This document shows positions 1-64,000 of a stretch of 64,000 nucleotides of DNA, one piece after another. Source of the DNA: Aliiroseovarius sp. Its GTDB lineage: Bacteria; Pseudomonadota; Alphaproteobacteria; Rhodobacterales; Rhodobacteraceae. Under the pieces are notes generated by a model. The model ran no database searches, was not told the origin of the DNA, and saw nothing but the letters and a program-made list of their open reading frames with translations. Position 1 is the first letter of the stretch, and each line of letters starts with the position of its first letter. A program made the position numbers and the translations under genes. The stretch covers positions 1-64,000 of the forward strand of contig NZ_JASBTN010000001.1 in NCBI RefSeq assembly GCF_030148435.1. The letters are read 5' to 3'.

Positions 1-143
1 GTCGAGTCGTGAATGTCGCCGTCGAAAAACTCGCCATGATCGGAATAGAACATGATCTGGCCAATGGTCGAGCAGGCGCATTTCGGCACCACGCGATAGA
101 CCATGCTTTCGCTTTCCGTCATCCAGGTTCCGGGAAACCCCAT
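1..143 (-). CDS. Sulfotransferase-family protein, N-terminal fragment
   Basis: The first 47 codons of a gene that runs off the left edge, read leftward. It starts at ATG 143, preceded by a strong AGGAGG ribosome site. The visible protein has an early PKCACSTIGQ segment, which resembles the PAPS 5'-phosphosulfate loop at the start of family 2 sulfotransferases. The next gene is a divergent glycosyltransferase, which suits a surface-polysaccharide setting. Only the N-terminus is visible, so the family call is tentative. Confidence 0.5.
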   Translation of the reverse strand, partial: MGFPGTWMTESESMVYRVVPKCACSTIGQIMFYSDHGEFFDGDIHDS

Positions 144-294
144 GCTCGACTGCCTCCTCTTTTACCCTTTATAGGCCTGATCCTGCGCCTTTGGGATGAT
201 TGGGTCGAAAAAACCAAAAAAACAGTGTCTATTCAATGGTTCTTCACGCTATCTATGGCAACAATGCCGTGTAACTGAGGTTTTGGTTCCCCAA

Positions 295-1872
295 ATGGCA
301 AAAATCGCCTTCATTCTGCTGTGTCACAGGGACCCGGACGGAATCATCAATCAGGCCACGCGTCTGACGGCGGTGGGCGATTACATCTCGATTCACTTCG
401 ATGCGCGTGCCAGGCCCGAGCATTTCGAGAAGATTCAGGCGGCACTGAAGGACAATCCGAACGTGACCTTTGCCCGGAAGCGCATCAAGTGCGGATGGGG
501 CGGCTGGTCGCTGGTGCAGGCGACCCTGCATGCGGTCGAAGCGGCGCTCGACGCCTTCCCGCGCGCCACTCATTTCTACATGGTCTCGGGTGATTGCATG
601 GCGATAAAATCGGCCGAATACGCGCATGATTTCCTGGACGCCGAAGAAGTCGACTATATCGAGAGCTTCGATTTTTTCGAAAGCGACTGGATCAAGACCG
701 GGATGAAGGAAGAGCGGCTGATCTACCGCCATTTCTTCAACGAGCGCACCCAGAAGCGGCGGTTCTATGCCAGCTACAACCTGCAGAAACGCCTCGGTCT
801 GACGCGCAGGATCCCGGCCGACCTGCAGGTCATGATCGGCAGCCAGTGGTGGTGCCTGCGGCGGCGCACAATCGAATGGATTCTGAAAATGACGCGGGAG
901 CGCAAGGACGTGATGCGCTTTTTCCGCTCCACGTGGATCCCGGACGAGACCTTCTTTCAGACCCTGGTCCGCCATCTGGTGCCGGAGGCGGAAATCCGCG
1001 CCCGCACCCTCACGTTCCTGATGTTTACCGACTACGGCATGCCGGTGACATTCTACAACGATCACTATGACCTGCTTTTGAGCCAGGACTTTCTGTTCGC
1101 ACGCAAGATCAGCCCGGAGGCGGAAGAGCTGAAGGCGCGCCTGGGCGATCTTTATGCGGCCGAGGGAGTGGATTTCCAGATTTCGAACGAAGGCCGGTCG
1201 CTGTTCAAGTTCCTGACCGGCCGGGGCCGGATCGGCCGCCGTTTTGCACCCCGGTTCTGGGAGGTGGAAAGCAGCCTGGGCCGGGAACGCGAGCTGTTGA
1301 TCGTGGTGGCCAAGAAATGGCACGTCGGCAAGCGGCTGGCGGATCGGGTCAGGCAGGTGATGAACCTTCCCGTGATCGAATACCTGTTTGACGAAGAAGG
1401 CACGCCGCTGCCGGACCTCGGTGGCATCCAGGGCAGCCTGGAAAAACGCACCCGCCACCGCCGCGCCCTGGTGCGCATGCTGTTTGACTATTACGAGACC
1501 GACAGGCTGCTGATCTGCATGGATCCCAACAACACGGACCTGATGCAGGATTTCTTTTCCGACCGCTCGACGACGCGCATGCTGGAGGTCGAAAGCGAGT
1601 TCAGTGACGATTATCTGCTGGGCCACGCAAAACGCATCGGGCTGGCGGGGGAGCGCACGCCACAGGATGCCATCGACCGCCTGCTGCCCACGATCCGGCG
1701 CGATGTGCGGTTCGAAAGTGACAGCATCCGCGATGTGGGGTTTGAGGAACACTACCGTGTGCGCGAAGCCGACGGGCCAGACGAGAACGCCCGCCCTCTT
1801 GCGAAATTCCTGTCCATCCCCGAAGAAAGGGCGCGTGAAATCGCTGCGACCGACCACCTGTTTGCTGATTGA
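295..1872 (+). CDS. Core-2/I-branching beta-1,6-N-acetylglucosaminyltransferase family protein
   Basis: A 525-residue protein. The N-terminal 270 residues look like the Core-2/I-branching glycosyltransferase fold: the segment AFILLCHRDPDG opens the domain, and aspartate-rich VSGDC and WIPDETFF motifs follow. The C-terminal 250 residues are an extra domain of the kind found in alphaproteobacterial members (DUF5927-like). I chose ATG 295 because MAKIAFILL is the natural family start; the frame stays open upstream to 196. It probably transfers a sugar to a surface glycan, and the divergent sulfotransferase-like gene supports that. Donor and acceptor cannot be read from the sequence. Confidence 0.8.
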   Translation: MAKIAFILLCHRDPDGIINQATRLTAVGDYISIHFDARARPEHFEKIQAALKDNPNVTFARKRIKCGWGGWSLVQATLHAVEAALDAFPRATHFYMVSGDCMAIKSAEYAHDFLDAEEVDYIESFDFFESDWIKTGMKEERLIYRHFFNERTQKRRFYASYNLQKRLGLTRRIPADLQVMIGSQWWCLRRRTIEWILKMTRERKDVMRFFRSTWIPDETFFQTLVRHLVPEAEIRARTLTFLMFTDYGMPVTFYNDHYDLLLSQDFLFARKISPEAEELKARLGDLYAAEGVDFQISNEGRSLFKFLTGRGRIGRRFAPRFWEVESSLGRERELLIVVAKKWHVGKRLADRVRQVMNLPVIEYLFDEEGTPLPDLGGIQGSLEKRTRHRRALVRMLFDYYETDRLLICMDPNNTDLMQDFFSDRSTTRMLEVESEFSDDYLLGHAKRIGLAGERTPQDAIDRLLPTIRRDVRFESDSIRDVGFEEHYRVREADGPDENARPLAKFLSIPEERAREIAATDHLFAD

Positions 1873-1880
1873 GGGATCCC

Positions 1881-2264
1881 ATGGCCTATCGATATGACGA
1901 CCAGAACATCTTTGCGAAGATCCTGCGGGGGGAGATCCCGAATGACACGGTCTACGAGGATGAATTTGCCCTGGCCTTTCGCGATATCCAGCCACAGGCA
2001 CCGCAGCACGTGCTGGTGATCCCCAAGGGGGCCTATGTGAACTACGACCATTTCGCCGCCGAGGCCCCGGAGGCCGAAATCGTCGGCTTTACCCGCGCCA
2101 TCGGCAAGGTCTGCGCGGCCATGGGCGTGGAGCCGGGCGAGGGCGGCATGGGCTACCGGATGATTTCCAATGCCGGCGAGGCGGGGGTGCAGGAAGTGCC
2201 GCATCTGCATGTGCATATCGCCTCGGGCCGGGTGCTGGGGCGGATGCTGAAGCGGTTCGACTGA
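1881..2264 (+). CDS. HIT-family nucleotide-binding protein
   Basis: A 127-residue histidine-triad protein of usual length. The C-terminal catalytic motif HLHVHI (preceded by EVP) is the H-phi-H-phi-H triad that hydrolyses nucleoside phosphoramidates or adenylates. The N-terminal segment [10 protein letters not shown] is also typical of HINT-like members. ATG 1881 lies 9 bases after the glycosyltransferase stop, behind GAGGGATCCC, so the two are probably co-transcribed. The physiological substrate is not evident. Confidence 0.93.
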
Positions 2265-2409
2265 GGCGCTGCCGGATCGCGTACGCACACACTCCAGATG
2301 TCCCGCCGGGGCGTGGTCCGGCTCGGATTGCCCCCGGGAACGGCGGAATCGCTTGCGGGCATCGGACGCGCTGGTATCATGGCGCGACCGATTTGCACAA
2401 GGATATGAC

Positions 2410-2604
2410 ATGAGCCAGGATGCGCCCGAAACCAAGGTTGTGGACAGCTACAAGATAGCCTGTGACGGGGGTGAAGGCGCGCTGGGCCATCCGCGCGTCT
2501 GGCTGCAGATCCCGGCCGAGCAGGGCTGGGTCGAATGCCCCTATTGCGACTGCAAATACGTGCATAGGGACGCGGCCGACACGACGGTCTCAGGGGCCGC
2601 CTGA
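2410..2604 (+). CDS. Zinc-finger (CHCC) domain protein, NDUFS6-like
   Basis: A 64-residue cytosolic protein. It has the zf-CHCC pattern: an early Cys (CDGG), a GHPRVWLQI segment and a CPYCDCKY pair near the C-terminus. The same fold occurs in the 13 kDa zinc subunit (NDUFS6) of mitochondrial complex I and in short alphaproteobacterial proteins. The frame stays open upstream, but MSQDAPE at 2410 gives the usual short length. It sits alone between the HIT gene and polA. A complex I assembly role is possible by homology but unproven here. Confidence 0.85.
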
Positions 2605-2648
2605 GGCGGTCTCCGCCCGAACAACACGCGAACAGGGGAGGGCGGGGC

Positions 2649-5435
2649 ATGAGCTTCGGCAAGGGATGTCATTTGCACTTGGTCGACGGCTCGGCCTTCA
2701 TCTTCCGTGCCTATCACGCATTGCCGCCGCTGACGCGGAAATCGGACGGGCTGCCGATCGGCGCCGTGGCCGGGTTCTGCAACATGCTGTTCAAATTCGT
2801 CGAGGATGCGAAGGGCGATGATGCGCCGACCCATGTGGCGGTGGTCTTCGATTACTCCGGCCACACCTTTCGCAACGAGATGTACCCGGCCTACAAGGCG
2901 AACCGACCGCCCGCGCCCGAGGATCTGGTGCCGCAGTTCCCGCTGACCCGCGATGCCACCCGCGCCTTCAATATTGCCTGTGTCGAGGTCGAGGGCTTCG
3001 AGGCGGATGACATCATTGCCACCCTTGCCCGGCAGGCTGATGCGGCCGGGGGGCGGGTGTCGATCATCTCGTCCGACAAGGATCTGATGCAGTTGGTCGG
3101 TGGTGGGGTCGAAATGGTCGACCCGATGAAGAACAGGCGCATCGGCGTCGAGGGCGTGGAAGAGAAATTCGGCGTCGGCCCCGACCGGGTGGTCGATGTG
3201 CAGGCGCTGGCGGGGGACAGTGTGGACAACGTGCCCGGCGCGCCGGGGATCGGCATCAAGACCGCGGCCCTGCTGATCAACGAATACGGCGACCTCGAGA
3301 CCCTGCTGGCCCGCGCCGAAGAAATCAAGCAGCCCAAGCGCCGCCAGACCCTGATCGAGAAGGCGGATCAGATCCGCATTTCGCGTGATCTGGTCAAGCT
3401 GGTCGATGACATGGATCTGGACTTCGGCCTGGACGATCTGGAGCTGAAGGACCCGGAACCCTCGGTGCTGCTGCCCTTTCTGGCGGATATGGAGTTCCGC
3501 ACGCTCACCAACCGCGTCGCTGGAAAACTGGGCCTGGAAGCTCCCGAAATCCGCGAGGTGACGCCGGAGCCGGACGCCCCCGAACAGGCCCCCATCGACC
3601 CGGAGAAATACGAGTGGGTGAAGGAGGCCGGGGCGCTGCGGAGCTGGATCACCCGCATCCGGGAACGCGGTTATGTCGCTGTCGATACCGAGACCACCGG
3701 GCTTGACGAGATGCAGGCGGACCTGGTGGGGATTTCGCTGTCGGTGGACCCGGGCGAGGCCTGCTATATCCCTCTGATCCACCGCGAAAGCGCAACGGAT
3801 GATCTGTTCGGGGGCGACGCCCTGGCCGAGGGGCAGATGCCCGTGGACGAGGCGCTGGCGATCCTGAGGCCGGTTCTGGAGGACGCGGCGATCCTCAAGA
3901 TCGGCCAGAACATGAAATACGACGCGAAGATTTTCGCGCGCTATGGTGTGGCCGTGGCGCCGATCGACGACACCATGCTCATGTCCTATGCGATGAACGC
4001 GGGGCTTCACAATCACGGGATGGATGCGCTCAGCGAACGCTATCTGAACCACAAGCCGATCTCGATCAAGACACTGCTGGGCACGGGCAAAAGCGCGATC
4101 ACCTTCGACCGCGTGCCGATTGCCGAGGCGGTAAAATACGCCGCCGAGGATGCCGATATTACCCTGCGCCTGTGGCAGCTGTTCAAGCCGAAACTGCATG
4201 CCGCCCAGGTGACGCGGGTCTATGAGACGCTGGAACGCCCGCTGGTCCCGGTATTGGCCGAGATGGAGATGCACGGCATCCAGGTGGACCGCGATACGCT
4301 CTCGCGCATGTCCAACGCCTTCGCGCAGAAGATGGCGGGCTACGAGGCCGAGCTGCACCAGATTGCAGGCCGCGAGTTCAACGTGCAAAGCCCGGCGCAG
4401 GTGGGCGAAATCCTGTTCGGCGAGATGGGGTTGGAGGGCGGCAAGAAGACCAAGACCGGTCAATGGTCCACGCCTGCGGACGTGCTGGAAGACCTCGCCG
4501 CCGAACATCCCTTTGCCGCGCGGGTGCTGGACTATCGCCAGCTGCAAAAGCTGAAATCGACCTACACGGATGCGTTGCAGACCCATATCCATCCCGAAAC
4601 CGGGCGCGTGCATACGTCCTATTTGCAGACCGGGGCGAACACGGGGCGTTTTGCCTCGACCGATCCGAACCTGCAGAACATTCCGGTGCGTACGGAAGAA
4701 GGCCGCCGCATCCGCGAGGCTTTCGTGGCGCCGGAGGGTAAGCGGCTGATCAGCCTCGACTACAGCCAGATCGAACTGCGGATCCTCGCTCAGATGGCCG
4801 GGATCGACGCCTTGAAGGAGGCATTCCGGGCAGGCCACGACATCCACGCCATGACCGCGTCCGAGATGTTCGATGTGCCGCTGGAAGAGATGACACCGGA
4901 CATTCGCCGACAGGCCAAGGCGATCAACTTCGGTGTGATCTACGGCATTTCGGGCTTTGGCCTTGCGCGCAACCTGCGCATTCCACGTGCCGAGGCGCAG
5001 GGGTTCATCGACCGTTACTTTGAACGCTTCCCGGGCATTCGCCGCTACATGGACGAGACCGTCGGCTTCGCCAAGGACAACGGGTTCGTGCAGACCCTGT
5101 TCGGGCGCAAGATTCACACACCCGAGATCGGTGCCAAGGGTCCGCAGGCGGGTTTCGCCAAACGCGCGGCGATCAACGCACCGATCCAGGGCACGGCGGC
5201 TGACGTAATCCGTCGGGCGATGATCCGCATGCCGGACGCGATCCGCGACCTGCCCGCCAGGATGCTGTTGCAGGTGCATGACGAATTGATCTTCGAAGTT
5301 GACGAGGTCGCCATCGACGACACGATCGGGATCGTGCGCGCGGTGATGGAAGGGGCGGCCGAACCGGTGGTCAAGCTCGACCTGCCGCTGGTGGTGGATG
5401 CGGGTCAGGGGGACAACTGGGCCGAAGCACATTGA
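2649..5435 (+). CDS. polA: DNA polymerase I
   Basis: A full-length 928-residue Pol I for Okazaki-fragment processing and repair synthesis. The N-terminal 5'-3' exonuclease domain covers about residues 1-290 (LVDGSAFIFRAYHALPP, then SSDKDLMQL). A 3'-5' exonuclease domain follows at about 320-510, with an intact DTETTGLDE motif that suggests active proofreading. The polymerase domain fills the rest: motif A DYSQIELRILAQM, motif B RRQAKAINFGVIYG and motif C QVHDELIFE. The start at 2649 sits behind GGGGAGGGCGGGGC. The stop overlaps the TTG start of the next gene. Confidence 0.98.
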   Translation: MSFGKGCHLHLVDGSAFIFRAYHALPPLTRKSDGLPIGAVAGFCNMLFKFVEDAKGDDAPTHVAVVFDYSGHTFRNEMYPAYKANRPPAPEDLVPQFPLTRDATRAFNIACVEVEGFEADDIIATLARQADAAGGRVSIISSDKDLMQLVGGGVEMVDPMKNRRIGVEGVEEKFGVGPDRVVDVQALAGDSVDNVPGAPGIGIKTAALLINEYGDLETLLARAEEIKQPKRRQTLIEKADQIRISRDLVKLVDDMDLDFGLDDLELKDPEPSVLLPFLADMEFRTLTNRVAGKLGLEAPEIREVTPEPDAPEQAPIDPEKYEWVKEAGALRSWITRIRERGYVAVDTETTGLDEMQADLVGISLSVDPGEACYIPLIHRESATDDLFGGDALAEGQMPVDEALAILRPVLEDAAILKIGQNMKYDAKIFARYGVAVAPIDDTMLMSYAMNAGLHNHGMDALSERYLNHKPISIKTLLGTGKSAITFDRVPIAEAVKYAAEDADITLRLWQLFKPKLHAAQVTRVYETLERPLVPVLAEMEMHGIQVDRDTLSRMSNAFAQKMAGYEAELHQIAGREFNVQSPAQVGEILFGEMGLEGGKKTKTGQWSTPADVLEDLAAEHPFAARVLDYRQLQKLKSTYTDALQTHIHPETGRVHTSYLQTGANTGRFASTDPNLQNIPVRTEEGRRIREAFVAPEGKRLISLDYSQIELRILAQMAGIDALKEAFRAGHDIHAMTASEMFDVPLEEMTPDIRRQAKAINFGVIYGISGFGLARNLRIPRAEAQGFIDRYFERFPGIRRYMDETVGFAKDNGFVQTLFGRKIHTPEIGAKGPQAGFAKRAAINAPIQGTAADVIRRAMIRMPDAIRDLPARMLLQVHDELIFEVDEVAIDDTIGIVRAVMEGAAEPVVKLDLPLVVDAGQGDNWAEAH

Positions 5436-6106
5436 TCTTTCGCGCAGCTTCTCTGGTGGTTGCCCTGGCGACCCCGGCCCTGGCCGAGGCACCACGGGTC
5501 CTGGTAATCGGCGACAGTCTGCTTTCTTGGAATTCCGTTAGCGGGCAATCCGTGGCCGACCGGCTGGAGGGTTTGTTGAGCGGCGAGGTGCGGGACCGAT
5601 CCGTCGGCGGCGCACGGTTGATCTACAACCTGCCGATTACCGGTGCGATGGGGCTCTCGATCCCGAAACAGTATCGCAAGGTTGACCGAGACGCCGGCTG
5701 GGATTGGATCGTGGTCAACGGTGGTGGCAATGACCTGTTGTTTGGCTGCGGATGCCAAAAGTGCGACCGCAAGCTGGGCAAACTGATCTCGGAGGACAGC
5801 CAGCGCGGTGCAATTCCTAAACTGGTTGCACGGATGCGTGCGGACGGGGCCAAGGTGCTCTGGCTGGGCTATCTGCGCAGCCCAGGCGTGGACAGCCCGA
5901 TCGACAGTTGCCGGGATGAAGGTGACATCCTTGAAGCGCGGATCGAACACCTGGCCGAGAGAGATGAGGGCATGGTGTTCCTGTCCATCGCCGACATGGT
6001 CCCCGAAGGAGACAGGAGCTATCACGGGGTCGACATGATCCACCCTTCTCGCAAGGCCAGCCTGGCCATTGCCCGCCGAATTGCAAAGGTAATCGGGCAG
6101 GACTAA
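5432..6106 (+). CDS. Secreted SGNH/GDSL-family hydrolase
   Basis: A 224-residue protein with a TTG start overlapping the polA stop (TTGA), so it is translationally coupled. An 18-residue signal peptide ending PALA targets it to the periplasm. Three SGNH blocks are visible: GDSLLSWN carries the nucleophilic Ser, NGGGNDLL the block III Asn, and DMIHPS the catalytic Asp and His. Such enzymes are esterases or acyl hydrolases; the substrate cannot be inferred. A CGCQKCDRK segment in the middle adds two Cys that might form a disulfide or bind metal. Confidence 0.85.
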   Translation: MIFRAASLVVALATPALAEAPRVLVIGDSLLSWNSVSGQSVADRLEGLLSGEVRDRSVGGARLIYNLPITGAMGLSIPKQYRKVDRDAGWDWIVVNGGGNDLLFGCGCQKCDRKLGKLISEDSQRGAIPKLVARMRADGAKVLWLGYLRSPGVDSPIDSCRDEGDILEARIEHLAERDEGMVFLSIADMVPEGDRSYHGVDMIHPSRKASLAIARRIAKVIGQD

Positions 6107-6240
6107 CGGCGACTTTTCCCGGTCAGCAAGTCACAGAGACCTGCGCAGGTCGATGGGGGGCAGGGCTGGGCCCCGGCCCGCTCGATGGCAATGCCCAGAA
6201 TGATCAACGCGGCAAGAAGGATTGCTTTGAAATTGGTCAT
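6103..6240 (-). CDS. Small secreted cysteine-containing peptide
   Basis: A 45-codon reading frame starting at ATG 6240, with GGGAGA seven bases upstream. The product has a basic N-terminus (MTNFK), a hydrophobic stretch of about 16 residues (AILLAALIILGIAIE), a likely cleavage region AGAQ, and a short Cys-rich tail (PCPPSTCAGLCDLL). It looks like an exported micro-protein. Its stop overlaps the last four bases of the convergent SGNH gene. I do not recognise a family, and it could be a chance frame, although the ribosome site and signal-peptide pattern argue for a gene. Confidence 0.5.
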   Translation of the reverse strand: MTNFKAILLAALIILGIAIERAGAQPCPPSTCAGLCDLLTGKSRR

Positions 6241-6354
6241 TGGAAGTCTCCCGTCACGGATGCGGTCTGCCCGCACCGCAAGGACAGCAGGAGGAGTGTC
6301 GCTATGCCATATCGCGGGTTTCCTGTGCAGTTCTGATCCACCCGGCCGGGGCTG

Positions 6355-7044
6355 TCATGGCCCGTCAGGTGCCTTGTGGGCCGCATAGAAGGCGGCCAGG
6401 GACTTGTCCGTTTCGGGCCGAAACGCCGCGCCTTCCGCCATTTCGCGGATGCGGTCGATGCGGAACATACGGAAATCATTGCGCAATTCACACCAGGCGG
6501 CGAGTGTCCAAACCTTGCCCCAGAAGAGAAGCCCCAAGGGGCGCACGTCCCGGGTGCTGACGGCGCCCTCGGCGTCCTCGTAGTTGAGCGTGACAGTCAG
6601 CCGGGTGTCCGTGGCGGCTTCCAGACGGTCGATCATCGCGCGCTCTTCGTCGGTCAGCGCCCAGTTGCCCAGGGCGTGGATCTCCACCCGCTCGGCCCCT
6701 TGCGCAAGCCCCGGCGGCAGCACCGCCTGGATCTTGCTCAGGGCCTCTTCGGCGGCCAGGGCCATCGAGGCGCCGCCCCAGCTGCGCACCATGCGCGCGC
6801 CGGCGACAAGGGCCATGACCTCGTCTCGGGTGAACATCAGCGGGGGCATGTCGAACCCTTCGCGCATGATGTAGCCGACGCCGGCCTCGCCCTCGATCGG
6901 CACGCCGGAGCCGATCAGGTCGGCCACGTCGCGATAGATCGTGCGCGGGCTGACCTCGAGCTTTTCGGCCAGCGCCTGCGCTGTGGTCAGCCGACCGCCC
7001 CTGAGCAGTTGCACGAGGCGAAAGAGGCGGTCGGCCCGGCGCAT
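6355..7044 (-). CDS. YafY-type HTH transcriptional regulator with WYL domain
   Basis: A 229-residue regulator. The N-terminal HTH_11 helix-turn-helix reads LTTAQALAEKLEVSPRTIYRDV (split here: recognition part SPRTIYRDVADL), followed by the GYIMREGFDMPPLMFTRDE hinge. A C-terminal WYL-like ligand domain contains VRPLGLLFWGKVWTLAAWCE and RNDFRMFRIDRI. It is coupled to the upstream VOC gene by a one-base stop/start overlap. Proteins of this class usually repress their own operon together with a small enzyme. A perfect inverted repeat upstream of the VOC gene is the likely operator. Confidence 0.88.
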   Translation of the reverse strand: MRRADRLFRLVQLLRGGRLTTAQALAEKLEVSPRTIYRDVADLIGSGVPIEGEAGVGYIMREGFDMPPLMFTRDEVMALVAGARMVRSWGGASMALAAEEALSKIQAVLPPGLAQGAERVEIHALGNWALTDEERAMIDRLEAATDTRLTVTLNYEDAEGAVSTRDVRPLGLLFWGKVWTLAAWCELRNDFRMFRIDRIREMAEGAAFRPETDKSLAAFYAAHKAPDGP

Positions 7045-7427
7045 CAGGTCGCCTGTGCGGGTTCGAACAGGCCCAGTGAATTGCCGTCGGGGTCGATCGC
7101 ATAGATGAAGCGGCCCGGCGGGATTTCGATTGCTTCGGACAGGACCGTGCCGCCCGCGGCGGTGCAGCGCGCGGCGGCTTCCTCGACCTTGTCGGGCACG
7201 ACGATATGCACGGTCGGCCCATTGCCGCCCGCGGCAGGTTTGCCCGGATAGAGATGGCCACCGGCGGTGTTCATGTCACCGCCCAGCCAGGCCATCGGGT
7301 TCGGGCCGGTGTCGTCGATTGTCAGGGTCCATTTGAACACGGTGTTGTAGAACTCCACGGCCTTGTTCATATCGGAAACGGGAATTTCATTCCAGCAAAC
7401 AGCGGTTTGGGGGGCTTGGTCGGACAT
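7044..7427 (-). CDS. VOC-family (glyoxalase/bleomycin-resistance fold) protein
   Basis: A 127-residue single-chain VOC protein. It opens with VCWNEIPVSDMNKAVEFYNTVF (read as EIPVSDMNKAVEFYNTVF), the usual first betaalphabetabetabeta module, and ends with RFIYAIDPDGNSLGLFEP, which carries the metal-site Glu region. It is the first gene of a two-gene operon with the YafY-type regulator. Members of this PhnB-like group bind small metabolites or metals, and the ligand cannot be predicted from sequence. The upstream inverted repeats suggest a repressible promoter. Confidence 0.87.
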   Translation of the reverse strand: MSDQAPQTAVCWNEIPVSDMNKAVEFYNTVFKWTLTIDDTGPNPMAWLGGDMNTAGGHLYPGKPAAGGNGPTVHIVVPDKVEEAAARCTAAGGTVLSEAIEIPPGRFIYAIDPDGNSLGLFEPAQAT

Positions 7428-7440
7428 TTACAGGTCTCCA

Positions 7441-7498
7441 TCATCAATGTTGATGAGGAAAGGATGGCACAGGGCTGCTGACAGCTACCTGTCAGCAG
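7441..7498. promoter_or_regulatory. Candidate operator region of the VOC-regulator operon
   Basis: Two inverted repeats lie directly upstream of the VOC start at 7427. The stronger is CTGCTGACAG-CTAC-CTGTCAGCAG at 7475-7498, two perfect 10-base arms with a 4-base spacer. The nearer is TCATCAA-TG-TTGATGA at 7441-7456. Both fit dimeric repressor sites, and the adjacent YafY/WYL regulator is the obvious candidate. Binding is inferred from symmetry and position only. Confidence 0.55.
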
Positions 7499-7541
7499 TA
7501 TTTGCAGATCGGAAATCCGGCAAAGAGCTGCGCGGCACGGG

Positions 7542-8303
7542 TCAATCCAACCCGTCCGTCAGCCAGGTCAGCCCGGCCTCTGTCTGGGCGGCGGGGTGAT
7601 ATTCCCCTGACACGAACCCCTTGTAGCCCTCGGCGTCCAGCTGGCGGAACCAGGCCGGATAGTCGATTTCGCCCTTTGCAGGCTCATTGCGCCCCGGATA
7701 GCCGCCGATCTGTATGTGGCGCACCAGGTGCTTGTAGGCCTCCCACTGGGCCAACATGTCGCCGGTGATCATCTGGGCGTGATAGGCGTCGAATTGCAGG
7801 CCGAGGTTGGGGGCGTTTACCGCAGCCAGAACCTCGGCGGCCTGGTCGAATCGGTGCAGGAAATATTCCGGCATGTCCGTGTGGTTGATCGGCTCGATGG
7901 TCAGGCTCTGATCGGGCGCCTGTTCACAGGCCCATTTCAGATTCTCGACAAAGGTCTGTTGCGCGACCAGACCCTTGGCCTTCCCGGCCATGATGTGCAG
8001 ATGATTGGCGCGCAGGGCCTTGGCGAAGCGCAGTGCCCGCTTGAAGTCGTGGCGGAACCGGTCGGTGCCGCCCGGCAGGGCGGCAAAGCCGCGGTCGCCG
8101 CCGGTCCAGTTCGGAGGAGGCGTGTTGATCAACACCATGGTCAACCCGTTCACGGTCAGCCGCCGGGTGATCTCGCTGGCCGCGTCATCATAGGGAAACA
8201 GCACCTCGACCGCAGTGAACCCCGCGTCGGCCGCCGCCTGGAACCGGTCCAGAAAGGGAAGTTCGCGAAAGAGAAAGCTGAGATTGGCGGCGAAACGGGG
8301 CAT
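7542..8303 (-). CDS. hyi: Hydroxypyruvate isomerase-family TIM-barrel protein
   Basis: A 253-residue AP-endonuclease-2-like TIM barrel. LTIEPINHTDMPEYFL and QFDAYHAQ carry the conserved Glu and Asp/His metal-site residues, and HIQIGGYPGRNEP is a signature of the Hyi/OtnI group. The ATG at 8303 follows AAGGAGAGATC and was preferred over an in-frame upstream start at 8354. The enzyme interconverts hydroxypyruvate and tartronate semialdehyde, or a related 2-oxo-tetronate. It stands alone, so the physiological substrate is uncertain. Hydroxypyruvate chemistry would complement the glycolate oxidase genes nearby. Confidence 0.8.
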   Translation of the reverse strand: MPRFAANLSFLFRELPFLDRFQAAADAGFTAVEVLFPYDDAASEITRRLTVNGLTMVLINTPPPNWTGGDRGFAALPGGTDRFRHDFKRALRFAKALRANHLHIMAGKAKGLVAQQTFVENLKWACEQAPDQSLTIEPINHTDMPEYFLHRFDQAAEVLAAVNAPNLGLQFDAYHAQMITGDMLAQWEAYKHLVRHIQIGGYPGRNEPAKGEIDYPAWFRQLDAEGYKGFVSGEYHPAAQTEAGLTWLTDGLD

Positions 8304-8441
8304 GATCTCTCCTTTGTTGGGTGGGAAGGCAGACAGCGGAACAGAAGGGCGCAACGATGGGGGAATAGTGAAAAAGTGAAATTTCGCGGGGTGTTCTGGT
8401 GGCCTAAGGTCCAGAAAGGTTCGAATTCTCTCTGCCCCGGA

Positions 8442-9011
8442 TCAGCCCTCCCGTGCGTTGGAGGAGGTAAGGGGAAAGAAAATCCCGCCCGACCAGAGAC
8501 CGATCTGCCCGTCGAAATCCACCGCGTGATCAACGAGGCGATAATAGCTCTTGCGATCCAGCCGCGCCTCGAGATTGTGCCGCAGGGTGACATAGGGCAC
8601 CTCGCCTTGGTCCAGGCGCAGGGGGTGTTCGGCGTCGATCCGCGCCGTGTCACCGAGGTTGGTGGTGAAATGCACCTCCTGGGCGCGGCCCATGCCTGTC
8701 ACATCCACGTCGACGCCGACGAATGGCGCATCCTCGACCGTGATCTGCCATTTCTCGACCGGGGACACCAGGAAGTAGTCCTCTCCCTCGCGTTTCAGGA
8801 TCGAGGCGAAGAGCCGAACCAGCCCCTCGCGGCGGATCTCGCCGCCCTCGTGGATCCAGCGCCCGTCGCGGGTGATCACCATGTTCATGACACCCGACTG
8901 GGGCGGGTTCCACAGATGTACGGGGGGCGGGCCCTTCGGCGCGGCGTCTTTCGCGGCTCCCGCCAAACCTTCGAGTTTCGGCGTTTTTTCACCGGATTTC
9001 GCTTTTGTCAT
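8442..9011 (-). CDS. DUF1285 domain protein
   Basis: A 189-residue protein. PPPVHLWNPP, ITRDGRWIHEGGEIRREGLVRLF (seen as ITRDGRWIHEGGEI) and EDYFLVSPVEKW match the DUF1285 family, small proteobacterial proteins of unknown function. I chose ATG 9011 (MTKAKSGEK); a longer frame exists upstream to 9158, but it would overlap the divergent MoxR gene. It shares a 61-base intergenic region with that gene. No catalytic residues can be assigned. Confidence 0.83.
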   Translation of the reverse strand: MTKAKSGEKTPKLEGLAGAAKDAAPKGPPPVHLWNPPQSGVMNMVITRDGRWIHEGGEIRREGLVRLFASILKREGEDYFLVSPVEKWQITVEDAPFVGVDVDVTGMGRAQEVHFTTNLGDTARIDAEHPLRLDQGEVPYVTLRHNLEARLDRKSYYRLVDHAVDFDGQIGLWSGGIFFPLTSSNAREG

Positions 9012-9072
9012 TTGTGCCCACCCTCGGTTTGCGCCTTTAATGGATGGATAGACCGGCTGGCGGAGGATTTCC

Positions 9073-10074
9073 ATGACGAACGAAGAGCTTGTGGGTGAGA
9101 TCGAGGCGTTGGGCGCGAAGCTGGCCCGGGCCAGGGCGTCGATAGCGCGCCGGATCATCGGTCAGGAAGAGGTTGTGGACTTGACCCTGTCGGCGATGCT
9201 GTCAGGGGGGCATGCGCTGTTGATCGGTCTGCCCGGTCTGGGCAAGACACGGCTGGTCGAGACACTGTCGACGGTGATGGGGCTGGACGCGGGGCGGGTG
9301 CAGTTCACCCCGGATCTGATGCCGGCGGACATCCTGGGGTCGGAGGTGCTGGAAGAAGGCCAGGGCGGCGCGCGGGCCTTTCGTTTCCTGAAAGGGCCGA
9401 TCTTCTGTCAACTGCTGCTGGCCGACGAGATCAACCGCGCCAGCCCGCGCACGCAATCGGCGCTGTTGCAGGCGATGCAGGAACGTGTGGTGACGATTGC
9501 GGGGCACGAGCACCGGATGCCCGCGCCCTTCCATGTGCTTGCCACGCAGAACCCGCTGGAGCAGGAAGGCACCTATCCGCTGCCCGAGGCGCAGCTTGAC
9601 CGGTTCCTGTTGCAGATCGACGTGGACTATCCGACCCGCGATGCGGAGCGCGATATTCTGCTGGCGACGACCGGCACGCAGGACGCCCGGGCGGAAGCTG
9701 TGTTTACCGCCGAGGAGCTGATGGCGGCGCAACATCTGCTGCGCCGCATGCCTGTGGGCGAGGCGCTGGTCGAGGCGATCCTCGATCTCGTGCGTGCCTG
9801 TCGGCCCGATGATGACAGCGCACCCGAGGCGGTGCGCGAGGCGGTCAGCTGGGGGCCGGGGCCGCGGGCCGCGCAGGCCTTGATGCTGCTGGTGCGGGCG
9901 CGGGCCCTGCTGGAGGGACGACTGGTGCCGGGGCTTGCGGACCTCGAAGCGCTGGCGCGTCCGGTACTGATCCACCGCATGGCATTGAGTTATGGCGCAC
10001 GGGCCCGTGGCGAGAGCCTTGCGGGTCTGATTGATTCAGTGGTGGCGGAGCGGGCCGGGAAGGCCGCCGCTTGA
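9073..10074 (+). CDS. MoxR-family AAA+ ATPase
   Basis: A 333-residue AAA+ ATPase of the MoxR group. Walker A is GLPGLGKTRL, Walker B is LLLADEINRASPR, and the sensor region NPLEQEGTYPLPEAQLDRF is typical. MoxR proteins act as chaperone-like partners of vWA proteins in assembling or activating envelope or metal enzymes. It heads a four-gene operon: its stop overlaps the next start (TTGA), and DUF58, DUF4159 and vWA-like genes follow, the classical MoxR company. Confidence 0.95.
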   Translation: MTNEELVGEIEALGAKLARARASIARRIIGQEEVVDLTLSAMLSGGHALLIGLPGLGKTRLVETLSTVMGLDAGRVQFTPDLMPADILGSEVLEEGQGGARAFRFLKGPIFCQLLLADEINRASPRTQSALLQAMQERVVTIAGHEHRMPAPFHVLATQNPLEQEGTYPLPEAQLDRFLLQIDVDYPTRDAERDILLATTGTQDARAEAVFTAEELMAAQHLLRRMPVGEALVEAILDLVRACRPDDDSAPEAVREAVSWGPGPRAAQALMLLVRARALLEGRLVPGLADLEALARPVLIHRMALSYGARARGESLAGLIDSVVAERAGKAAA

Positions 10075-10937
10075 GCCCCGCCGTCCTGCGCGCGCGGGCC
10101 GAGGCGCTGGCCCAACCCCTACCGCCCCTGCTGGCGGAGGCGCGGCAGCTCGCGGCCTCGATCCAGCTGGGCGAACACGGGCGGCGCCGGCCGGGTATGG
10201 GGGACGCGTTCTGGCAATATCGCCCTGCGATGCAGGGGGATCCGGCGCGCGCGATCGACTGGCGCCGCTCGGCCCGGTCGGATCAGCATTTCGTGCAGGA
10301 AAAGGAATGGCAGGCGGCACAGAGCGTGGTGCTTTGGGTGGACCGGTCTGCCGCGATGCAGTTTTCCGCCGCCGAACGCGTGACCAAGGCGGACCGTGCG
10401 GCGGTCCTGGGGCTGGCGCTTGCCTCGCTGCTGGTGCGCGGTGGCGAACGGGTCGGCCTGTCGGACATGCCCAGCCCGCCGATGAGCGGTGATCTGCAGG
10501 TGGAACGGATGGCGCGGCTCCTGATGGCCGAAGAGGATGTCGAGTACGGAGAACCTCGTCTGACCCAGCTGCCCGCACATGGCCGCGCCGTGTTCCTGTC
10601 GGATTTCCTTGGTCCGATCGAGGCGGTGGAGGCGGCCTTGGCCCGTGCCACGGGCCGCGGCCTGTCAGGGGTTCTTTTGCAGGTGCTGGACCCGGTGGAG
10701 GAGGCATTTCCCTTTGCGGGACGCACGCTGTTTCACTCCATGTCCGGCGGGTTGCGCCACGAGACCCGCGAGGCGGCGGACCTGCGGGATGCCTATCAGG
10801 CGCGGTTGGCGGAGCGAAAGGCGGCGCTGTCGGCCCTGGCCGCAAGCCATGGCTGGCGCTGTCACACCCATCACACCGGTGACACCCCGGCGGCGGCGCT
10901 GTTGTGGCTTTATCACGCGTTGGAACGGCAGCGCTGA
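10071..10937 (+). CDS. DUF58 domain protein
   Basis: A 288-residue protein with a TTG start at 10071 overlapping the moxR stop. The DUF58 signature is clear: GDPARAIDWRRSARSDQHFV followed by a QEKEW segment, and then a vWA-like core (VVLWVDRSAAM) with a degenerate metal-ion site. DUF58 proteins accompany MoxR ATPases and are thought to be their vWA-type effectors. The next gene begins within the stop codon (ATGA), so translation is coupled through the whole cluster. Confidence 0.93.
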   Translation: MSPAVLRARAEALAQPLPPLLAEARQLAASIQLGEHGRRRPGMGDAFWQYRPAMQGDPARAIDWRRSARSDQHFVQEKEWQAAQSVVLWVDRSAAMQFSAAERVTKADRAAVLGLALASLLVRGGERVGLSDMPSPPMSGDLQVERMARLLMAEEDVEYGEPRLTQLPAHGRAVFLSDFLGPIEAVEAALARATGRGLSGVLLQVLDPVEEAFPFAGRTLFHSMSGGLRHETREAADLRDAYQARLAERKAALSALAASHGWRCHTHHTGDTPAAALLWLYHALERQR

Positions 10938-13690
10938 TGTGGGCGCTGGGGCCGATAGGCTTTGCCACGCCGTGGCTGCTGCTGGCATTGGCCGGGCTGC
11001 CGGTGCTGTGGTGGCTCCTGCGCGCGGTGCCGCCCGCGCCGATCCGCAGGCGCTTCCCCGGTGTCGTGCTGCTTTTGGGGCTGGAGGATCGCAATCAGCA
11101 ATCCGACCGTACGCCCTGGTGGTTGCTGCTGCTGCGCATGCTGGCGGTGGCGGGGCTGATCATCGGTCTGGCCGGGCCTGTGCTGAACCCGGACCGCGCC
11201 GGCCTGCCGCGTTCGGGCCCGCTGCTGGTGTTCATCGACAATGGCTGGGCCGCCGCGCCGGATTGGGCCGCCCGAATCGAGGCCGTGGATGCCGCCCTGG
11301 CCGAGGCTGCCCAGGATGGGCGTCCGGTGGCGGTGGTGCTGGCCTCGGACGTGCCGGGCGAGGGGCTGCCGCTGCGACCGGCCGGGGAATGGCGTGCCCG
11401 TTTGGCCGGGCTGGAACCCGTGGCCTGGGCGCCGGGCTATGGCGCTGCGATGGCCTGGGCGCCGGACCTGCCCGGCACGGAGGTGCTGTGGCTCTCGGAT
11501 GGTTTGGACCACGAGGGGCGCGCGACCCTACTGGCCATGTACCAACGGGCGGGCGACGTGACGGTGGCCGAACCGCCCGCCCCGCGTCTGGGGCTGTTGC
11601 CCCCGCGGTTCGAGGATGGCGCGGTAAAGCTGGAACTTCTGCGCAGCGCCGAGGGCGGGGAACGCACCGTGCAGGTTGCCGCCATCGGCCCGGACCCCAA
11701 CGGCATTGAACGGACCCTGGCCCGGGCCGAGCTGACCCTTGCCCCTGGCGCGTTGCGCGCCGAGACTGCCCTGACCCTGCCGCCCGAACTGCGCAACCGC
11801 CTGACCCGTTTCGAGGTGGAAGGCATGCGCAGCGCGGGCAGCGTTGCCCTGGCCGATGACAGCCTCCGCCGCCGCCGGGTGGCCCTGGTCGGCGGGGCTG
11901 ATCGCGAGGGGTTGGAACTGCTGTCGCCGCTGCACTACCTGCGCCAGGCGCTGGAGCCGACCGCCGAACTGATCGAAGGCGCGCTGAACGATTTGATCCA
12001 GGCCAGCCCGGACGTGGTGATCCTGGCCGATGTGGCGACCCTTGCAGAACCCGACCAGCGTGCCCTGGCGGAATGGGTGGCCCAAGGGGGGCTGCTGCTG
12101 CGCTTTGCCGGGCCACGGCTTGCCGCGAGCGACGTAGGGCGCGGGATCGAGGATATCCTGCTGCCTGTGCGCCTGCGCGCGGGCGGACGCAATGTGGGCG
12201 GTGCGATGAGCTGGGGCAGCCCGCGCGCGCTGGCCCCGTTCAGCGATCAATCGCCCTTCCATGGGCTTGCGGTGCCCGACGACGTTCTGGTCTCGGCCCA
12301 GGTGCTGGCGGAACCCGGCCCCGATCTGGGCGAGCGGACGATCGCGGCTCTGGCGGATGGCACGCCGCTTGTCACCCGCAAGGCGCTGGGGGAAGGCGCG
12401 GTGGTGCTGGTGCACGTCTCGGCCAACGCGGAATGGTCTACCCTGCCGCTCTCGGGCCTTTTCGTGCAGATGCTGGAGCGGCTCGCCGTTTCGACCCGGC
12501 CCACGCGGCCCGAGGCCGAGACGCTGGCAGGCACGACCTGGCAGGCGGAGCAGCTGCTGGACGGGTTCGGCATGCTGGTGAAGGCCGAGGCGATGGCCGG
12601 AGTGGAGGGCGAACGCCTGGCCGGGCTGGCCGGGCCGGACCTACCGCCGGGGCTTTACGCCGAGGCCGACCGGCGCATTGCGGTCAATGCGCTGGGGGCA
12701 GGGGCGCAACTGGCCCCCGCCAACTGGCCCGCCGGTGTTGTGCCGGTCTGGGACGTGGCGCGCGCGGCGCAACCGCTGGGGCATTTGTTCCTGCTGGCCG
12801 CGCTGCTTCTTCTGCTTGTGGATATTCTTGCCGCCCTGCGGCTGAGCGGCCGCCTGGGCGGGGCGGTGGCCGCGCTGGCTCTGATCGGGTTGATACCCCT
12901 GTCCGAGGCACGCGCCCAGGAGGGTGAAGCCGTTGATCCCGCCCAGCTGGCCGCGGCGGCCGAAGTGACCCTGGCCCATATCCTCACCGGCGACGCAGAC
13001 CTGGATGCGCTGGCCCGCGCCGGGCTGGACGGGCTTGCCGCCGAGCTCACCCGCCGCAGCTCTGTCGAACCGGCCCCGACGATCAGCGTGAATGTGGAGG
13101 CGGACGACCTGTCGCTCTTCCCGCTGCTTTACTGGCCGATCAGCGCGACGCAGCCGCTGCCGTCGCCTGCGGCCTATGGGCGGCTGAACCGCTATCTTGC
13201 CGGGGGCGGGTTGATCCTGTTCGATACGCGGGACGGGAACCTGAGCGGCACCGGAGGCTCGACCCCCGCCGGGCAGCGCCTGCGCGCGCTGGCGGCCCCG
13301 CTGGATGTGCCTCCCTTGGAACCCATTCCGCTGGATCACGTGCTGACCCGAACCTTCTACCTTCTGGGGGATTTCCCGGGCCGTTATGCAGGCCAACCGG
13401 TCTGGGCCGAAGCCGCGCCGCCGGATGCCGAACAGGCCGAGGGCATGCCGTTCCGCAACCTCAATGACGGGGTCACACCGGTGATCATCGGTGGCAATGA
13501 CTGGGCCGGGGCCTGGGCGCTGGACGCGGGTGGTCGGCCCCTGCTGCCGGTCGGGCGTGGCGGCGCGGGCGAGCGTCAGCGCGAAATGGCCTATCGCTTC
13601 GGGGTGAATCTGGTCATGCATGTGCTGACGGGGAATTACAAAAGTGACCAGGTCCATGTGCCGGCGCTGCTGGAAAGGCTGGGCCAATGA
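10937..13690 (+). CDS. DUF4159 domain protein with BatA-like membrane N-terminus
   Basis: A 917-residue membrane protein. The N-terminus has two hydrophobic helices (FATPWLLLALAGLPVLWWLL and a second near residue 70), the aerotolerance-regulator BatA pattern. A long periplasmic vWA/GATase-like region follows, then further helices around residues 615-660. The C-terminal 200 residues form a DUF4159 domain (LFPLLYWPIS, LNRYLAGGGLILFDTRDG). ATG 10937 overlaps the DUF58 stop. It is probably an envelope component of the MoxR system; its biochemical activity is unknown. Confidence 0.9.
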   Translation: MWALGPIGFATPWLLLALAGLPVLWWLLRAVPPAPIRRRFPGVVLLLGLEDRNQQSDRTPWWLLLLRMLAVAGLIIGLAGPVLNPDRAGLPRSGPLLVFIDNGWAAAPDWAARIEAVDAALAEAAQDGRPVAVVLASDVPGEGLPLRPAGEWRARLAGLEPVAWAPGYGAAMAWAPDLPGTEVLWLSDGLDHEGRATLLAMYQRAGDVTVAEPPAPRLGLLPPRFEDGAVKLELLRSAEGGERTVQVAAIGPDPNGIERTLARAELTLAPGALRAETALTLPPELRNRLTRFEVEGMRSAGSVALADDSLRRRRVALVGGADREGLELLSPLHYLRQALEPTAELIEGALNDLIQASPDVVILADVATLAEPDQRALAEWVAQGGLLLRFAGPRLAASDVGRGIEDILLPVRLRAGGRNVGGAMSWGSPRALAPFSDQSPFHGLAVPDDVLVSAQVLAEPGPDLGERTIAALADGTPLVTRKALGEGAVVLVHVSANAEWSTLPLSGLFVQMLERLAVSTRPTRPEAETLAGTTWQAEQLLDGFGMLVKAEAMAGVEGERLAGLAGPDLPPGLYAEADRRIAVNALGAGAQLAPANWPAGVVPVWDVARAAQPLGHLFLLAALLLLLVDILAALRLSGRLGGAVAALALIGLIPLSEARAQEGEAVDPAQLAAAAEVTLAHILTGDADLDALARAGLDGLAAELTRRSSVEPAPTISVNVEADDLSLFPLLYWPISATQPLPSPAAYGRLNRYLAGGGLILFDTRDGNLSGTGGSTPAGQRLRALAAPLDVPPLEPIPLDHVLTRTFYLLGDFPGRYAGQPVWAEAAPPDAEQAEGMPFRNLNDGVTPVIIGGNDWAGAWALDAGGRPLLPVGRGGAGERQREMAYRFGVNLVMHVLTGNYKSDQVHVPALLERLGQ

Positions 13691-15759
13691 ATGCGACCAG
13701 CGTGATCTTCGACCCTGCCTTGCCCTGGCCCGTCCTGGCCGGGCTGGCGGCGCTGGCGGTGCTGCTGGTGGCACTGGGGGCATGGCGCGGGTTGGCGGGT
13801 TGGGGCCTGCGTGCGCTGGCTCTGACGGGGATCCTGTTCGTCCTGTCCGGGCCGTCCCTGCATCAGGAAGAGCGGGATCCGCTCTCCGATATACTCCTGG
13901 TCTTGCTGGATGAAAGCGCCTCGCAGGGCCTTTCCGATCGGGCCGCGCAGAGCGCTGCCGCTTTTGCCTCGATCGAAGCGCGGGTGGCGGCCACCGAAGG
14001 GTTGGAAATGTCCCTGGCTCGGGTGGGTGACGGCGAAGGGGATCTGGGGACCCGTCTGGCCTCGACCCTTTCGCAGGCCCTGGCGGAATTGCCCCGCGAC
14101 CGGTTGGCAGGTGTCGTGATGATCTCGGACGGGCGGGTGCATGACGTGGAGCTGATGCCCGACAGCCCGGCGCCCGCCCATCTGCTGCTGACCGGGCGTG
14201 ACACCGATTGGGACCGCCGCCTGGTGGTGGAAAACGCCCCTGCCTTCGCCATCCTGGGTGAAGAGCAGGAAATCCGGCTGCGCATCGAGGATCAGGGTGC
14301 GGCACCCGCGGGCAATGGGCGCACCATGCTGGAAATCTCGATCGATGGCGGCGAGCCGATCCAGCATGACGTGCCGGTCGGTGAAAGCCTGCGCCTGCCC
14401 GTCGTGCTGACACATGGCGGGCAGAACGTGATCCGCTTTTCGGTTGCCGAAGAGGATGGCGAGCTGACCGCGCGCAACAATGCGGCCGTGGTGCAGATCA
14501 GCGGCGTGCGCGACCGGCTGCGGGTGCTGCTTGTCTCGGGCCAGCCGCATCCGGGCACGCGCACCTGGCGCAACCTGTTGAAATCCGACGCCTCGGTCGA
14601 TCTTGTGCATTTCACCATCCTGCGTCCACCGAACAAGCAGGATGGCGTGCCGGTGAGCGAGCTGAGCCTGATCGCCTTCCCGACGCAGGAATTGTTCCTG
14701 GAGAAGGTCTCTGAATTCGACCTGATCATCTTCGACCGCTACATGCTGCGCGGTATCCTGCCGGGGCAGTATCTTGGCTCGGTACGCGATTATGTGCGGG
14801 ATGGCGGCGCGGTGCTGGTGGCCGCCGGGCCGGATTTTGCCACCGCGCAGAGCCTTGCGCGCTCGCCTCTGGGCGAGATTCTGCCCGCCACACCCAGTTC
14901 CCGGGTGATCGAACGCGATTTCGTGCCGGAAGTGACCGATCTTGGCGCCCGCCACCCGGTGACGCGCGGCTTGGAGCAGTTCGCTCCGCCCGATGGCTGG
15001 GGCCGTTGGCTGCGGCTGGTTGAACTGGAGGCGGGGGGAAGCGGCCAGGTGGTCATGGCGGGGCTGGACCGGCCGCTTCTGAGCCTCGACCGGGTGGGCG
15101 AGGGGCGCGTGGCGCTGCTGGCCTCGGACCATGCCTGGTTGTGGAGCCGGGGCTACGAGGGGGGCGGGCCTCAGCTGGAACTGCTGCGCCGCCTGGCCCA
15201 TTGGATGATGAAGGAGCCGGAGCTGGAGGAGGAGGCGCTTGGCGCCCGGGCAGAGGGGCTGCGCCTGGTGGTGACACGCCGGACCCTGGGGGAAGGCGGG
15301 CGCGAGGTGCGTGTCACCCGGCCGGACGGTGTGGAAGAAACCCTGACCTTGACCGAAGAAGAGCCCGGGCTCTATCGCGGCACCTACCTGGCGCCGGAAA
15401 TGGGGCTGTATCTTCTGGAAGAAGGCGACCTGAACGCAGTCGCCGCCCTGGGCCCGGCCGCACCCCGCGAGTTCGAGCAGACCGTGGCAACGGATGCTCT
15501 TCTGGCCCCGGCGCTGAAGGCATCGGGCGGCGAGACAAAACGGTTGGAAGACGGGGTGCCAGCCTTGCGTTCGGTGCGCCCGGGACGTCCTGCGGCGGGG
15601 CCGGGCTGGATCGGCTTCACCCCGCGCGAGGCCTATGTGACCACGGCGCTGACTGTCGTGCCCCTGGCGCCTGCCTGGCTGATCCTGCTGGTTCTGGCCG
15701 GGCTGGCGATCGGGGCCTGGCTCTGGGAGGGGCGGGAGCGCGGCTCGGGTCAAGGTTAG
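13687..15759 (+). CDS. Membrane-anchored vWA/glutamine-amidotransferase-like protein
   Basis: A 690-residue protein starting inside the DUF4159 stop codon. Two N-terminal transmembrane helices (about 15-60) and one C-terminal helix (about 655-680) frame a large periplasmic part. The segment ILLVLLDESASQG resembles a vWA start with an altered metal site, and YVRDGGAVLVAAGPDFA resembles a class I glutamine amidotransferase-like fold without an obvious catalytic Cys. It ends the MoxR operon and faces a convergent gene. The function is inferred only from the operon. Confidence 0.85.
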   Translation: MNATSVIFDPALPWPVLAGLAALAVLLVALGAWRGLAGWGLRALALTGILFVLSGPSLHQEERDPLSDILLVLLDESASQGLSDRAAQSAAAFASIEARVAATEGLEMSLARVGDGEGDLGTRLASTLSQALAELPRDRLAGVVMISDGRVHDVELMPDSPAPAHLLLTGRDTDWDRRLVVENAPAFAILGEEQEIRLRIEDQGAAPAGNGRTMLEISIDGGEPIQHDVPVGESLRLPVVLTHGGQNVIRFSVAEEDGELTARNNAAVVQISGVRDRLRVLLVSGQPHPGTRTWRNLLKSDASVDLVHFTILRPPNKQDGVPVSELSLIAFPTQELFLEKVSEFDLIIFDRYMLRGILPGQYLGSVRDYVRDGGAVLVAAGPDFATAQSLARSPLGEILPATPSSRVIERDFVPEVTDLGARHPVTRGLEQFAPPDGWGRWLRLVELEAGGSGQVVMAGLDRPLLSLDRVGEGRVALLASDHAWLWSRGYEGGGPQLELLRRLAHWMMKEPELEEEALGARAEGLRLVVTRRTLGEGGREVRVTRPDGVEETLTLTEEEPGLYRGTYLAPEMGLYLLEEGDLNAVAALGPAAPREFEQTVATDALLAPALKASGGETKRLEDGVPALRSVRPGRPAAGPGWIGFTPREAYVTTALTVVPLAPAWLILLVLAGLAIGAWLWEGRERGSGQG

Positions 15760-15870
15760 CCCTTGGCAGTGATGGAATCTTAGTGACCGAAAGTGCGCAG
15801 GCGGTTGATATTGAATGATTTTGCGTGGCGCTGATTTTCTGGATTTCTGGCGTTTGGCATTCCGCTGGTC

Positions 15871-16212
15871 CTACTCCAACGGCAAGACAAACACCTGATC
15901 CCCCCAACCATCCCGCCCACAGCGGGCGCGGATAAGCAGCGCCTCGACACCATCGGGCACATCCAGCAGCAAGGAGCGCGTGAAGGGCTGCTCGTCCACA
16001 TGCGGATGGGCCAGAACGCGCAGCCCCAACGCCTGCCCGTCCTGTGCGCGAACCTCCCAGCCATCGGCATAGTGATTCCAACCCGTATCGGGATGAGACA
16101 GGGTCACATGCACAGTGCTGCCGCGCATCTCGGCTGCCTCGATCGCTGGGAAATCGGCCAGCGCTGGCAGGGCGGCAATCACGCTCGGTGCAATGAAAAA
16201 CAGCGATTTCAC
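15871..16212 (-). CDS. Small secreted protein, unknown function
   Basis: A 113-residue protein starting at GTG 16212, within the stop of the upstream DUF599 gene (GTGA), which indicates translational coupling. An N-terminal signal peptide (FIAPSVIAALPALA) is followed by a compact domain with a WNHYADGWEV segment, a PHVDEQPF segment and a single Cys near the C-terminus (RARCGRDGW). I do not recognise a named family. The start codon was chosen for the overlap and the signal peptide. Confidence 0.8.
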   Translation of the reverse strand: MKSLFFIAPSVIAALPALADFPAIEAAEMRGSTVHVTLSHPDTGWNHYADGWEVRAQDGQALGLRVLAHPHVDEQPFTRSLLLDVPDGVEALLIRARCGRDGWGDQVFVLPLE

Positions 16213-16907
16213 ACCTTGTCCTCCAACAGGACCGCGCGTGACCTGGACGCGAACTCGCGTCGCCACAGGACGAACAGCGTGATCAACGTGGCCGCGATGA
16301 GCCCCATTGGACCCGCGAACCAGGCCAGCGCGGCCATCGCGAAATAAACCGACCTGAGCCCCCGGTTGAAACTGCGGGCGGCGGTGATGTTGACCTCGGC
16401 GGCCTGGGCGGCGCGGGGAAAGGCGCGCGGATCCTCCGGATCGTTGGGGACCGACGCCATGACCACGGCGCAATACCCGAACAGGCGATGCGACCAGACA
16501 AAGCTCAGGAAGGCATGGGCCAACAGGCCGATCACCAGCAGGATGCGCACTTCCCAGACCAGAGCGGGCGCCTCGGCCTGGGCCAGGTCTGCGGCAACGC
16601 CGGACAGCCGGTCCGTGTTTCCCAGCAATGCCAGCCCGCCGCCGATGCCGATCATCGTCGCGGAGGCAAAGAAACTGGCCCCCTGGCGCAGGGTCGACAG
16701 GATCGACCCGTCAAAGATACGGGGCTGGCGCGTGACCATCTGAACCATCCATTCGCGCCGGTAACGTGCCACCAGCTTCGAGGTCGAGACCCGCCTGTCC
16801 GCCGGGTGTTCGATCCGCCAGCCGATGCCGATCCAACCTGCCAGAAGCGCGCAGACAGCCAGGGCATCAAGCAGAGAGAAAGGGGCCAATTGGTCAAGAA
16901 TTTGCAT
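16209..16907 (-). CDS. DUF599 family membrane protein
   Basis: A 232-residue integral membrane protein with about four helices: residues 12-30, 75-97, 118-140 and 185-215. The segments REWMVQMVTRQPRIFDG and SFNRGLRSVYFAMAALAWF are typical of DUF599. The function of the family is unknown. It is the first gene of a two-gene unit with the secreted 113-residue protein, and both are divergent from glcD. Confidence 0.9.
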   Translation of the reverse strand: MQILDQLAPFSLLDALAVCALLAGWIGIGWRIEHPADRRVSTSKLVARYRREWMVQMVTRQPRIFDGSILSTLRQGASFFASATMIGIGGGLALLGNTDRLSGVAADLAQAEAPALVWEVRILLVIGLLAHAFLSFVWSHRLFGYCAVVMASVPNDPEDPRAFPRAAQAAEVNITAARSFNRGLRSVYFAMAALAWFAGPMGLIAATLITLFVLWRREFASRSRAVLLEDKV

Positions 16908-16991
16908 GGAAAAACCCTAGCCGGATGGGAAGGCGCTTGCCAGCGTCAATTGGTTGGTTATATTTTCTTACCAATCAAGAGGAGGCGCGCC

Positions 16992-18422
16992 ATGCAAATG
17001 CCGACCCCGAATGCGCGGATCATTTCCAGAAAGCCGCAGATTGTCGATCACCTGAAGGCGTTGTTGCCGGATGGAGCCGTGATCCATGAAGAGCGCGAGA
17101 CGAAAGCCTATGAATGCGACGCGCTGACCGCCTATCGCTGCCCGCCGCTCTGTGTTGTGCTGCCGGAAAACACCCAACAGGTCGCTGCCGTCATGCGGCT
17201 GTGTCACGCGGAACGTATCCCGGTCGTGCCCCGCGGTGCCGGCACCTCGCTGGCCGGGGGCTCGCTGCCCACGGCGGATGCGGTCGTGCTGGGCACCGCG
17301 CGGCTGAATGGTGTGCTGGAAACCGACTATGAAAACCGCTTCATACGGGTCCAGGCGGGGCGTACCAATCTGTCGGTGACGGGTGCGGTCGAGGAAGACG
17401 GGTTCTTCTACGCCCCCGATCCGTCGAGCCAGCTGGCCTGTGCCATCGCCGGCAATATCGCGATGAATTCGGGTGGGGCGCATTGCCTGAAATACGGTGT
17501 CACCACGAACAACCTGATGGGTGTGACCATGGTCATGGCTGACGGCGAGGTGGTCGAAATCGGAGGGCCCTATCTGGATGCGGGCGGGCTCGATCTGCTG
17601 GGGCTCATTTGCGGTTCCGAAGGGCAGCTGGGCGTCGTGACCGAGGCCACCTTGCGTATCCTGGCCAAGCCCGAAGGGGCGCGGCCTGTGCTGATTGGTT
17701 ATGACAGCAACGATGTCGCCGGGCGCTGTGTCTCGGACATCATCAAGTCGGGCATATTGCCCGTGGCGATCGAGTTCATGGACCGCCCGGTGATCCGCGC
17801 GACCGAGGCTTTCGTGGGGGCAGGGTATCCGGATTGCGAGGCGCTGTTGATCATCGAAGTCGAAGGGTCCGAGGCGGAGATCCGGGACCAGCTGTCGCGC
17901 ATCATCGAGATCGCCCGCCGCCATGACCCGGTGGAGCTGCGCGAGAGCACCTCGGAAGAGGAAAGCACCGCGATCTGGCTGGGGCGCAAATCGGCCTTCG
18001 GCGCAATGGGGCGGATCAACGATTACATGTGCCTGGACGGCACCATCCCGGTCAGTGAACTGCCGCGTGTGCTGACCCGGATCGAAGAGCTGTCGGCGGA
18101 CTATGGCCTGGACGTTGGCAACGTCTTTCACGCGGGAGATGGCAACATGCACCCGCTGATCCTGTTCGACGCCAACAAGCCGGGCGATCTGGAAAAATGC
18201 GAGGCGCTGGGCGCGGATATCCTGCGGCTCTGCGTGGATGTCGGGGGATGTCTGACCGGTGAACATGGCGTCGGGGTCGAGAAACGCGACCTGATGGGCG
18301 CGCAGTACAGCCCGGACGACCTGGAAATCCAGCTGGCGGTGAAGGATGTGTTCGATCCGCAGTGGCTGCTCAACCCCGCCAAGGTTTTCCCCCTGGATGT
18401 GACCGAAGGACGCCGCACATGA
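16992..18422 (+). CDS. glcD: Glycolate oxidase FAD-linked subunit GlcD
   Basis: A 476-residue flavoprotein subunit that oxidises glycolate to glyoxylate. The FAD-binding PCMH domain contains PRGAGTSLAGGSLP and GNIAMNSGGAHCLKYG. The C-terminal cap has the metal-site motifs VFHAGDGNMHP and TGEHGVG. ATG 16992 follows AAGAGGAGGCGCGCC, an excellent ribosome site; the frame is open well upstream, but the earlier part overlaps the divergent DUF599 gene. It is first of the glcDEF operon, and the next gene starts inside its stop codon. Confidence 0.96.
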   Translation: MQMPTPNARIISRKPQIVDHLKALLPDGAVIHEERETKAYECDALTAYRCPPLCVVLPENTQQVAAVMRLCHAERIPVVPRGAGTSLAGGSLPTADAVVLGTARLNGVLETDYENRFIRVQAGRTNLSVTGAVEEDGFFYAPDPSSQLACAIAGNIAMNSGGAHCLKYGVTTNNLMGVTMVMADGEVVEIGGPYLDAGGLDLLGLICGSEGQLGVVTEATLRILAKPEGARPVLIGYDSNDVAGRCVSDIIKSGILPVAIEFMDRPVIRATEAFVGAGYPDCEALLIIEVEGSEAEIRDQLSRIIEIARRHDPVELRESTSEEESTAIWLGRKSAFGAMGRINDYMCLDGTIPVSELPRVLTRIEELSADYGLDVGNVFHAGDGNMHPLILFDANKPGDLEKCEALGADILRLCVDVGGCLTGEHGVGVEKRDLMGAQYSPDDLEIQLAVKDVFDPQWLLNPAKVFPLDVTEGRRT

Positions 18423-19570
18423 TCCCCGAAACCGAAGAGGATCTGGCCGAGGCGATCCGTGCCGCCTCGGGCAATCTGCGCATCCAGGGCGGTGGCACGC
18501 GCGATATCGGCCAGTCGATCACCGGCGAGGTGCTCAGCACTGCCGGGCTTGCAGGTGTAACCCTGTACGAACCCGGCGCACTGACCCTGGTGGCAAAGGC
18601 GGGCACGGCGCTTGCAGAAATCGAAGCGCTCCTGGCCCGCGAAGGCCAGCGCCTGCCGTTCGAACCGATGGATCATCGGGGCCTTCTGGGCACCTCGGGC
18701 ACGCCTACCATCGGCGGGGTGGTGGCGGCCAATGTCTCCGGCCCCCGCCGCATTCAGGTGGGCGCCGCGCGCGACTTTACCCTGGGTGTGCGCTTTGTTG
18801 ATGGCACCGGCGCCGTGCTGAAAAACGGCGGGCGGGTGATGAAGAACGTGACCGGCTACGACCTGGTCAAGCTGATGGCGGGAAGCTGGGGCACATTGGG
18901 CGTCATGTCCGAAGTGTCGCTGAAGGTTGGTGCGATCCCGGAGACCGAGGCAACCCTCATCGCGCACGGGCTGGATGTGTCACAGGCCGTCGCGGCATTG
19001 TCGGCCGCGCTTGGTTCGCCCTTCGACATCTCCGGCGCGGGGCATCTGGATGGGGCCGCATCGGGAGGCGAGAGCGAAACACGCATTCGTATCGAAGGTC
19101 TGGCGGGCTCGGTTGCCTATCGCATTGAGCGGTTGCGGGAAGGGATCTGTGCGGGTTGGGAGCTGGTCGAAGGCGCAATGAGCGCCGCCCTGTGGCAGGA
19201 ACTGCGCGACGTAACCCCGTTCCACAACAAGCCCGGCCATGTCTGGCGCTATTCGGTCAAACCCTCGGACGCGCCGGCGCTGACCGGCTGGATCGCCCGG
19301 GAACGGCCCGGGGCAGAGTTCGTCCTGGATTGGGGCGGCGGGCTGGTCTGGGCATTGGTCGAGGCGGGCGCAGAGCTGCGTCCGAACGCCCTTGTACTGG
19401 GCGAAAACCACATCTCCGGCCACGCGACCCTGGTGCGGGCGGATGAAAAAAGCCGCGCAGAGCTTTCCATTTTCGAACCTTTGGCCCGTATCGAAGCACG
19501 AATTACAGAAGGTTTATTTCAAAAATTCGATCCAAGGCGGATTTTGAACCACCAGCGGATGGGACTGTGA
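18419..19570 (+). CDS. glcE: Glycolate oxidase subunit GlcE
   Basis: A 383-residue FAD-binding subunit, coupled to glcD by ATGA overlap. It shares the PCMH fold: GTPTIGGVVAANVSGPRR and KNGGRVMKNVTGYDLVKLM are the family signatures. It is shorter than GlcD because the linked oxidase cap is reduced, as is normal for GlcE. It works in the membrane-associated GlcDEF complex that passes electrons to the quinone pool. Confidence 0.95.
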   Translation: MIPETEEDLAEAIRAASGNLRIQGGGTRDIGQSITGEVLSTAGLAGVTLYEPGALTLVAKAGTALAEIEALLAREGQRLPFEPMDHRGLLGTSGTPTIGGVVAANVSGPRRIQVGAARDFTLGVRFVDGTGAVLKNGGRVMKNVTGYDLVKLMAGSWGTLGVMSEVSLKVGAIPETEATLIAHGLDVSQAVAALSAALGSPFDISGAGHLDGAASGGESETRIRIEGLAGSVAYRIERLREGICAGWELVEGAMSAALWQELRDVTPFHNKPGHVWRYSVKPSDAPALTGWIARERPGAEFVLDWGGGLVWALVEAGAELRPNALVLGENHISGHATLVRADEKSRAELSIFEPLARIEARITEGLFQKFDPRRILNHQRMGL

Positions 19571-19571
19571 G

Positions 19572-20852
19572 ATGCAGACGACATTTACCCCGGAACAGCT
19601 GGAAGATCCCGGTATTGCCCGCGCCAACGAGATTCTGCGAAGCTGCGTACATTGCGGTTTTTGCACGGCAACCTGCCCCAGCTACCAGGTGCTGGGCGAT
19701 GAGCTGGACAGTCCGCGCGGCCGTATCTACCTGATCAAGGACATGCTGGAAAACGGCCGGGACGCCGATGAGGAGGTGGCCAAGCATGTCGATCGCTGCC
19801 TGTCCTGCCTGGCCTGCATGACGACCTGCCCTTCGGGCGTGCACTATATGCACCTGGTCGATCACGCGCGTGAACATATTGAAAAGACGTACAAACGCCC
19901 GCTGATGGACCGGCTCCTGCGTTGGACCCTTGCGCGCATCATTCCCTATCCGGGACGGTTCCGTTTCGCCCTTCTGGGGGCCAGGATCGGCAAACCCTTG
20001 CGGCGCTTCGTCCCCGACCCCCGGCTGCGGGCCATGCTGGCCATGGCACCCGCGCGGATCCCGGCGCTCAGCCGCAATGACGACCCGCAGGTCTTTCCGG
20101 CCAAGGGAGAGCGTAAGAAACGCGTGGCGCTGCTGACCGGCTGCGCGCAGAAGGTTCTGGATACCGATATCAACGACGCCACCATCCGCCTGTTGACCCG
20201 GCTGGGCTGCGAGGTGGTGGTGGCCAGAGGCATGGGCTGCTGCGGGGCGCTGACCCATCACATGGGCAAGACCGCAGAAAGCCATGGCTCGGCAGCGGCG
20301 AACATCCGCGCCTGGATGGCCGAGGACCGCGGCGAGGGGCTCGATGCGATCGTCATCAACACTTCGGGCTGCGGCACGACGGTTAAGGATTATGGCTACA
20401 TGTTCCAGGATGACCCCCTGGCCGACGACGCCGCACGAGTCAGCGAATTGGCCAAGGATATCAGCGAGGTGCTGGTGGATCTCGACCTGCCGGAGGGAAG
20501 CGTCGGACAGCGTGTCGCCTATCACGCCGCCTGTTCGCTGCAACACGGACAACAGATCAGGAGCCATCCGAAGAGCCTTCTGAAACGGGCGGGGTATGAG
20601 GTGGTGGAACCCGCCGACAGCCACCTATGCTGCGGCTCGGCCGGAACCTACAACCTGATGCAGCCGGACATCAGTGCAAAGCTGAAGACGCGCAAGGTGC
20701 GCACGCTGGAGGCCAAGGAGCCCGACATCATCGCGGCGGGAAACATCGGTTGCATGGTGCAGATCGGCGGCGGAACAGAGGTGCCGGTGGTGCATACGGT
20801 GGAGCTTCTGGACTGGGCCACGGGCGGGCCGAAACCGCGCAAACTGGGGTGA
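19572..20852 (+). CDS. glcF: Glycolate oxidase iron-sulfur subunit GlcF
   Basis: A 426-residue iron-sulfur subunit. Two ferredoxin-like motifs, CVHCGFCTATCP and CLSCLACMTTCP, bind [4Fe-4S] clusters. Two CCG-domain motifs follow (GMGCCGALTHH and HLCCGSAGTYN). The start lies one base after the glcE stop. It carries electrons from the flavin subunits to the membrane. The complete D-E-F set with intact motifs implies a working glycolate oxidase. Confidence 0.97.
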   Translation: MQTTFTPEQLEDPGIARANEILRSCVHCGFCTATCPSYQVLGDELDSPRGRIYLIKDMLENGRDADEEVAKHVDRCLSCLACMTTCPSGVHYMHLVDHAREHIEKTYKRPLMDRLLRWTLARIIPYPGRFRFALLGARIGKPLRRFVPDPRLRAMLAMAPARIPALSRNDDPQVFPAKGERKKRVALLTGCAQKVLDTDINDATIRLLTRLGCEVVVARGMGCCGALTHHMGKTAESHGSAAANIRAWMAEDRGEGLDAIVINTSGCGTTVKDYGYMFQDDPLADDAARVSELAKDISEVLVDLDLPEGSVGQRVAYHAACSLQHGQQIRSHPKSLLKRAGYEVVEPADSHLCCGSAGTYNLMQPDISAKLKTRKVRTLEAKEPDIIAAGNIGCMVQIGGGTEVPVVHTVELLDWATGGPKPRKLG

Positions 20853-20982
20853 GTCGGGGTGCGCGGATCAAGTGCGCCGCCATGCGTGCGTCGGGGGGAT
20901 CCGGATCGGGTGTGCCTCATTCTTGCCTCATTTCGCTGCCATACAAACCTGAACGAAAAGGGGCAAATGCGAAGACGGGCGA

Positions 20983-21801
20983 ATGCGAAAACTATTGTCT
21001 ATTCTGTTGCTTGGCCTGGGTTTTTCAACCCCTCTCGGGGCTTCGGATAACGCGCCTCTGCGCAATCTGATCACCGGAGATGACGGGCGTGGCTGGGAGG
21101 CCGTTGGCCGCCTCGACATGGCTGACGAGAGTTTCTGCACCGGCGCCATGATCGCCGACAACCTGGTGCTGACTGCGGCTCATTGCCTGTTCAACAAGGA
21201 CAGCGGACGCCCCTATGAAGCTGGCGAGATTGAATTCCGGGCCGGGTGGCGCAATGGACGCGCCTCGGCCTATCGCGGTGCGCGTCGGGCGCTGGTTCAC
21301 CCGGACTTCGAGTTTTCGAGCGGTAACAGGGCGCAGCGGGTTGCCAATGATCTGGCGCTGATCGAACTGGACCGGCCGATCCGCATGACCTCTGTCACCC
21401 CGTTTTCCATCGCGAAACGCCCACGCAAAGGGGCCGAGGTGGGCGTGGTGTCCTATGCCCACGACCGTGCCGATAGCCCCGCGCTGCAGGAGTTGTGCCA
21501 CGTGCTGGCGCGGCAGTCGGGCACCCTGATCCTGTCTTGCGAGGTCGATTTCGGTAGCTCCGGCGCACCGATATTTATCCAGGAGGAGGGCGAGGCGCGC
21601 ATCGTTTCAGTTGTCTCGGCCAAGGCCTCCGTGCGGGATACTCCGGTAAGTCTGGGCACCAGCCTTGAAAGGCCCCTGGCCGATCTGATGGCCGCGCTGG
21701 AGGAAAGCGACGGCCTTCTCACACGGGTCGAACCCACCGCGCGACGCATCGACCTCGGCGGGGGGCTGCACAGTTCGGGGGCAAGATTCGTCCGTCCCTG
21801 A
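20983..21801 (+). CDS. Secreted trypsin-like serine protease
   Basis: A 272-residue protein with a signal peptide (LLSILLLGLGFSTPLGA). The chymotrypsin-fold catalytic triad is visible: His in LTAAHCLF, Asp in NDLALIEL and Ser in DFGSSGAPIF, where the usual GDSGGP is altered to GSSGAP. A Cys pair (AHC and the early FC) probably forms the canonical disulfide. It stands alone between glcF and hsp20 and is expected in the periplasm. The substrate is unknown. Confidence 0.9.
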   Translation: MRKLLSILLLGLGFSTPLGASDNAPLRNLITGDDGRGWEAVGRLDMADESFCTGAMIADNLVLTAAHCLFNKDSGRPYEAGEIEFRAGWRNGRASAYRGARRALVHPDFEFSSGNRAQRVANDLALIELDRPIRMTSVTPFSIAKRPRKGAEVGVVSYAHDRADSPALQELCHVLARQSGTLILSCEVDFGSSGAPIFIQEEGEARIVSVVSAKASVRDTPVSLGTSLERPLADLMAALEESDGLLTRVEPTARRIDLGGGLHSSGARFVRP

Positions 21802-21830
21802 GCATGGGGCGCGGCGAAATCCTCCCGGGT

Positions 21831-21856
21831 CTTGAACGCGAAGAAATCCGCCATAC
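21831..21856 (+). promoter_or_regulatory. Possible heat-shock (sigma-32) promoter for hsp20
   Basis: CTTGAA at 21831-21836 and CGCCATAC at 21849-21856 resemble the sigma-32 -35 (CTTGAA) and -10 (CCCCATNT) elements, with 12 bases between the -35 and the start of the extended -10. The site lies about 95 bases upstream of the small heat-shock gene, a sensible distance. The match is partial and the call rests on position and function of the downstream gene. Confidence 0.4.
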
Positions 21857-21951
21857 GTGACTGTCACGGGCGCCGCCGAGCGGGCCCGTTTCCTGAACCG
21901 CCTGTCCCATGGGGAAGGCAAACTACTCAGTCGCTCAATGGAGGACGACCC

Positions 21952-22404
21952 ATGCGCAATTTTGACCTTTCGCCGCTTTACCGTGCCACCGTCGGTTTCG
22001 ACCAGATCGCCGACCTGATGGACCGGGTGCTGACCAATGATGTCAGCCGTGAAAGCTACCCCCCGTACAATATCGAAAAAACCGGCGAGGATGCCTGGCG
22101 CATTTCCGTCGCCGTGGCCGGGTTCACCGAGGGTGAACTGTCGGTCGAGGTGAAGCAGAATGCCCTGTTCGTGTCGGCCAAGAAGGCCGGTGAAGACGAA
22201 CGCACCTATTTGCATCGCGGCATCGCCACCCGCGCCTTCGAACGTCGCTTCCACATGGCCGACCATGTGCGCGTGACCGGGGCCGTGCATGAAAACGGCA
22301 TGCTGCATATCGACCTGACCCGCGAGGTTCCCGAGGCGTTGAAGCCGCGCCGGATCGAAATCGCCCGCGCGGGTGACGTCGAGACCACGGCGATCGAGGC
22401 CTGA
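21952..22404 (+). CDS. Small heat-shock protein, Hsp20/IbpA-like
   Basis: A 150-residue alpha-crystallin-domain chaperone that holds unfolding proteins in the cytosol. FDLSPLYRATVGFDQIADLM is the IbpA-type N-terminus; WRISVAVAGFTEGELSVEV and AFERRFHMADHV belong to the alpha-crystallin domain. GGAGGACGACCC precedes ATG 21952. Possible sigma-32 elements lie upstream and a strong terminator follows. It is monocistronic. Confidence 0.95.
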   Translation: MRNFDLSPLYRATVGFDQIADLMDRVLTNDVSRESYPPYNIEKTGEDAWRISVAVAGFTEGELSVEVKQNALFVSAKKAGEDERTYLHRGIATRAFERRFHMADHVRVTGAVHENGMLHIDLTREVPEALKPRRIEIARAGDVETTAIEA

Positions 22405-22427
22405 TCGACCTTTCCCTGCGAAAGTGT

Positions 22428-22462
22428 TGGCACGTGGGCGCTCCCCCCCACGTGCCATTTTC
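22428..22462 (+). terminator. Rho-independent terminator after hsp20
   Basis: TGGCACGTGGG (22428-22438) pairs perfectly over 11 bases with CCCACGTGCCA (22447-22457) and is followed by TTTTCC. It lies 24 bases past the hsp20 stop and just before the convergent ribN stop, so it may also end the opposite transcript, though the run of Ts favours the plus strand. Confidence 0.85.
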
Positions 22463-22477
22463 CTGTTGGGTGGGCGG

Positions 22478-23347
22478 TCACGCTGGCCGTGCGGCACGGC
22501 TTTCCCGGTTGAGCAGAAAAAGGCTTGCACCCAGGATCACCGCCGTGCCCAGCCACATGGAACCGGTGGGGGCAAAACCGAAGGCGACAAAGCCTAGCGC
22601 CACATTCAGGGGCAGTTTCAGGTGATCGAAGGGCTGCAGGAAGGCGGCATCCGCGAGGCTGTAGGCCCGAACCAGAACGTGCTGCGCCAACGCCGTGAGC
22701 AGCCCCGCCCCGACCACGAACCAGAGCGCCGATTGCGGAAGAGAAAACCCGGTGCCTGCCGCCAGCGCAAAGTTGATCGGAGTAAGCAGGATCAGCAGGT
22801 AAATCGTGACCGTCTCGGGCCCGTCCTCGCGCGTCAGGTATTTGGTGACGACCGAGGCTGCCGCCCAGAACGCGGCGGCGGCGATGGGCAGCAGCGCGGT
22901 CAGCTGGAACCTGTCCGACCAGGGCTCCAGGATGATTGCCCCGCCGAGGATGCCCAGCAGGACGGCACCCCAGCGCTGCGGCGTGACCTGTTCGCCTAGC
23001 AGCAGACCGGCACCACTGGTGACGAAGAAGGGTGAGAGCATGATCAGCGCGATGGCCTGCCAGATCGGCACATGGGCGAGCCCCCAGACCCAAAGCTGTA
23101 CGCCCAGGGCGGCCAGGCCGACGCGCAGCACATGTAGCCCCGCCTGACGCGTGCGCAGCACCGCCAGCCGGTGGCGGTTGATCCAGGGAATGTAGAAGCC
23201 CAGGGCAATGAGATATTGCCAGAAAGTAACTGCCGGGGACGCGGCCCCGTGCAGCATGGTGGCGGCCTGAAGTGCGGTGTTCACCAGCGCAAATGAGGCC
23301 CCTGCGGCGACCATCAGGGTCGCGGCATAAAGTGGTTTGCGAGTCAT
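22478..23347 (-). CDS. ribN: EamA/DMT-family transporter, probable riboflavin importer RibN
   Basis: A 289-residue drug/metabolite-transporter-superfamily protein with about ten helices in two EamA repeats. MTRKPLYAATLMVAAGASFA is the start; FLQPFDHLKLPLNVALGFVAFG (seen as FLQPFDHLKLPLN) is the end of the second repeat. It lies directly downstream of an FMN riboswitch. Rhizobial RibN is known as an FMN-riboswitch-controlled EamA riboflavin importer, and this gene matches in size, topology and regulation. I read it as RibN by that context. ATG 23347 was chosen because the longer frame runs through the riboswitch. Confidence 0.82.
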   Translation of the reverse strand: MTRKPLYAATLMVAAGASFALVNTALQAATMLHGAASPAVTFWQYLIALGFYIPWINRHRLAVLRTRQAGLHVLRVGLAALGVQLWVWGLAHVPIWQAIALIMLSPFFVTSGAGLLLGEQVTPQRWGAVLLGILGGAIILEPWSDRFQLTALLPIAAAAFWAAASVVTKYLTREDGPETVTIYLLILLTPINFALAAGTGFSLPQSALWFVVGAGLLTALAQHVLVRAYSLADAAFLQPFDHLKLPLNVALGFVAFGFAPTGSMWLGTAVILGASLFLLNRESRAARPA

Positions 23348-23431
23348 GGCGTATCTGTCCTTTCTGTCTTTACGCGCGTGACTCAAGGCAGACAGGACAA
23401 GGCGCCTCCATTGCTGGAGCCGCCGTACCCA

Positions 23432-23578
23432 TTCTCTTCCATCCGGACTGTGACCGTCGGCTCCGGAGTTGCACCGGATCTGCTGACCTTGGAGGCCCGG
23501 TAGGACCTCCAAGCGCTCGCGGGCTTGAGACGTTGCCGCCCCTCTACCGCCGGTGGGGAATTCCACCCCGCCCTGAGA
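23432..23578 (-). promoter_or_regulatory. FMN riboswitch (RFN element)
   Basis: Read on the minus strand, the conserved RFN core appears in order: GGGCGGGGTGGAATTCCCCA, CCGGCGGTAG, AGCCCGCGAGC, GATCCGGTGCAACTCCGGAG, CCGACGGTCACAGTCCGGAT and a closing GGAAGAGAAT. A hairpin of GGCGGCTCCA and TGGAGGCGCC with a GCAA loop (23401-23425) follows, nine of ten pairs, and probably forms the expression platform, although no long U-run follows it. FMN binding would lower ribN expression. Confidence 0.93.
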
Positions 23579-23579
23579 A

Positions 23580-23606
23580 TGCGCCGCCCCGGATCGGGAC
23601 GGCGCG
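23580..23606 (-). terminator. Possible hairpin between the vWA gene and the riboswitch
   Basis: GCGCCGCCCC (23581-23590) pairs with GGGACGGCGC (23596-23605) over nine of ten positions. It lies between the vWA stop and the FMN aptamer on the minus strand and may end the sigma-vWA transcript. No U-run follows, so this is a weak call. Confidence 0.35.
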
Positions 23607-23635
23607 CGAACCCTAGGGCCGGGGCCGGGGGAGTG

Positions 23636-25576
23636 TCAACGAGAGAGGGTTTCGGCCAGACGCATCAGCTTCACCGCCTCGGCACGGTAGCCGAACTCAT
23701 CCGCACCCTTGTTGGCATTGGCGAGCGCGATGAGGTCAGAGTATCCCCAATTGCCCAGGTATTTTCCACCGCGCAGGAGCTGGCCGAACCCGGCCACCGC
23801 CACGCTGAAACGCGCGTCATCGCCGGCTGTTCCCATTTCGGGCAGGATCGGGGTCTCGATCAGGGTCGAGATTTCCTCGCCCGGCGCCTTGTAGCGCAGT
23901 TTGAGGAAGCCAAGCTCGCCGGAGCCATCTGCCTCCACCGGTGGGGCGTAGCGCAGGGCGTCGGTCATGACCGCCTCCGATCCGACCGGTGTGACCTCAT
24001 AGATCGCGGTCACGGTATGGCCTGCGCCGATCTCGCCCGCGTCCACCGCGTCATTGTTGAAATCCTCGCGGGCAAGCGCGCGGGTTTCATAGCCGATCAG
24101 CCGGTATTCGGCGACCATGGCCGGGTTGAACTCGACCTGGATCTTGACATCGTCGGCAATCGGAAACAGCGCACCGGTGAGCTGATCCACAAGCACCTTC
24201 TGTGCCTCCGAAAGCGTGTCGATATAGGCAGCCTGGCCATTGCCGTTCTGCGCCAGCGCCTGCATGGTCGCGTCTTGCAGGTTGCCCCGGCCGAAGCCCA
24301 GAACCGACAGGTAGGTGCCGGTCTTGCGCTTGTCTGCGATATAGTTCTTCAGCGCCTCGGGGTCGGACAGGCCGACATTGAAATCGCCATCCGTCGCCAG
24401 GATCACGCGAGAGACCTCGCCGTCCATCGTCATGCTTTCGGCCACCGCATAGGCTTGTTGCAGCCCGGCCTGCCCGGCGGTGGCGCCGCCCGCGTGCAGC
24501 CTGTCCAGAGCGGCCAGGATAGTGGCGCGATCCGCGGCGCGGGTGGGTTCCAGAACCTGACCGGCGCTGCCGGCATAGGTGACGATGGAGACCTCATCCT
24601 CGGGGCGCAGCTCGGACAGCATCAGGGCAAAGCTCTGTTTGAGCAGAGGCAGTTTGGTCGGGTCGTCCATCGAGCCCGAGGTGTCGATCAGGAAGACCAG
24701 GTTCAGCGGTGGGCGGGCGTCCACTTCGGGCATCTCGCCCTGAATGCCGATATGCACCAGCTGCGTGCCCGCGTTCCAGGGCGTGCCCATCACACTCACG
24801 GTGGGCTGGAACGGGTGCGGGCCTTCCGGTGCCGGATAGGCATAGGGGAAATAGTTCACCATTTCCTCGATGCGCACGGCGTCCGAAGGGGGCAGCTGAC
24901 CGCGTGAAATCATGTTGCGGATCAGCGACCAGCTGGCCGTATCCACGTCGGCCGAGAAGGTGGAAACCGGGTCTTTGGAGGTAATCTTCAGCGGGTTGGG
25001 AGCCGCGTTGGCATAGGTTTCCGTATCTGTGGGGGCGGGGCGTATCGCATCATCGAAAATCGCCAACCCACCGACGCCGGGGGCCGCGACGCGGGCAGTG
25101 GGCGTGGGCGGAGCCGCCGCAAGGGCCTCGGGTGCGCTGGCGGCCATGTCGGCCTCGGCCAGCTCCATCGGTGCCAACTCCATCGGGGCCGGTTCGACCA
25201 GCGGTTCGACGTCAACGAACTGCTCTTCTTCCATGCGCGTGTCGTCGGTTTTCTGCGTGGCCACTTCGCGCAGGCGCAGGTCGGTGCCAACCTGGTAGGT
25301 CGGCAGAACCGTCACCGCAACGGCAACGGCAACAAGGGCGGTGGAGGCGGCAATGGCGCCGCGTGTGGACAGGGTCTGAAACATCTTTGTCACTCCTTTG
25401 CGCAGCCACCCGGACCGGGTGGCTTCAGGAGTAGGACGCGTGCCGTCCCGACTTTCTTGGAGCCGATCGAAATTTTTCATCGCCAGCGCGAAGTTTTCCT
25501 CCCTTGCGCTCTCATCCGGGCTGGGCGGGGCCCGTTTCAGCCCGTCAGAGACCAGCTTGAGATCGTCGTCGCTCAT
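23636..25576 (-). CDS. von Willebrand factor type A membrane protein, YfbK-like
   Basis: A 646-residue protein. A cytoplasmic N-terminus of about 65 residues precedes one transmembrane helix (about 70-90), so the rest is periplasmic. The YfbK-type pre-domain (DPVSTFSADVDTASWSLIRN) is followed by a vWA domain with an intact metal site, FLIDTSGSMDDP, and a C-terminal DUF3520-like region. The start ATG 25576 overlaps the stop of the sigma factor gene (ATGA). That coupling suggests the N-terminal tail could control the sigma factor, but no zinc anti-sigma motif is present. Confidence 0.9.
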   Translation of the reverse strand: MSDDDLKLVSDGLKRAPPSPDESAREENFALAMKNFDRLQESRDGTRPTPEATRSGWLRKGVTKMFQTLSTRGAIAASTALVAVAVAVTVLPTYQVGTDLRLREVATQKTDDTRMEEEQFVDVEPLVEPAPMELAPMELAEADMAASAPEALAAAPPTPTARVAAPGVGGLAIFDDAIRPAPTDTETYANAAPNPLKITSKDPVSTFSADVDTASWSLIRNMISRGQLPPSDAVRIEEMVNYFPYAYPAPEGPHPFQPTVSVMGTPWNAGTQLVHIGIQGEMPEVDARPPLNLVFLIDTSGSMDDPTKLPLLKQSFALMLSELRPEDEVSIVTYAGSAGQVLEPTRAADRATILAALDRLHAGGATAGQAGLQQAYAVAESMTMDGEVSRVILATDGDFNVGLSDPEALKNYIADKRKTGTYLSVLGFGRGNLQDATMQALAQNGNGQAAYIDTLSEAQKVLVDQLTGALFPIADDVKIQVEFNPAMVAEYRLIGYETRALAREDFNNDAVDAGEIGAGHTVTAIYEVTPVGSEAVMTDALRYAPPVEADGSGELGFLKLRYKAPGEEISTLIETPILPEMGTAGDDARFSVAVAGFGQLLRGGKYLGNWGYSDLIALANANKGADEFGYRAEAVKLMRLAETLSR

Positions 25577-26118
25577 GGCCAATCCTCCGTTTCTCGCAAG
25601 TGTTTGAGGCGTTTCTTGACCTCTGACATGCGCCAGGCAACGGTGCCTTCGGAGACACCCAGCACCTGTGCGGCCTGCGATTGTTTCATCTCCTCACCCA
25701 GCACCAGCGCCACGGTGTCGCGCAGATCCTCGGGCAGGGCGCGCATGGCCTGGGCGAGCCAGTCGAGGTTGCCCGCGGCCTCGTCATTCGCCGCGCGGCG
25801 GTTCTTCTCCCAGTCGCCCCACCCGTCGGCGGCGCGGTTGCGGCTGGCCATGCGCCTGCGCCGGTCATGCATTGCATTGACTGCCACCCGGTAGAGCCAG
25901 GTCGAAAACCGTGCCTCGCCTCTGAAGGTGGCCAGTTTCGCGGGCAGGACGGCGCAGATGTCCTGGGTCAGATCCTCGGCTTCGGGGCGCGATCCGGACA
26001 GGCGGAAGGCAAAGGCAAACAGCCGGTCGTAGTGGCGCGTCAGAAGCATCGCGAAAGCTTCGCGATCTCCGCCCGCAGCGTGTCGGGCCAATACCTCGTC
26101 CGTCCGTTCCATGCGCAT
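25573..26118 (-). CDS. ECF-family RNA polymerase sigma factor
   Basis: A 181-residue extracytoplasmic-function sigma factor. Region 2 is FAMLLTRHYDRLFAFAFRLS and EAEDLTQDICAVLP; region 4 is LRDTVALVLGEEMKQSQAAQ leading to LGVSEGTVAWRMSEVKKRL, the helix-turn-helix that reads the -35. ATG 26118 is taken as the start; 26112 is also possible, and no strong ribosome site is visible. The gene is coupled to the downstream vWA membrane protein, which occupies the place where an anti-sigma factor usually sits. Confidence 0.92.
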   Translation of the reverse strand: MRMERTDEVLARHAAGGDREAFAMLLTRHYDRLFAFAFRLSGSRPEAEDLTQDICAVLPAKLATFRGEARFSTWLYRVAVNAMHDRRRRMASRNRAADGWGDWEKNRRAANDEAAGNLDWLAQAMRALPEDLRDTVALVLGEEMKQSQAAQVLGVSEGTVAWRMSEVKKRLKHLRETEDWP

Positions 26119-26173
26119 CACATAGAGTATGACGCACGGGCGGGGTCAATCCTTGGATTTTTCCACTTTCTTG

Positions 26174-26256
26174 TTGGGGGCTAGCCCCCAAACCCCCAGG
26201 ATATTTTTGGAAAGATGAAAGGGAGGGCCTGCTTTCATCTTTCTTCAAGTATCCCC
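26174..26256. repeat. Palindromic intergenic element
   Basis: Two nested structures lie in the 250-base gap between the sigma factor and gabD. TTGGGGGCTAGCCCCCAA (26174-26191) is a perfect 18-base palindrome. Next to it, GGATATTTTTGGAAAGATGA (from 26199) and TTTCATCTTTCTTCAAGTAT (26233-26252) form an imperfect inverted pair. The ATTTTTGGAAAGATGAA word recalls a sequence I associate with Rhodobacterales intergenic regions. The rest of the gap to 26371 is GC-rich with short inverted words and no gene that I can see. Confidence 0.5.
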
Positions 26257-26371
26257 GCCGGAGGCAATGTCGAGGCGGAGGCGCAGCCGAGGCCGAGACA
26301 TCAAGCGCGCCGCAGGCGCTCCTTTGGAGAAGGCAACGAGGCGCCGTAGCGCCCCGTCAAGGGGTGTTCCC

Positions 26372-27850
26372 TCAGACTGACATGCAGATGTATTTCATCT
26401 CCAGGTAATCCTCGATGCCGTGATGCGAGCCTTCACGGCCCAGGCCGGACTGTTTCACCCCGCCGAAGGGCGCGACCTCGGTCGAGATGATGCCGGTGTT
26501 CACGCCGACAATGCCATATTCCAGCGCCTCGGTCACCTTGTAGACGCGGCTCAGATCCTTGGCGTAGAAGTAGCTCGCCAGACCGAAGATCGTGTCATTT
26601 GCCAGCTCGATCACCTCGTCTTCGTCCTTGAACTTGAACAGTGGCGCGAGCGGACCGAAGGTCTCGTCGGTGGCGAAGTCCATCTCGCGGGTGGCACCGG
26701 TGACGATGGTGGGTTCGAAGAACAATCCTCCGCTTGCGTGTTCCTTGCCGCCCAGGATCACTTCGGCGCCCTTGGCGGTGGCATCGGCGATGTGCTGGCG
26801 CACCTTGTCGACTGCGGCTTCCGAGATCAGGGGGCCGAGCGCCGTGCCTTCCGCCAGCCCGTCGCCCACCGGCAGGGCCGCCACGGCAGCGCTGAGTTTC
26901 TGGGCAAAGGCGTCATAGACCCCCTCCTGCACGTAGATGCGGTTGGCGCAGACGCAGGTCTGGCCGTTGTTGCGGAACTTGCAGGCGATGGCCCCCTCGA
27001 CGGCGGCGTCCAGATCGGCGTCGTCAAACACGATGAAGGGCGCGTTGCCGCCCAGTTCCATCGAGCATTTCATCACCTGGTCGGCGGCCTGGCGCAAGAG
27101 GATGCGGCCCACGTTGGTCGAGCCTGTAAAAGTCAGCTTGCGCACCGTGTGGTTTTCGCAGAACTCCTTGCCGATCTCGGAAGCGTTGGAGCTTGGCACG
27201 ACGTTGAGCAGCCCGCCGGGCAGGCCCGCGCGTTCCGCCAGCACGGCCAGGGCAAGGGCCGACAGAGGGGTCAGTTCGGCAGGGCGGGCGACGAAACCGC
27301 AGCCCGCAGCAATCGCGGGGCCAGCCTTGCGGGTGATCATAGCATTGGGGAAGTTCCAGGGCGTGATCGAAGCCGCCACGCCGATGGGCTGTTTGATCAC
27401 CGTGATGCGCTTGTCGGGCTGGTGGCCCGGGATCGTTTCCCCGTAAATGCGGCGGCCTTCCTCGGCGAACCATTCGATGAAGCTGGCACCATAGGCGATC
27501 TCGCCCATCGCTTCGGCCAGCGGCTTGCCCATCTCGGCGGTCAGGATGGTGGCCAGGTCGGCCTGGTTCTCCATCATCAGATCGTACCAGCGGCGCATGA
27601 TCTGGGCACGTTCCTTGGCGGTGCGCTTGGCCCAGGCCTTGCCGGCCACGTCGGCGGCGGCGATGGCGCGCGCGACCTCGGTGCGCGACAGGTCGGCCAC
27701 CTGGCAGATCACGTCACCCCGGGCGGGATTGATCACGTCGAAAGTGGCGCCGTCATCGGCGTCGATCCACGCACCGGCCACATAGGCGCGGGTTTCCAGC
27801 AGGCTTGAATCGTTCAGAAGGCTTTTCAGATCGGTTGCATTGGCGGTCAT
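26372..27850 (-). CDS. gabD: NAD(P)-dependent succinate-semialdehyde dehydrogenase
   Basis: A 492-residue aldehyde dehydrogenase of the GabD group, oxidising succinate semialdehyde to succinate in the GABA pathway. The catalytic Cys is in NNGQTCVCANRIYV and the general-base Glu in MELGGNAPFIVF. PWNFPNAMITRKAGPAIAAG and FTGSTNVGRILL are NAD-binding landmarks. I chose ATG 27850 (MTANATD) because GGGAG is well spaced from it; an ATG two codons earlier has GGGAG abutting. No aminotransferase partner is adjacent, so related semialdehydes are possible substrates. Confidence 0.88.
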   Translation of the reverse strand: MTANATDLKSLLNDSSLLETRAYVAGAWIDADDGATFDVINPARGDVICQVADLSRTEVARAIAAADVAGKAWAKRTAKERAQIMRRWYDLMMENQADLATILTAEMGKPLAEAMGEIAYGASFIEWFAEEGRRIYGETIPGHQPDKRITVIKQPIGVAASITPWNFPNAMITRKAGPAIAAGCGFVARPAELTPLSALALAVLAERAGLPGGLLNVVPSSNASEIGKEFCENHTVRKLTFTGSTNVGRILLRQAADQVMKCSMELGGNAPFIVFDDADLDAAVEGAIACKFRNNGQTCVCANRIYVQEGVYDAFAQKLSAAVAALPVGDGLAEGTALGPLISEAAVDKVRQHIADATAKGAEVILGGKEHASGGLFFEPTIVTGATREMDFATDETFGPLAPLFKFKDEDEVIELANDTIFGLASYFYAKDLSRVYKVTEALEYGIVGVNTGIISTEVAPFGGVKQSGLGREGSHHGIEDYLEMKYICMSV

Positions 27851-27939
27851 TTTCATCTCCCATGGCCCTGCGTCACCTGTGCCGAAACACGCGGCCCAAG
27901 TAAAGAGCTTAACGTGTTAATTATCGCAAGGATTTCCCT

Positions 27940-28722
27940 TTGAACCCTGATCTAGCCTATGCAAATGCGGATTTCATCCCGAATGCGACACAGTTTCCGC
28001 CACGATGGTCGCATCAGGCGACAGAATTTCGCGCGAAGGCGAAGAATCTGCGAACGGGCCTGCGATACGGGCCCGGTTCGCGTCAGATTCTGGACCTGGT
28101 TCTGCCCGAAGGCGTGCCGCACGGGCTCGTCGTTTTCGTGCATGGCGGATACTGGCGCGCCTTCAGCCATGCGACCTGGACCCATCTGGCGGCGGGGCCT
28201 CTGGCACAGGGCTGGGCGGTGGCGTTGCCGTGCTACACGCTCGCGCCCGACGGGCGGATATCCGGGATCACGCGGGAGGTGGCGCGCGCCATCGACCTGG
28301 CCGCGGGAGAGGTTCAGGGGCCGATCGTGCTGGCGGGACATTCGGCGGGTGGCCATCTGGTGGCACGGATGAATTGTGCGGATGTGGCGCCTAAATCCGC
28401 TGATCGGATCAGGCGCATCCTGGCGATCTCGCCGCTGGGGGATCTGAGGCCGCTGCTGCACACATCCATGAATGCGGACTTGCGCCTGGACCCGGCAGAG
28501 GCAGAGGCGGAAAGCCCCGCGCTGGCCACCGACCGGCTGCACATCCCAACCACGGTCTGGGTTGGCGCGCAGGAGCGCCCGGCGTTTCTGGATCAGGCGC
28601 GCGGCCTGGCCGAGGCCTGGTCCGAAGCGCGGCTGCGCGTGGCGCCGGGGCGGCACCATTTCGACGTGATCGACCCCCTGGAGCACCCCGAGAGCGCGCT
28701 CACACGGGCCTTGCTGGCTTAG
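27940..28722 (+). CDS. Alpha/beta hydrolase, kynurenine-formamidase-like
   Basis: A 260-residue hydrolase with a TTG start behind AAGGATTTCCC. The oxyanion-hole motif HGGYWRAFSH and the nucleophile motif GHSAGGHL are typical of the arylformamidase/esterase-lipase group, and GRHHFDVID supplies the catalytic His. The HGGYW version is frequent in kynurenine formamidases, but no tryptophan-degradation gene lies beside it. I would call it an esterase of uncertain substrate. Confidence 0.82.
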   Translation: MNPDLAYANADFIPNATQFPPRWSHQATEFRAKAKNLRTGLRYGPGSRQILDLVLPEGVPHGLVVFVHGGYWRAFSHATWTHLAAGPLAQGWAVALPCYTLAPDGRISGITREVARAIDLAAGEVQGPIVLAGHSAGGHLVARMNCADVAPKSADRIRRILAISPLGDLRPLLHTSMNADLRLDPAEAEAESPALATDRLHIPTTVWVGAQERPAFLDQARGLAEAWSEARLRVAPGRHHFDVIDPLEHPESALTRALLA

Positions 28723-28724
28723 GG

Positions 28725-29276
28725 TCAGCCGCCGAAATCCTCCAGCGCCTTCACGTCGATCGCCTTCAGCACGGGGATCATCACATCGACCGGCGCGCCC
28801 TTGGCCTGAATCAGGATGCGGTTGTCCACGAGCCCGGAAAGCTCGCCGTCCTGATTCATGTATTTCATCCGCCCTACCCGTTCGAGCTTGGCGCCCATCA
28901 TGCCGGCATTGCCGATCATGCCGGCAAAGGCCGCGATCATCGGATTGTCGGCCATGATGGTGATCGAGAAGGTCTGGCCGTCCCTGCTGTAGTCCGCCTC
29001 GGCCCCGATCCCGCCCCCCATGAAGGCGAGGCCGGCGTTCATCTCGGAGTTTACCTCGCGGGTCCAGCCGTCGGGCGCGGCGGGCAGAAAGGCCGACAGG
29101 GCGTCGGTCTTCATCGCCGCGATCAGTTGCTTGGCATATTCCAGCTCTTCCAGCGCGTATTGGATATCGCCCTCGTTATAGGCGGCAAGCGCGCTTTCCA
29201 GCGTGTCCGAAACCTCATCTGCCCGGGCCGCGATTGTGCTCAGCAGCAGGGCTGTAGCGGCAAGAAATACTTTCAT
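28725..29276 (-). CDS. Secreted protein of unknown function
   Basis: A 183-residue protein with a clear signal peptide (FLAATALLLSTIAARA). The mature part begins with a helical, acidic segment (YNEGDIQYALEELEYAKQLI) and continues with a Met/Gly-rich middle (MGGGIGAEADYSRDG). I do not recognise a named domain. It converges with the hydrolase gene, two bases away. GGGAGGTTTCC precedes ATG 29276. Confidence 0.8.
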   Translation of the reverse strand: MKVFLAATALLLSTIAARADEVSDTLESALAAYNEGDIQYALEELEYAKQLIAAMKTDALSAFLPAAPDGWTREVNSEMNAGLAFMGGGIGAEADYSRDGQTFSITIMADNPMIAAFAGMIGNAGMMGAKLERVGRMKYMNQDGELSGLVDNRILIQAKGAPVDVMIPVLKAIDVKALEDFGG

Positions 29277-29339
29277 GGAAACCTCCCTTGTCTGAATGGC
29301 GGCAGTCTCGCCGGGGAAGGGTGGGGATGCGTCGCCCGG

Positions 29340-30332
29340 TCAGCCTGACCCGAATCGTGCCTGCCATGTGGGCAGGATATCACCGGGCGCTGTTTTCGCA
29401 GCATGGACTCCGCGCGCGATGGCGCGGGCGAGGCAGGTGGCGGCGGCGTGGCCCAGTCTGAGCGCATCGAATGCGGGATCGGGCAGGCGGGTTGCGCCGG
29501 TGGCGGCGGCAAAGATCAGGTCTCCGTCGAAGGGCGTGTGGCTGGGGTGAATCGCGCGGGCCATGCCGTCATGGGCGGCTGTGGCAAGCCGTGTGGCCTG
29601 GGCCTGGGTGAGGATTGCGTCGGTGGCAATGATCGCAATGGTGGTGTTTTCGCCAAGCTGCGCCTCGGGGCGGGGTTCTTCGCCGGGGTCGTGATGGCCC
29701 GGGCCATGGCCACCGAACTCCGCGCCCATCTCCCACGGGGCGGCCCAGAATTCCGGACCTTCGCCCATGGTGACGGCCCCGAGCGCATTCACGGCAACCA
29801 GCGCGCCGACGGTAATGCCGTTTTCCAGCACCAGCGAGGCGGAGCCCAATCCCCCTTTCAGCCCGGCCACGGTCGCACCGGTGCCGGCCCCTTCCGTACC
29901 CAGGTTGAACTCCATGGAAGCGGCATCCAGAGCCGCCCGTCCCAACGCCTTGTAGGGGTTTTCCTGCCAGTCCTTGGCGCCTCCGTTCAGCAGGTCGAAC
30001 AGGATCGCCCCGGGCACGATCGGCACACGCTGATCGCCGACCAGAAAGCCGCGTCCCCGGGTGCGCAGCGCGTCGGCCACGCCGCCGGGGGCATCCAGCC
30101 CGAAGGCCGAGCCACCTGACAGCACCAGCGCGTCGACCTCCTGCACCAGCTTGTCCGGGGCAAGCAGATCGGTCTCCCGTGTGCCGGGGGCACCCCCCAT
30201 GACATGCACCGCGGCGGTAAAGGGTTTCTCGCCGACCAGCACCGTCGCGCCGGTCTTGATCACCGCATCCGAGGCATTTCCGACCTTCAGCCCGGCCACA
30301 TCGGTGATCAGATTGCGTTTGCCCGGTTTCAT
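29340..30332 (-). CDS. P1-family (DmpA/S58) aminopeptidase
   Basis: A 330-residue N-terminal-nucleophile peptidase of the DmpA type. NLITDVAGLKVGNASDA is the family opening and LSGGSAFGLDAPGGVADAL a core motif. GGLGSAS contains the expected autocleavage site, where the new N-terminal Ser becomes the nucleophile. Starts at 30332 and 30344 are both possible; I prefer 30332 because GGAGACAGGC precedes it. These enzymes release N-terminal D- or L-residues or beta-peptides. Confidence 0.88.
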   Translation of the reverse strand: MKPGKRNLITDVAGLKVGNASDAVIKTGATVLVGEKPFTAAVHVMGGAPGTRETDLLAPDKLVQEVDALVLSGGSAFGLDAPGGVADALRTRGRGFLVGDQRVPIVPGAILFDLLNGGAKDWQENPYKALGRAALDAASMEFNLGTEGAGTGATVAGLKGGLGSASLVLENGITVGALVAVNALGAVTMGEGPEFWAAPWEMGAEFGGHGPGHHDPGEEPRPEAQLGENTTIAIIATDAILTQAQATRLATAAHDGMARAIHPSHTPFDGDLIFAAATGATRLPDPAFDALRLGHAAATCLARAIARGVHAAKTAPGDILPTWQARFGSG

Positions 30333-30351
30333 GCCTGTCTCCATTGTGGCC

Positions 30352-30384
30352 TGCACAAAAGACTAGGCCCCCTTGCGGGGGCCT
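30352..30384 (-). terminator. Rho-independent terminator after hemA
   Basis: On the minus strand AGGCCCCC (30384-30377) pairs with GGGGGCCT (30372-30365) around a GCAA loop, then AGTCTTTTG follows. It lies 31 bases past the hemA stop and before the P1 peptidase start, so hemA is probably transcribed alone. Confidence 0.8.
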
Positions 30385-30415
30385 GAAAAGAGCTGATTTG
30401 GTCGCGGCCTGGCGC

Positions 30416-31639
30416 TTACTGTGCGGCCATCGGAATGCGCGCGATCTCACATTGCACCCAGAGCTCCTCGAGCGCTCCGAGGAGGTGTTCGATATCCGCA
30501 TCCGTATGGACCGGGCTGGGGGTGATGCGCAGCCGTTCGGTGCCCTTGGGCACGGTCGGGTAGTTGATCGGCTGGATATAGATCCCGTACTCCTGCATCA
30601 GCGTGTCGGACAGGAACTTGCACTTGACCGCGTCGCCGACCATCACCGGGATGATGTGGCTGGGGTTTTCGACATGCGGGATGCCCATCGCGTCCAGTCC
30701 GGCGCGCACCTTGGCGACGCGTTCCTTCTGGCTGTCACGTTCGGCGTTCGAGCGTTTCAGGTGCTGGACCGAAGCCCGGGCGCCCGCGGCCACGGCAGGC
30801 GGCAGGGCGGTGGTAAAGATGAAACCTGAGGCAAAGCTGCGCACGAAATCGCACAGTTCGGTCGAGGCAGCGATATAGCCCCCCACAACGCCGAAGGCCT
30901 TGCCCAGCGTGCCCTCGATCACCGTCAGGCGATCCATCAGCCCTTCGCGTTCGGCAATGCCGCCGCCGCGCGGACCGTACAGGCCGACTGCGTGTACCTC
31001 GTCCAGATAGGTCATGGCGCCGTATTTGTCGGCCAGGTCGCAGATTTCCTTGATGGGCGCGATGTCACCGTCCATCGAATAGACCGATTCGAAGGCGATC
31101 AGCTTGGGCGCGTCCGGGTCGGCGGCGGCCAGCTTTGCTTCGAGGTCTTCAAGGTCATTATGTTTCCACAGCACCTTGGCGGCGCGCGAGTGGCGGATGC
31201 CCTCGATCATCGACGCGTGGTTGAGCGCATCGGAAAAGACGATGCAGCCGGGGATCTTCGAGGCGAGCGTGCCAAGAGCGGCCCAGTTCGACACGTAGCC
31301 GGAGGTGAACAGAAGCGCGGCTTCCTTGCCGTGCAGATCGGCCATTTCCTGTTCCAGAAGAACATGTTGGTGGGTGGTTCCCGAAATGTTGCGCGTCCCG
31401 CCGGCCCCGGCGCCGACCGTGTCGATCGCGTGGTGCATGGCCTCCAGCACATCGGGGTGCTGGCCCATGCCCAGGTAGTCGTTCGAACACCAGATGGTCA
31501 CGTCATCCTCGCCGCGTTCGCTGGTGTGGCACGCTTTCGGGAAGTTGCCACGCTTGCGTTGCAGGTCGGCAAAAACGCGATAGTTTCCGTCTTCGCGCAG
31601 GCTGTCGAGGCTGGCTTTGAAGAAGGCCTGATAGTCCAT
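30416..31639 (-). CDS. hemA: 5-aminolevulinate synthase
   Basis: A 407-residue PLP enzyme that joins glycine and succinyl-CoA to form 5-aminolevulinate, the first step of tetrapyrrole synthesis in alphaproteobacteria. [13 protein letters not shown] and [15 protein letters not shown] are substrate-site motifs; [13 protein letters not shown] holds the PLP Asp, and [15 protein letters not shown] the Schiff-base Lys. ATG 31639 (MDYQAFF) is the family start. A near-consensus FNR-type box upstream suggests induction at low oxygen, when haem and haem d1 demand rises. Confidence 0.96.
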
Positions 31640-32098
31640 GTGACGTCCTCCGGGGGTTGATCCTGGTTGCAAGCAATGAACATGTTCGGGAGGGTTCGGA
31701 ACGTGATTTATGTCAAGTCGGGCAGAAAAAGTGTACCGGTGGAGGGGCGGCGCAGGCACATCCGGTTCCGATCGGAAACCCGCATATGGGTGAAAAGAGA
31801 GCGCCGCGGAACGCCATACGGTGCGGTATGAAGGAAGGTTAGACCAACCGTCCGCCACCCCCGAAGAGGCCTCGGCCCCGTGCTGCGTGAATCTTCACGC
31901 GCGCGGACGGCTGGCCTTGTGGGTTCGAAAACCCGTTTGATCCAGAGGCTGCCGCCGGCCTCACCCAAGAACAGTGGCAGCATGAATCATCGAGGCCGTG
32001 TTTGCAAAACGGATGCGGGGCAAGTCGTGCCTGCCAGCGCCGGGTGAGGCCAATGCGCGCAAGCTGGCACGGGGCCGGTCAAACCGTCTTGACCAACG
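31640..32098. other. Gene-free interval upstream of hemA
   Basis: 459 bases between hemA and the 3' end of nnrS. It contains the hemA-proximal FNR-like box and, at its far end, the orphan perfect box. Short open frames occur on the minus strand (one at 31708-31983), but none has a recognisable product. TCGGAAACCCGCATATGGG and other AT-poor stretches carry no clear structure. A long hemA leader or an unannotated small RNA is possible. Confidence 0.5.
31703..31716 (-). promoter_or_regulatory. FNR/DNR-type box upstream of hemA
   Basis: On the minus strand the site reads TTGACATAAATCAC, a match to TTGAY-N4-RTCAA at all but the last base. It is 64 bases upstream of the hemA ATG. FnrL control of hemA is known in Rhodobacter, so the location is plausible. 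Confidence 0.6.
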
Positions 32099-32102
32099 TC
32101 AA
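32089..32102. promoter_or_regulatory. Perfect FNR/DNR-type box at the 3' end of nnrS
   Basis: TTGACCAACGTCAA fits TTGAC-N4-GTCAA exactly and overlaps the nnrS stop codon. No recognised gene starts within 400 bases on either strand in the right direction; hemA is 450 bases away. It could drive a long hemA leader, a small RNA, or be fortuitous. Confidence 0.5.
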
Positions 32103-33319
32103 GAGTGCGGGGATTTCATCTCGGGTGGCAGCGGCGGCGGCGGAGGGGGCGCCGGGCGGGCCGGACGTTCGGTTGTCAGAGCCTCGATGAGCCCCGCCAG
32201 GAACAGGGTGAAGGCCAGGATCCAGGCGGCCCCCGCCAGCAGCATCAGGTTGAAATACCATGAGGTCGGCCCGGTTGAGCCCAACCACCGCACCGCGGTG
32301 GCGAAAGCCATCAGCGCATAGGCCCAGGCGACCGGGGCAGGGGCCACCAAACCGCGCCCGGAATGGGCCAGGATGGCGCGCGACATCACCGCCAGGGTCA
32401 TGCCGCCGACCACGCCCAGGCCCAGCACATGCAATGCGGCAACTTCGGAGCCGATCTTCCAGACGGACAGTGCCCAGAGCACGAGGCCGACCGGCAACAT
32501 GCTCTGCGCCAGCGCAAGAGCCCAGAGCAATGCGTCGCGGCGGGTGGAAAGCAGGCGCCAGCGGATCAGCCGGGCAGAATGGGCAATCGCGAGGCCCAGG
32601 GCGACGACGGAGGCAATGCGCGGCCAGGTGGCGCTCCAGGGCAGGAGAATCGCCAGGGCGACGGTGGCGCGGTCGAGGCGTGGTGTCTCGGGGGGCAGCT
32701 GATCTTCGGGCGCCCCGGCCCGGCGCAGTGCATTGCGGATGAAGCCGGGCGTGACCCGGCCACCGAGAACGGCGATCAGCCCGATCAGCGCCATGATCCC
32801 GATACGCAGCCCGTTCTCGGTGCTGCCATAGGCCCAGCCGAGCCAGTCGAGATGCACCAGAAGGTTGCCCAGGGTCATGGCTGCGAGGAAGACCAGGAAC
32901 ACCGCCTGTTGCGGGTTGCGGCGACGTATCAGGATCTGCGCAACGTGCCCGGCCAGGAGCGGCAGGAAAGCAAGATCGATCGTGGCCACCACCAGCCCCG
33001 GCAGTGGGCCTGAAGCCCAGACAACCAGACGTCCCGCCAGCCACAGACCGGCAGCCAAGGTAATGAATCCCGCGCGCGCGCCCGCGAGGGAGGTCAGCAG
33101 GAACCCCGCCACCGCAGCCGCCGCGTAGCCAAAAATCATCTCGTGCCCGTGCCACAGATGCGGTGCCATGCCCGGCCCGGGCAGATCCATCATCCCGCCG
33201 GTGGCATGGACAAGGAGCCACAGCTCCCAGACGATTCCCGCCAGGATCGCCCAGAGCGGGGCGAGCAGGAAGAAAGTGCGATGACCCTGCTGGAGCACGA
33301 GCCTGACGGAAGAACGCAT
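32099..33319 (-). CDS. nnrS: NnrS family membrane protein
   Basis: A 406-residue protein with about twelve transmembrane helices. The NnrS signature WHGHEMIFGYAAAAVAGFLL is present, along with LGGRVTPGFIRNALRR and HVLGLGVVGGMTLAVMSRA, which carry the conserved His/Met residues thought to bind haem or copper. NnrS protects against NO stress and is often co-regulated with nitrite and NO reductases. ATG 33319 was chosen over a frame open to 33388, which would run through the regulatory box. A proline-rich tail ends the protein. Confidence 0.95.
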   Translation of the reverse strand: MRSSVRLVLQQGHRTFFLLAPLWAILAGIVWELWLLVHATGGMMDLPGPGMAPHLWHGHEMIFGYAAAAVAGFLLTSLAGARAGFITLAAGLWLAGRLVVWASGPLPGLVVATIDLAFLPLLAGHVAQILIRRRNPQQAVFLVFLAAMTLGNLLVHLDWLGWAYGSTENGLRIGIMALIGLIAVLGGRVTPGFIRNALRRAGAPEDQLPPETPRLDRATVALAILLPWSATWPRIASVVALGLAIAHSARLIRWRLLSTRRDALLWALALAQSMLPVGLVLWALSVWKIGSEVAALHVLGLGVVGGMTLAVMSRAILAHSGRGLVAPAPVAWAYALMAFATAVRWLGSTGPTSWYFNLMLLAGAAWILAFTLFLAGLIEALTTERPARPAPPPPPPLPPEMKSPHS

Positions 33320-33374
33320 GGGGGTGGACCTTTCGTTGGACCGCGAAAGCCTACGCATGGGCGGGTGGCAATTC

Positions 33375-33388
33375 TTGACACTCGTCAA
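33375..33388 (-). promoter_or_regulatory. FNR/DNR-type box of nnrS
   Basis: TTGACACTCGTCAA is a perfect two-fold TTGAC-N4-GTCAA site, 56 bases before the nnrS start. The Crp/Fnr-type regulator encoded at 51840-52523 or an FnrL encoded elsewhere are the candidate activators. Confidence 0.8.
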
Positions 33389-33580
33389 GTTGCAGCCGGC
33401 GCGAGAAGAGGTTGCGTGAAACTGTCGGGCATCGCGACTCTGCTCGGTTTATGCAAGAAATCGCGTTTAATTTCAGGGGATTGCCCTTGACGTCATTCGG
33501 GGGATTCCGTCCGAAGGGCCCGAATTCTGTGCCTTCATCCGGAGTTAAATCACGCGCCGCTCACTTTTTCGGGAGCATCG

Positions 33581-33594
33581 TTGACTTTTGTCAA
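33581..33594 (+). promoter_or_regulatory. FNR/DNR-type box of nirS
   Basis: TTGACTTTTGTCAA is a perfect TTGAC-N4-GTCAA site 63 bases before the nirS start, the position expected for a Dnr/Nnr activator of nitrite reductase. Confidence 0.85.
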
Positions 33595-33656
33595 GACGCA
33601 CAGGTCCGGTCCCGACCATCTTCCGAAGTGCCTCACCAAGCAAACGGAGAGTGATC

Positions 33657-35333
33657 ATGTCACTTGGAATCACCCAAAAGAAAACCCGCGGCATACTTGG
33701 CCTCGGTTTTGCGATGCTGCTGGGCGGCGTGGCCATCCCGGCTTTCGCCGAAGAGCCGTCACTGAGCGAGGATGCCTTTGACGCGTCCAAGCAGCTGTAC
33801 TTTGAACGCTGCGCCGGCTGCCACGGCGTCCTGCGCGTGGGCGCAACCGGCAAGAACCTTTTGCCCGAATGGGAAAAGACTGCCGCAGATGGCACCGTGA
33901 CCACCGGTGGCACGCTGAAACTGGGCCAGGAACGCCTTGAAAAGATCATTTCCTGGGGCACCGAAGGCGGTATGAACAACTTCTCGGACATCATGACCGA
34001 GCAGGAAATCAAGGATATGGCGACCTACATCCAGATGGAGCCGCCCAAACCGCCTGAGATGTCACTGGCGCAGATGAAAGAGACCCGCAAGGTCTATGTC
34101 GAGCCCGAGGATTACCCGACCGAGCCGCTGCATGGCCGCAACTGGGAAAACTTCTTCGTCGTCATCGAACGTGATGTGGGCAAGGTGGCCGTCATCGACG
34201 GAGACACCAAGGAAGTTCTGGCGCACATTCCCACGGGCTATGCCGTGCACGTGATCAAGGCGTCGGAAAAGAGTGAAATCGCTGATCCGAAGGATCCCGG
34301 CCGCTTCTGGTACACGATGGGCCGTGACGGCAAGATGACCAAGATCGACCTCTGGCAGACACCGGACAAGATGTTGGTCTCGGAAGTCAAGATCGCCTAC
34401 GACGCGCGTGACGTGGCCGTGTCCGGCGACGGCAAATACGTGATCGGCGGGGGCTATTGGCCGCCGCATTTCGCGATCGTCGACGCCGAGACCATGGAGC
34501 CGCTCAAGGTCGTTTCGACCCGTGGCGTGAACATTGACGGCGAATATGTTGAAGAGGCCCGCGTTGCGGCCATCTACAACACGCCGAACGAGCCGACTTG
34601 GCTGGTCTCGGTGAAGGAGCTGGGCCAGATGTGGCAGGTCGATTACTCGAACCTCGACAGCCTGCGCATCGACAAGATCGACACCTCCAAGTTCCTTCAT
34701 GACGGGTTCTTCGATCCAACCGGCCGCTACTTCCAGATCGCCGCGAACGCGTCGAACCAGATGGTCGTGGTTGATGCAAAAGAGCGCAATCTTGAAGCCA
34801 TTATCGATACGGCTCCGCTGCCGCACCCCGGCCCGGGCGCCAACTGGGTTGACCCGAACTGTGGTCCGGTGGCTGCGACCCCCCACCTCGGCGAAGGTAC
34901 TGTGACGGTCTGGGGCAATGATCCCGAAAGCAACCCGGACAATGCCTGGAAGACCTGTTACGAAGTTGAAACCGATGGCGCGGGCCTGTTCATCCGGACC
35001 CACCCGAATTCGGATTACGTCTGGGTTGACCAGACCAAGCATCCGGAGCCGGACGTGCAGCAGTCGGTTCAGGTCATCTCTAAAGAGACCGGTGAGATCG
35101 TGAAAACCATCCGGGTCACAGAAGAGGAAGGCAACGTCGCCGTTCACTTCGAATTCAACAAGGATGGCACCGAAGTCTGGGTCTCGAAGTGGAACCGTGC
35201 GACCTCGAAAGAGCCCAATGGCGAGATCGTGATCTACGACGCCAAGACTCTCGAAGAGGTCGGCCGCGTGAAGGGTCTCTATGCCCCGACCGGCAAGTTC
35301 AACGTCTACAACCGGTCGAACCACGTCACCTGA
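33657..35333 (+). CDS. nirS: Cytochrome cd1 nitrite reductase
   Basis: A 558-residue periplasmic enzyme reducing nitrite to NO, the defining step of denitrification. A signal peptide ends IPAFA. The cytochrome c domain has RCAGCHG (Cys52, Cys55, His56). The rest is the eight-bladed d1 propeller: ENFFVVIERDVGKVAVIDG begins it, while KFLHDGFFD and VAATPHLGEG carry the two active-site His residues. ATG 33657 follows CGGAGAGTGATC. It stands alone between a divergent promoter region and a strong terminator. The d1 haem is supplied by the nirE-N operon. Confidence 0.98.
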   Translation: MSLGITQKKTRGILGLGFAMLLGGVAIPAFAEEPSLSEDAFDASKQLYFERCAGCHGVLRVGATGKNLLPEWEKTAADGTVTTGGTLKLGQERLEKIISWGTEGGMNNFSDIMTEQEIKDMATYIQMEPPKPPEMSLAQMKETRKVYVEPEDYPTEPLHGRNWENFFVVIERDVGKVAVIDGDTKEVLAHIPTGYAVHVIKASEKSEIADPKDPGRFWYTMGRDGKMTKIDLWQTPDKMLVSEVKIAYDARDVAVSGDGKYVIGGGYWPPHFAIVDAETMEPLKVVSTRGVNIDGEYVEEARVAAIYNTPNEPTWLVSVKELGQMWQVDYSNLDSLRIDKIDTSKFLHDGFFDPTGRYFQIAANASNQMVVVDAKERNLEAIIDTAPLPHPGPGANWVDPNCGPVAATPHLGEGTVTVWGNDPESNPDNAWKTCYEVETDGAGLFIRTHPNSDYVWVDQTKHPEPDVQQSVQVISKETGEIVKTIRVTEEEGNVAVHFEFNKDGTEVWVSKWNRATSKEPNGEIVIYDAKTLEEVGRVKGLYAPTGKFNVYNRSNHVT

Positions 35334-35355
35334 TGTGATCGGAGAGACACCCAGG

Positions 35356-35384
35356 GGGGGCGGGCCAGGCGCCCGCCCCCTTTT
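35356..35384 (+). terminator. Rho-independent terminator after nirS
   Basis: GGGGGCGGGC (35356-35365) pairs perfectly with GCCCGCCCCC (35371-35380) around a CAGGC loop, then TTTT follows. It ends the nirS transcript 23 bases past the stop, so the next cytochrome gene is expressed by read-through or its own promoter. Confidence 0.9.
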
Positions 35385-35466
35385 GCGTCACCCGCGCAAC
35401 CCCCCACACACTCACCGCGTCGGGATCAACAGCCGACGACGACCAGCCACTTAACGGAGCCAGGAC

Positions 35467-37266
35467 ATGACCCAGGACAGCGGTCAAGAACCGAAGAAAC
35501 CGATCTGGCGGCGCACCCTCATCTGGGGCATGCCCATCGCCGCAGTTGCGGGCATTTTTGTCGCCGGCATCATCTTCTGGGGTGGTTTCAACACCGCCAT
35601 GGAAGCGACCAACACCAAGGATTTCTGCATCTCGTGCCACGAGATGGGGGATTTCGTTTATGAAGAATACAAGGGCACGATCCACGATGTGAACCGGTCC
35701 GGCGTGGGCGCGGTCTGTTCCGACTGCCACGTGCCGAAGGACTGGACCCACAAGATCATCCGCAAGATCAAGGCCTCCAGGGAAGTCTGGGGCAAGATCA
35801 CCGGCAAGATCTCGACGCCCGAGAAATTCGACGCCCACCGCCTGCAACTGGCGATGAACGAATGGGAGCGGATGAAACGCACGGACTCGGTCGAATGCCG
35901 CAACTGCCACGACTTCGAATCGATGATGCCGGAATTCCAGGCCCCGCGCGCGCGCCAGCAGCACCTGAACGCGATGGAGACGGGCCAGACCTGTATCGAC
36001 TGCCACAAGGGCATTGCCCACCTCGACCTGCGTGACCGTGCGGACGAGGACTACCTGGCCGCGCTGGAGGCGCCGAACCCGGAATTCATCCGCAAAGTGC
36101 CGGAGGAATACCTGGCAAGCCTCGCGCGCATCGAAACGATCGAGGCCGAAGAGGCAGCCGCTGCCAAGGCCGAGGACGAGGCCGCGCGTCAGCGCATTGC
36201 CGATGCCGTCGCCAATGCACGCGCAGATGAACGCGCCAAGGTCGAAGCCGAGATGGCCGGCACCGCCAGCGCCGTCGATGAAGGTGTCGACGTGGCGCCG
36301 AACATCGACTGGGGCACGGTTGCCTCCAGCGACCTGACCCTGTTCTACCCGGGACAGGCAAGCTTCGAATGGGTGCAGAACGGCAAGACCCACGGTGGCG
36401 CACGTCCGTTGACCCAGGGTGGCGATGCCTGCACGACCTGCCACGCCAAGGAACTGGAAGACATCGGCAACAAGATCGTCGCCGGCGGCGGCGGCAAGAA
36501 CGACGAGCTGGAACCGACCCCGATTCCGGGCAAACGTGGGACGATCGGTGCCACGGTCCAGGCAGCCTATGATGCGGACAATGTCTACTTCCGTCTGCAA
36601 TGGCAGAATGCGATCCATGCCCCCGCGCCCTTTGTGGACGGCGGCAAGATGGACCCGGATAACCAGATCAAGGTCGCGATGATGATCACCGGGACCGGCA
36701 TCGAGATGGGTGATCAGGTGGGGTGCTGGGCGTCCTGCCACGCCGACAACACCTACATGCCCTTCGATCCGGGCGCCGAGGCGATTGCCGCAAACGGCGA
36801 AGTGGCCACCGCGCTGATGGCCGAAGAGACCATCACCAAATACCTGACGGAAAGTCGCACCAAGGTTGAGGTCAAGGGGCGCCGCGGCAAGGCCCAGGGT
36901 GGCTGGGACAAACTGGCCGAGGCCGCTCAGATCGAGCAGTACCTGGCCGACGGCACCTATCTGGACCTGATGCGTGTCTACGCCGATGGCTCCGCCTCGA
37001 ACGGCTACCGGCTGGAACGCCGGGTCGAGAACGACGGTGATATCGCGGCGCAGGCCAAGCTGGGTGACGATGGCATGTGGACCGTGGTCTTCTCGCGGCC
37101 GCTGGTCGGCGGGGTGGGCGACGTGCCGCTTGAATCCGGCAAGACCTATACGGTCGGCTTTGCGATCCACGACGATTACGCCGCCGCACGCTTCCACCAT
37201 GTGACGTTGGACACCACCATGGCGCTCGACGACCCGGAGGCCCAGATCAACGTGGTTGGTCAATAA
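35467..37266 (+). CDS. NapC/NirT-type multihaem cytochrome fused to an EB_dh-like haem domain
   Basis: A 599-residue membrane-anchored cytochrome. One helix (about 20-42) is followed by a NapC/NirT tetrahaem domain with CISCH (54-58), CSDCH (84-88), CRNCH (144-148) and CIDCH (176-180). A charged Ala/Glu-rich linker (about 225-265) leads to a C-terminal 320-residue part with CTTCH (322-326), an atypical CWASCH (420-425, CX3CH), and the beta-sandwich pattern of ethylbenzene-dehydrogenase-type haem proteins. It probably takes electrons from quinol and passes them to periplasmic partners such as NirS. Its nirT-like position after nirS supports this; the extra domain is unusual. Confidence 0.88.
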   Translation: MTQDSGQEPKKPIWRRTLIWGMPIAAVAGIFVAGIIFWGGFNTAMEATNTKDFCISCHEMGDFVYEEYKGTIHDVNRSGVGAVCSDCHVPKDWTHKIIRKIKASREVWGKITGKISTPEKFDAHRLQLAMNEWERMKRTDSVECRNCHDFESMMPEFQAPRARQQHLNAMETGQTCIDCHKGIAHLDLRDRADEDYLAALEAPNPEFIRKVPEEYLASLARIETIEAEEAAAAKAEDEAARQRIADAVANARADERAKVEAEMAGTASAVDEGVDVAPNIDWGTVASSDLTLFYPGQASFEWVQNGKTHGGARPLTQGGDACTTCHAKELEDIGNKIVAGGGGKNDELEPTPIPGKRGTIGATVQAAYDADNVYFRLQWQNAIHAPAPFVDGGKMDPDNQIKVAMMITGTGIEMGDQVGCWASCHADNTYMPFDPGAEAIAANGEVATALMAEETITKYLTESRTKVEVKGRRGKAQGGWDKLAEAAQIEQYLADGTYLDLMRVYADGSASNGYRLERRVENDGDIAAQAKLGDDGMWTVVFSRPLVGGVGDVPLESGKTYTVGFAIHDDYAAARFHHVTLDTTMALDDPEAQINVVGQ

Positions 37267-37276
37267 GAACAAAGAC

Positions 37277-37308
37277 GCGGCCGCCCCTTGGGGCGGCCGC
37301 TTTTCTTT
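37277..37308 (+). terminator. Rho-independent terminator after the multihaem cytochrome
   Basis: GCGGCCGCCCC (37277-37287) and GGGGCGGCCGC (37290-37300) form a perfect 11-base stem, followed by TTTTCTTT. It starts 10 bases past the cytochrome stop. Confidence 0.92.
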
Positions 37309-37343
37309 GGCATTATGCAGAGGATTTCAGAGAGGACACCATC

Positions 37344-37772
37344 ATGCGAATCCCCCTTTCCCCCTTCGCATTCGCCGCCGCGCTGGCAAGCGCGGCTTTG
37401 CCCGTTCTGGCGGGCGACAAGACCGAGGCCGAGATTGCCGAGATCTGCGGCGAAGCCGAAGAACGCTATGTCGATATCTACGGCGCCCCGTCGGCCGAGG
37501 CCGAAGGCGTGACTGTTGTCACCATGTACAAGTACAGCTTCTGCCCGCCCGAGATCGCCGTGCCCGTCGGCACCACCGTGCGCTGGGTCAATGTCGACAG
37601 GCGCACCAGCCATTCGGTGATCGCGAAGGGCCAGCCGGAAAGCGACCGGGTTTTCCCCGAGGAGGCGATCGAGTTTACCTTCCTGGAGGCCAGTGACCCG
37701 CAGGAATATCTCTGTGGGCCGCACTGGGAAAGCCACGAGATGATCGGCATGGTCACAGTTGTCGAGGAATAA
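37344..37772 (+). CDS. Periplasmic cupredoxin (blue copper protein)
   Basis: A 142-residue protein with a signal peptide ending LPVLA. The plastocyanin-like fold contains SFCPPEIAVPVGTTVRW, a first copper His in TSHSVI (His90), and a C-terminal loop LCGPHWESHEM with Cys124, His127 and a Met at 133 or 136 as the probable ligands. Two further Cys (35 and 67) could form a disulfide. Between the multihaem cytochrome and the nirE operon, it is a likely soluble electron carrier to NirS or NorCB. A terminator separates it from the cytochrome gene, so it may have its own promoter. Confidence 0.88.
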   Translation: MRIPLSPFAFAAALASAALPVLAGDKTEAEIAEICGEAEERYVDIYGAPSAEAEGVTVVTMYKYSFCPPEIAVPVGTTVRWVNVDRRTSHSVIAKGQPESDRVFPEEAIEFTFLEASDPQEYLCGPHWESHEMIGMVTVVEE

Positions 37773-38312
37773 GGGCCCCCGGGCTCCCGCGGCCGTATTG
37801 TACCTTTGCGCCTAAGCGCCCTTCCCGGAAATTCTCCGGCAAACCCCACTCACCTGGCCCGCCACTGCAGGGCGCAGGAGAATGCCGTGTCGACCGGGCT
37901 CCAGCACGCGGCTTCGCGTGTCGCGCACCCTTCCCGGGCGAAACCCCTGGACGTTTACGCTGACAGTCCGCGCAGGGCCGTATTCAATCGCATGTGTGGC
38001 TTCGTCGCGCTGGAACGATGGCCACGGGACCGTGAGGACCGGTCCTTCAAAGAGCTGAAATCGCGCCTTTTAGGGTAGGTCGCCTGATGCAGGGTGACAG
38101 AGAAAATTGTTTGAATACAAGGGGGTTGAGCCAAAGCATGGCCCCCTTAACTTATGTCAAGGAATAGCAGCCCCCCCTGCGGCATTTTACCTTTGAAACC
38201 GGACCGAGCCTCACCCGCCGGCAATGTCATCGATTCGACACGCGCTGAAAGGGCGCGCCTGTCCGCGGGAGGGGTTTGCATCCAGCCAACCCTTGGGAAG
38301 AGCGAGACACAC
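37773..38312. promoter_or_regulatory. Regulatory interval upstream of nirE
   Basis: 540 bases without a convincing gene. An open frame at 37806-38078 has no recognisable product. GGGGGTTGAGCCAAAGCATG GCCCCC-type sequence at 38121-38147 can fold into an interrupted hairpin. Next to it is TTAACTTATGTCAA, a one-mismatch box, 153 bases before the nirE ATG. The leader between box and gene is long and G-rich in its last third, so nirE may have a substantial untranslated region. Confidence 0.55.
38147..38160 (+). promoter_or_regulatory. FNR/DNR-type box upstream of nirE
   Basis: TTAACTTATGTCAA matches TTGAC-N4-GTCAA with one mismatch (A for G). It is the only such site before the nirE operon and would place the transcription start near 38195. 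Confidence 0.6.
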
Positions 38313-39074
38313 ATGACCGGCAAAGTTCACCTCATCGGCGCAGGCCCTGGAGATCCCGAACTGCTGACCTTGAAGGCTGCCCGTTTGATCGCCGAGGCGA
38401 CCTGTGTGGTCTATGACCGCCTGGTCTCGGACGAAATCATCGCCATGGCGAACCCCGAGGCGAAGATGATCTTTGTCGGCAAGATGCCGCAATGCCACCC
38501 CGTGACCCAGGACCGCATCAACGAGATCCTGGTCGAGGAGGCGCAGGCGGGCCAGGTGGTTGCCCGGCTGAAAGGGGGCGATCCGCTGATTTTCGGCCGC
38601 GGCTCGGAGGAGGCCGCTTACCTGGCGGAGCATGATGTCGAGGCCGAATATGTGCCCGGCATTACCGCCGCCCAGGGGGCCGCCACCGTGTCCGGCGTGC
38701 CGCTGACTCACCGGGGGCTGGCCACCGGTGTGCTATATGTCACCGGCCACCGCCAGGCCGACAAGGTGCTGGACCTCGACTGGAAACGACTGGCCGACCC
38801 GATGACCACGCTGGTGGTCTACATGGGGGTTTCGTCGATCGGCCAGATCGCCATGGGCCTGATGACCGAAGGCCTGCCGGGCTCTACCCCGGTGATGGCG
38901 ATCTCGAAGGCCACGAATGCGGATGAACGCCGCATGGTTTCGACCCTGTCCAACATTGCCGCGGATACCCGCGATGCCGGGCTGAAACCGCCCACCCTGT
39001 TCATCATCGGCCAGGTCGTGTCGCTCTATGGCCGCCAGGCCGTGCCCTCGCGGGAGGTTGCTGCAAATGCCTGA
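38313..39074 (+). CDS. nirE: Uroporphyrinogen-III C-methyltransferase NirE
   Basis: A 253-residue SAM-dependent methyltransferase making precorrin-2, the first committed step of haem d1 synthesis. VHLIGAGPGDPELLTLKAAR is the SUMT signature, and VYDRLVSDEI, RLKGGDPLIFGRG and PGITAAQGAA are the substrate and SAM loops. ATG 38313 is chosen because MTGKVHLIGAGPGDP is the family start; the frame is open upstream. The next gene starts 8 bases before its stop. It opens the operon nirE-C-F-DL-G-H-J-N-cbiX. Confidence 0.95.
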   Translation: MTGKVHLIGAGPGDPELLTLKAARLIAEATCVVYDRLVSDEIIAMANPEAKMIFVGKMPQCHPVTQDRINEILVEEAQAGQVVARLKGGDPLIFGRGSEEAAYLAEHDVEAEYVPGITAAQGAATVSGVPLTHRGLATGVLYVTGHRQADKVLDLDWKRLADPMTTLVVYMGVSSIGQIAMGLMTEGLPGSTPVMAISKATNADERRMVSTLSNIAADTRDAGLKPPTLFIIGQVVSLYGRQAVPSREVAANA

Positions 39075-39387
39075 ACTGGTTGCCCTCTCCCTTCTGGCGA
39101 CCACACTGGCCATGGCTGCCCCTCCGGCCATGGCCGACAGCCTCGATCCTGATGCGCTCAAGCGACTGGTGCATCAGGATTGCGGCTCCTGCCACGGGTT
39201 GACGCTGAAAGGCGGTCTGGGGCCGGATATCCGCCCCCAAACGCTGGAGGGCTACGACCCGGAAATTCTGCAATTCATCATCCTCGAAGGCATGCCGGGC
39301 ACCGCCATGCCGCCGTGGTAGCCGCTGATCAGCGAGGCGGAAGCCGCCTGGATCGCCGATTACCTCCTGAAGGGAGACACCGAATGA
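39067..39387 (+). pseudogene. nirC: NirC c-type cytochrome interrupted by an in-frame TAG
   Basis: The frame from ATG 39067 encodes a small periplasmic cytochrome c: a signal peptide (LSLLATTLAMAAPPAMA), the haem site CGSCHG, and the late Met-ligand region MPGTAMPPW. There TAG (39319-39321) stops translation at 84 residues. The same frame continues open for 21 codons (PLISEAEAAWIADYLLKG...) to TGA 39385-39387, which overlaps the nirF ATG. That tail matches the closing helix of NirC-type cytochromes, so the intact gene had about 106 codons. It could be a true nonsense mutation, a sequencing error, or a tolerated truncation. NirC is thought to pass electrons in d1 assembly or to NirS. Confidence 0.78.
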
Positions 39388-40544
39388 AACGGCTGATTTC
39401 GACCCTTGCTCTGGGCATCGCCCTGGCCACCCCCGCCCTGTCCGACACCCTTGCCACCGGCGACCTGGGCCTGATCATCGAACGCGCCAAGGGGTCGGTC
39501 GTCCTGATCGACCAGTCGGACCGCGCCGCATTGGCCCGGATCGAGGGGCTGGGCGATCTTTCGCATGCCTCGATGGTCTACAGTTCGGACGAGCGCTATG
39601 CCTACGTGTTCGGCCGCGACGGCGGGCTGACCAAGGTCGATATCGTCGAGCGCAAGATCGCCAAGCGCGTCGTGCAGGGTGGCAACTCGATCGGCGGGGC
39701 GATCTCGGACGACGGCACGCTGGTGGCCGTGTCGAACTACGAACCCGGCGGAGTACGCATCTTCGACGCCGAAACGCTGGAGATGGTCGCTGACATCCCG
39801 ACCGCATCCAAAACCATCGGCCTGGTCGATGCCCCGGGCCGTCGCTTCGTCTTTACCATGTGGGACACGGGCGAGACCTGGATCGCCGACATGGACGGGG
39901 TGGAACCGGGCGCCGAGCCCAGGATCACCAAGATCCCCGAGATGGGCGAAAACCCCTATGACGCGTTGATCACTGCCAATGGCCGCACCTATATCACCGG
40001 TCTCTTCGGTGAAGACGGGCTGACCGCCCTGGACCTGTGGGACGAGAGCCCGGAACCCATCCGCGTGCTGCCGGACTACGGCCGCGGGCAGGAGGAAATG
40101 CCGGTCTACAAGATGCCCCATCTGGAAGGTTGGGCCGATACCGGCGCCGAGTTCGTGCTGCCCGCCGTGGGCCACCACGAGGTGCTGTGGATCGACAGCG
40201 ACAGCTTGCAGGAGACCGCGCGCACCAAGACCTACGGCCAGCCGGTTTTCGCCATGGCCCGACCCGATGGGCGCCAGGTCTGGGTGAACTTCGCCCACCC
40301 GCTGAACGACACGATTCAGGTGATCGACACCGTGACCAAGGAAGTCGTGCATGAGTTCAAGCCCGGTCCGGGCGTTCTGCACATGGAGTTTACCCCGCGC
40401 GGGCACGAGATCTGGGTCTCGGTCCGCGACGAGAACAAGGTCAAGATCTACGACACCGAGACATTCGAGCTCCTGTCCGAGATCGACGCCGACAGCCCCT
40501 CGGGCATTTTCTTTACCGCGCGTGCGCACAGAACCGGATTGTAA
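39384..40544 (+). CDS. nirF: Haem d1 biosynthesis protein NirF
   Basis: A 386-residue periplasmic protein with a signal peptide ending TPALS. The rest is a d1-propeller-like fold without the cytochrome c domain: YVFGRDGGLTKVDIVERKI, SNYEPGGVRIFDAETLEMV and VWVNFAHPLNDTIQVIDT are typical. NirF is needed for the late steps of d1 assembly. No lipobox Cys follows the signal peptide, so this form is soluble. ATG 39384 overlaps the original nirC stop, which preserves coupling in the intact operon. Confidence 0.95.
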   Translation: MKRLISTLALGIALATPALSDTLATGDLGLIIERAKGSVVLIDQSDRAALARIEGLGDLSHASMVYSSDERYAYVFGRDGGLTKVDIVERKIAKRVVQGGNSIGGAISDDGTLVAVSNYEPGGVRIFDAETLEMVADIPTASKTIGLVDAPGRRFVFTMWDTGETWIADMDGVEPGAEPRITKIPEMGENPYDALITANGRTYITGLFGEDGLTALDLWDESPEPIRVLPDYGRGQEEMPVYKMPHLEGWADTGAEFVLPAVGHHEVLWIDSDSLQETARTKTYGQPVFAMARPDGRQVWVNFAHPLNDTIQVIDTVTKEVVHEFKPGPGVLHMEFTPRGHEIWVSVRDENKVKIYDTETFELLSEIDADSPSGIFFTARAHRTGL

Positions 40545-40547
40545 GTC

Positions 40548-41543
40548 ATGAGACTGGTTGCCGACCCCGCCGACCGCCGCCTGCTGGACGATTTCCAGCG
40601 AGATTTTCCGGTCACGCCCCATCCCTTCGCCCTCCTCGCCGAAGAGGTGGATCTGAGCGAGGCCGAGGTGGTGCGCCGGCTGAACGCCATGCGTCAGACC
40701 GGCCGGATCACCCGGGTCGGCGGCACCTGCGCGCCCAACACCCTTTCGGCCTCGACCCTGGCCGCCGTGGCCGCCCCGGCGGACCGGATCGAGGGTGTCG
40801 CCGAGATCATCAATGACGAGCCGGGGGTGAATCACTCCTACGAGCGCGAGGATGACTGGAACATCTGGTTCGTCGCCACCGGTCCGGACCGCACCCATGT
40901 GGACGCGACGCTGGCCCGGATCGAGGAACGCACCGGCCTCACCGTGCTGGACCTGCGCCTGGTGCGGCCGTTCAACGTTGATCTGGGTTTCAAGATGGAT
41001 GGCACCACGAACCCGGTGAATCCGCCCGCGCCTCGAGCGGCCGATCTGGACGTGATCCAGCCCGGCGACCGCGACCTGATGCAGGCCCTGTGCCAGGGGG
41101 TGCCGATCGTGCCGCGCCCTTATCAGGCGCTGGCCGAGAGCCTGGGACGCAGCGAAAACGAGGTGCTGGACCGCATCAGCGCGCTTTCCGATGCAGGCAT
41201 CCTGTCGCGGCTGGGCGTGATCGTGCGCCACCGCGCGCTGGGCTGGCGGTCGAATGCGATGGTGGTCTGGGATCTGCCCCATGACGCCATTACCGAAGCC
41301 GGCCCGCAACTGGCCGCGCTTCCCGGCGTGACCCTGTGTTACGAGCGTAGCCCGGTCGAAGGCACCTGGCCCTACCGCCTCTATTCGATGATCCATGCCA
41401 AGTCCCGCGAGGATGCACTGGAGGTGCTGGATCGCGCATCGAACCTGCCCGCGCTGCGGGGGGTAGATCACAAACCGCTCTTCTCCACCCGCTGCTTCCG
41501 CCAGACCGGCGCGATGATTGCCGACCGCAGGGAGCGCGCGTGA
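40548..41543 (+). CDS. nirD: Fused siroheme decarboxylase subunits NirDL
   Basis: A 331-residue protein made of two AsnC/Lrp-like halves joined by a short Pro-rich linker (near residue 155). Each half has an HTH-like part (LAEEVDLSEAEVVRRLNAMR; LAESLGRSENEVLDRISALS) and a ferredoxin-like domain (NHSYEREDDWNIWFVAT; CYERSPVEGTWPYRLYSMIH). In denitrifiers these are not regulators: NirD, L, G and H decarboxylate siroheme to didecarboxysiroheme on the way to haem d1. The D-L fusion is known in other nir clusters. It is coupled to nirG. Confidence 0.94.
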   Translation: MRLVADPADRRLLDDFQRDFPVTPHPFALLAEEVDLSEAEVVRRLNAMRQTGRITRVGGTCAPNTLSASTLAAVAAPADRIEGVAEIINDEPGVNHSYEREDDWNIWFVATGPDRTHVDATLARIEERTGLTVLDLRLVRPFNVDLGFKMDGTTNPVNPPAPRAADLDVIQPGDRDLMQALCQGVPIVPRPYQALAESLGRSENEVLDRISALSDAGILSRLGVIVRHRALGWRSNAMVVWDLPHDAITEAGPQLAALPGVTLCYERSPVEGTWPYRLYSMIHAKSREDALEVLDRASNLPALRGVDHKPLFSTRCFRQTGAMIADRRERA

Positions 41544-42016
41544 TGGTGGCCCGTGACCGGACGCCCGCGGTTCTGGACGAGACCGACCGCCTGCTGGTGA
41601 ACGCGCTGCAGGATGACCTGTCGCTCGATCACCGCCCCTTTGCCACCTTGGCCGAAAAGCTGGGGCTGAGCGAGGATGAGGTGCTGACCCGCACCAAAGC
41701 CCTGCGCGAAGAGGGTGTCCTGACCCGGTTCGGCCCGTTCTTCGACGCGGCCGCCATGGGCGGGGCCTTCTGTCTTTGTGCCATGGCCGTGCCTGCCGAC
41801 CGTTTTGATACGGTCATGACTCGGGTCAATGCACACCCGGAAGTCGCGCATAATTATGAACGGACGCACCGGCTGAACATGTGGTTCGTTCTGGCGACGG
41901 AAACGCCCGGAGGGATCAAGGACGCAGCCGACAGGATCGAAGGGGAAACCGGCATCAAGGTGCATTGTTTCCCCAAACTGCAAGAGTTCTACATCGGGTT
42001 TCGGGTGGCCGCATGA
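41543..42016 (+). CDS. nirG: Siroheme decarboxylase subunit NirG
   Basis: A 157-residue AsnC/Lrp-like protein. LAEKLGLSEDEVLTRTKALR is the HTH-like segment and HNYERTHRLNMWFVLAT the siroheme-site signature. The stop/start overlap with nirDL is TGATG; I prefer ATG 41543 to the GTG one codon earlier because GGGAGCGCGCGTG gives good spacing. Together with NirDL and NirH it forms the decarboxylase set. Confidence 0.92.
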   Translation: MVARDRTPAVLDETDRLLVNALQDDLSLDHRPFATLAEKLGLSEDEVLTRTKALREEGVLTRFGPFFDAAAMGGAFCLCAMAVPADRFDTVMTRVNAHPEVAHNYERTHRLNMWFVLATETPGGIKDAADRIEGETGIKVHCFPKLQEFYIGFRVAA

Positions 42017-42504
42017 GCTATGTTCTCGACACGACGGATCGCGCGATAATCACCGCGCTGCAATCGGGCCTTCCGCTGGTGCCGGCCCCCTATGCCGAGG
42101 TGGCCGCGGGGCTGGAGCTTGCCGAGGACGAGCTTTGCACCCGCCTGCAAGCGATGAAGGACACCGGCGTCATCCGCCGTATCGCCGCAGCTCCCAACCA
42201 CTACAAGCTGGGCATGGTCGCCAATGGCATGACCGTCTGGGACGTGGATGACGCGCAGCTGTCCGAGCTTGGCCCGCTGGTCGGTGCGCTCGATTTCGTC
42301 AGCCATTGCTACGAACGGCCGCGCGATCTGCCGGACTGGCCCTATAACCTTTTTGCGATGGTCCACGGATCCTCGAAGGGCGAGGTGGAAGAGAAACGCG
42401 CCCGCATCACCGACCTCTTGGGCGATGCGCTCAATGGCAGCGACATCCTTTATTCCACCCGCATCCTGAAAAAGACGGGGCTGAGGCTCCGCAAGAAAGG
42501 ATAA
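42013..42504 (+). CDS. nirH: Siroheme decarboxylase subunit NirH
   Basis: A 163-residue AsnC/Lrp-like protein starting inside the nirG stop codon (ATGA). VAAGLELAEDELCTRLQAMK is the HTH-like part and HCYERPRDLPDWPYNLFAMV the ferredoxin-like signature with the conserved His/Tyr. It completes the NirDLGH set of haem d1 biosynthesis. Confidence 0.92.
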   Translation: MSYVLDTTDRAIITALQSGLPLVPAPYAEVAAGLELAEDELCTRLQAMKDTGVIRRIAAAPNHYKLGMVANGMTVWDVDDAQLSELGPLVGALDFVSHCYERPRDLPDWPYNLFAMVHGSSKGEVEEKRARITDLLGDALNGSDILYSTRILKKTGLRLRKKG

Positions 42505-42507
42505 ACC

Positions 42508-43725
42508 ATGTTTCGCCTGACCGAATACATGCACCAGCTGGTCGCGCCGACCCCGGTACGCCAACGCCGTGGCTCCGGCCTGCCGAAACCGGTGGTGATC
42601 TGGAACCTGACCCGCCGCTGCAACCTGAAATGCCGCCACTGTTATACGGTTTCGGCGGATGTGGATTTTCCCGGCGAGCTGACCCATGACCAGGCCATGG
42701 CCACGCTGGAGGATCTGGGGCAGTTCAAAGTACCCGCGATCATCCTGTCGGGCGGCGAGCCGCTGGACCGGTTCGATGTGTTCGAGATCGCCCATCGTGC
42801 CCGCGAACTGACGCGCGTTCTGGCCTTTTCCACCAATGGAACAAAGATTTACGGCGAAACCGCCGACAAGATTGCCGAGGTCGGGTTTGACTATGTCGGC
42901 ATCTCGATCGACGGGATTGGCAAGACCAACGACTGGTTTCGCGGCGTGGACGGTGCCTTTGACGATGCCGTGCGCGGCGTGCGCGAATTGAAGAAACGCG
43001 GCGTGAAGGTGGGCCTGCGTTTCTGCCTGACCGAGGGCACGCAGCACCACCTTGAGGATCTGTTGCAGCTCTGTGATGACGAGGGCGTGGACAAGTTCTA
43101 CCTGTCGCATCTGGTCTATGCCGGGCGGGGCGACAAGAACCGGGGCGAGGATGCCCACCACCTGATGACCCGCAAGGGTATGGACATCCTGATCGAACGC
43201 GCCTGGCTGGCCGCGGCCGAGGACATGCCGCTGGACATCGTGACCGGCAACAATGACGCCGACGCGGGCTATTTCCTGAAATGGGCCGCCAAGAATTTCG
43301 ACGCCGACAAGGTCGCCAACCTGCGCGAACATCTGGCTGCCTGGGGCGGCAATTCTTCTGGCATGGGAGTCGCGAACATTGACTTTCTGGGCAACGTACA
43401 CCCGGATACCTACTGGTCCGACTACACGATCGGTAGCGTGAAGAAGACACCGTTTTCCGAGCTCTGGACCGGCTCCGACCAGATGCTGGCCACCCTGCGC
43501 ACGCGGCCCCGCCCGTTGGAAGGGCGCTGCGGCGACTGTTCCCTGCAGGACGTCTGCGGCGGCAACACCCGCATTCGCGCGCTGCAGCTGACCGGCAACC
43601 CCTGGGCCGAGGATCCGGCCTGCTACCTGACGAATGACGAAATCGGTGTGACCGACACGGCCGAACGGCTGGAAGTCACCCCCTTCCGAGGCAAGAAACA
43701 TGACCCGAAACACCAGTTTTTCTAA
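42508..43725 (+). CDS. nirJ: Haem d1 biosynthesis radical SAM protein NirJ
   Basis: A 405-residue radical SAM enzyme that removes the propionate side chains and installs the oxo groups on the way to haem d1. CNLKCRHC gives Cys38, Cys42 and Cys45 for the [4Fe-4S]-SAM cluster; [17 protein letters not shown] is the GGEP SAM motif. A C-terminal SPASM-like region has [12 protein letters not shown] for auxiliary clusters. The start follows nirH by 3 bases. The nirN start lies 26 bases before its stop. Confidence 0.97.
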
Positions 43726-45307
43726 AGAGCCCCGGCAGATTGCCCGGACTCCCACCCGCGCGAGAGCCGGTGTGTGGTTTTCACTGATCGTTGCCATGGT
43801 GCTGGGCGGACCCGCGTTGGCCGACCCGGTCGCCGATTACAACGAGTTCTGCGCCGATTGCCACGCCGCGAACCGCCTTGGTGGCACCGGCCCGGCGCTG
43901 ATCCCTGAGACCCTGCGCCGGATGCGCGGTCCCAAGATCGAGGCCGTCATTCGCGACGGCCGCGTGGCCACCCAGATGCCGGGCTTTACCGAAGAGCTGA
44001 CGGACGCGCAGATCACCGCCCTGTCGGACTACCTGAAGACCCCGCTGGACACCATCCCGCCCTGGGGCGCGGAACAGATCAACGCCTCGCGCGTGATGGA
44101 CGAGGATTATGTCGCCGCCGACTCCCCTGTCTGGGACGCGGACCCGATGAACATCACTCTGGTGGTGGAAACCGGCGATCACCATGTCTCGGTCCTGAAC
44201 GGCGACACTTTCGAGGTGCTTGACCGGTTTGCCACCCCCTTCGCAGTGCATGGCGGGCCGAAATTCAGCCCGGATGGGCGCTATGTTTTCATCATGTCGC
44301 GGGACGGTTGGGTTCAAAAATACGACATTTACAGCCTGAAACAGGTGGGTCGTACTCGTGCAGGCTTGAACTCTCGCAACATTGCCATGTCTGGTGACGG
44401 AAAATGGCTTGCCGTGGCGAACTACCTGCCCAACACGCTGACCATCCTGTCCACCGAAGACCTGACGGTGGCCGAAGTGCATAAGATCGAGGGCAAGGAT
44501 GGCACACCCAGCCGCGTCTCCGCTGTCTATCAGGCACCGCCGCGCGACAGTTTCGTGCTGGCCCTGAAGGACGTTCCGGAGGTCTGGGAAGTGTCCTATT
44601 CCGAGAACCCCGACATGAGCCTCTTTGCCGGCGGGTTCACCCATGACTGGCGGATCGAAGGTCCGACCGAACAGGATACGGATTTCCCGATCCGCCGCAT
44701 CACCACGCCGGACTATCTGGACGATTTCTTTTTCGACCAGAGCTACGAGCACCTGATGGGCGCTTCGCGCAAGGGCGAGGACGGCATGGTCATCGACCTA
44801 GTGATCGGCATGAAAGTGGCCGATCTGGACCTGCCGGGCATGCCGCACCTGGGATCGGGGATCACCTGGGCCTATGGCGACACCACGGTGATGGCGACTC
44901 CGCACCTGAAGGAAGGCGTGATCTCGGTCATCGATATGAACAGCTGGGAGACGATCAAGCGCATCCCGACCGAAGGTCCCGGTTTCTTCATGCGCAGCCA
45001 CGAGAACTCCAAATACGTCTGGGCGGATGTGTTCTTTGGCCCGAACAAGGACGCGATGCATGTGATTGACAAGCAGACCCTGGAGATCGTCAAGACCCTG
45101 CGCCCGGTGCCGGGTGCCACGGTCGCCCACGTGGAATTCACCCGCGACGGCAAATACGCCCTGGTGTCGGTTTGGGAGGACGATGGCGCGGTATTGATCT
45201 ATGATGCCGAGACTTTGGAGGAGGTGCGCCGCCTTCCCATGCGCAAACCGTCGGGGAAATACAATGTCTGGAACAAGATCACCTTCTCGGAAGGGACCAG
45301 TCACTGA
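43700..45307 (+). CDS. nirN: Dihydro-haem d1 dehydrogenase NirN
   Basis: A 535-residue NirS-like periplasmic protein with an N-terminal signal anchor ([17 protein letters not shown]), a cytochrome c domain with CADCH (51-55), and a d1-binding propeller. [11 protein letters not shown] and MATPHLKEG carry the His residues that correspond to the NirS active site. NirN catalyses the last dehydrogenation of the d1 precursor and hands the cofactor to NirS. It starts within the end of nirJ. Confidence 0.94.
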
Positions 45308-46007
45308 GGCGCTCATCGTCGCCCATGGCCAGCCCTCCGATCCCTTGCCTCCGGAGCGGGCGCTGGCCAGGCTGGCGGGCGAGGTGAACGCACACTGGCC
45401 GGATGGCCAGCTGCGGGCGGCCACCATGGCCGCCCCCGGCATGTTGGAGGCGGCCCTTGACCAGCTGCCACCCGGCGCCGCGATCTACCCGTTCTTCATG
45501 GCCCGGGGCTGGTTCGTGAAATCGGCCCTGGCCCGCCGCCTGGAGGGGCGCGATGTCCGGGTTCTGGACCCTTTCGGCCTTGACCCGGACCTGCCCGCCG
45601 TGGCCGCGGCGCTGATCCGTGAGGAAGCCGCAGGGCGGGGGTGGGAGTTGGCGGATTGCCACGTCCTGATGGCCGCCCACGGATCCGCCCGGGGAAAGGC
45701 CGCTGCCGCATCCGCCGAAGACTTCGCCACGCGCCTCGCGCCGCTTCTGGGCGGGGCAGGGCTGCGCTGCGGCTTTGTCGAACAGGCCCCCTTTCTGCCG
45801 GATCTGGCGCCGGGACTGCGTGAACGCACCCTCTGCCTGCCCTTTTTCGCGATGGCGGGCGACCATGTGCGCGATGACGTGACCCGGGGCCTGCGTGACG
45901 CCGGTTTCGAGGGACCGATCCTGCCCGCCCTGGGCCAGGCAGAGCCCGTTCCGGCGCTGATCGCGGCTGCGTTGCAGCGCGCCTCGGCCAATTCCGCTTC
46001 GATTTGA
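45264..46007 (+). CDS. CbiX/SirB-like sirohydrochlorin chelatase
   Basis: A 247-residue chelatase of the CbiX superfamily. LIVAHGQPSD and LMAAHGSARG carry the two conserved metal-site His residues, one in each half; YPFFMARGWFVKSALARRL is the family core. ATG 45264 follows GGGGAAATACA and overlaps the end of nirN by 44 bases. In a d1 operon the likely job is iron insertion into sirohydrochlorin to make siroheme, the substrate of NirDLGH. The NAD-dependent precorrin-2 oxidation step has no gene here, so a CysG-type enzyme elsewhere is expected. Confidence 0.82.
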   Translation: MSGTRSPSRKGPVTEALIVAHGQPSDPLPPERALARLAGEVNAHWPDGQLRAATMAAPGMLEAALDQLPPGAAIYPFFMARGWFVKSALARRLEGRDVRVLDPFGLDPDLPAVAAALIREEAAGRGWELADCHVLMAAHGSARGKAAAASAEDFATRLAPLLGGAGLRCGFVEQAPFLPDLAPGLRERTLCLPFFAMAGDHVRDDVTRGLRDAGFEGPILPALGQAEPVPALIAAALQRASANSASI

Positions 46008-46196
46008 TTCGAGTCCTCTGCCCGGCCCGGGGTGGAGCGCGCGCTGATCGGCGGCGGAAAAAAACGCCACACATTCCCTCATTTGCAGGTGTTAGAAATA
46101 CCTCGTGAAAGCGTGATTTGACACCGCATATAGATCTCTTGTGGCCAACGCTTTCTATATATTGTGGCGGCTTCTCCCACTGGAAAAGGGATACCG

Positions 46197-46212
46197 CTTA
46201 ACAATTGTTAAG
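46197..46212 (+). promoter_or_regulatory. Palindromic Crp/Fnr-type site upstream of norC
   Basis: CTTAACAATTGTTAAG is a perfect 16-base palindrome, 57 bases before the norC ATG. Its TTAAC-N4-GTTAA core differs from the TTGAC-N4-GTCAA boxes of nirS and nnrS. It may be the NnrR/Dnr site of the nor operon. The rest of the 261-base gap from 46008 shows no gene. Confidence 0.6.
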
Positions 46213-46268
46213 GCTGGCAGGGCTTCGCTCACGTACCTGTGAGGGCGGTAACTGAGCTGGAGGCCAAA

Positions 46269-46721
46269 ATGCGTGAAGTCATGACCAAGACCATGGCCCG
46301 CAACGTGTTCTACGGAGGCTCGCTGTTTTTTGTCGTGATCTTTCTGATCCTGTCGGCGCACTCGGTACGGTATATCGTGACCGAATCGACAGCGTCGGTC
46401 GAACTGACAGACAGCGTGGCTGCGGGCAAACACGTGTGGGAAAGAAATGCCTGCATCAACTGCCACACGTTGATGGGTGAGGGGGCGTACTTTGCCCCGG
46501 AACTGCAAAACGTGATGGCGCGCTGGGGCGTCGAAGACGCACCGGAAGATGCATTCGACGTACTCAAGGGTTGGATGGATAGCCAACCCAGTGGAGTGGA
46601 AGGGCGGCGTCAGATGCCGCAGTTCAACCTGAGCGACGAAGAGGTGCGCGATCTCGCCAACTTCTTCCTGTGGGTCAACAAGATCAACGCCCAGGACTGG
46701 CCGCCGAACGACGCGGGCTGA
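46269..46721 (+). CDS. norC: Nitric oxide reductase subunit C
   Basis: A 150-residue membrane-anchored cytochrome c. One helix (about 14-34) is followed by the haem site ACINCHT (Cys62, Cys65, His66) and MPQFNLSDEEVRDLANFFLW, which holds the Met ligand. It passes electrons to NorB. ATG 46269 follows GGAGGCCAAA. It leads the norCBQDEF operon. Confidence 0.97.
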   Translation: MREVMTKTMARNVFYGGSLFFVVIFLILSAHSVRYIVTESTASVELTDSVAAGKHVWERNACINCHTLMGEGAYFAPELQNVMARWGVEDAPEDAFDVLKGWMDSQPSGVEGRRQMPQFNLSDEEVRDLANFFLWVNKINAQDWPPNDAG

Positions 46722-46743
46722 GGCGCTCTAGGAGGACGCTGAT

Positions 46744-48105
46744 ATGAAATACGAAACACAAAAAATTGCCTATTGGTACTTCCTTGCCGCCATGGCCGTC
46801 TTCGCGGTCCAGGTGCTGGGTGGTCTGCTGGCTGGTTGGGTTTATGTACAACCCAACTTCCTGGCCGAGGTGCTTCCGTTCAACATCATTCGCATGTTGC
46901 ACACCAACTCGCTGATCGTCTGGCTGCTGCTGGGCTTCTTCGGCGCTGCCTACTTCCTGATCCCGGAAGAGGCCGAGCGTGAAATGCACTCGACCAAACT
47001 GGCCTACCTGCAGTTGATCATCATGCTGGTGGGCACAGCCGGCGCTGTCGTGACCTATGTCTTCGACCTGTTCCAGGGCAACTGGCTTCTGGGCAAGGAA
47101 GGCCGTGAGTTCATCGAACAGCCCGTCTGGGTCAAGGTGGGCATCGTGGTTGCCGCGCTGATCTTCCTGTACAACGTCACCATGACGGTGCTGAAAGGCC
47201 GCAAGACCGCGATCACCAACGTGCTGCTGATCGGCCTCTGGGGCCTGGCGCTGCTGTTCCTGTTCTCCTTCTACAACCCGGCCAACCTGTCGCTCGACAA
47301 GATGTTCTGGTGGTACATTGTGCACCTGTGGGTGGAAGGTACCTGGGAACTGGTGATGGCCTCGATCCTGGCCTACCTGTTGCTGAAGCTGACCGGTGTG
47401 GACCGTGAGATCATCGAAAAGTGGCTGTACATCATCGTCGCCACCGCGCTGTTCTCGGGCATCCTGGGCACCGGCCACCACTACTACTGGATCGGCACCC
47501 CCGGTTACTGGCAGTGGATCGGCTCGATCTTCTCGTCGCTCGAAGTCATCCCGTTCTTTGCGATGATGTCCTTCAGCTTCGTGATGGTCTGGAAAGGCAA
47601 GCGTGATCACCCGAACAAGGCGGCCCTCCTGTGGGCGCTGGGTGCCACGACCGTTGCCTTCTTCGGCGCCGGCGTCTGGGGCTTCCTGCACACGCTGCAC
47701 GGTGTGAACTACTACACCCACGGCACGCAGATCACCGCCGCTCACGGCCACCTGGCATTCTTCGGCGCCTATGTGTCGATGAACCTGGCGATCATCACCT
47801 ACGCCATGCCGATCCTTCTGGGACGTGATCCCTACAACCAGGTCCTGAACATGGTGAGCTTCTGGCTGATGACCGGCGGCATGGCCTTCATGACCTTCGT
47901 CCTGACCTTCGCGGGTACCATTCAGACGCACTTGCAGCGCGTCCTGGGTGAGGACTTCATGAGTGTGCAGGAAAGCCTGAACCTTTTCTACCTGATGCGC
48001 TGGGGTTCCGGTGCCGCGGTGGTTCTGGGTGCGCTCCTGTTCATCTACGCGCAGCTTGCTCCCCGCAAGGAACTGATTGCGCAAGGTTCGAAGGAAGGTG
48101 CCTGA
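46744..48105 (+). CDS. norB: Nitric oxide reductase subunit B
   Basis: A 453-residue catalytic subunit of cNOR with twelve helices, reducing two NO to N2O at the haem b3-FeB site. RMLHTNSLIVW holds a haem b His, HLWVEGTWELVMA and GTGHHYYWIGTPGYWQWIG the FeB His and Glu residues, and HGHLAFFGAYVSMNLA the haem b3 and b His pair. It follows norC by 22 bases behind AGGAGGACGCTGAT. Confidence 0.98.
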   Translation: MKYETQKIAYWYFLAAMAVFAVQVLGGLLAGWVYVQPNFLAEVLPFNIIRMLHTNSLIVWLLLGFFGAAYFLIPEEAEREMHSTKLAYLQLIIMLVGTAGAVVTYVFDLFQGNWLLGKEGREFIEQPVWVKVGIVVAALIFLYNVTMTVLKGRKTAITNVLLIGLWGLALLFLFSFYNPANLSLDKMFWWYIVHLWVEGTWELVMASILAYLLLKLTGVDREIIEKWLYIIVATALFSGILGTGHHYYWIGTPGYWQWIGSIFSSLEVIPFFAMMSFSFVMVWKGKRDHPNKAALLWALGATTVAFFGAGVWGFLHTLHGVNYYTHGTQITAAHGHLAFFGAYVSMNLAIITYAMPILLGRDPYNQVLNMVSFWLMTGGMAFMTFVLTFAGTIQTHLQRVLGEDFMSVQESLNLFYLMRWGSGAAVVLGALLFIYAQLAPRKELIAQGSKEGA

Positions 48106-48106
48106 T

Positions 48107-48913
48107 ATGGCTGCCCTGAAACAGCAAGGGGAGGGGGCTTCGGCCCCCTTCTATTCCCCGGTCGCGGACGAATGTGAACTGTTCGAAACCGCGTCTCAAC
48201 ATGACCTGCCCCTGCTGCTCAAAGGCCCGACGGGCTGCGGCAAGACACGTTTCGTGGCCCATATGGCCGCACGTCTGGGGCGTCCCCTCTATACGGTCGC
48301 TTGCCACGATGACCTTTCGGCATCCGATCTGGTGGGCCGTTACCTGCTGAAAGGCGGCGAGACCGTCTGGGTGGACGGACCCCTTACACGTGCCGTGCGC
48401 GAAGGTGCGATCTGTTATCTCGACGAGGTGGTCGAGGCCCGCAAGGACGTTACCGTGGTGTTGCACCCGCTGACAGATGACCGGCGCATCCTGCCTTTGG
48501 ACAAGACCGGCGAGGAAATCGAGGCCGCACCCGGCTTCATGCTCGTCGCAAGCTACAACCCCGGGTATCAGAACATTCTGAAAACCTTGAAACCGTCTAC
48601 CCGCCAGCGTTTCCTATCGATCGAATTCGATTTCCCGACCCAGGACCGGGAAGTTGATATCGTGGTGCGTGAAAGCGGGCTTGAAGCCAGCCGGGCGACG
48701 TCCCTTGTCCGGCTGGCCCACAAGCTTCGCGGCTTGAAGGGGCAGGATCTCGAGGAAGGGGTTTCGACCCGCCTGGTGATCTACTGTGCCACGCTGATCA
48801 AGGCGGGCGTTCCGGTGGAACGCGCGATCCTGACGGCGATGATCGAGCCGCTGTCCGACGATGACGACGTCAAGGCTGGTCTGATGGACCTGGTCACGGC
48901 TGTATTCGGCTGA
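48107..48913 (+). CDS. norQ: NorQ, MoxR-type AAA+ ATPase for NO reductase activation
   Basis: A 268-residue AAA+ protein. Walker A is LLKGPTGCGKTRF, Walker B ICYLDEVVEAR, and ASYNPGYQNILKTLKPSTRQ is the sensor region typical of NorQ/CbbQ. It works with NorD to insert the non-haem iron into NorB. The start is one base past the norB stop. Confidence 0.97.
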   Translation: MAALKQQGEGASAPFYSPVADECELFETASQHDLPLLLKGPTGCGKTRFVAHMAARLGRPLYTVACHDDLSASDLVGRYLLKGGETVWVDGPLTRAVREGAICYLDEVVEARKDVTVVLHPLTDDRRILPLDKTGEEIEAAPGFMLVASYNPGYQNILKTLKPSTRQRFLSIEFDFPTQDREVDIVVRESGLEASRATSLVRLAHKLRGLKGQDLEEGVSTRLVIYCATLIKAGVPVERAILTAMIEPLSDDDDVKAGLMDLVTAVFG

Positions 48914-49013
48914 AGCCGAAGATACAAGTTGCGGGGCGGGACCCTCTTGATCCTGAGCCACCCGCCCTGCAACATCCTTAACACGGGCCCACGAAGTGAG
49001 CGGGGGAGCACCC

Positions 49014-50966
49014 ATGTCCGAGCGAGAGTTCGACATTTTTGAACCGGAAGAGACCGTCGGCAAGATCTGGCACGCCTATGCCAGCCGGCTGGACGCTCCG
49101 GACACCCATGAGGAAGCCGGCGTCGACCTGGCCGACATCCAGGGGCGCCTGGGCGTGTTCTTTCGCGGTTTGGGTGGAGCCCATGCGGCCGAGATCAAGC
49201 CCGCCGTCGCCCAGGTCAGCCACCACCGCCTGTCCCTGCGCCGCGCGCTGGGCACCTGGCGCGAACGCGAGGCGCGGCCCAGTTTCGACGGCGAGGCCCT
49301 GCGCCTGCCCGAACGCATTACCGAATTTCCCGCCCGCGAGGCCAATGCGGCGCTGTTCTTCTGGATCGTCGCCTCGATGGCCCATGCGCCCGCCCCGGTG
49401 CGCGAGGGCGATCCGCTGCGCGCCGACCTGCGCGCGCTGGCCGCCTCGGTCGAGATGACCCGCGCGACGCTGGCCGATTGCCCCGGCCTGTCGGGCTTCT
49501 ATGAAACCCTGCTGGTCGCCTGTCGTGCCACCCGGCCCGATGCCTCCCTGCCGCGCCACGAGGCGGCGGTCGAGGCCGCAATCGACCACCTGCTGGGCGG
49601 CCCGGAGCCGAAAAGCAAACTGGCGCGCCAGATGCTGGTGCTGATCCGCCAGCCCGACGCGGACCTCTCCGACTTCACCGCGCCCGCAAAATACCGCCCG
49701 TTCCGCCCGGTGCCGCTCTGGCCCGACATCCGCCCGCTGGCGCAGCGCCAGAATGTCGACCGTCTGCCCGAGGCCGAGGAAGAAGGCGGCGGCGAAGGGG
49801 AAGAGGCCGAAGGCACCAAACGTGCCCGCCGGTCCGATAGCGACCTGGCGGAACGCAAGGACAGCCTGATCCTGCACAAGTTCGAAGCGATCTTCTCCTG
49901 GGTCGAAAGCCTGAACATGAACCGCCAGGTCGAGGATGACGACGAGGACAACGCCCGTCGTGCTGCCGACGACCAGGACGAGCTGGCGCTGGGGCAGATC
50001 TCGAAGAAGACCGCGACGCGGCTGAAGTTCCACCTGGATCTTTCCCCCGAGGACGCCGAACGCGAACGCATTTCCGGCAAGTTCGTCTACCCGGAATGGG
50101 ACGCGCGTCAGGCGGCCTATATCCCCGATCACGCCCGGGTTCTGGCCTCCATGGCTGACGAGCCCGACGAGCAGCCGGAGTTCGTCACCGATCCGGGCGC
50201 GCAACGTCGCATCCGCGCAGTGAAACGCCAGTTCGAGGCGCTGCGACCGAAACGCGTGATCCTGCCGCGCCAGTTGGAGGGCGACGATCTGGACCTGGAA
50301 GCCGTGATTGCCAGCCAGGTTGAACTGCGCGCCACGGGCCACGGATCCGACCGGGTCTATCGCGCTGCACGCACACAGGATCGCGATCTGGCGATCTCGG
50401 TGCTGATGGACACGTCGCGTTCGACCGAAAGCGCCATCGGCGACCGCATGGTCATCGAAGTCGAACGCGAAGCGCTGGCCGCTTTTGCCTGGGGGCTCGA
50501 CGCCTGCGGGGATGATTTCGCGATCAACACCTTCAGTTCGCTCAAGCGCCAGCGGGTTTATGTGCAGACCTGCAAGGGGTTCGACGAGAAGATGAACTCC
50601 CGCATCGAGGCGCGTATCGGCGGCATTACACCGGCCTTCTATACCCGGCTGGGCGCGGCGATCCGCCATACTTCGGCCGAGCTCGACGAGCGCCCGAATT
50701 CGCGCCGCCTGCTCTTGGTCATCACCGACGGCAAGCCCAACGACCTCGATCACTACGAAGGTCGCCACGGCATCGAGGACACCCGCATGGCGGTGCGCGA
50801 GGCACGCCGCCGTGGCCAGGCGGTGCATGGCGTCGTGGTGGACCAGAACGGGCAGGGCTGGGTCAATCGCATTTTCGGAAATGGCGGGTTTTCGATCGTG
50901 CCGGATGCGAACAGGCTGACTGCCGCACTGCCTGAGATCTACAGGCACATCACCGGTGGGGCATGA
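49014..50966 (+). CDS. norD: NorD, vWA-domain NO reductase activation protein
   Basis: A 650-residue cytosolic protein. The N-terminal 400 residues are helical, with an acidic stretch (EAEEEGGGEGEEAEG). The C-terminal vWA domain has the metal-site motif VLMDTSRSTES and ITDGKPNDLDHYEGRHGIED. It is the partner of NorQ. ATG 49014 follows GGGGGAGCACCC. norE begins in its stop codon. Confidence 0.96.
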   Translation: MSEREFDIFEPEETVGKIWHAYASRLDAPDTHEEAGVDLADIQGRLGVFFRGLGGAHAAEIKPAVAQVSHHRLSLRRALGTWREREARPSFDGEALRLPERITEFPAREANAALFFWIVASMAHAPAPVREGDPLRADLRALAASVEMTRATLADCPGLSGFYETLLVACRATRPDASLPRHEAAVEAAIDHLLGGPEPKSKLARQMLVLIRQPDADLSDFTAPAKYRPFRPVPLWPDIRPLAQRQNVDRLPEAEEEGGGEGEEAEGTKRARRSDSDLAERKDSLILHKFEAIFSWVESLNMNRQVEDDDEDNARRAADDQDELALGQISKKTATRLKFHLDLSPEDAERERISGKFVYPEWDARQAAYIPDHARVLASMADEPDEQPEFVTDPGAQRRIRAVKRQFEALRPKRVILPRQLEGDDLDLEAVIASQVELRATGHGSDRVYRAARTQDRDLAISVLMDTSRSTESAIGDRMVIEVEREALAAFAWGLDACGDDFAINTFSSLKRQRVYVQTCKGFDEKMNSRIEARIGGITPAFYTRLGAAIRHTSAELDERPNSRRLLLVITDGKPNDLDHYEGRHGIEDTRMAVREARRRGQAVHGVVVDQNGQGWVNRIFGNGGFSIVPDANRLTAALPEIYRHITGGA

Positions 50967-51517
50967 GCGAGGGCATCGACATTTCCGACCGGCCCAGCGT
51001 GCTGGATGAACTGCCCGGGGACCTGATGATCTGGGTTCTGATCATCTCGGAGCTTCTGGTGTTCGGTGCCGGTCTGCTGGCCTTTCTGGGTGTGCGGGCG
51101 ATGGATCCAGTCGGGTTTGCCGAAGATCAGGACAACCTGAACCGGGTTGCAGGGGCGGTGAACACGATCGTGCTGGTTGCCTCGGGCTATTGCGCGGCAC
51201 GGGCGGTGAACTCCGCCAACCACATGCGGGCCTGGCTGGGCGGCGCGATGGCCTTGGGCGCGGTTTTCCTGGTGGTGAAGTGGATGGAGTATGCCGAAAA
51301 GGCGCGCCATGGGATCGGTTTGGAAAGCTCTGATTTCTTTACCTTCTACTACCTGCTGACCGGGTTTCATGCGATGCATGTGGCGGCGGGTCTGGTTATC
51401 TTTGCCCTGCTCATGCGCTGGAACTCGCACCGAAACCTCGAAGCCGGTGCCGCATTCTGGCACATGGTGGACCTGGTCTGGGTCCTTCTGTTCCCGATCA
51501 TCTACCTGGTGCGCTGA
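50963..51517 (+). CDS. norE: NorE, cytochrome c oxidase subunit III-like protein
   Basis: A 184-residue membrane protein with five helices. PGDLMIWVLIISELLVFGAG and TFYYLLTGFHAMHVAAGLVI are the COX3-like signatures (the latter with two conserved His), and AAFWHMVDLVWVLLFPIIYL is the last helix. NorE supports activity of NorCB, though the mechanism is unclear. It is coupled to norD by ATGA overlap. Confidence 0.95.
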   Translation: MSEGIDISDRPSVLDELPGDLMIWVLIISELLVFGAGLLAFLGVRAMDPVGFAEDQDNLNRVAGAVNTIVLVASGYCAARAVNSANHMRAWLGGAMALGAVFLVVKWMEYAEKARHGIGLESSDFFTFYYLLTGFHAMHVAAGLVIFALLMRWNSHRNLEAGAAFWHMVDLVWVLLFPIIYLVR

Positions 51518-51518
51518 G

Positions 51519-51776
51519 ATGGACAACCGCAGCCTCACCCGCGCCTTTCTGACCCTGGTCGGCCTGTCGGTCGTCACGACCCTGCTTGCCGAACGTGTGC
51601 CCGGGGCGGGGTATCTGTTCGTCGCCGCGGTGCTGGTCTTGTCGGGGCTGAAGGGACGGATCATCCTGACCCACTACCTGGGCCTGGCGCAGGCACCGAG
51701 CTTCAAGGGCGGCTTTGCCGCCTTCCTGGTTGCCTTCATGGGCCTGGCCTTTGCGCTCTACGCGATCGGCGGGTAG
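51519..51776 (+). CDS. norF: NorF, cytochrome c oxidase subunit IV-like small membrane protein
   Basis: An 85-residue protein with three short helices (about 10-28, 33-45 and 60-83). LLAERVPGAGYLFVAAVLVL and LKGRIILTHYLGL match the NorF/COX4-like family. It starts one base past the norE stop and closes the nor operon. Its exact role in NO reductase function is not established. Confidence 0.9.
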   Translation: MDNRSLTRAFLTLVGLSVVTTLLAERVPGAGYLFVAAVLVLSGLKGRIILTHYLGLAQAPSFKGGFAAFLVAFMGLAFALYAIGG

Positions 51777-51796
51777 CAAAGGAGGCACGGAACCCG

Positions 51797-51811
51797 ACCG
51801 GAATATCCGGT
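51797..51811. terminator. Hairpin between convergent norF and the Crp/Fnr regulator
   Basis: ACCGGA (51797-51802) and TCCGGT (51806-51811) form a six-base stem around ATA, extendable with a bulge into CGA/TCG. It sits in the 63-base gap of two convergent genes and may end both transcripts. No T-run, so weak. Confidence 0.35.
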
Positions 51812-51839
51812 TCGATTCCCATGTCGGACTTCGCTTTGT

Positions 51840-52523
51840 TCAGGCGTCGTCCGAGACGAATTCCTTGAGCTGGGTAATGTCATCGACATCAACGCTCTGG
51901 CGCTTCACCGATACCCCCTGCTTGCGCAGGTTGGCAAAGCTGCGCGACAGGCTTTCGGGTTTCATACCCAGCCGCTTGGCGATCAGCACCTTGTCATAGG
52001 GCAGGACCAGCGAGCAGGGCCCGTCCTCGACCGGGGCAAGCGAAATCAGGAAGGTCGCCAAACGCTGCGCGCCGGACAGGGCCTTGAGGTTCTCGATCTC
52101 CATCACCAGTTCGTGCAGATGCGAGAAGGTCGAGCTCAGCATCGCCACAGCCAAATCCGGGTCCGAACGCAGCGTATCGAATACCACACGGGTTTCGACC
52201 TGCAAAAGGACCGAGTCCTGGACCGCTTCCACCGTCACCGGGTACTGGCCGCCTTTCAGCGCGACGGCCTCGCCGAAACTATCGCCCTCGGAATAGACCG
52301 CCACGACGATCTCTTCACCGCCGGGGGTGATGCGGATCAGTTTTACACAGCCTTCGAGGATTACGAACATATGTGTCGCCGGGTCGCCCTGCACAAACAG
52401 GGTCGCGCCACGCGCGACCTTCCGCTTGTGGCTGTCGCTAAGCAGGTTTTGCAACATCTGGTCCGGCACGTTGCGAAACAGGACCGAACGCTTGGCCGTA
52501 TTCAGTTCAGATTGGCTCAGCAC
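51840..52523 (-). CDS. dnr: Crp/Fnr-family regulator, Dnr/NnrR-like
   Basis: A 227-residue regulator starting at GTG 52523, behind GAGGGGTATCTC. The N-terminal cyclic-nucleotide-like domain (GATLFVQGDPATHMFVILEG, then GEEIVVAVYSEGDSFGEAVA) lacks the four-Cys Fe-S cluster of Fnr, so it is not an oxygen-sensing FNR but of the NO-responsive Dnr/Nnr type. The C-terminal HTH (DKVLIAKRLGMKPESLSRSF) has the ESLSRSF recognition helix that fits TTGAC half-sites. It is the prime candidate to act on the boxes listed here. Confidence 0.88.
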   Translation of the reverse strand: MLSQSELNTAKRSVLFRNVPDQMLQNLLSDSHKRKVARGATLFVQGDPATHMFVILEGCVKLIRITPGGEEIVVAVYSEGDSFGEAVALKGGQYPVTVEAVQDSVLLQVETRVVFDTLRSDPDLAVAMLSSTFSHLHELVMEIENLKALSGAQRLATFLISLAPVEDGPCSLVLPYDKVLIAKRLGMKPESLSRSFANLRKQGVSVKRQSVDVDDITQLKEFVSDDA

Positions 52524-52661
52524 GAGATACCCCTCACTTCCCGCGTGCGTTTAGGGCCTCAGACATTCCAGTACAAGGGAAAAGGCGCCCATTGCCCGGG
52601 ATGTTGTTCCCGCAGTGAAGTAAAATCAAGCCCTTCGGTGCGCCGCTGAGGAGGAAGTTGA

Positions 52662-52675
52662 TTGACCAAGATCAA
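52662..52675 (+). promoter_or_regulatory. FNR/DNR-type box upstream of two small membrane-protein genes
   Basis: TTGACCAAGATCAA matches TTGAY-N4-RTCAA perfectly. It is 55 bases before the start of the 69-residue protein gene and 139 bases from the divergent regulator gene, so it could serve both. Confidence 0.8.
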
Positions 52676-52730
52676 GCCCTTGGCCGATGGGTTCCTGTAG
52701 GAATGTGGCGAACAAGACAGGAGAATTGAC

Positions 52731-52940
52731 ATGAGAAAGCTTCCATTTGCCGCACTGACCGGGCTTGTGCTGAGCACCGGAGCTGCCTTGGCGAGCCATG
52801 ACAAGACCATCTTTCGTGAGGTGATGATCGACGGGCACCGCCATGACTCCGGCGGAGCGACCTTTTGGCTGGCCGCCGCCGCCGTGGCAATGTTGCTGGC
52901 ACTTTGGGGGGTGCAGAGAACGGTCTTCCGCAAGCGGTAA
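52731..52940 (+). CDS. Small membrane protein with signal anchor, denitrification-linked
   Basis: A 69-residue protein. An N-terminal signal (FAALTGLVLSTGAALA) is followed by SHDKTIFREVMIDGHRHDSG, rich in His and Asp, and a second helix (FWLAAAAVAMLLALWGV) ending in a basic tail. It starts 55 bases past a perfect FNR-type box. I do not recognise a named family; small proteins of this kind occur in denitrification loci. The His-rich loop might bind a metal, but that is a guess. Confidence 0.82.
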   Translation: MRKLPFAALTGLVLSTGAALASHDKTIFREVMIDGHRHDSGGATFWLAAAAVAMLLALWGVQRTVFRKR

Positions 52941-52946
52941 GCACCC

Positions 52947-53201
52947 ATGATGACTGAAACAAATCCCCAAAGGGGCGGGCGCTGGCCTGTCTGGGCGCTG
53001 GCCGTGGTTCTGTACCCCTTTGCCGCGGGCGCGGCGGCGGTCAACCTGTTCTTTCTGGGCCTGATGAGCCAGGTCATCGGCCTGCGCGTGCTGTCGACCT
53101 CCGAGGCGATCATCGGCGGTTTGATCCTCGGCGTCCCCTTTGCCTGGATCACCGGCCGTTGGATTCGCGGGCTGATCGACGAGGCCGAGGACGGGCAGTG
53201 A
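52947..53201 (+). CDS. Small two-helix membrane protein
   Basis: An 84-residue protein with two helices (about 14-44 and 50-75): WALAVVLYPFAAGAAAVNLF and LSTSEAIIGGLILGVPFAW. It follows the 69-residue gene by six bases, so they form a pair under the same box. ATG 52947 or 52950 may start it. No family recognised; the arrangement suggests a role in denitrification or its regulation. Confidence 0.8.
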   Translation: MMTETNPQRGGRWPVWALAVVLYPFAAGAAAVNLFFLGLMSQVIGLRVLSTSEAIIGGLILGVPFAWITGRWIRGLIDEAEDGQ

Positions 53202-53210
53202 GCCAGCTGA

Positions 53211-53348
53211 AACCGGCGCGTGCCGCCCGCAGGTGACATCACGCGCGAGCTGGAGGGGGCAGGGTTCCACGTAACCCGCACGCGGCCCTTCATGCTCGGT
53301 CTCGCGATGTTGCATGTGGCCGCGGTGAAAGTGGCCGAGGTAAAATGA
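53211..53348 (+). pseudogene. C-terminal remnant of a UbiE/MenG-like methyltransferase
   Basis: An open frame of 45 codons ends at TGA 53346-53348 and holds a convincing methyltransferase tail: DITRELEGAGFHVTRTRPF followed by MLGLAMLHVAAVK. The AGF-x2-V and G-L-A-x-L-H spacing resembles the end of UbiE/MenG proteins (AGF...GVVALHRG). The N-terminal two thirds are absent: an in-frame stop lies just upstream and the preceding gene occupies the space. The stop overlaps the ATG of the MenA-like gene, as in a former two-gene operon. A GTG at 53220 could start a 42-residue peptide, but I favour decay. Confidence 0.55.
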
Positions 53349-54283
53349 ACGCATCCGCAGCCCCGTCGCATCCCTCCGACCGCGCCCGGGCGCAAGCCGA
53401 GCTAATTGCCCGGCTGAGCCGCCTGTCGCAGCCGACCCGCTGGGTCATTGCCGCGCGGGTCAAGACCCTGGGCCTGTCACTGGTTCCTGTCGCTGCCGGA
53501 ACCTGGTTGGCGGCGAGGCAGGGCGGCTGGCACCTGGGCGTCATGGTGGCAACCATGCTGGCATCCGCGCTGATCCAGATCGGCACCAACCTGTGGAACG
53601 ACGCGGCGGATGCGAAAAGCGGTGTCGACGGACCCGAGCGCCTGGGCCCGCCGCGCCTGACCTCTCTGGGGCTGCTGGAATCGGGCCGGGTGCGTCTCGC
53701 TGCAGCCGGGGCGTTTCTTCTGTCGGGGGTGCTGGGGCTTTATCTGACCACCATCGGCGGGTGGGTGATCGTTGCCGTTGGCCTCGTGTCCCTGGCGCTG
53801 GGATTTTTCTATTCGATGGGACCGCACCCCCTGTCCGGCACGCCTCTGGGCGAGCTTCTTGTCATCGGCTTCTTCGGCGTGGTGGCGGTGGTGGGTACGG
53901 TGTTCCTGCATGGCCAGGCGATCACCGTTCAGGCCCTGGCCCTTGGGGCGATCATCGGCCTTCCCGCCGCTGCGGTGCTGCTTTTGAACAATCACCGTGA
54001 TCGTGTCACCGATGCCCGGGTGGGGCGTCGCACGCTGGCGATCCTGCTGGGGCAGGAGGCGTCGCAGGGGCTTTATGCCGTTCTCCTGGCCGGAGCGGTG
54101 CTCTGGGCGGGGCTGTGGTCCGGTGCCGTGCTGACCCTGCTGCCCGCGGCGGGATTGGGCCTGGCCCTGGCCGTGGCCATGGCACGCCTGCCGATCAGCG
54201 CCGCGCTGAACCGGCTGATCCCCGGCACCGCCCTTTTCCAGATGCTGCTTCTTCTGGGGATTGCGACCGGCCCGACCCCGTAG
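53345..54283 (+). CDS. MenA-like UbiA-superfamily prenyltransferase
   Basis: A 312-residue integral membrane prenyltransferase with about nine helices. The two Asp-rich motifs are intact: NLWNDAADAKSGVD binds the prenyl diphosphate-magnesium complex, and LLNNHRDRVTDARVGRRTLA is the second, MenA-type motif. MenA prenylates 1,4-dihydroxy-2-naphthoate in menaquinone synthesis, but Rhodobacterales mostly use ubiquinone and no other men gene is here. The acceptor is thus uncertain. It starts in the stop of the methyltransferase remnant and is the last gene of the box-led set. Confidence 0.85.
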   Translation: MNASAAPSHPSDRARAQAELIARLSRLSQPTRWVIAARVKTLGLSLVPVAAGTWLAARQGGWHLGVMVATMLASALIQIGTNLWNDAADAKSGVDGPERLGPPRLTSLGLLESGRVRLAAAGAFLLSGVLGLYLTTIGGWVIVAVGLVSLALGFFYSMGPHPLSGTPLGELLVIGFFGVVAVVGTVFLHGQAITVQALALGAIIGLPAAAVLLLNNHRDRVTDARVGRRTLAILLGQEASQGLYAVLLAGAVLWAGLWSGAVLTLLPAAGLGLALAVAMARLPISAALNRLIPGTALFQMLLLLGIATGPTP

Positions 54284-54622
54284 CGGAGGGGGTGGGCGTG
54301 ACCTGTTCGCCTTCGACCAGCATCTCCGCCGCGCCGTGGAGCGAAACGCCATGAGGGCGACCCCGGTCATGGCGGTCGCGGGTGCCGCGCGCGAGAAAAC
54401 GCCGGTGATTTCCAGGCTAAAAGCTCCCGGTGGTCCAGAGCAGACGAGGGACAGTAAGCACGGTGACTGGTCATGTCAGATCGCCGTTGGTCTGCCCTCT
54501 TTAATCGACAAAGCTGCATCCTGAACTTTATATAAGTCAGGAAACGTTACCGGTCCTGCCGGATATGCCGGCCGGAGCGAAATCGAGGCCCTGATCTCAT
54601 CAAAACGTGACCGGAGACGCCC
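54284..54622. other. Gene-poor interval before the BASS transporter
   Basis: 339 bases. An open frame at 54261-54524 includes DLFAFDQHLRRAVERNAMRA and then TPVMAVAGAAREKTPV, which read like real protein but match nothing I know; it may be a decayed gene. AT-rich sequence around 54500-54545 (TTAATCGAC, CTTTATATAAG) could hold the promoter of the next gene. Confidence 0.4.
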
Positions 54623-55480
54623 ATGGCCGCGCTGCTTGCAAACCTCCTGCCCCTGGGTCTGATCCTTCTGATGTTCGTTGTCGGGCTCCGCTTGCGTCCC
54701 GCTGCCCTGAAAGGTGTTCTGGGCCGTCCGAAGGCCCTGGCGACCGGGCTGATGGTCCAGTTGCTGGCCCTGCCGGTTGTGGCGCTGCTGCTTGGCACCC
54801 TGTTTGGGCTGACCGCGCCGATGCTTCTGGGGCTGGTTCTGGTCGCCGCCGCCCCCGGGGGAGTGACTTCGAACTATATCGCGCACCTGGCCAAGGCGGA
54901 GCTTGCCCTATCGGCTGCCATGACCCTTGTCACCACGGCACTGGCTTCGATCACCATTCCGCTGGTGCTGGGGCTGACCGGTCTGGGCGAGATCTCGGGG
55001 GCTTCGGGCCTGACCGGACTTTCCATGATCATGCTGGTCGTGGCGGTCACGCCGATGGCGCTGGGCGTGGGGGTGGCGGCCTGGAAGCCACGCTTGGCCG
55101 CAACTGTCCTGAGTGGGCTCGAACCGGTGGCGAAACTGGTATTTGCAGCCATGGTTCTGGCCACATTCGTGCAGAACTGGGGCCCGATGCAGGCCAACCT
55201 GGGCACCGTCGGTCCTGCCGTCATCGGGCTGAACCTTGCCGCCTTGAGCCTGGCCTTCGCCGCGGGGCAGGGCATGCGGCTCACCACGCCGGATCGCCGC
55301 GCGATCATGGTCGAGGCGTCCTTGCAGAACGTTGCTGTCGCGTTGTTCGTGGCAGGGGCCGTTCTGGGGCAACCCGCCGCCTCCGTGCCGGCCCTGATCT
55401 ATGCGATGATGATGAACCTCTCGGCCCTGGTGCAGATCATGGCCGGGCGGCGTGACCCGGCCGCGACCCCGGTCGAATAG
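54623..55480 (+). CDS. Bile acid:sodium symporter (BASS) family transporter
   Basis: A 285-residue membrane protein with about ten helices. AAAPGGVTSNYIAHLAKAEL is the BASS signature with the sodium-site Asn/Ser residues, and VEASLQNVAVALFVAGAVLG is the second crossing helix. Bacterial members move bile acids, pyruvate-like acids or other organic anions with sodium. It converges with the aminotransferase gene and may serve the same catabolic pathway. Substrate unknown. Confidence 0.9.
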   Translation: MAALLANLLPLGLILLMFVVGLRLRPAALKGVLGRPKALATGLMVQLLALPVVALLLGTLFGLTAPMLLGLVLVAAAPGGVTSNYIAHLAKAELALSAAMTLVTTALASITIPLVLGLTGLGEISGASGLTGLSMIMLVVAVTPMALGVGVAAWKPRLAATVLSGLEPVAKLVFAAMVLATFVQNWGPMQANLGTVGPAVIGLNLAALSLAFAAGQGMRLTTPDRRAIMVEASLQNVAVALFVAGAVLGQPAASVPALIYAMMMNLSALVQIMAGRRDPAATPVE

Positions 55481-55496
55481 GACCGCACGGCCGCCT

Positions 55497-56834
55497 TCAG
55501 AGGGCGGCCATGACCTTTTTGACGGCGCGCCCGAACGCATCCAGTGCGTCGTCGAGCTCCGCCTCGGAGGCGATGAAGGGCGGGGCCAGCAACACATGGT
55601 CGCCGTTGCGCCCGTCCCGCGTGCCGGGCATCGGATAGCAGATCAGCCCCTCGGCAAAAGCTGCCTTCTTGAGCTTGCCGGCGAGCCCCCTGGACGGTTC
55701 GAACGGGGTTTTCGTCGCCCGGTCGGCCACGAATTCCACCCCCCAGAACATGCCGCGCCCGCGGATGTCGCCGACATGTTCGTGTTGTGCGAACCGCGCG
55801 CGCAGCCCGGCGGCGAGGTGGTCGCCCCGCACCCGGGCCTGGCCGACCAGATCCCGTTCCAGCAGTTCCGATACGACCGCAAGCCCGGCGGCTGCCGCGA
55901 CCGGGTGGCCAAGGTAGGTGTGGCCGTGCTGGAAAAAGCCGGTGCCCGCTGAAATTGCATCATAGATCCGGTCGGTGCAGAGCATTGCACCAATCGGCTG
56001 ATACCCGGCCCCCAGGCCCTTGGCGATACAGAGGATGTCCGGTGCGATGCCTTCGGCGTCACAGGCGAACAGATGCCCGGTGCGCCCCATGCCGCACATG
56101 ACCTCGTCGAGGATCAAGAGCACACCATACTGGTCGCAGATCTCGCGAATGCGTTTGAAATAGCCCGCCACCGGCGGCACCGCGCCCAGGGTGGCGCCAA
56201 CCACCGGTTCCGCGAGGAAGGCCATGACATTCTCCGGCCCGAGGCGCAGGATTTCATCCTCCAGCGACTGGGCGGCGCGCTGGCCGTACTCCTTCAGACT
56301 CTCTCCCTCGCGCCGCTCGGCGTATTCATAGCAGGGGTCCACATGGGTGGCGTCGATCAAGAGCGGCGCGAATTGTTGGCGGCGCCATTCGTTGCCCCCG
56401 GCGGCAAGTGCGCCCAGCGTATTGCCGTGATAACTCTGACGCCGGGCAATGATCGCGCGGCGGTTCGGTTCGCCGTTCTCGATGTGGAACTGACGGGCCA
56501 GTTTCATCGCGCTTTCCACCGCTTCCGATCCGCCCGAGACGAAATAGACGCGATCGAGCCTGCCGGGGGCGTGTTTGATCAGGAGGTCCGCAAGCAGCTC
56601 GGCCGGTTCGGTTGTGAAGAAACCGGTATGGGCAAAAGCGAGTTGGTCTACCTGATCCTTTACCGCCTGTGCCACCCGGGCGTTGGAATGGCCGAGGCAC
56701 GAGACAGCCGCGCCGCCGGACCCGTCGAAATAGCGTTTGCCGTCGGCGTCGATCAGGAAACATCCGTCCCCGCCCGCCGCGACGGGCAGGTCGGAATGAC
56801 AGTGGCGGGGAAAGACATGGCTGTTCGGGCTCAT
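55497..56834 (-). CDS. Class III PLP-dependent aminotransferase
   Basis: A 445-residue omega-aminotransferase-type enzyme. YFDGSGGAAVSCLGHSNARV opens the fold; FVSGGSEAVESAMKLARQF is the PLP phosphate region; LLILDEVMCGMGRTGHLF carries the PLP Asp; CIAKGLGAGYQPIGAML contains the Schiff-base Lys. It is the last gene of a three-gene operon, starting within the BKACE stop (ATGA). It probably converts a beta- or omega-amino acid to the keto acid or semialdehyde used by its neighbour. Confidence 0.9.
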   Translation of the reverse strand: MSPNSHVFPRHCHSDLPVAAGGDGCFLIDADGKRYFDGSGGAAVSCLGHSNARVAQAVKDQVDQLAFAHTGFFTTEPAELLADLLIKHAPGRLDRVYFVSGGSEAVESAMKLARQFHIENGEPNRRAIIARRQSYHGNTLGALAAGGNEWRRQQFAPLLIDATHVDPCYEYAERREGESLKEYGQRAAQSLEDEILRLGPENVMAFLAEPVVGATLGAVPPVAGYFKRIREICDQYGVLLILDEVMCGMGRTGHLFACDAEGIAPDILCIAKGLGAGYQPIGAMLCTDRIYDAISAGTGFFQHGHTYLGHPVAAAAGLAVVSELLERDLVGQARVRGDHLAAGLRARFAQHEHVGDIRGRGMFWGVEFVADRATKTPFEPSRGLAGKLKKAAFAEGLICYPMPGTRDGRNGDHVLLAPPFIASEAELDDALDAFGRAVKKVMAAL

Positions 56835-57592
56835 GAGGTGCTCCTTTCAAGCAGGTCGCACAGGGCGGCAACAGAGGCCGCATTGTCGGGGTGAGGCCTG
56901 CCGTCGGCGGCCAACAGGCTGTTTTCGAACCCCACGCGCAGGTTGCCGCCCTTTTCGGCAGCGTGGGTGAGGCAGGCGTGTTCCTGCGGACCGAAGGCGC
57001 AGAGCATCCAATCGGGGACGGCCGGCAGGGCGGTCAGGAACGGGTCCAGGTCGGTGGGGGCGGAGGTCTGGCCGACCGCATAACGCCCCAATACGAAAAG
57101 CACGGAGTCTTGCTCCGGGCGCACCACGCCCTCGGCCTGCCAGCGCTTCAGAAGCGCCACGTCATCCGTGTCATACAGAATATGCTGCACCTCGCAGCCC
57201 ATGTCGGCGCAGGCGGCATAGACGCGGGGGGCAAGCGCCATGTCGCGCGCGGTTTCACGCACGGCAATGGAGGCCCAGCCGGGGCGCAGCTGTTCCAGAC
57301 AGTTGAGCTGCCGGGCCACGTCATAAATGCCCGCAGCCTCGGTGGTGATCTGCAGGCGCAACCCGGGCACCGCCCGGGCCAGCTCGTCCAGCGTTTCGCG
57401 ATAGCGGCCCGGGTCCAGAGAATGCCCGCCCTTGTCGTCGCGCACATGCAGGTGAAGTCCATCGGCGCCCGCGGCTTTGCAGGCGCGGGCGGTTTCGACG
57501 ATCTCGGCCGTGGTGAGGGGCAGGGCGGGATGATCCGCCTTGCCCCGTCTGGCCCCGTTGGGGGCCACCATGATGAAGGGATTTCGTGTCAT
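56831..57592 (-). CDS. BKACE family beta-keto acid cleavage enzyme
   Basis: A 253-residue TIM-barrel enzyme of the 3-keto-5-aminohexanoate cleavage (BKACE, DUF849) family. GADGLHLHVRDDKGGHSLDP holds the zinc-binding His pair, and NLRVGFENSLLAADGRPHPD the C-terminal catalytic region. BKACEs condense a beta-keto acid with acetyl-CoA to give acetoacetate and a new CoA ester. The gene overlaps both neighbours by four bases, so all three act together. The keto acid used here is not known. Confidence 0.9.
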   Translation of the reverse strand: MTRNPFIMVAPNGARRGKADHPALPLTTAEIVETARACKAAGADGLHLHVRDDKGGHSLDPGRYRETLDELARAVPGLRLQITTEAAGIYDVARQLNCLEQLRPGWASIAVRETARDMALAPRVYAACADMGCEVQHILYDTDDVALLKRWQAEGVVRPEQDSVLFVLGRYAVGQTSAPTDLDPFLTALPAVPDWMLCAFGPQEHACLTHAAEKGGNLRVGFENSLLAADGRPHPDNAASVAALCDLLERSTS

Positions 57593-59979
57593 GCTTTCAT
57601 GCGCTCCCCATCCGGATCGTATAGCGGCCCAAGTGTGACTGTCGCGTCGTAAAGCGTACGGGCGATGTCGACCTGTACCCGTGCGCCATCGGCGACCGGT
57701 TCGGATACGTGACCCAGCGCGACCGGCCTGCCGATCCGGTAGCCAAAGGCACAGGAGGAGGTCTGGCCGAGGATCCTGTCATCGAGGTAGATCGGCTCGT
57801 GCCCCAGCGGCACGGCGTCCAGATCGTCCAGTGCCAGCGAGATCACGTGGCTGGCGACACCCGCGTCGCGCTGTTCGGCCAGCACTTCGGCGCCGGTAAA
57901 ACCTCCGGTCTTGCGGGTGGCGAAGTCCAGCCCGGCCTGAACCGGTGTCACGTCGCTGTCGAGTTCATGGCCCATTGCGCAGAAGCCCTTTTCGATCCGC
58001 ATGGAGGTCTGGGCGAAGAGGCCCGCAGGCGTCGCCCCGGCCCTGGTCATCGCGGTGTAGAGGGTGGCGGCGTCGGCGGCCTTGCAGGTGATTTCCCACC
58101 CGGCTTCGCCGACATAGGACAGGCGCGCGGCGCGAACGGGCACACCGGCCAGAGTTGCCCCGGCATGTTTGAAATAGCCGATCCCGTCCAGATTGCCGCC
58201 AAGTTCGCGGGCAATGCGCGCAGCCTCCGGCCCCATCAGCCCCAACACCGCGTAATCCTCGGTCACATCCGAGAGGCGCAGGTCGAAACCTTCGGCGGCG
58301 CGGGTGAACCAGGCCAGGTCGCGCTTTATCGCATTGGTGCCAACGAAGAGGCGGTAATGATCGTCGGCGATGCGCTGGGCGGTGATGTCGCTTTCAAACG
58401 TACCGCGGGCGTTCAGCACGGCGGTATAGATCACCGACCCCGGCGCGCGGCCCATGAACCCTGCGCAGGTTTTCAGCAGGAAGGCTTCGGCATCCGGCCC
58501 GGTCACGTCGATCTTGCCGAAGGGGGAGGCATCGAAGATCGCGGCTGCCTCGTGTGCCGCCCTGACCTCGGCGGCCACGTTCGCGAACCAGTCGGGCTTG
58601 TCGAAACGCAGGGTCGGTTCCTCGGTCTTGCCGAAATAGAGCGGCCTCTCCCAGCCATAGAACTGCCCCATATGCGCGCCTGCCGCCTTGTATTCACTGT
58701 CCAGCGGCAGGGCGCGCAGACCCCGGGCTGTGACAAGCTGTTTGCCCGGGTAGGCAATGTCGTAATGGGTGCCCAGAATTTCCGGGGCACGGGCCATCAG
58801 GTGGTCGATATTGTTGAAAACCGGGGCAAACCGCTTGGCGTCGGCTTCGGTCAGGTCATAGGCGGTGTGTCCGTGCACGATGGCATGGGCCAGGTTCATG
58901 CCCGCCCCGCCACCCGACGCCAGCCCCACCGAATTCATCCCGCAGCCCAGGAACAGCCCCCTGGTCTCGGCGGTTTCACCCAGCATGAACGTGCCGTCGG
59001 GGGTAAAGCTCTCCGGCCCGTTCAGAAGCATTTTGACCTCGGCCGTCTCCAGCGCGGGCAGACGGTTCAGGGCCAGCTCCATCATCGGTTCGAAATGGTC
59101 CCAGTCCTCGGGCAGCAACCCGAACTCGAAGCTTTCGTTCAGTACGCCGGGGGCAATCGGCTTGCCCATCGGTTCGAAACAGCCGACCAGCAGCCCGCCG
59201 CTGTCGTCACGGATGTAAAGGTGGCTGTCGTGGTCGGACAGGGTGGGCGTGTTGCCGACAATTCCGTCGATGGGCTTGGTCAGCAGGTAGAAATGTTCAC
59301 AGGCCAGCGCGGGGACTTCAGCGCCGGCCATGGCGCCGGCCTCTCGCGACCAAAGGCCGGTGCAGAGCGCGATGGCGTCGCACATCACGGTGCCCCGGGT
59401 GGTCTCGACCCCCTTGATGCGGCCCTGATCGGTCAGGATGCCGGTGACGCCGGTACGTTCGAAGATCTTCGCGCCCAGGGATTTGGCCCCTTTCACCAGC
59501 GCCGCGCAGACGTCCGAGGGGCTGACCCGCCCGTCATCGGGCGACCAGACTGCGCCCAGTACGCCATCGGCATTCATCAGGGGCCAGCGTTCCTTGGCCT
59601 CGCCCGCCGAAATCGAGGCGGCCTCGATCCCATAGGCATGGGCCAGCGCCTCCTGCCGTTTCACATGGGTCAGGCGATCCGGCGTGGTGGCGATGGACAG
59701 GCTGCCCTTCTGAATCCAGCCGACATTCTGGCCGGTCTCTTCCTCGAGCCGGGCATAGAGGTCGACCGAATACTGGATCATGCGCGTCAGGTTCCGGGAA
59801 TGACGCAGGGCGCGCACCTGGGCTGCCGAATGCCAGGTCGTGCCGGAGGTCAGCGCATTGCGCTCCAGCAGGATGGCGTCGCTGACCCCCATCTGGGCCA
59901 GGTGGTAAAGGGTCGAGCATCCCATGATGCCGCCGCCGATCACGACGACCGAGGCATGGGAGGGCAGGGGGGTGGACAT
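57589..59979 (-). CDS. GcvT-type FAD-dependent dehydrogenase (dimethylglycine/sarcosine dehydrogenase-like)
   Basis: A 796-residue two-part enzyme. The N-terminal DAO-type flavin domain begins SVVVIGGGIMGCSTLYHLAQ and has ALTSGTTWHSAAQVRALRHS, where the His of TTWHSA is the covalent FAD attachment site in dimethylglycine dehydrogenases. An FAO_M segment and C-terminal GcvT/GcvT_C domains (from about residue 430; ALGLMGPEAARIA-like AVLGLMGPEAARIA) bind tetrahydrofolate and take up the formaldehyde unit. It should oxidatively demethylate an N-methylated amine or amino acid. It leads the operon with BKACE and the aminotransferase. Confidence 0.92.
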   Translation of the reverse strand: MSTPLPSHASVVVIGGGIMGCSTLYHLAQMGVSDAILLERNALTSGTTWHSAAQVRALRHSRNLTRMIQYSVDLYARLEEETGQNVGWIQKGSLSIATTPDRLTHVKRQEALAHAYGIEAASISAGEAKERWPLMNADGVLGAVWSPDDGRVSPSDVCAALVKGAKSLGAKIFERTGVTGILTDQGRIKGVETTRGTVMCDAIALCTGLWSREAGAMAGAEVPALACEHFYLLTKPIDGIVGNTPTLSDHDSHLYIRDDSGGLLVGCFEPMGKPIAPGVLNESFEFGLLPEDWDHFEPMMELALNRLPALETAEVKMLLNGPESFTPDGTFMLGETAETRGLFLGCGMNSVGLASGGGAGMNLAHAIVHGHTAYDLTEADAKRFAPVFNNIDHLMARAPEILGTHYDIAYPGKQLVTARGLRALPLDSEYKAAGAHMGQFYGWERPLYFGKTEEPTLRFDKPDWFANVAAEVRAAHEAAAIFDASPFGKIDVTGPDAEAFLLKTCAGFMGRAPGSVIYTAVLNARGTFESDITAQRIADDHYRLFVGTNAIKRDLAWFTRAAEGFDLRLSDVTEDYAVLGLMGPEAARIARELGGNLDGIGYFKHAGATLAGVPVRAARLSYVGEAGWEITCKAADAATLYTAMTRAGATPAGLFAQTSMRIEKGFCAMGHELDSDVTPVQAGLDFATRKTGGFTGAEVLAEQRDAGVASHVISLALDDLDAVPLGHEPIYLDDRILGQTSSCAFGYRIGRPVALGHVSEPVADGARVQVDIARTLYDATVTLGPLYDPDGERMKA

Positions 59980-60109
59980 GGGTAGGGTTCCTGTTCATGC
60001 GCTGTTGCATTGCTGCCGAAAAGTTTTGGGCTGAAAATCAAAATCAGTCAACGAAGCCGGAAAATAACGTATGTTTTGACGAATTGGTACGGCGGCAAAG
60101 GCGAATCGC
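59980..60109. promoter_or_regulatory. Divergent promoter region of the dehydrogenase operon and RpiR gene
   Basis: 130 AT-rich bases between the two divergent starts. AAATCAAAATCAG and GGAAAATAACGTATG suit promoters on both strands. The adjacent RpiR regulator probably acts here, but I could not pick out a clear operator. Confidence 0.45.
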
Positions 60110-60997
60110 ATGGATCCCACATTGAAAAACCGAACGATTTCAGCGTTGAAGCGGGAGATCCCCGACCTTTCACCGCGGTTGAAAACGGTGGCCAAGTATA
60201 TCGTCGACCACCCGTCGGACTTCGGACTGGATCCGATCCGCGAGACCGCGCGCAAGTGCGGGGTGTCCACATACACCCTGGTACGCATGTCCGAACGCAT
60301 GGGGTTTTCCGGCTACGAAGAGATGCGCGAACCCTTTCGCCATGCGCTGGTGTCCTCGACCGCTTTCGTGGAGCGGCCCGAGTGGGTTGATGCCCTGCGC
60401 GCGCGGGGCGAGTTGGGGCGCGTGCAGGCCGAAGCCTCGGTCAATACGATGGCGATCGTGCAGCGCTCTCTTGAGCGCCAGACGCCCGAACAGATGGAGC
60501 GTGTGGCAGCGATGCTGCTGGATGGGCGCAATGTCTATCTGACGGCGGTGCGGGCGAGCTACGCCATGGCCTATTACTTTCACTATGTGGGGCGTATGGC
60601 CTTGCCATCGCTGCAACTTATCCCGCGCCACATGAACAGTGCCATCGACGAACTGAACTATGCGGGGCCCGGGGACGTGATGATCGCGATTACCTTTACC
60701 CCCTATTCACGCGAAACCATCGAAGCTTGCAAATTTGCCCGCGACCGGGGGGTGAAACTGATCATGGTCTCCGACAGCGACGTGATTTCCAGCGAATTCA
60801 CGGCGGATGAGACCCTTGTCGCCTCGGTCATATCGACGCACCACTTCGGATGTTACACCGGAGCGATGGCAATCATGGAAAACCTGCTGGCGCTCCTGGT
60901 CAAACTTGGTGGAAAAGATGCCAGGCAACGAATCAAATCCTATGAAGATCTGCGCAAGGACAACAACGCTTACTGGATCGCGCAAAAAAAACATTAG
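60110..60997 (+). CDS. MurR/RpiR family transcriptional regulator
   Basis: A 295-residue regulator. The N-terminal HTH_6 domain reads LKREIPDLSPRLKTVAKYIV, DPIRETARKCGVSTYTLVRM and RMGFSGYEEMREPFR. The C-terminal SIS domain (VYLTAVRASYAMAYYFHYV, GPGDVMIAITFTPYSRETIE) usually binds a phosphorylated sugar or other small ligand. It lies between the catabolic operon and the TRAP transporter, so it most likely controls both according to the pathway substrate. Confidence 0.93.
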   Translation: MDPTLKNRTISALKREIPDLSPRLKTVAKYIVDHPSDFGLDPIRETARKCGVSTYTLVRMSERMGFSGYEEMREPFRHALVSSTAFVERPEWVDALRARGELGRVQAEASVNTMAIVQRSLERQTPEQMERVAAMLLDGRNVYLTAVRASYAMAYYFHYVGRMALPSLQLIPRHMNSAIDELNYAGPGDVMIAITFTPYSRETIEACKFARDRGVKLIMVSDSDVISSEFTADETLVASVISTHHFGCYTGAMAIMENLLALLVKLGGKDARQRIKSYEDLRKDNNAYWIAQKKH

Positions 60998-61094
60998 TTT
61001 TCGCGTGACAGAAGAAAAAACTTCGCCGACCTTCCTCGTTACCAAAACACAAGCGCGCCAAGCGCGGACCTATCTGTAAGTGGGAGAAACACAG

Positions 61095-62066
61095 ATGAAT
61101 ATCAAACTTGCATTCAGCGGCGTGGTCGCCGCGGTCACTCTGGCGCTGGGCGGTGCTGCCGTTGCGCAAGAACAGCAATTCGTGACCATCGGAACCGGCG
61201 GCGTGACCGGCGTGTATTATCCGACCGGTGGCGCGATCTGCCGTCTTGTGAACAAGGGCCGCAAGGAACACGGCGTCCGCTGCTCGGTCGAATCGACCGG
61301 TGGTTCGGTCTACAACACCCGCACCATCCGTGCCGGTGAGCTGGACTTCGGCATCGTCCAGTCGGACGTCCAGGCCGCCGCCGTTGCCGGCACCGGAAAG
61401 TTCGCCGATGACGGCGCCTATCCGGAACTGCGCGCCCTGTTCTCGGTTCACCCGGAACCGATGCACCTGATGGCCCGCGCCGACAGTGGCATCGAGACTG
61501 TCGCCGACCTGGCCGGCAAGCGCGTGAACATCGCCAACCCCGGCTCAGGCACCCGTGTTCTGGCCGAGACCCTGATGAAGTATTCGGGCCTGAGCGCCGA
61601 TGACTTCTCGCTGGCCGCCGAGCTGAAATCCTCGGAACAATCCGCAGCACTTTGCGACGGCAAGATTGACGCCACCATCTGGGCCGCTGGTCTGCCGAAC
61701 GGGTCGAGCCAGGAAGCGACCTCGTCCTGCGACGTGAAGATCATCCCGCTGTCGGGCGCTGGCATCGACACCCTGCTGGCCGAAAACTCGGCCTATGCGG
61801 CGGCCGCCATCCCCGGCGGCATGTATCCCGGCAACCCGGACGAAATTCCGTCCTGGGGTCCGAAGGCGACCTTCGTGACTTCGGCCAACACCCCGGATGA
61901 TGTGGTCTATGCGGTGGTTTCGGCGATCTTCGAGAACTTCGAGGACTTCAAGAAACTGCACCCCGCCTTCGGCCGCCTGAAGGAAAGCGAAATGATCGTG
62001 GACGGTCTGACCGCCGAACTGCACCCGGGCGCCCTGAAATACTACCAGGAACGTGGCTGGAAATAA
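61095..62066 (+). CDS. TAXI family TRAP transporter solute-binding protein
   Basis: A 323-residue periplasmic binding protein with a signal peptide ending GGAAVAQ. FVTIGTGGVTGVYYPTGGAI is the TAXI signature; GGSVYNTRTIRAGELDFGIV and VNIANPGSGTRVLAE are family core. ATG 61095 follows GGGAGAAACACAG. It delivers the substrate to the fused permease gene downstream. TAXI proteins are known for glutamate and a few other acids; the ligand here is unknown. Confidence 0.95.
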   Translation: MNIKLAFSGVVAAVTLALGGAAVAQEQQFVTIGTGGVTGVYYPTGGAICRLVNKGRKEHGVRCSVESTGGSVYNTRTIRAGELDFGIVQSDVQAAAVAGTGKFADDGAYPELRALFSVHPEPMHLMARADSGIETVADLAGKRVNIANPGSGTRVLAETLMKYSGLSADDFSLAAELKSSEQSAALCDGKIDATIWAAGLPNGSSQEATSSCDVKIIPLSGAGIDTLLAENSAYAAAAIPGGMYPGNPDEIPSWGPKATFVTSANTPDDVVYAVVSAIFENFEDFKKLHPAFGRLKESEMIVDGLTAELHPGALKYYQERGWK

Positions 62067-62092
62067 GCGTTTGACCGGTTGAGAAAACTGCG

Positions 62093-62120
62093 ACCTCCGG
62101 CGCCATGAGGCGGCGGGGGT
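62093..62120 (+). terminator. Intercistronic hairpin between binding protein and permease
   Basis: ACCTCCGGCGCC (62093-62104) pairs with GGCGGCGGGGGT (62109-62120) around ATGA with one mismatch and one wobble. It lies between the two TRAP genes and lacks a strong T-run, so it probably gives partial termination or stabilises the upstream message, raising binding-protein output over permease. Confidence 0.5.
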
Positions 62121-62157
62121 CTTCGTGCTTTCAGGTTACGGGGACATGAGGGGCAAG

Positions 62158-64000
62158 ATGTCACAAGACAGGACCGACACGCCGCAATCCGATCAGAATG
62201 ACGCGGCGCTCGAAGATTTCATCGCCGACAGCGATACCGGCGGGCGCCAGCCTGACGATGCCTTCGGCAAGGCCGCGCTGTGGTACATTCCGCTGGTATG
62301 GTCGCTCTACCAGCTTTGGATCGCGTCACCGCTGCCCTTCATCCTGAAGGTCGGTGTGTGGAACGACACCCAGACACGGGCGATCCACCTGGGGTTCGCG
62401 GTGCTTCTGGCCTTCATCGCCTTCCCCGGGCTGAAAGGCAGCCCGCGCAACCGCATCCCGATCCCGACCTGGGTCCTGGCCGTGGTCGGTGCGCTGGCGT
62501 CCTCCTACCTGTTTTATAATTATGTCGGCGTGGCCAACCGGACCGGCAACCCGAATACGCTGGACCTTGTGGTGTCCGTCATCGGTATCGTGCTTCTGAT
62601 GGAGGCCGCGCGCCGTTCGCTGGGCTTCCCGCTGATGGGCGTGGCGTTGTTCTTCCTGGCTTATGTCTTCTTCGGCTCCTGGTCGGGCCTTCCGGAAGTG
62701 ATCCAGTGGAAGGGTGCCTCGATCAACAAGGCGATGAGCCACATGTGGCTGACCACCGAAGGCGTCTTCGGCGTGGCGCTGGGCGTGTCCTCGGGCTTTG
62801 TCTTTCTTTTCGTGCTGTTTGGCGCGCTTCTGAACCAGGCGGGGGCGGGCAACTATTTCCTGCAACTGGCCTTTGCGGCCCTGGGGCACCTGCGGGGCGG
62901 CCCGGCGAAAGCCGCGGTCATTGCCTCGGCGGCGACCGGCCTGATCTCGGGCTCGTCCATCGCCAACGTCGTCACCACCGGCACCTTTACCATCCCGCTG
63001 ATGAAGAAGGTCGGCTTTCCCGCGACCAAGGCCGGCGCGGTCGAGGTCTCCTCGTCCATCAACGGCGTTCTGACCCCGCCGGTCATGGGCGCGGTGGCCT
63101 TCCTGATGACCGAATATGTCGGCATTTCCTATATCGAAGTGGTCAAGACCGCCATCGTGCCAGCCGCGATCTCATATGTCGCGCTGGTCTATATCGTGCA
63201 TCTTGAGGCGCTCAAGATGGGCATGACCGGCACCTCGCGCATGCACCCGGTGAAGTTCATGCTGGGCGCGATCTTCATCATCGCCACGTCGATCGTTATC
63301 GCCGGGGGAACGCTGTTTCTGACCGGGCTGATCGTCGATGTGCTGCAAGGCGCGCTGGGTGCGGCTTCAACCTGGGTGATCGTGGTGATCATGGCGGTGC
63401 TTTATGTGCTGGCCGTACGCTTTGCCGCGGGTCAGAAGGATCTGGAAATGAGCATCGAGAGCATGCAGCATCTGCCGCCCACGCGCGAGATATTCAAGAC
63501 CGGCATCCACTACATCATGCCGATCCTGCTGCTCATGTACCTCTTGATGATCGAGCGCAAATCGCCCGGCCTGTCGGCCTTCTGGTCGGCCATTGCCATG
63601 CTGGTGATCCTGGCCACGCAGAACCCGCTCAAAGCCTATTTCCGGGGTCAGAGCGATATAGGTGCGCAGATCCGTCAGGGGATTGTCGATATCGCCGACG
63701 GGTTGATCATCGGTGCGCGCAACATGATCGGTCTGGCGGCGGCCATGGGTGTCGCGGGTATTATCGTCGGCGCCGTGACCCTGACCGGGATCGGTCAGGT
63801 GATGGCCGAATTCGTCGAGTTCCTGTCGGGTGGCAACCTGCTGGCGATGCTGTTCTTCGTGGCGCTGATTTCGATCATCCTGGGCATGGGCCTGCCGACC
63901 ACGGCGAACTATATCGTCGTGTCGTCGCTGATGGCCGGTGTGGTGGTCGAACTTGGGGCGCAGAACGGGCTGATCGTGCCGCTGGTCGCGGTGCACATGT
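62158..64000 (+). CDS. TRAP transporter fused permease (TAXI type), partial
   Basis: At least 614 residues of a TRAP permease with the small (DctQ-like) and large (DctM-like) subunits fused; it runs off the right edge without a stop. A hydrophilic Asp/Gln-rich N-terminus of about 40 residues (MSQDRTDTPQSDQND) precedes many helices. AAVIASAATGLISGSSIANV and VEVSSSINGVLTPPVMGAVA are DctM-type signatures, and LGMGLPTTANYIVVSSLMAG appears near the end. ATG 62158 follows GGGGCAAG. It works with the upstream TAXI binding protein to import an organic anion with a sodium or proton gradient. Confidence 0.93.
   Translation, partial: MSQDRTDTPQSDQNDAALEDFIADSDTGGRQPDDAFGKAALWYIPLVWSLYQLWIASPLPFILKVGVWNDTQTRAIHLGFAVLLAFIAFPGLKGSPRNRIPIPTWVLAVVGALASSYLFYNYVGVANRTGNPNTLDLVVSVIGIVLLMEAARRSLGFPLMGVALFFLAYVFFGSWSGLPEVIQWKGASINKAMSHMWLTTEGVFGVALGVSSGFVFLFVLFGALLNQAGAGNYFLQLAFAALGHLRGGPAKAAVIASAATGLISGSSIANVVTTGTFTIPLMKKVGFPATKAGAVEVSSSINGVLTPPVMGAVAFLMTEYVGISYIEVVKTAIVPAAISYVALVYIVHLEALKMGMTGTSRMHPVKFMLGAIFIIATSIVIAGGTLFLTGLIVDVLQGALGAASTWVIVVIMAVLYVLAVRFAAGQKDLEMSIESMQHLPPTREIFKTGIHYIMPILLLMYLLMIERKSPGLSAFWSAIAMLVILATQNPLKAYFRGQSDIGAQIRQGIVDIADGLIIGARNMIGLAAAMGVAGIIVGAVTLTGIGQVMAEFVEFLSGGNLLAMLFFVALISIILGMGLPTTANYIVVSSLMAGVVVELGAQNGLIVPLVAVHM

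Follow-up and report, generated by a model that had tools for sequence, protein, structure and literature searches.

What is to be made of an amber stop inside nirC, the one small cytochrome gene of a haem d1 operon, when the remainder of the operon appears undamaged? An earlier note on a 64,000-nucleotide stretch of DNA from Aliiroseovarius sp. (hereafter the window) placed such a stop at 39319-39321 and offered three options: that the strain has lost the last helix of NirC, that the stop is an error, or that it is read through. Here we show that the codons beyond the stop still spell out the C-terminal segment found in relatives, and that the first option is favoured in the form of a recent loss, an error being possible and readthrough being without support. 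We consider it probable that a recent nonsense mutation has removed the C-terminal segment of NirC, which would make this an ordinary lesion and not a new mechanism.

The keto groups of haem d1 are attributed to the joint action of NirC and NirF, a function shown in vitro in 2026 (PMC13168839). In that paper, Hebecker and Layer report that NirF binds the dilactone of the NirJ product, that NirF alone formed a likely intermediate in vitro, and that both NirF and NirC were required for efficient formation of dihydro-haem d1. Reports on whether NirC can be bypassed conflict: older work cited in the introduction of PMC13168839 describes Pseudomonas aeruginosa as having no need of NirC for haem d1, whereas older work cited in the introduction of PMC7137109 describes mutants of Paracoccus denitrificans and P. 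fluorescens, impaired in nirC expression, as lacking haem d1. The earlier remark that NirC is dispensable where another cytochrome donates electrons is dated in so far as NirC is now held to make the keto groups together with NirF, while the report on P. aeruginosa continues to speak for it.

The gene, the type of lesion and the pathway step are all already known. A real stop would make the strain a naturally occurring nirC mutant in which the rest of the operon is intact, affected at a step whose enzymes were not named until 2026, and nitrite reduction by the strain would tell whether NirC can be bypassed. It would also caution against taking nirS in a gene survey as proof of nitrite reduction. 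Should the stop be a base-call error, it matters for annotation only.

Materials and methods

Comparisons were made with 113 relative loci, comprising 80 loci from a genome collection (the best 80 of 439 encoding a NirF relative), four plasmid records, and 29 loci from a scan of family genomes (30 less the window's own); some genomes occur in both sets. The annotated plasmid operon of Aliiroseovarius sp. M344 (L083) served as the reference for operon comparison. A tree of nirF plus nirE was inferred from 84 sequences, and the branch leading to the window measured 0.71 substitutions per third position. Coding signal around stop codons was scanned in 344 kb of the genome (the window plus 14 stretches); the scan addressed stops only.

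Results and discussion

The nirC frame and what it lacks

Translation confirmed the in-frame TAG of the nirC frame that opens at 39067. The frame reads 84 residues ending in GTAMPPW, then TAG, PLISEAEAAWIADYLLKGDTE and a TGA (39385-39387), so that the stop does fall just past the Met-ligand region, and the 21 further residues do lead to a TGA sharing bases with the nirF ATG at 39384, both as first described. Coordinates of nirC and the surrounding features are summarized in Table 1.

Table 1. Features of the nirS operon in the window, in order of position.
Feature	Position	Strand	Remarks
nirS, cytochrome cd1 nitrite reductase	33657..35333	+	83% identity over 558/558 residues of L083 protein
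NapC/NirT-type gene	35467..37266	+	next to nirS; NapC/NirT-type cytochrome domain fused to ethylbenzene-dehydrogenase-like PF09459 domain
Small cupredoxin gene	37344..37772	+	plastocyanin/halocyanin-like; between NapC-type gene and nirE
nirE/cobA, uroporphyrinogen-III methyltransferase	38307..39074	+	TIGR01469, E 1.3e-88; overlaps nirC start
nirC as it stands	39067..39321	+	84 residues, ends at TAG
In-frame amber stop in nirC	39319..39321	+	Arg in 110 of 112 relatives
21 codons 3' of nirC stop, then normal TGA	39322..39387	+	C-terminal segment in relatives
Predicted hairpin CUCC...GGGAG	39364..39376	+	over possible nirF ribosome-binding site
Possible nirF ribosome-binding site, GGGAG	39372..39376		by eye
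nirF	39384..40544	+	PF02239, E 6.8e-100; aligned over all 387 residues of L083 protein
Siroheme decarboxylase genes, presumably nirDLGH-type	40548..42504	+	three AsnC/Lrp-like frames; no internal stop
nirJ, radical SAM enzyme	42508..43725	+	85% identity with L083
nirN	43700..45307	+	own cytochrome c domain; named by position and domains; no internal stop

The 84-residue product matches PF13442 (Cytochrome_CBB3, E 1.4e-08), has an N-terminus resembling a signal peptide by eye, and carries the haem motif CGSCH at residues 39-43 with Met81 as the predicted haem ligand. An Asp before CxxCH and a GGLG motif after it are described for NirC (PMC7137109, section 3.2), and both are present in the window's NirC (DCGSCHGLTLKGGLG). 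NirC (cytochrome c55X) of P. aeruginosa (PDB 6tp9) belongs to the same family as judged by the profile of the relatives (E 2.3e-25, profile positions 19-99), with the haem motif, the GGLG loop, the Met ligand and the PPW end of the haem pocket common to both. With the profile of the relatives aligned to 6tp9, TAMPPW of the window contains the equivalents of Met62, the Met ligand, and of Trp65, which lies three residues further on in the haem pocket (offset checked; numbering from PMC7137109, section 3.2). The stop directly follows the Trp65 equivalent and, unlike 6tp9, the window's NirC has nothing beyond it. The C-terminal segment that follows the haem pocket is missing from the protein, while its codons persist downstream of the TAG. 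The loss proposed in the earlier note holds for this segment; that it is the C-terminal helix of the cytochrome fold is expected, and we infer this identity.

Operon context

As in relatives, nirC lies between nirE and nirF in the nirS operon, and it is the sole operon gene with an internal stop when compared with L083. The genes for NirS, the NapC/NirT-type protein, the cupredoxin, NirE, NirF, the three decarboxylase-type proteins, NirJ, NirN and CbiX were each aligned to their best match in that operon without an internal stop, in agreement with the first reading of the surrounding genes as intact. The three decarboxylase-type frames, which we take to be nirDLGH-type, are annotated as AsnC family in L083. 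The fusion of NapC/NirT-type and PF09459 domains next to nirS has a full-length alignable counterpart in the Aliiroseovarius plasmid operon, and the small cupredoxin is a possible electron carrier. The hairpin predicted over the possible nirF ribosome-binding site is probably not conserved, its sequence differing by eye in five aligned relatives. A search of 37700-40600 for promoters and terminators returned shuffle-level counts (one promoter-like hit against a mean of 0.6, and two terminator-like hits against 1.8).

The stop column among relatives

Comparison with close relatives, one of the checks proposed in the earlier note, places the stop in the window alone. A nirC gene was present in 112 of the 113 relative loci, the exception (L005) starting just before nirF. 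At the column of the stop, these 112 carry Arg (110), Gln (1) or Ser (1), and none has a stop there or a NirC that likewise ends at PPW; when collapsed to 102 distinct nucleotide rows, the column holds 100 Arg, one Gln and one Ser. The nearest named relatives, by NirF and by DNA, include Aliiroseovarius, Shimia, Pelagimonas and Ruegeria. In the family scan, nirC was found in 56 of 394 genomes (E up to 1e-15) and has an internal stop only in the window's genome; the 55 without a stop include one (G119) in which the gene lies in two pieces on two contigs. Since nirF (E up to 1e-60) occurs in exactly the same 56 genomes, NirC and NirF are kept together without exception in this sample and at these cut-offs.

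Conservation of the tail and age of the stop

The match between the 21 codons downstream of the stop and the NirC of relatives is more than would be expected by chance. Relative to L066, the tail shows no amino-acid differences and 10 synonymous codon differences over 21 codons, while 13 of the 58 residues at positions 27-84 differ; in L012, L083, L011, L006 and L009, one of 21 tail residues differs from the window. Of the 88 loci in which 19 or more tail columns were available, two show no difference from the window, five show one, and the rest show 2 to 10. Such near-identity to the closest relatives, despite many synonymous changes, indicates that the tail was translated until recently. The tail is no better conserved than the body of the protein, the mean residue difference from the window over 78 loci being 32% for the tail and 27% for the body.

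With zero change at 48.3 nonsynonymous tail sites on the window's branch, the tail would have been untranslated for at most ~8.7% of that branch (95%), a rough bound of about 9% that assumes a neutral tail and no change on the branch. Tails of the sister group (L035, L021 and L014) differ from the window at 2, 4 and 2 of 19 residues, respectively, and with two tail changes placed on the branch of the window the bound would become ~18%. This leaves three readings: a recent stop, a sequence error, or a tail that is still made.

A disrupting mutation with little further decay, a feature of recent pseudogenes, is present in nirC. As in strain-specific nonsense mutations described as recent pseudogenes, there is a single interior stop, the neighbours are free of stops, and relatives carry intact copies; nothing specific sets the case apart from recent pseudogenes generally, other than that the target is the operon's one small cytochrome gene. 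In nirF, nirE and the nirC body alike, sites that are nearly invariant showed no unusual decay. For the nirC body ahead of the stop, relaxed selection was considered and rejected, there being one departure at 25 nearly invariant sites, a rate equalled or exceeded by 17 of 102 relatives; in the tail, only five sites were usable for this test.

Sequence error or real stop

A sequencing or assembly error, in which case the NirC of this strain would be ordinary and full-length, is unlikely, though it comes next after recent loss. The assembly is a 3.32 Mb draft in 89 contigs (99.46% complete), and a well conserved tail, an operon otherwise without stops and a lesion found in none of the relatives examined are what an error would leave. 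However, at least two base changes separate TAG from the Arg codons found in relatives, so that a single miscalled base would need a lineage that already carried one of the rarer residues at this column (Gln or Ser, each seen once in 112). Nor did a comparable interior stop stand out in the 344 kb scanned, when the top 13 of the ranking were examined. Of the 12,530 stops scanned, 4,561 had 20 open codons on either side, and the nirC TAG ranked second among these for two-sided coding signal. Inspection by eye, without recourse to homology, divided the remaining 12 of these 13 into eight with a Met soon after, resembling gene junctions, and four with weaker downstream signal, resembling plain gene ends. 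Because these look like gene boundaries, the assembly has no evident excess of such stops.

Expected consequences of the truncation

If recent nonsense mutation is accepted as the best explanation, the truncated NirC would retain its CGSCH haem site and Met ligand and lose its last 22 residues. Such a protein would probably be unstable or inactive, since the putative C-terminal helix is gone. Synthesis of haem d1 would then be expected to stall or slow at the keto-group step of NirF and NirC, after the NirF intermediate, leaving NirS short of its cofactor and the strain a poor denitrifier of nitrite. A smaller effect on nirF translation is conceivable, as ribosomes would now leave 62 bases before the nirF start; this is speculative because nirF has a GGGAG of its own.

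In the genome as a whole, the best match to a copper nitrite reductase fell below the cut-off (49.3 against 296.3 bits), and on this basis denitrifying nitrite reduction seems to depend on NirS and haem d1, the copper type being the one alternative sought. NosZ, by comparison with its cut-off, scored above it and is encoded without a stop elsewhere in the genome. A second nirC was not found in the genome: the matches were the cytochrome c domain of NirN (E 1.2e-7), which is the only other clear NirC-like match, and another at E 0.37.

The effect of the mutation may nevertheless be mild, given that P. aeruginosa is reported to do without NirC. It is distinctly unlikely, in our view, that the truncation is real but tolerated, with the work of NirC done either by what remains of the protein or by another periplasmic cytochrome, such as the one forming a domain of NirN. 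Along with the P. aeruginosa report, the formation of the likely intermediate by NirF alone in vitro (PMC13168839) would accord with tolerance, as would the stop-free nirN nearby with its NirC-like domain. Against this, every one of the 56 family genomes with nirF also has nirC, without a stop in 55, which argues against easy dispensability, and the nirC-impaired mutants of Paracoccus denitrificans and P. fluorescens are described as lacking haem d1 (PMC7137109). A stronger form, in which the strain denitrifies with NirS, naturally lacks NirC and yet continues to produce haem d1 by means of another cytochrome (for example the NirN cytochrome c domain) beside NirF, we regard as very unlikely. 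Literature on nirC stops, pseudogenes and mutants, judged by title, yielded no truncated NirC of a nirS operon.

Readthrough of the stop and the tRNA set

Readthrough of the TAG to give a full-length NirC is hardly credible. The preservation of the tail's protein sequence, up to the recent past or to this day, is what it would predict, but the stop occurs in one genome only and is conserved in none of 112 relatives, and RF1 (prfA) is present above its cut-off. ARAGORN placed tRNAs at 40 of 41 places, all with anticodons other than CUA, TAG terminates 35 of the 291 genes predicted in the sample, and RNA structure around the stop is unremarkable (z -1.14, -0.05 and 0.80). None of the four lines checked for recoding (stop conservation, RF1, CUA tRNA and RNA structure) supports it.

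The tRNA set found is incomplete, and an unassembled suppressor tRNA is for that reason conceivable. Genes for tRNA-Tyr, tRNA-Ile and Ala-TGC were not found among the 41 tRNA places in the genome, nor did a pattern search for the tRNA-Tyr anticodon arm return a match; these absences are probably assembly gaps. The 41st place is a damaged copy of tRNA-Gly. In L159 (G000:C50, positions 1-219), a damaged repeat of the 3' part of a tRNA-Gly comes after the tRNA itself at the end of the contig, an arrangement that to the eye resembles the scar left at the attachment site of an integrated element.
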